Of a stretch of 24,176 bases of DNA, positions 1-24,176 are shown piece by piece. The notes below the pieces were generated by a model. The model did not search any database. It worked only from the letters and a program-made list of their open reading frames with translations, and had not been told where the DNA came from. Source of the stretch: Planoprotostelium fungivorum (lineage: Eukaryota > Evosea > Variosea > Cavosteliida > Cavosteliaceae); assembly GCA_003024175.1 (NCBI GenBank), contig MDYQ01000319.1:1-24176 (forward strand), written 5' to 3'. The translations under genes and the position numbers were made by a program. Each line of letters opens with the position of its first letter. Position 1 is the stretch's first letter.

Positions 1-399
1 ATCGGTGATGTTGTGCCTATGTATGTTGTATCTTCTCAGCATATACTCGAGACATTTTTGTGTCGGTCGGAGAAGAAAGAATGGTGATGCAGATTTCAAA
101 AATGATCTGATCACGCCGTTCAATGCTGCATTCTCTGCGTTGGTGTGGAGTAATCTATCGTATTCCACCGTCGAGGCACCAAAGAGACTCGTTTTGTAAG
201 GAGTGAAACGTGGTTCGATCGTGATCAGTTCTTCGATTCCCTCTTCCCCTAAGGCATGGAGTGTGCTGTAGTCCAATTGGTTGGCAGTCTTCTTGTCGAA
301 TAACAGACTGACTTTCTGTTTACTAGGGATGTGTGGTGCTCGAGCTTCGAGAGCTGACAATTGCTGTTGCAGAGAGGTAACTGCTTTTGGTTTTGTCAT
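1..399 (-). CDS. UTP10/HEATR1-like U3 snoRNP protein, N-terminal part
   Basis: The minus strand from the ATG at 399-397 is open for 133 codons to the window edge, so the gene is cut off at its 3' side. The start MTKPKAVTSLQQQLSALEAR is followed by a stretch with SLLFDKKTANQLD, ALGEEGIEELITIEP and FFLLRPTQKCLEYMLRRYNIH. This matches the conserved N-terminus of HEATR1/UTP10, whose human form has LLFDPKEAA, LGCTGLEELIGIEP and FLLKPAQKCLEWL. In that family the protein is a huge HEAT-repeat component of the small-subunit processome, needed for pre-rRNA transcription and early 18S processing in the nucleolus. No intron is needed here. It is divergent from the zinc transporter with only 75 bp between the two starts. 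Identification rests on motif memory, not on a search, but the order and spacing of the blocks are convincing. Confidence 0.88.
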   Translation of the reverse strand, partial: MTKPKAVTSLQQQLSALEARAPHIPSKQKVSLLFDKKTANQLDYSTLHALGEEGIEELITIEPRFTPYKTSLFGASTVEYDRLLHTNAENAALNGVIRSFLKSASPFFLLRPTQKCLEYMLRRYNIHRHNITD

Positions 400-474
400 T
401 GTCGGCTGTGATGCACCTTCCTCTGTTTCTCAACTTCTGCCAACAATTTCGCGTTGTAGATTGTCCCCAAAAAA
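400..474. promoter_or_regulatory. Shared divergent promoter, UTP10-like / zinc transporter
   Basis: Only 75 bp separate the two divergent start codons (399 on minus, 475 on plus), so both 5' UTRs and core promoters must fit here or extend into the opposite gene. No TATA box is evident. A short A-run precedes the plus-strand ATG. Confidence 0.5.
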
Positions 475-1839
475 ATGATGATCGTCGTGGACAGATTCAG
501 CAACGTGATGTCGGGAGTGGAGGTCTCCATCGATCTCGGCTCTTCGAGTTCAAAGCAAGGGCTCGTAGGAAGAGGCCGAAATTATGAATCCCATGGATCG
601 AATTCATCACCTTTCTCTCCAGAGGACCGAGTCCAATCTTCGTCTTCAGACAAGATATTGAGGATCATCTTTTCAGACCGAGACTGCAGGAGACTCTTTT
701 ATTTCTTGACTCTAATGTCAACTATCACACTCATCCAAGTTCTGTATGGAACCCATGTTGGGAGTTTGGGTGTGTCCTGTACTATTCACTTCACAATCAC
801 TTTGTTCGTCCGTTCTGACGGAATCAGGTCTCATCTCTGCCGCTTTCCACTCCGTTTTCGATTGTTTATCTCTGGTGATCAGCCTGACGGCCATGGTGTT
901 CACGAAACACAGACCCACCGGTAAATTCTCTTACGGGTGAGCGGCCCTTGTTGGACGACATCCGCTCCATCCAACACCACACAGGTACGATCGTTTCGAG
1001 ATCCTCTCTAGCTTCAGCAATGGAGTCTTCCTCCTATTCGTCTCCCTCTTCCTTCTCTTCGAATCCATCGAGAGACTCGGTGAACCAGAAGAATTCCACG
1101 GGTGATCCACTCGACGCATCTCACCATCATCCAATATCGTCATCATCCGATCGTACTCCATCTCTTCTTCTCCACTGAACGTCACAGGATCGAATCGGGA
1201 CCCATCGTCTTCGTCGCTTTCCTAGGTCTACTGGTCAACATCATCGGCGTCTCCTTCTTTTACGACGCTCGCGTTCGTCGCCAAGAGACTCAGAGACAGC
1301 CCGCCCGCAGCGAGAACGTCTACACCATCCTCGTTCACATCACTCTCGACGCCGTCGCCAACTTGGGCGTCATCCTCTCTACGTGGTTGATCTCCCACGG
1401 CTGGTTGCTCGCCGATCCACTCGTGGCCATAGGAATCATCGCTCTCATCGGTTACAATGCCCTGCCCATCTGTGCCCGAACGGCGAAAATCTTATTGCAG
1501 ACGACGCCGCCGGCTCTGAAAGATGCACTGGAGAGATCGTTGAGAGAGGCGTCGACGATAGAAGGTGTGGGACATCGATCGATATAGCTCATCGACGTCA
1601 GGCGTGTTGGAGTGTAGAAACGAGCATTTCTGGACGCAGTCTCACAACATTCACGTCGGCAGTGTCATCGTTCGAGTTGGATCTGGCGTCAACGAGCAGG
1701 TGCAGTAGAGAGAGTGACGAGATTTCATTGTGTGCAGGAGATATTGCAGAAGGTACACGCACTGTTTGATCCCCTGGTCAGCGATTTCACGGTGCAGATC
1801 GAGAAGGATTCGTACTCGAGCCAAACCAACCAAAAATAA
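475..1839 (+). CDS. Zinc transporter, cation diffusion facilitator (ZnT5/ZnT7/MSC2-like)
   Basis: Six exons (475-769, 828-936, 985-1101, 1188-1564, 1602-1699, 1738-1839) join in phase to give about 365 residues. Introns are 58, 48, 86, 37 and 38 nt. CDF transporters exchange Zn2+ for H+. The two intramembrane HxxxD zinc sites are present: HSVFD at about 106-110 and HITLD at about 224-228. Between them lie the family block KFSYGYDRFEILSSFSNGVF and several hydrophobic segments. The C-terminal cytosolic domain keeps HNIHVGSVIVRV and ends EILQKVHALF...VQIEKDS. YG-R-E-L and the lack of a long N-terminus suggest the secretory-pathway ZnT5/7-MSC2 branch. The His-rich loop expected between helices IV and V is missing; YDARVRRQETQRQ stands there instead. 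The start could be 475, 478 or 508, because ATGs at all three are in frame. The poly(A) signal overlaps the stop codon. Confidence 0.9.
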
Positions 1840-1840
1840 A
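1835..1840 (+). terminator. Poly(A) signal AATAAA overlapping the zinc transporter stop
   Basis: AATAAA occupies 1835-1840 and contains the TAA stop at 1837-1839, so this transcript would have a 3' UTR of only about 10-30 nt. Confidence 0.6.
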
Positions 1841-1882
1841 GCTTTTGTGTGGAATCGTATCGTCTGTTGATGTGTTCTCTTT

Positions 1883-2202
1883 ATGTCTGTATGATCTGGG
1901 GATGTGACATGACATCATGAATAAGTCTCTCAGGCCGAGAAAAATCAGTTGTCTTCTGAGAGTGGCGTTCAACGGAGCTACATCTCATACTCCAACCCAT
2001 CTGCACCGGGCAGCCGATCTTACACTTCTAAACCTACAACATCGAGCTACTCGAGTACCATCAACAGCAGTGAGAGCTTCTTCTTCTACACTTGCAATGG
2101 TTCGACGTCTACTTCTCCCTTCATCAACTGGGCTATCTCTCGCTCTGACAAGTCTGCTCTGAGAGGTGCGTCCTCTTAACATTGAGAGCTGACCCATCTC
2201 AG
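1883..2202 (+). CDS. Unknown protein, 5' exons (left part of a probably inverted locus)
   Basis: The clear coding exon is 1934-2165. It encodes a Ser/Thr/Tyr-rich stretch (RSYISYSNPSAPGSRSYTS, then SSESFFFYTCNGSTS, then FINWAISRSDKSALR). It ends in phase 1 at a good donor (GAG|GTGCGT). A 37-nt intron (2166-2202) follows, ending ATCTCAG. A possible start is ATG TCT at 1883-1888 spliced through 1889-1933 (GTATGA...CTCTCAG), giving MS|AEKNQL; this first mini-exon is uncertain. On the plus strand the sequence after the acceptor reads only about 20 codons before a stop, and it opposes a much better minus-strand reading. I do not recognise the family. Joining this exon to the minus-strand block at 2843 gives a phase-consistent protein (see the finding on inversion). 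Confidence 0.5.
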
Positions 2203-2203
2203 A
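2196..2203. repeat. Left arm of 8-bp inverted repeat flanking the flipped block
   Basis: ATCTCAGA at 2196-2203 is the exact reverse complement of TCTGAGAT at 2843-2850. Each arm also forms a 3' splice-site end (ATCTCAG|A) on its own strand. Such an arm pair is what a simple inversion leaves behind, although 8 bp can occur by chance. Confidence 0.5.
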
Positions 2204-2843
2204 AGTCGGTCAGTACGACACCAGGGACTATATCATCTACTCCTCTTTCAGTCCTGTATAGAGCAGTAGAGCTCGCTGTGTAACGGTTCCAGTCGAAAGT
2301 TGCGTTGGCACATCGGAAGGTATCAGTGTGATCGATTTGGACCCTGGAACGGTCAACATAAGTGAATTCTGCCTTGCCGTCAGCGGCGGGTACTCGAGCA
2401 GCGCTCCAAGAGAGGCCTGTCTTAGCAGTATCATTTTTGAAGTACAAACGTAACATCTCGGTGTAGTTGCTTTTGGAGAATAAAACGATGATGGCGATCT
2501 TAGCACTCGAGTTCGCAGCGGTTGGATATGTGGGCATACCCCATAAATCGACCATCACAGTGTCTTGATCGACAGCAAAAGCTTGGTTCACTTGATTGGA
2601 GGGCGCCAAAGTGTATCGCATGCTAAACTTGTTGGAAACGTCTACGCCGGTAACAATCTCTGCCTGGATGAAATATGGTCAACAGGTGAACAAAATGACT
2701 CAGGCTTACCTCTTTCAGTTTCTTGGACATCGTAACTGTTGTCTGGAAGTTCATAGCGCGGGTGGCCTCTTCACTGATCTCCTCTCCTTGGTCGTATTCG
2801 CCGTTTCCGTTGTGGTCCAGATAGATCACTGTCGCCGGTGCAT
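2199..2843 (-). CDS. Unknown protein, middle exons on the opposite strand (putative inverted segment)
   Basis: Minus-strand exons 2843-2710 and 2663-2199 are separated by a textbook 46-nt intron (GTAAGC...CATCCAG), and the reading frame continues across it. The upstream side has an acceptor (AATCTCAG) but no start codon in the first exon. The protein begins DAPATVIYLDHNGNGEYDQG, with a DxNxNGxxDxGE calcium-loop-like motif as in SdrD-B or dockerin-type repeats. It continues with hydrophobic, beta-rich sequence (KIAIIVLFSKSNYTEMLRLY, FRCANATFDWNRY) and several NxS/T sites, which suggests an extracellular or lumenal protein. The open frame ends at TGA 2201-2199, inside the inverted repeat. No family recognised. 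It is either a separate gene nested in the plus gene or its inverted middle; I favour the latter. Confidence 0.55.
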
Positions 2844-2850
2844 CTGAGAT
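2843..2850. repeat. Right arm of 8-bp inverted repeat flanking the flipped block
   Basis: TCTGAGAT pairs with ATCTCAGA at 2196-2203. It lies exactly at the minus-strand acceptor of the exon that starts at 2843. Confidence 0.5.
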
Positions 2851-2862
2851 TAACCTAAACAG

Positions 2863-3045
2863 GGTGGAGGAAATAGCTATCTCATGACGTTCAGCATCAA
2901 CGCCACACAGCCAAAGGAATGGTACTGGTCCCTCGCCTTCGGTAGTGAAGGCCCGATTGCTGTGGCGGATCCAGGTCCCAACACTAGTGTGATTCTACAA
3001 ATGAATGTGGTTCTCTTCCTTGTGCTGTTTGCCTCGATGCTATAG
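2863..3045 (+). CDS. Unknown protein, 3' exon with hydrophobic C-terminus
   Basis: A plus-strand exon follows a good acceptor (ATTAACCTAAACAG at 2849-2862) and reads GGGNSYLMTFSINATQ-type sequence. It then has PKEWYWSLAFGSEG, PGPNTSVILQ and a hydrophobic tail (NVVLFLVLFASML) before TAG at 3043-3045. An AATAAA follows at 3057-3062. The end resembles a GPI-anchor signal or a single C-terminal membrane segment; this is inference. There is no start codon and no plus-strand coding exon immediately upstream, so the exon is orphaned unless the block between is flipped. The antisense frames of this exon contain stops or weak sequence. Confidence 0.55.
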   Translation, partial: GGGNSYLMTFSINATQPKEWYWSLAFGSEGPIAVADPGPNTSVILQMNVVLFLVLFASML

Positions 3046-3056
3046 TCATTCGATGG

Positions 3057-3062
3057 AATAAA
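3057..3062 (+). terminator. Poly(A) signal AATAAA
   Basis: AATAAA lies 12 nt downstream of the TAG at 3043-3045, supporting a plus-strand transcript end here. Confidence 0.55.
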
Positions 3063-3424
3063 ACTCAATCAGACTCAAAGATTCACTGCAATTCGTTTTA
3101 TAGATCATCTCATGAAGATCCAGTGTCGTTTGCATCTGATCTCACCACGATCTTGTGCCAGCTGTATGGATTGCAGAGAGTTTGTTAACGACAAACGAGA
3201 AGAAGAGAAAGCAACACCATCTAAAATAGACCGATCTGCTCGGTTGATGGTGTCACGCTCCGCAGACCAGCATATATCGTTTATATACGATTAGGGAGAT
3301 TTGATGTATCATAAATTAGGATGAAAATAGGTTGGTACGTTCTTTCTCCTTCAAAAAGTACACATGAAGGGAACGTTGTAGATTCACTCTCAACTATACC
3401 AACAGAGAACATCACGGTGTGACG
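3063..3424. other. Intergenic stretch upstream of the CLU-TPR gene
   Basis: About 360 bp without a convincing gene. A 60-codon open frame at 3112-3294 has no recognisable content. An AT-rich patch around 3271-3290 (ATATATCGTTTATATAC) is a possible TATA-like element for the gene starting at 3425, but the distance is long. Confidence 0.4.
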
Positions 3425-12018
<8,594 letters not shown>

Positions 12019-12039
12019 TCAAGCTTCGATTCTTTTTAT

Positions 12040-13844
12040 CTAAATGAACAGATTGGCCTCTTGGATGTTTCGCGTATAATTTAAGTTCCATTTTCCCGGT
12101 ATGGGATGGCACGCACAAAATTGCCTGAACAAGCCGTCTTCCTTCCAGATCGCTCGCACTCTGAGGTCAGGAGAGGAAGCCATGCGATAGCAGCTGAACG
12201 TACATGGCTCGCTGTTGATCTGCTGCCAGAACGGTGGATTGTGTGGCGTGTAGTGTTGACCGTAAGTCACGTACCAAGGCTTCAGGTTTGTCATGGCCGA
12301 TGCCACGTAGCCGTACGAGCTACCGACTGTGACGAAGATCTCTGCACTACGAGATAGGATGAGAAGGTCAACCAAGCCTGATTTCTCAGAGCCCGGATTA
12401 CCGTTCACGGAAATGTTCTCCATCTGTCGTCACAGTGAGATGACTGACGATCAGATGGTGATGATCGATGATCAGACGGTGATGATCGATGATCACTCCG
12501 ATGATGATATGGTGATCGATCGGATGATGTATGACTCACCGGTGTGAAGACCATCTGATACGGATGCAGACACTTCTTCAAGATGGGATGAACGATGTTC
12601 GGCTTATCAGTAGCCACGAACATCTTGATCTTCTCCGTGGGATAAGTCCATCGCGAAACCAACGCTTTCGGTACTTGACAAAACTCCTCCGTAGGGAAGC
12701 TCTTGATATTGGGCCACTTTGTCGTTCTCATCTGCAGCCCCAACAACAGATCCGCATCGAACGACTTGATGATCCTGTGATCGAATCAACACTTGACATC
12801 GATGTGATCGACTGACCTGTCGACTTCTTGTTGAATGTGTGGCTTTGGTTTGAAGAAATAACGAAAGACTTGACCGAAGACTTCTTTCGTGGGGAAGTAT
12901 TTCTTGAATAAGGTCGAGTAGTGTGGATTCCTCTGGAAGATGGGGACGATGTAGTCGAAACCGTAATAGTTGATGTGCCTCGAAGAGTTGAGAGGGTTCT
13001 TGATCAGATCGATGAGCTCTGCAGAGGTTTCAGATGAAGAAAATGGATCCATCCGTAGCGCACCAACGGGGTCGGCCAGATTGACATATTTCTGATCTTT
13101 GAGGATGCGTGGCCCATCCATCTGAAATGGAGCTGCATCGAATCGACCGATCATGTCTTTTCCGTTGACTTTCTTCTTCACCAGAGTATTCAAATACCTT
13201 TAGATATTAGTTTGGACGTGATCTCGAAGATGCATCTTCTCACGCGGCCTGTTTGGTCCAACTGAAATCGACCGGAGAGTCGAAGAAATCTTTGGCTATA
13301 CTGTCAGGACCCCAATAGAAGACACGATTCGTGAGAAGTGACAACACGAGGCCATTGATGATTACAGTCAGACGATTGCCCCAGCCCACACGATTCAGAG
13401 GATTGAATGTGATGTAAGATGCTTCCAGAGCACCTTGAACTGTTTTCTGTGATTTTTGGTGCCGATCGACGTAACTGTGCAGAGTGTGAATTGAGAATGC
13501 GATACCGCATTGTCGCACCTGTCGAAGAGCTCTTTCAAGGATTTGTCCAATTTCTTGGATGGGAACCACCGATTGGTCCTCCAGATCTGTTCTTTCGTGA
13601 TCGTTTCATCTTCATCAACATAGGCTGGCCAGGCATTCATATCAAAGGGAATGGTTGTTTCTTTCGGTCGCGTGGTCGGTGGCGGCTGTGCTATTGGTGG
13701 AGAAGCCTTTTGGAAATGAGATGCCGGCGTCTCAGTCTTCTCCGTCTCTGATGTCAAGTATATCACACATACCATCAACCAGAGGAAGCTGGCGCATACC
13801 CATATAGAGGTGGATATTCGAACGCCACCACTGCCTCGCGACAT
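12040..13844 (-). CDS. GT37-like (xyloglucan-type) fucosyltransferase, type II membrane
   Basis: Five minus-strand exons (13844-13519, 13474-13244, 13197-12817, 12774-12540, 12423-12040) join in phase to about 518 residues. A short basic head and a membrane segment (SIWVCASFLWLMVCVIYL, about 13-30) are followed by a Pro/Thr stem, as in Golgi type II enzymes. The catalytic part has the family block GWGNRL at about 139-144 within NPLNRVGWGNRLTVIINGL, followed by LLTNRVFYW. Near the C-terminus come LVDLLILSRSAEIFVTVGSS and YGYVASAMTNLKPWYV (about 408-440), matching the plant and protist XG-FTase motif in which LS...D is followed by STFGYVA. Such enzymes transfer fucose from GDP-fucose to a galactosyl residue. 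The acceptor here is unknown. The 3' end lies 21 bp from the convergent CLU-TPR gene. The family call is from motifs only. Confidence 0.8.
12449..12490. repeat. 21-bp tandem repeat in an intron of the fucosyltransferase gene
   Basis: Two adjacent 21-bp units, GATCAGATGGTGATGATCGAT and GATCAGACGGTGATGATCGAT with one mismatch, lie within the 116-nt intron 12424-12539. The rest of the intron is GATGAT-rich. Apparent open frames here are repeat translations. Confidence 0.85.
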
Positions 13845-14185
13845 GAGATGGCTTGCCTTTCTTATCGCCTAAGGCGGTAAAATTTTTCCCTCAACCGACC
13901 GTTATCTACAACGAAATCGTCTTAGATCTCCATTCAATGTCAGACTCTGGCTTGACCTTCTCACGATCTTGGAGGCGTATGATGCGCACTAGAGTGACAT
14001 CGAATGTTGTCCGCCACAAGCCTGGCCAACTCTAAGAGCTTGTTTTCACACATACATAATTGTTTGTGAGCACGAGACCAGATGAATAAAATCTACTCAA
14101 ATGCATTTAAATATTTATCCACCGACCCAAACTGACCCAAGTCATTTGGGTCGTGAGAAGGAGGAGGAAAAAACACAAACCAGAG
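13845..14185. promoter_or_regulatory. Divergent intergenic region with a GACCCAA motif cluster
   Basis: This 341-bp gap separates the starts of the minus-strand fucosyltransferase and the plus-strand GTPase. GACCCAA occurs directly at 14124-14130 and 14134-14140 (10-bp spacing). Its reverse complement TTGGGTC is at 14146-14152, so the last two form a hairpin-capable inverted repeat with a 5-nt loop. It lies 34-62 bp upstream of the GTPase ATG. A TATA-like AAATATTTAT is at about 14109-14118. A regulatory role is inferred. Confidence 0.5.
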
Positions 14186-17100
14186 ATGGAGGTCACGAGT
14201 CCGATGTACCGTTGGAACCGTAGTTCTATGGAAGAGCACAAGGACAGGTGAGTCTCTCCCTTCACCACCTGCTCACACCTCGTATAGTCTGAGAGCGATC
14301 TTGGACATGATACCGGCCGCACAACGTGATGTGCTGGACCCATTGTATCAGCAGCTTGAGGAGAAATTTGCGGGTCTCGATCAGAACACAGTCAAGATCG
14401 TCTTCCATGGAAGTCAAGGATCGTGGAAATCGGGAACTCTGAACCGAATCGCTTGTCCGGAGTCGTGGCTGATCGAGCGTGGCCTACCGATCGAATGGTT
14501 CGGACGATACCCTCTCGCATCGAGGGATGGAACCAGTGTAACACCCTTTCCATATCGTCTATTCAAGAGACAGCTCCAGAACGAGAGCCCTCTATTTCAG
14601 GTGAAAAATGGCAAGGCATCAAAGTCCTCACCATCTCATGTCTTGGCAGATACAAGTGCGTTTCTCGGAGAACTTTCCTCAAGAGGAATTGCAAGCTGAC
14701 GCGAAGAATTTGGTGGATCTACTCGCCCCAGAATCCATTCTACATCGTTACAGACAACAGGAAGTGAATGGAAAACCCAAGCACCACCTGATCGAGAGTA
14801 TCGATCGATGTCTATGGGACTGGGACTCCACGGGTATCGTCATCACCGATCTTCCCGGCTACCGTCACTCCTCAGAGTCTCATTATAATCCGAGCTCTGA
14901 CGAGAGGAACTTGAGACACCTCATGGATTCCACCGTCATCATGTTCTTCGGAAACAGACCCGGAGGTGAGATCAGATGTTCATCGTCACATCTTCTCACA
15001 CGAGCAGATTTGGCTCTCGTAAAGTCAGCACTGGAGGAGAAGGCGATTCAACGCGAGACTGTCATCGCGTCCGTCTACCACAGCGACAAGCCAAAATTTA
15101 CACCTACGAACGAGACTTCTCCACCCTCCTCGGTGGTCTCGCCGAGATCTTCACGGTGCCGCTCCCCCACGAGTGTGTCATGCGAAATTACGTCGAGCGT
15201 CAAGAGTTCTTCAACTACATCAGCGGCCGCGCTCGCGTCTTTCGCATCGATGACCTTTGCGACCCCCCTCCCGCGAGAGGATCTTTGGTGATTTAAAGAT
15301 ACTCGCCAATGCAACCATGGCCCAAGATGTAAACAACTCTCTGTCTCAGTGTCTTCTCGCCGCGAAATGCCAGACGACAAAGACAACGATCACGCCAAGG
15401 ACGCTGTGGAAGAAAGCCATGAAGGCCGTCTCTACGCCAGATCTGACGAGATCTGACTTTCTCAAATTGGCAAAGGAGCTACCCGTTACCGTATTTCACG
15501 AAGATGATGATGCAGAGGAGAAGAGTAGGAAGGGTTACATCGAAATGGTCAGGCAGCACGTTCGATGGGTTCTCGTGGATGAAATGAAAGAATCCATCGT
15601 CAGCTGGGAGCACGAGGTGAGACGATCACTCTCTCGTTGGTCGATAGGAATGTGCCGATTTCGAGAGACGAGAATTGAATGGCGAGTAGATTTACAAACA
15701 TTACGCATCTCTATGGTTGGACGATGAGGTTGACCACGAAGATGGACAACAACAATTAGTGAACATGGTCGGTATGCTGTCCCAGATCAAAGACCAACGA
15801 AGAGTGAACGCAGTAGTCTCCAAACTCAAGTCTACGGAATTGGTGGGTGCTCGTCTATCTTCAACGAATGAACGAGATGGATGTTGAATTGCGTCTGATG
15901 ATCATCAGGAGGGTCTTCTACAGAAGATATCATCGACCATAGATGAAGTGGAGAGGGATTTATTGCAATCAGATCCAGATACTCAATGGAACATTGCATC
16001 ACTCAAAATCAAGAAGTTGCTCGAGACATTTTCCGAGTCAGCAGCCACGCAATTGATACAAGTCTTCACGGACATCATACAAGAGACGAAACGAAAATCC
16101 TCCGTGCAGAAGATCAAGATGCAAGAGACCAGAGTCAAGGAGATATTGGACGAGATCAAAAAATTGATCAAGAATCTCAATCAAGTCTTCGCCCAATGGA
16201 CGACGATCAAACGACAGGTTCATATTCCCGTGGACAAGTGTGAGAAAGTGCAACCCAAGAGGCTGATCGATGCTTTGGAGAAAGAGTACAAGTTGAAGAA
16301 CACTAAGCCCAGCAAGAGAGAAGTGCTCACACCAATGTTCACCACGAACGACGATCTGACCGATCGGTACATCCGATGCGTTCCATCTAATCGAGTGAGA
16401 ATCATAACATCCATTTCCCTCCGTACACATTTGAATGCATCTCTTCCATCGTGATTTCTCTTCATGACATTCTCAGGAGTTACGCTTTGTGGCAAATATG
16501 GTGACGCAAGAGAGAGTCAAAGGATCTCTATCCCACGATGATGGCCCGAACAAGAGCTCTTCTCTCGTTCCACCCGTATTCATCCACGCCTTCGTCAGAG
16601 ACGAAGACATGAGCCACTTTTGTCTCCCCCTTCTCTTGGAAGGACATCCTATCAATATATACATCGTCACAGTGGGCAGCGATCAGACAAAGAAGATTAA
16701 GAATTACCTGGAAGCTCACACGGAGAAGATGAAACAGATGGAGGATAATGAAGGGTACATACACAAGGTATCGACGTGGAAGAAATCAAACATCTACGTT
16801 ATGGAGATGCCTGGTGAGATCGTTCGAATAGAAGGTATACTCACGTGAACAAATAGACGCCTGCTCACCCGCTCACGCGATGGACTACCGCAAACTCTTC
16901 GTGGAGATGATTGGCTGGCCCACGTCAGCCGAAGTCGATCAGTATCTGAAGGAGACGAAGCAGTGGAGTCGACAGAGGATCGGATCCTGCGCCAGCTGCG
17001 ACGTGCAAGGAGTCGTCATCGGATTAGACCACTTGATGAGAGAACTTCACGCCTGCGACATCGACGATCTGTTGAAGTTGGCCGTGGGCACCGAAAAAGC

Positions 17101-17879
17101 CGTAGAGAGGATAGAAGGCAGGAAGTTGAGGATTCAAATGGGTCAGCAGAGGCGAAGGTTCAAGCAATTCCAAGAGAACATGCAATTGGCTGAAGTGGAC
17201 CAAGAGCAACTCATTCAGTATCTAGAGAACATTCCACCACGAGAAGAGGAAGAATCGATGGATGAAGAAGGGGAAGAGAGAGAGCCCGAGCTGAATCCAG
17301 AGGACTGGATGAACAAGACGAAGGATAAGGTTGGCATGCTCTTGTTGGTTCCAGCCATGTTCCAAGTGACCGAATGCGTCGCAAAGTGAGATCTGAATCG
17401 TTCGACGACAGAGACTGACTGGACTCAGCTATCCCAATTACTTTCGGATCATCAAAGATACTCGCGGCGCGAAGGTGCAGAGCGATGACAAAGCTAGAGG
17501 GAAGAGAGGATTGAGAAAGATGGAGGGCATCATCGTTAACAACACGAGCGTCCTGAGAGAATACTGGTACACCCCAGTCAACTACAAGCTGTCTAATCCA
17601 AAGAGGGAATCATCGGAATACAACATGGACGAGTGGCACGAGCAGATCGTTCGGGCGAGGCAGAAGATCTTTCGCAACATGCGCGAAGACAATCGATACA
17701 CAGTGTTAATACGCGTGTGGGGGTACTCTCTGAAGAAGAAAGGATCGGAGAAGAAGCATATGGCCGTGAAGAGCAGCAAGCCCGAGCCCAGGAAGAGCAG
17801 CCCCGACAAGAAGACAAGCCCGAAGAAGAAGGCCAGCCCCGTCAAGCAGAAGAGCCCCAGCAAGAGACAGAAGAAATAA
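14186..17879 (+). CDS. Divergent dynamin-superfamily-like GTPase with SPKK-rich basic tail
   Basis: Exons 14186-14247, 14288-14600, 14650-14965, 15008-15018, 15084-15236, 15278-15616, 15690-15842, 15909-16394, 16477-16813, 16857-17385 and 17429-17879 give about 1,049 residues. The N-terminal domain looks like a large GTPase. KIVFHGSQGSWKSGTLN at about 57-73 sits where the P-loop GxxxxGKS belongs, but Trp67 replaces the invariant Gly. TSVTPFP could be switch I, and IVITDLPGYR (about 188-197) is a clear DxxG. No TKxD motif is clear. The middle (15909-17300) is helical and charged, compatible with a stalk or coiled coil. The tail is Lys/Ser/Pro-rich with repeated SPKK-like units (SPDKKTSPKKKASP), like histone H1, so nuclear or DNA association is possible. 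Splicing between 15008 and 15278 is uncertain: frames 15008-15095 and 15084-15236 are both coding-like. The exact family is not established. Confidence 0.65.
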
Positions 17880-17880
17880 A
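17875..17880 (+). terminator. Poly(A) signal AATAAA overlapping the GTPase stop
   Basis: AATAAA at 17875-17880 contains the TAA stop 17877-17879, the same arrangement as in the zinc transporter. Confidence 0.6.
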
Positions 17881-18013
17881 ACGAAGATCTCCTCTTCAGA
17901 AGAGTTCTATTCTAGTTCAAATGAGTTGGTTTCTACTAAAATTTATCAGTCTGAATCGTGCTTCAGTGGACATTCACGAGCACTCAAGGAAGATTGACTA
18001 CAACACGACACAC

Positions 18014-18272
18014 TCATTCTATTGAATTTCGATCCGGCTGAACGATGGGAACACCCTTCCTGATCTTCTGTACATCCCTGTGGATCTTGAACCACCTCTC
18101 CGGTTGTTTACACCCGTGAATCAAGAGCGTCTCGTTTCCTACGGGTGGCGTCCACTTTGCGTCGTACTCGTGCTTTCCGTACTGCTGGATGTGCCTCGAG
18201 CTGGCCCACGTGACGTTTCTTCCCGTCAAATTCGAAGCGTTCTCTACCCATGTAGCTGTGATCTGATCATCG

Positions 18273-18304
<32 letters not shown>

Positions 18305-19299
18305 GATCATGCAATGTGAAAAGATTATCTATATGCTCACCATGTCTTCTGGACCCCACGAGTGTTTTAGAGCATACGGATGTGCCATGATGTATTGTGT
18401 GAGATCCATGGACATGAGGTATCCTCTTCCTTGCATGTAGTGTTGTCCGTAGTAGGCTGTCGATCTCATCATGTTCCATCGTGATGTGATGCAACTCACT
18501 GAGATGAATGCCAGCGTAAGTCCAATTCTTTGGAAGATCTCTGACCCATTGAGAAAAGTTTCTCAAGACGATGTAGCTGTCTTCGTCTGACTTCATCAGG
18601 TAACGATAGGTCACCCCTGTTGCATTGCGTCAGAGATGGTGGTGCATCGTGGAAGGTGGATGGGTCTTCACCTTCTTTGTTCGTCTTATGATGGGGATCT
18701 CCAAAGGTGGTGCTGGTGTTACGGAAGAATTCGTACGTTTTCCCTCGGTTCATGTGTTCTTCGCAACCTGTTCTACATCAGCGGAGAAGTTAAGAAAGAG
18801 GTCGATGTGAGATGGTTTCTGTTGATGATGGTGACACGCAGAGATGGAACATACCTAAAACCAACAGATCTCCATACAGCTGTTGTTCGTGACGGATGAT
18901 GGAGCTTTGGTTCTCCCATTTTGGCTTTCCTATGATAAAGAGGAGATCGACATCTGCCGGCTTCTCTTGGAGATATGTGCCTATCACGATCGTCAATCTG
19001 CTGCTCAGATCACACATCGAACAGATCGAATGGACAGTCCATCAGCTTCGAGCATTAGACTCACTCCGTATCAGATTGCGACGATGCCAATTGAAAGCGA
19101 CGCTCATTATGCCGATCAATAGAGTCCTCTGTTTCGGTCTGATTGTTGTTACCTCTGCATTGGTGGTCGCAGGCAAAGTCTGAACGCTAGGAAGCTCAGC
19201 AACAACCCCCGCTGTTGGACGTTGTTGGTATAGAAAAGTGAGGAGCCATAACAAGGTGGAAAGTGCAGTGGCCACCTTCCAGAAGAGGTTACCTCTCAT
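18014..19299 (-). CDS. GT31 beta-1,3-galactosyltransferase-like enzyme, type II membrane
   Basis: Six minus-strand exons (19299-19061, 19000-18855, 18767-18672, 18616-18500, 18456-18341, 18262-18014) give about 320 residues. After MRGNLFWK comes a membrane segment (VATALSTLLWLLTFLY). The catalytic order fits GT31: LLIGIMSVAFNWHRRNLIRS (the RxxIR block), VDLLFIIGKP, EQQLYGDLLVLG, KTYEFF, then YLMKSDEDSYIV with the DxD-type metal site (about 171-173). Then follow QGRGYLMSMDL and SWGPEDM (acidic ED about 236-237). Enzymes of this family transfer Gal or GlcNAc in beta-1,3 linkage in the Golgi. The first intron boundary is the weakest: a GTGAGT at 19064-19060 would break the frame, so the donor GTCTAA at 19060 is used. 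The start is 85 bp from the divergent FAHD1-like gene. Confidence 0.82.
18266..18307. repeat. (ATC)n microsatellite in the last GT31 intron
   Basis: About ten perfect ATC units plus imperfect flanks occupy much of the 78-nt intron 18263-18340. The poly-aspartate open frame on the minus strand is this repeat. Confidence 0.9.
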
Positions 19300-19384
19300 C
19301 GGCTGGTGTGTGAATGCTTCTCACAAAAAGTAAGAGCGGACTACAACCTGAATGATCACCTCCCACCCGCATAACACCGCGATC
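19300..19384. promoter_or_regulatory. Shared divergent promoter, GT31 / FAHD1-like
   Basis: Eighty-five bp separate the start codons of the two divergent genes. An in-frame upstream ATG at 19352 could shorten the gap to 52 bp. No recognisable core element is seen. Confidence 0.45.
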
Positions 19385-20228
19385 ATGTCTCTCAACGTGT
19401 TTTGGGAGTCTTCTAAGAAGATCGTCGCCATAGGAAGAAACTTCGCCGAGCATGCCAAAGGTGAGGTTACACATGCATCCGGGCTGACAACGAGTAGAGT
19501 TGGGAAATGCAGTTCCAACGAAACCCTTCTTCTTTCTCAAGCCAACGACCAGTTTCGTCAGACCCGGTGGCGCTGTAGTCATTCCACCGCGTGCCGATGT
19601 CCACCATGAAGGTGTCCTCCTCTTCTCACGATGTACGTCATGCTGAACGAAACCAGTGGAATTGGCCGTCATCATCGGCAGCACAGCCAAGAGAGTCAAG
19701 GCCGCTGAAGCCATGAATCATGTGGCTGGATATGCCGTCGCCCTCGATATGACAGCGAGAAACTTTCAAATGGAAGCGAAAGAGAAGGGTCTGCCTTGGT
19801 CAGCCGCTAAAGGTATCTCAATCACTGTCACATATATGTGTTATCAATCGTGACGTGTATCATCAGGCTACGATACGTTCTGCCCCATCGGTGACTTCAT
19901 CGAGAAGGAAAAGATCAAAGACCCCCACAACGTCGAATTGTGGCTCAAGATTGACGGACAGATCAAACAGAAGGGAAGCACCAATCAGATGATCTTCGAG
20001 TGAGGACGATCTGGATGAGTTGATGGAATTGAAATTGAACGTTGCAGTATCCCACAGTTGATCGAACATGTGAGCTCCATCATGACTCTAGAGAGGGGAG
20101 ATGTCATCCTGACTGGAACACCATCTGGTGTTGGACCTGTAAAGGCTGGACAGAAGTTGGAATGTGGAGTCACTGGCATCACGGAAGCCACTTTCCACGT
20201 AGAGGCTCACCCAGAGTCGAAACTGTAA
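19385..20228 (+). CDS. FAHD1: FAHD1-like acylpyruvase / oxaloacetate decarboxylase
   Basis: Five exons (19385-19460, 19498-19611, 19657-19812, 19867-19999, 20048-20228) give 219 residues, close to animal FAHD1. The whole fold is conserved. [21 protein letters not shown] holds the catalytic His23-Glu26 pair. [13 protein letters not shown] follows, then [11 protein letters not shown] with metal-binding Glu63 and Glu65, and [14 protein letters not shown] with Asp94. [11 protein letters not shown] holds Lys115, equivalent to the human active-site lysine, and the C-terminal block is [10 protein letters not shown]. Known members hydrolyse acylpyruvates and decarboxylate oxaloacetate, mostly in mitochondria. 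An upstream in-frame ATG (19352) would add MITSHPHNTAI, which could belong to a targeting sequence. All key residues are intact, so the enzyme should be active. Confidence 0.93.
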
Positions 20229-20271
20229 AATTCATCCGATGGAAGCTAATCGGTGTTGATCGCGACAAAAA

Positions 20272-20277
20272 AATAAA
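20272..20277 (+). terminator. Poly(A) signal AATAAA of the FAHD1-like gene
   Basis: AATAAA lies 43 nt after the stop codon, in an A-rich run (20266-20278). Confidence 0.65.
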
Positions 20278-20341
20278 ATGGTTAGTGATCGAGATCATGT
20301 GTATTATGTATAGGTGAAATCCATTCTCTTCTCTTCCTTTA

Positions 20342-21767
20342 TCACAACAAAAGTCTCTTCCGCTTGTCTTTCGATTTCAGAAAATCGACTCTACCGCTGT
20401 TTGAATCACTTTCCGTCCACGAGTGGCTCCAATAGGTAACAGCATACGATTCATTCTGCATCACGTGTCATCGACACGACATCATGCCACGCTCACCTCT
20501 TCCGTCTTCAATTCGGCTTTACATTCAGACGGCTTGAACTTGGCGTTACCGATGGAACACACTGGCAGACTTCGCGTCCATGCATGAGGGAAGATGAACT
20601 GCTGCCGAAAGACACCGGCTGCGTGTCTAACCTTTCTCATACCTCTCCAGCTGGTTCCGAGTTTCTCCTTGATGTAATCCCAAACTGCCTCTTCACCGTT
20701 CTCCTTCTTCATCAGGCTCTCGTATATTTCGTACGATTTAAACAAGGCGATGGGACCTGATATCTGAAAGAAGACGAGTCAGATGAGAAGAAATGCTATA
20801 GTCTGACCTCCTCCGGTGCACCACCGTCCTTCCTCTCGAGAGCCGTGATGAGAGGAAACAACCACAGTGGATGTTCAGGAGTTGATGCCATCCATGCGTT
20901 GGGCATACTGTGAATTCCTCCTCCTCCCATAGTGCCCGTGTAGGCGACACTGGTGGCCGTTGAGACATTACCAGAGGTGCGGTCGAAATACTTTTCCGTG
21001 TTCGCCTTAGCTTTGGTGAAGAGAGGTTGGATCGGTCGCAGTGCTTCTTGATCGAGATCGGCGTAGACACTGAAGAGGACATGAGTCGATGATCGTCATA
21101 CGAGCACTCACCCTCCGTATAAGTAGAGGTACATGTTCCTCGACAAGTCCGCCCGATAGATCTCTCCTTTCATGGACTTGAACTTTTCTAAGAACCATGG
21201 GAAGTAGCGCTCGCAGATGGCAAGGTTGTCCTCGTTGGTCCACAGGATCCACCTCCAATTCTGGTTGTATGTTCTCCACGATCCACTCCATCGCTCAAAC
21301 TTGAATGGCAGATCCTTCGTCTTCCAGCTCTGATGGATGATGTGTGGTATCCCCGTGTGTGTCTCGTCGAGGAGGTCAGAAGCGGCTAATCCCGTCTCGT
21401 TTCTCCCTACGGTATTGGTGCATCCCTCTATTTGCGGTGATGATGTCGGTGTCGGTTTCTCCTTTGGATTGTCTTCCAGCTTCATTTTGTCGATCTCTGC
21501 TTGCATGCTGCCAATGGCTTTCTCCAATTTCTCCATCTTTCCTCTCATTTGATGAAATTCATCGTCGACCAAAGGCACCGGTGATGGTGTTGGAGATAGT
21601 GCAGACGATAGCTCTTTTGGAGGCACGAACGGCCTCATCTCAGCAGAGGTAGTGTACGAGGTAGCCGTGGCCTCCGCTTTACCGTTGACATTATCAAAGT
21701 ATCGGTAGCTCACGAAGATGGATATGAATAGAGTTGCGACGAGGGCTACCCTAACCTCTGACTTCAT
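20342..21767 (-). CDS. GT32-like (OCH1-type, DXD) glycosyltransferase, type II membrane
   Basis: Four minus-strand exons (21767-21112, 21069-20808, 20763-20497, 20455-20342) join in phase to about 432 residues. MKSEVR is followed by a membrane segment (VALVATLFISIFVSY), a Pro/Ser stem and a short coiled coil (about 69-99, EFHQMRGKMEKLEKAIGSMQ). The catalytic domain starts IPHIIHQSWKT (140-150), then WRWILWTNED and ERYFPWFLE. GEIYRADLSRNMYLYLYGG leads into the DXD motif YADLD (221-225), all characteristic of Pfam Gly_transf_sug. The last exon holds YAVTYWSHSW, like the terminal His-Trp-Ser-Trp region of the family. Relatives add mannose or other hexoses to N-glycans or glycolipids in the Golgi. 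Its substrate is not predictable here. It is convergent with the FAHD1-like gene (113 bp). Confidence 0.87.
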
Positions 21768-22330
21768 CTTTTGAGAGCTCGTAGAAAAATCTCATTCCCA
21801 CTGCCTTAGGTTAATTACGACGTCCAAGCTTGGATAGCGGTAGATGCGGTAAGATAACGCGAATGGTACTAATGCCAGGAAAATCGCCCGACTTCGGTGC
21901 TTTTTACGGCGCGTATTATTATGTTGCCGTTCAATGATAGCAGAGTGAGCACCATCGCCCCGCCTCTGTTGAAGGACCTCCACATAGGATGATGCAGCCG
22001 GAAAATCTTCTTCGATCCTCTTCCTATATCTGACAATCGGGCCGCAAGCGTGACGAACAGTATCCATTGGTAATACCGCTGTTTGCATGGATGCATCGAT
22101 TGTGAAGACGCTGAGACCGTCAGCGAGGTTATGCACCTGAACATACTGAGAGCCCTGGCCTGGTCACTTATAGATGCAATCAAAAATCAACGCAGATAGA
22201 AGGTTCTGAAATTTCTGAGAAACGCAGATGCGATTTTCCGAAGCCCTTCGTTGTTCAGCAGCACATCACATAAACGAACATCTCACGAAAAGCATCACGA
22301 ACGACAACGACAACGTACGAACAAATCAAC
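21768..22330. other. Divergent intergenic region; a 114-codon minus-strand ORF of doubtful status
   Basis: This 563-bp gap separates the GT32-like gene from the kinase, which diverge. The only long open frame is complement(21792-22136), 114 codons starting MHNLADGLSVFTIDASM. It has no recognisable domain, a basic patch (RRKKHRSR) and a hydrophobic stretch (AIFLALVPFALSY), and its stop lies 24 bp from the GT32 start. I cannot decide whether it is a small gene or leader sequence. The kinase promoter must lie to its right. Confidence 0.3.
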
Positions 22331-23444
22331 ATGGTATCATCACCTCATTCCACACCGACACCAACCGTAATGGCCAAGATTGATAAGAAGAGCAATCTGG
22401 CTCAATATGTGAACCTGAAGGAGGTTGCCAACGGGTCACACAGTACCGTATATATCGCTGAAGACTCTGTTTCTGGTAGAAACGTGGTCATCAAAAAGTT
22501 AGGAAAGGATCATTTTCCAATGCACCGCGTAGAGAACGAGGTGATCTTCATCCTCTGACGCGTCATAAACTGGAGTTTTTCATCGGATGGACACTGGATC
22601 CAGAGTCATAGCTGATCCTGAGCAGGTCAGAGCACTCGTCGAACTATCAAAAATCCAAGGTGTGGTCAATTTCTATGGAGCCTTTGAAACCGCCAAATCA
22701 TTTTGGCTCGTGTTCGATCGTTTGCATGGAGTTGACCTCTTTGCATTTCTAGAGGAGAGAGATTACCAACCTCTCGATGAAGATCAGGTTTGGACCATCT
22801 TCTCTCAACTCTTGAAGATCTTCAACGAGGTAGGCTCAATGTTCTTCCGTTCCGCTGATCATTCCTGAAAGATACACAACCGGGGCATCGCACACAAGGA
22901 CATCAAATTGGAGAACGTGAGACATCCGAGGGAGATATGATACTGACACCATTTCCAGATCATGGTCGATCGACAGTCACTCAACATCACAGTCATCGAC
23001 TTTGGACTGTGCGAACTGTTCAAAGCGAGAAAGACTAGTCCCAACGCAGAGTGGCTCTCCGAAGATTACAGTGGATCATTAGAATACATTGCCCCCGAGG
23101 TAACCCCATCTTCTCATCTCAAATGACAGAAGAAGGTGTGCCAACGGCAACCGTATTCACCCAAGAAGGCCGACGTGTGGTCGCTCGGCATCACCCTCTA
23201 TACCCTCCTCTTTGGAGAGTTTCCTCTACAATTCACCGACATGTGCAGTCTCGTTGATGCACAGAAGCAGAGAGATGGAATCAAGTTTGAGTTTTCAGAT
23301 GGAAGACAGCCCGTATCGTCGAACGTCATAGACATCATATGCAAGATGCTCGAGTTGAACCCGGCTGATCGGCCCAATCTACAGCAGTTGATGAATCACC
23401 CTTGGGTTGTAGAGAGGAGAGAGGAGGAACAGAGGGCTCTGTGA
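22331..23444 (+). CDS. Serine/threonine protein kinase (non-RD, HKD catalytic loop)
   Basis: Five exons (22331-22540, 22626-22829, 22872-22916, 22959-23099, 23136-23444) join in phase 0 to 302 residues, essentially a bare kinase domain. The glycine loop is reduced (VANGSHSTVYIAE, about 32-44). VVIKKL gives Lys55, and HRVENEV supplies the helix-C glutamate. The catalytic loop reads HKDIKLEN (146-153) with Lys in place of Arg, and IDFGL has DFG at 167-169. Then come SGSLEYIAPE (APE at about 198-200), DVWSLGITLYTLLFGEFP and DRPNLQQLMNHPW. All phosphotransfer residues are present, so it should be active. The general look is CAMK/AGC-like, but the subfamily is not clear. ATG 22373 is an alternative start. 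There is no regulatory domain beyond a short Ser/Pro head. Confidence 0.88.
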
Positions 23445-23633
23445 GAGGGCGTGTATAGGGACGATGTATACAGAGATAAAGGTACCACCACCGTGACTAT
23501 TGAGTTAATTCCCTCTCGTTTGCATGATGTGTGCACCGCAATGCAGCATCTTTTTGATTCATGATGCAATTCGATACAATACATTTATCTCTTTGTGACG
23601 GTAAAAAACGTCTACACAACAATTACATGGGCC

Positions 23634-24070
23634 TCAGTTCTTCACTTGCACCATCATGAACTTCATCGTGTAGGCCGCCACGAGTGGCTCGTTCGTGTTG
23701 GTCAAGATGTCTTTGTATGTGTCCTCATCGATGACTCTGTTGGGTCCGGGAGGATTCTGCATATGTCTAAACGATCTCCCTTCCATCTGCACCTCACCTC
23801 TGCAATAATGTCGTCTAGGAAGATCACCTTCCGCAGCCGCGATAAGTATGAAGATCCGGATATAGATGGAGATCCGGTTATAGATGGAGATAGAGCGGCT
23901 GACGACGGCGATCGATTGAGAGGACCACTCAGCGAAGCCCTCGCTTCACTCGTCTTCACCTCGCAGTTGGGTACGATGAGGTCCCCCAATGATGCTCTGT
24001 TTCCCTTGAACCTTGCACTGTTGTGACCTATCGAGTAATTTCCCCAGCTGATCACTTTCTTCTTGGACAT
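23634..24070 (-). CDS. Small protein of unknown function, 131 residues
   Basis: Two minus-strand exons (24070-23798 and 23756-23634) are separated by a 41-nt intron (GTGAGG...ATATGCAG, phase 0). The protein starts MSKKKVISWGNYSIGHNS. A Ser/Pro-rich low-complexity middle follows (LSGPLNRSPSSAALSPSITG). It ends with a conserved-looking block, RKVIFLDDIIAE|NPPGPN, DEDTYKDILTNTNEPLV and MKFMMVQVKN. The splice is favoured because the unspliced frame degenerates after the donor. The Ser-Pro sites could be phosphorylated; this is inference. I do not recognise the family. It converges with the kinase (190-bp gap) and its 5' side runs toward the right edge. Confidence 0.6.
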
Positions 24071-24176
24071 GTCGGTGTTGTTACTGTTCGTGTCGTCTGT
24101 TGGAATGATAGAAGGATAGTACGAAACCTGTCGTTATGGTTTCAATCTCTGGTAGGATCGGAAGTTTATTAGGAAT
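24071..24176. other. Right-edge sequence, no gene assigned
   Basis: The last 106 bp hold the 5' flank of the small minus-strand gene. No coding exon can be supported. Confidence 0.4.

What the first reader, a model, noticed from the sequence alone, without database searches (positions are those of the whole stretch)
1883..3062. A gene whose middle exons lie on the opposite strand: about 650-bp inversion at 8-bp inverted repeats
Seen: plus-strand coding at 1934-2165 and 2863-3045, and convincing minus-strand coding with a perfect intron at 2843-2199. The minus block has no start codon, the right plus exon has no upstream partner, and ATCTCAGA/TCTGAGAT inverted repeats sit exactly at both junctions (2196-2203, 2843-2850). 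Inference: flip 2203-2843. The left exon (phase 1) then meets the block's first exon (phase 1) across a normal 37-nt intron. The block's last exon can join the right exon across an intron of roughly 35 nt, and the total is a single frame of about 333 codons. Either the genome carries a real microinversion (disabling, polymorphic or switchable), or the assembly is wrong. Nested antisense genes are the third option.
Basis: partly seen in the sequence, partly recalled or inferred. Interest (0 to 1): 0.8.

Follow-up and report, generated by a model that had tools for sequence, protein, structure and literature searches.

The report
Gene with its middle possibly flipped
In a gene-dense stretch of DNA from an unidentified eukaryote, the middle part of what looks like one small gene reads backwards, most simply explained by a short DNA inversion that would break the gene, though an assembly error or two overlapping genes cannot be ruled out from this one sequence.

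Summary
The described anatomy is there: plus-strand coding at 1934-2165 and 2863-3045, a two-exon minus-strand block at 2843-2199 with a normal 46-nt intron, and an 8-bp inverted repeat (IR) at 2196-2203/2843-2850. A gene model trained on the rest of the window (67 introns) prefers the block flipped. All four pieces can then read on one strand, and the last exon's stop is followed 11 nt later by AATAAA. The left junction at the IR is excellent: 37-nt intron, good splice sites, matching phase. The right junction at the IR has no good splice-site pair, other breakpoints up to about 60 bp away score better, two other 8-bp IR pairs score about as well, and 1084 of 4620 nearby flips give a four-piece parse, so a single frame after flipping is weak evidence by itself. 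Unflipped, a nested antisense gene pair needs introns longer than any other predicted here, or weak splice sites. The searches open to me found no homologue, and I had no reads or related genomes. A microinversion is most likely; real versus assembly or amplification artefact cannot be decided. I saw no evidence for a switch.

The parts
1883..1888 (+). possible first exon (ATG TCT), weakly supported
   Evidence: in frame with 1934 across a 45-nt intron 1889-1933; donor 1889 scores -2.07, acceptor 1933 4.21
1934..2165 (+). left coding exon, Ser/Thr/Tyr-rich, ends in phase 1
   Evidence: only open frame of six, coding score +6.8
2166..2202 (+). 37-nt intron, valid in either orientation of the block because its acceptor lies inside the IR arm
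   Evidence: donor 5.95, acceptor 5.31
2196..2203 (+). left arm of the 8-bp inverted repeat, ATCTCAGA
2217..2663 (-). block exon 2 (149 codons if it ends at donor 2216; the frame runs on to TGA at 2199-2201)
   Evidence: only open frame of six; stop position
2664..2709 (-). 46-nt intron within the block
   Evidence: donor 6.13 (41 of 67 trained lower), acceptor 3.25 (16 of 67 lower)
2710..2843 (-). block exon 1, with the sequence YLDHNGNGEYDQGEE; sub-threshold match to Pfam GEVED
   Evidence: PF20009, 18.0 bits against a cut-off of 24.4, E 0.0053; coding score +12.2
2843..2850 (+). right arm of the 8-bp inverted repeat, TCTGAGAT
2863..3045 (+). right coding exon with TAG stop; last 14 residues strongly hydrophobic (mean Kyte-Doolittle 2.48)
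   Evidence: only open frame of six, +5.2; acceptor 2862 scores 5.12 (48 of 67 lower); hydropathy
3057..3062 (+). AATAAA, candidate poly(A) signal 11 nt after the right exon's stop
   Evidence: 7 AATAAA on the + strand of the window; 4 of the 5 other plus-strand gene ends have one at -9 to +43, 0 of 5 minus-strand gene ends (one of those five has only 16 nt left in the window)

Best explanation
A short paracentric microinversion of about 640 bp lies inside one plus-strand gene of a compact eukaryotic genome, between a cation-efflux transporter gene and a CLU/TPR gene. Shown: coding pieces lie on alternating strands, and flipping the middle lets all four read as one gene. Inferred: breakpoints either at the 8-bp inverted repeat, by template switching or microhomology-mediated repair, or within about 60 bp of it. 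As the sequence stands, the plus transcript would run from the left exon through the 37-nt intron into 19 antisense codons and a stop, losing the GEVED-like segment and the hydrophobic tail, so the allele is probably a null. Whether the inversion is in the organism or arose in amplification or assembly cannot be told from one sequence. The confidence covers both cases; I put roughly 0.45 on a real genomic inversion and 0.2 on an artefact.
For: Each of the four pieces is open with a positive coding score in the predicted frame. Unflipped best parse 4.6 against 9.8 for the IR flip and a gain of up to 15.5 for nearby breakpoints. The first five top-grid models that I printed all contain the four pieces, and the six best fine-grid flips all have the four-piece parse. 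2 of 200 dinucleotide shuffles reach the local gain of the IR flip. Left junction: good donor and acceptor, same phase, 37 nt. Right exon: strong acceptor with no upstream partner, and AATAAA 11 nt past its stop. IR of 8 bp between the two gaps: 1.4% by chance. The GEVED-like segment lies upstream of the minus block's internal ATG.
Against: At the IR no right-hand splice pair is good. Breakpoints away from the IR score better, and the 2002/2842 and 1962/2906 IR pairs score about as well. 1084 of 4620 nearby flips give a four-piece parse, so frame restoration is easy with free breakpoints. Another flip elsewhere (107/882) gains 16.3 spuriously. Pfam does not score GEVED higher when the left exon is joined (15.3 bits, against 17.6 for the block alone and 16.7 with the present upstream minus frame). 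No homologue tested the exon order. The flipped model still lacks a convincing first exon.
Confidence: 0.65

Rival explanations
1. Two real genes: a plus gene (left and right exons) with a minus-strand gene nested in its intron.
For: The block has a stop codon (2199-2201) and an internal ATG (2754); a 5' exon MQTTLDLHEMIYKTNC can be spliced on with donor 3086 (2.5) and the block's acceptor (5.3). A left-to-right splice 2166 to 2950 or 2869 keeps the frame.
Against: The eight best plus-strand splices shown need introns of 704-881 nt and the eight best minus 5' exons need 223-544 nt, while the introns of the models (69, two of them in this locus) run from 30 to 183 nt. The best long-intron acceptors are weak (2.05, 0.44). 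The internal ATG would drop most of the GEVED-like segment. The right exon's good acceptor (2862) is out of phase with the left exon's good donor (2166).
Confidence: 0.2
2. Assembly or amplification artefact: the organism's DNA has the block in the other orientation, and the contig carries it inverted. (This is a share of the best explanation, not additional to it.)
For: In multiple displacement amplification 406 of 475 chimeras (85%) were inverted joins, with up to 21 bp of complementarity at the junction (PMC1855051, passages). A second inverted feature, a perfect 28-bp inverted copy, lies 1 kb away.
Against: A clean inversion needs two junctions, whereas the chimeras in that paper are mostly inverted joins with an intervening deletion. 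An 8-bp repeat is far shorter than assembly k-mers (own knowledge). The rest of the contig looks clean, for example a 2129-codon, 34-exon gene model without interruption.
Confidence: 0.2
3. A decayed or multiply rearranged gene remnant, in which the inversion is one of several changes and exact breakpoints are lost.
For: Weak right splice sites, unresolved first exon, and coding scores per codon (0.05-0.28 for the four pieces, three of them below 0.1) that are mostly lower than the 0.14-0.26 of the other ten gene models.
Against: All four pieces are still open without a stop, and the left and block introns are intact.
Confidence: 0.12

Closest known systems
Microinversions flanked by short inverted repeats (human-chimpanzee set, PMC8755829, passages seen)
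   Same: Clean inversion with inverted repeats at the edges; 23 of their 59 have repeats of 8 nt or more, and all 59 have repeats of at least 3 nt
   Different: Theirs are 17-33 nt long, and only one of 59 touches an exon, without affecting coding sequence; here about 640 bp carrying two coding exons would be inverted, and there is no ortholog to prove it
Drosophila microinversions in or near genes (PMC1779558, passages seen)
   Same: Many are below 1 kb and lie within genes
   Different: None overlaps a host-gene exon there (7 of 143 overlap an exon of a nested or overlapping gene); here the host gene's own exons would be inverted
Scrambled germline genes of spirotrich ciliates with inverted segments (PMC2394655, passages seen)
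   Same: Coding segments on opposite strands, short repeats (pointers) at junctions
   Different: There each junction has its own pointer and intervening sequences separate segments; here one and the same 8-bp pair would serve both junctions and conventional introns are present
Inverted chimeras of multiple displacement amplification (PMC1855051, passages seen)
   Same: Inverted joins at short complementary sequences
   Different: Single junctions, mostly with an intervening deletion; here two junctions with no apparent loss

Membership tests
Microinversion at short inverted repeats | Segment reads on the opposite strand from its flanks within one gene | tested here: met
   frame and gene-model tests
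Microinversion at short inverted repeats | Inverted repeats at both breakpoints | tested here: inconclusive
   8-bp IR present (1.4% by chance), but the coding evidence prefers breakpoints up to about 60 bp away
Microinversion at short inverted repeats | Other orientation in a relative or another allele | not testable with these tools
   no homologue in viral contigs, GTDB contigs, phages or PDB; own genome not held
Nested antisense gene pair | Each gene complete with start, stop and introns typical of the genome | tested here: not met
   best options need introns of 704-881 nt (plus) and 223-544 nt (minus), or weak sites; against 30-183 nt
Programmed or switchable inversion | Both orientations coexist; recombinase and its sites | not testable with these tools
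   no reads available; no recombinase search was made
Ciliate scrambled gene | Distinct pointer for each junction, with eliminated sequences between segments | tested here: not met
   the same 8-bp pair would serve both junctions; the gaps read as ordinary introns
GEVED domain (PF20009) | Score above Pfam's gathering cut-off | tested here: not met
   18.0 bits (exon alone), 17.6 (block), cut-off 24.4

The most novel reading that the evidence does not exclude
A reversible intragenic inversion in a eukaryotic nuclear gene. The IR arm contains the 3' splice site, so in both orientations the left exon splices normally, either into the GEVED-like exon (anchored protein) or into a short antisense tail (98-residue truncated protein), which would act as an on/off switch.
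Probability: 0.03. Interest if true: 0.85.

Novelty: new member of a known kind. Interest (0 to 1): 0.33.

Why it matters
If real, it is a case of a microinversion that captures whole coding exons together with their introns, a kind of event that the surveys I saw found in introns and non-coding parts rather than in host-gene coding exons. It would give a gene-breaking structural allele with a short repeat at or near its edges, and it shows how strand-alternating exons can reveal such events or assembly errors without any relative to compare. If an artefact, it marks this contig for checking.

Tried and rejected
Homologue searches that found nothing: Pfam on the pieces and on joined versions (only sub-threshold GEVED), NCBIfam (0 families for three queries), PDB sequences (best E 0.31 and 0.33, antibody chains, taken as chance), phages, viral contigs with block exon 2, a DNA 26-mer, a CLU exon, the right exon and the left exon, GTDB contigs with block exon 2. 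Rfam 0 matches and ARAGORN 0 genes in the window.

Structure: AlphaFold2 on block exon 2 alone gave pLDDT 31.6 and pTM 0.22; not used, no fold search made.

A first gene-finder setting over-predicted introns (239-286 per iteration) and was dropped; the stricter one is used throughout. Its fixed intron and start penalties were set by hand, so score differences of a few units should not be over-read.

The gain of 9.5 for the IR flip over the whole window partly comes from fusing the gene to the upstream transporter; the local gain of 5.19 is the fair number against the local shuffles. The best-ranked IR flip of the window (107/882, +16.3) is spurious: it destroys the transporter's conserved region by fusing an edge fragment. 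Pairs 2002/2842 and 1962/2906 gain as much as the chosen IR; I do not prefer them because they turn part of the left exon round, but that is judgement.

Absence of AATAAA after the minus block was considered as evidence and rejected: 0 of 5 minus-strand gene ends have it anyway.

Full report
Setting. The window looks like a gene-dense eukaryotic nuclear stretch (inference from introns and gene content; the organism is not identified and no genome is held). Leaving the focus locus out, the remaining ten hold 67 introns; the lengths listed, which include two introns of the locus, run from 30 to 183 nt. Pfam places a cation-efflux domain in the gene upstream of the locus and a CLU domain in the long TPR-rich gene downstream, and also a sugar transferase and a kinase elsewhere.

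The observation. The left piece (1934-2165, +), block exon 1 (2843-2710, -), block exon 2 (2663-2217, or on to a stop at 2199, -) and the right piece (2863-3045, +) are each open with a positive score in the stated frame; in three of the four it is the only open frame of six. The block's intron is 46 nt with a donor of 6.13 and an acceptor of 3.25. The 8-bp arms are exact.

Does flipping help? The best parse of the locus as it stands scores 4.6: a minus gene from an internal ATG. Flipped at the IR it scores 9.8, but that parse stops inside the block and omits the right exon; forcing the right exon gives 6.3 to 9.6 depending on the donor. On a 6-bp grid of 9568 flips the best gain is 14.5, with nine flips within 1 unit, all with a left breakpoint at 2228-2258 and a right one at 2854-2866. 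At single-base resolution the best of 4620 flips gains 15.5, at 2252/2851. The five best-grid models printed contain left exon, block and right exon in one frame. So the coding evidence points to an inversion with breakpoints close to, but not exactly at, the IR. These gains are maxima over many flips, and the fixed intron penalty favours joins without an intron, so the preference over the IR is not decisive.

Controls. Among 827 IR pairs of at least 8 bp lying 100-2000 bp apart in the window, 32 flips gain more than 0.5 and 6 more than 5. The focus pair is second (9.5 over the whole window), 2002/2842 third (9.2) and 1962/2906 sixth (6.4); the first (107/882, 16.3) is an artefact of merging an edge fragment with the transporter. 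In 200 dinucleotide shuffles of 1841-3424, the largest gain over about 13 IR pairs each was 6.9, then 5.2 and 4.2; the comparable local gain of the focus IR is 5.19, so 2 of 200 reach it (rounded). On the fine grid, 1084 of 4620 flips (23%) give a four-piece parse, so the statement that flipping yields one frame carries little weight alone. The chance of an IR of 8 or more between the two gaps is 1.4% by shuffling, and 83 of 7259 matched real intervals have one.

Junctions. Left, at the IR: donor 5.95, acceptor 5.31, 37 nt, phases match. Because the acceptor lies in the IR arm, this intron is valid in either orientation; in the present one it leads to 19 codons and a stop at 2261. Right, at the IR: the acceptor 2862 is good (5.12, 48 of 67 lower), but no in-frame donor with it reaches the lowest trained donor (1.58); the alternative pair 2825/2869 has a poor acceptor. 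The right exon is nevertheless likely the true 3' end of a plus gene: AATAAA follows its stop by 11 nt, as in 4 of 5 other plus-strand genes (range -9 to +43), with only 7 AATAAA on that strand in 24 kb; minus-strand gene ends show none (0 of 5).

Rival: nested antisense genes. Plus-strand splices from left to right need introns of 704-881 nt in the eight best shown, with acceptors of 0.44-3.5. A 5' exon for the minus block needs 223-544 nt in the eight best of 115 options; the 10 options with introns up to 200 nt have weak sites. These are atypical of the window but not impossible; I leave 0.2 for this reading.

What the gene might be. Block exon 1 carries a stretch resembling GEVED (PF20009) below the curated cut-off. 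GEVED was defined from bacterial fibrillar adhesins, always downstream of an NR2 domain there (PMC10952558, passages). Joining the left exon did not raise the GEVED score (15.3 bits, against 17.6 for the block alone and 16.7 with the present upstream minus frame), so it neither supports nor refutes the join. The last 14 residues of the right exon are strongly hydrophobic, which suggests a membrane or GPI-type tail; I found no signal-peptide exon, and the first exon is weak. Function is therefore only a guess: a surface or membrane-tethered protein.

Mechanism. Microinversions with short inverted repeats at their edges are known; in the human-chimpanzee set 23 of 59 have repeats of 8 nt or more, and template switching or microhomology-mediated break-induced replication are the proposed routes (PMC8755829, passages). 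The Drosophila survey reports none overlapping a host-gene exon (PMC1779558, passages). An artefact remains open: inverted chimeras are the main product class of multiple displacement amplification (406 of 475, PMC1855051, passages), though these are single joins. The ciliate scrambled-gene model fits badly, since each junction there has its own pointer (PMC2394655, passages).

Literature. Six searches were made; of their results I saw listings, and passages of the five papers named above. I did not search for a report of this locus, since the organism is unknown.

Verdict. Observation sound in its anatomy; inversion the best reading (0.65, including about 0.2 for an artefact); exact IR breakpoints and the right intron unproven; no evidence for switching.

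Noticed in passing
3236-3263 and 3458-3485: A perfect 28-bp inverted repeat, 194 nt apart. One arm is inside the first coding exon of the CLU/TPR gene, the other upstream of it, so the start codon (3425) lies in the loop. It is the longest exact inverted repeat in the window (next 15), and the RNA fold of 3225-3500 is far more stable than shuffles (z -7.06, 0 of 200 as stable). Either a templated inverted insertion or a regulatory hairpin, or a sign of an amplification artefact.
   Followed up: partly
window, all gene ends: AATAAA lies at -9 to +43 of the stop in 4 of 5 plus-strand genes outside the locus but in 0 of 5 minus-strand genes (one of them with only 16 nt of downstream sequence).
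   Followed up: no
2002-2009 and 2835-2842: A second 8-bp inverted repeat (TGCACCGG/CCGGTGCA) whose flip joins the left exon to the GEVED-like exon in frame without an intron and scores about as well as the reported pair.
   Followed up: partly
3425-12018: CLU/TPR gene model of 2129 codons and 34 exons with many TPR-like repeats and a hydrophobic stretch near its C-terminus ([16 protein letters not shown]), as if tail-anchored.
   Followed up: no
9413-9502 and 18273-18304: Short tandem repeats rich in ATCAC/CATCA in an intron of the CLU/TPR gene, and a (TCA)n tract in an intron of the glycosyltransferase-like gene.
   Followed up: no
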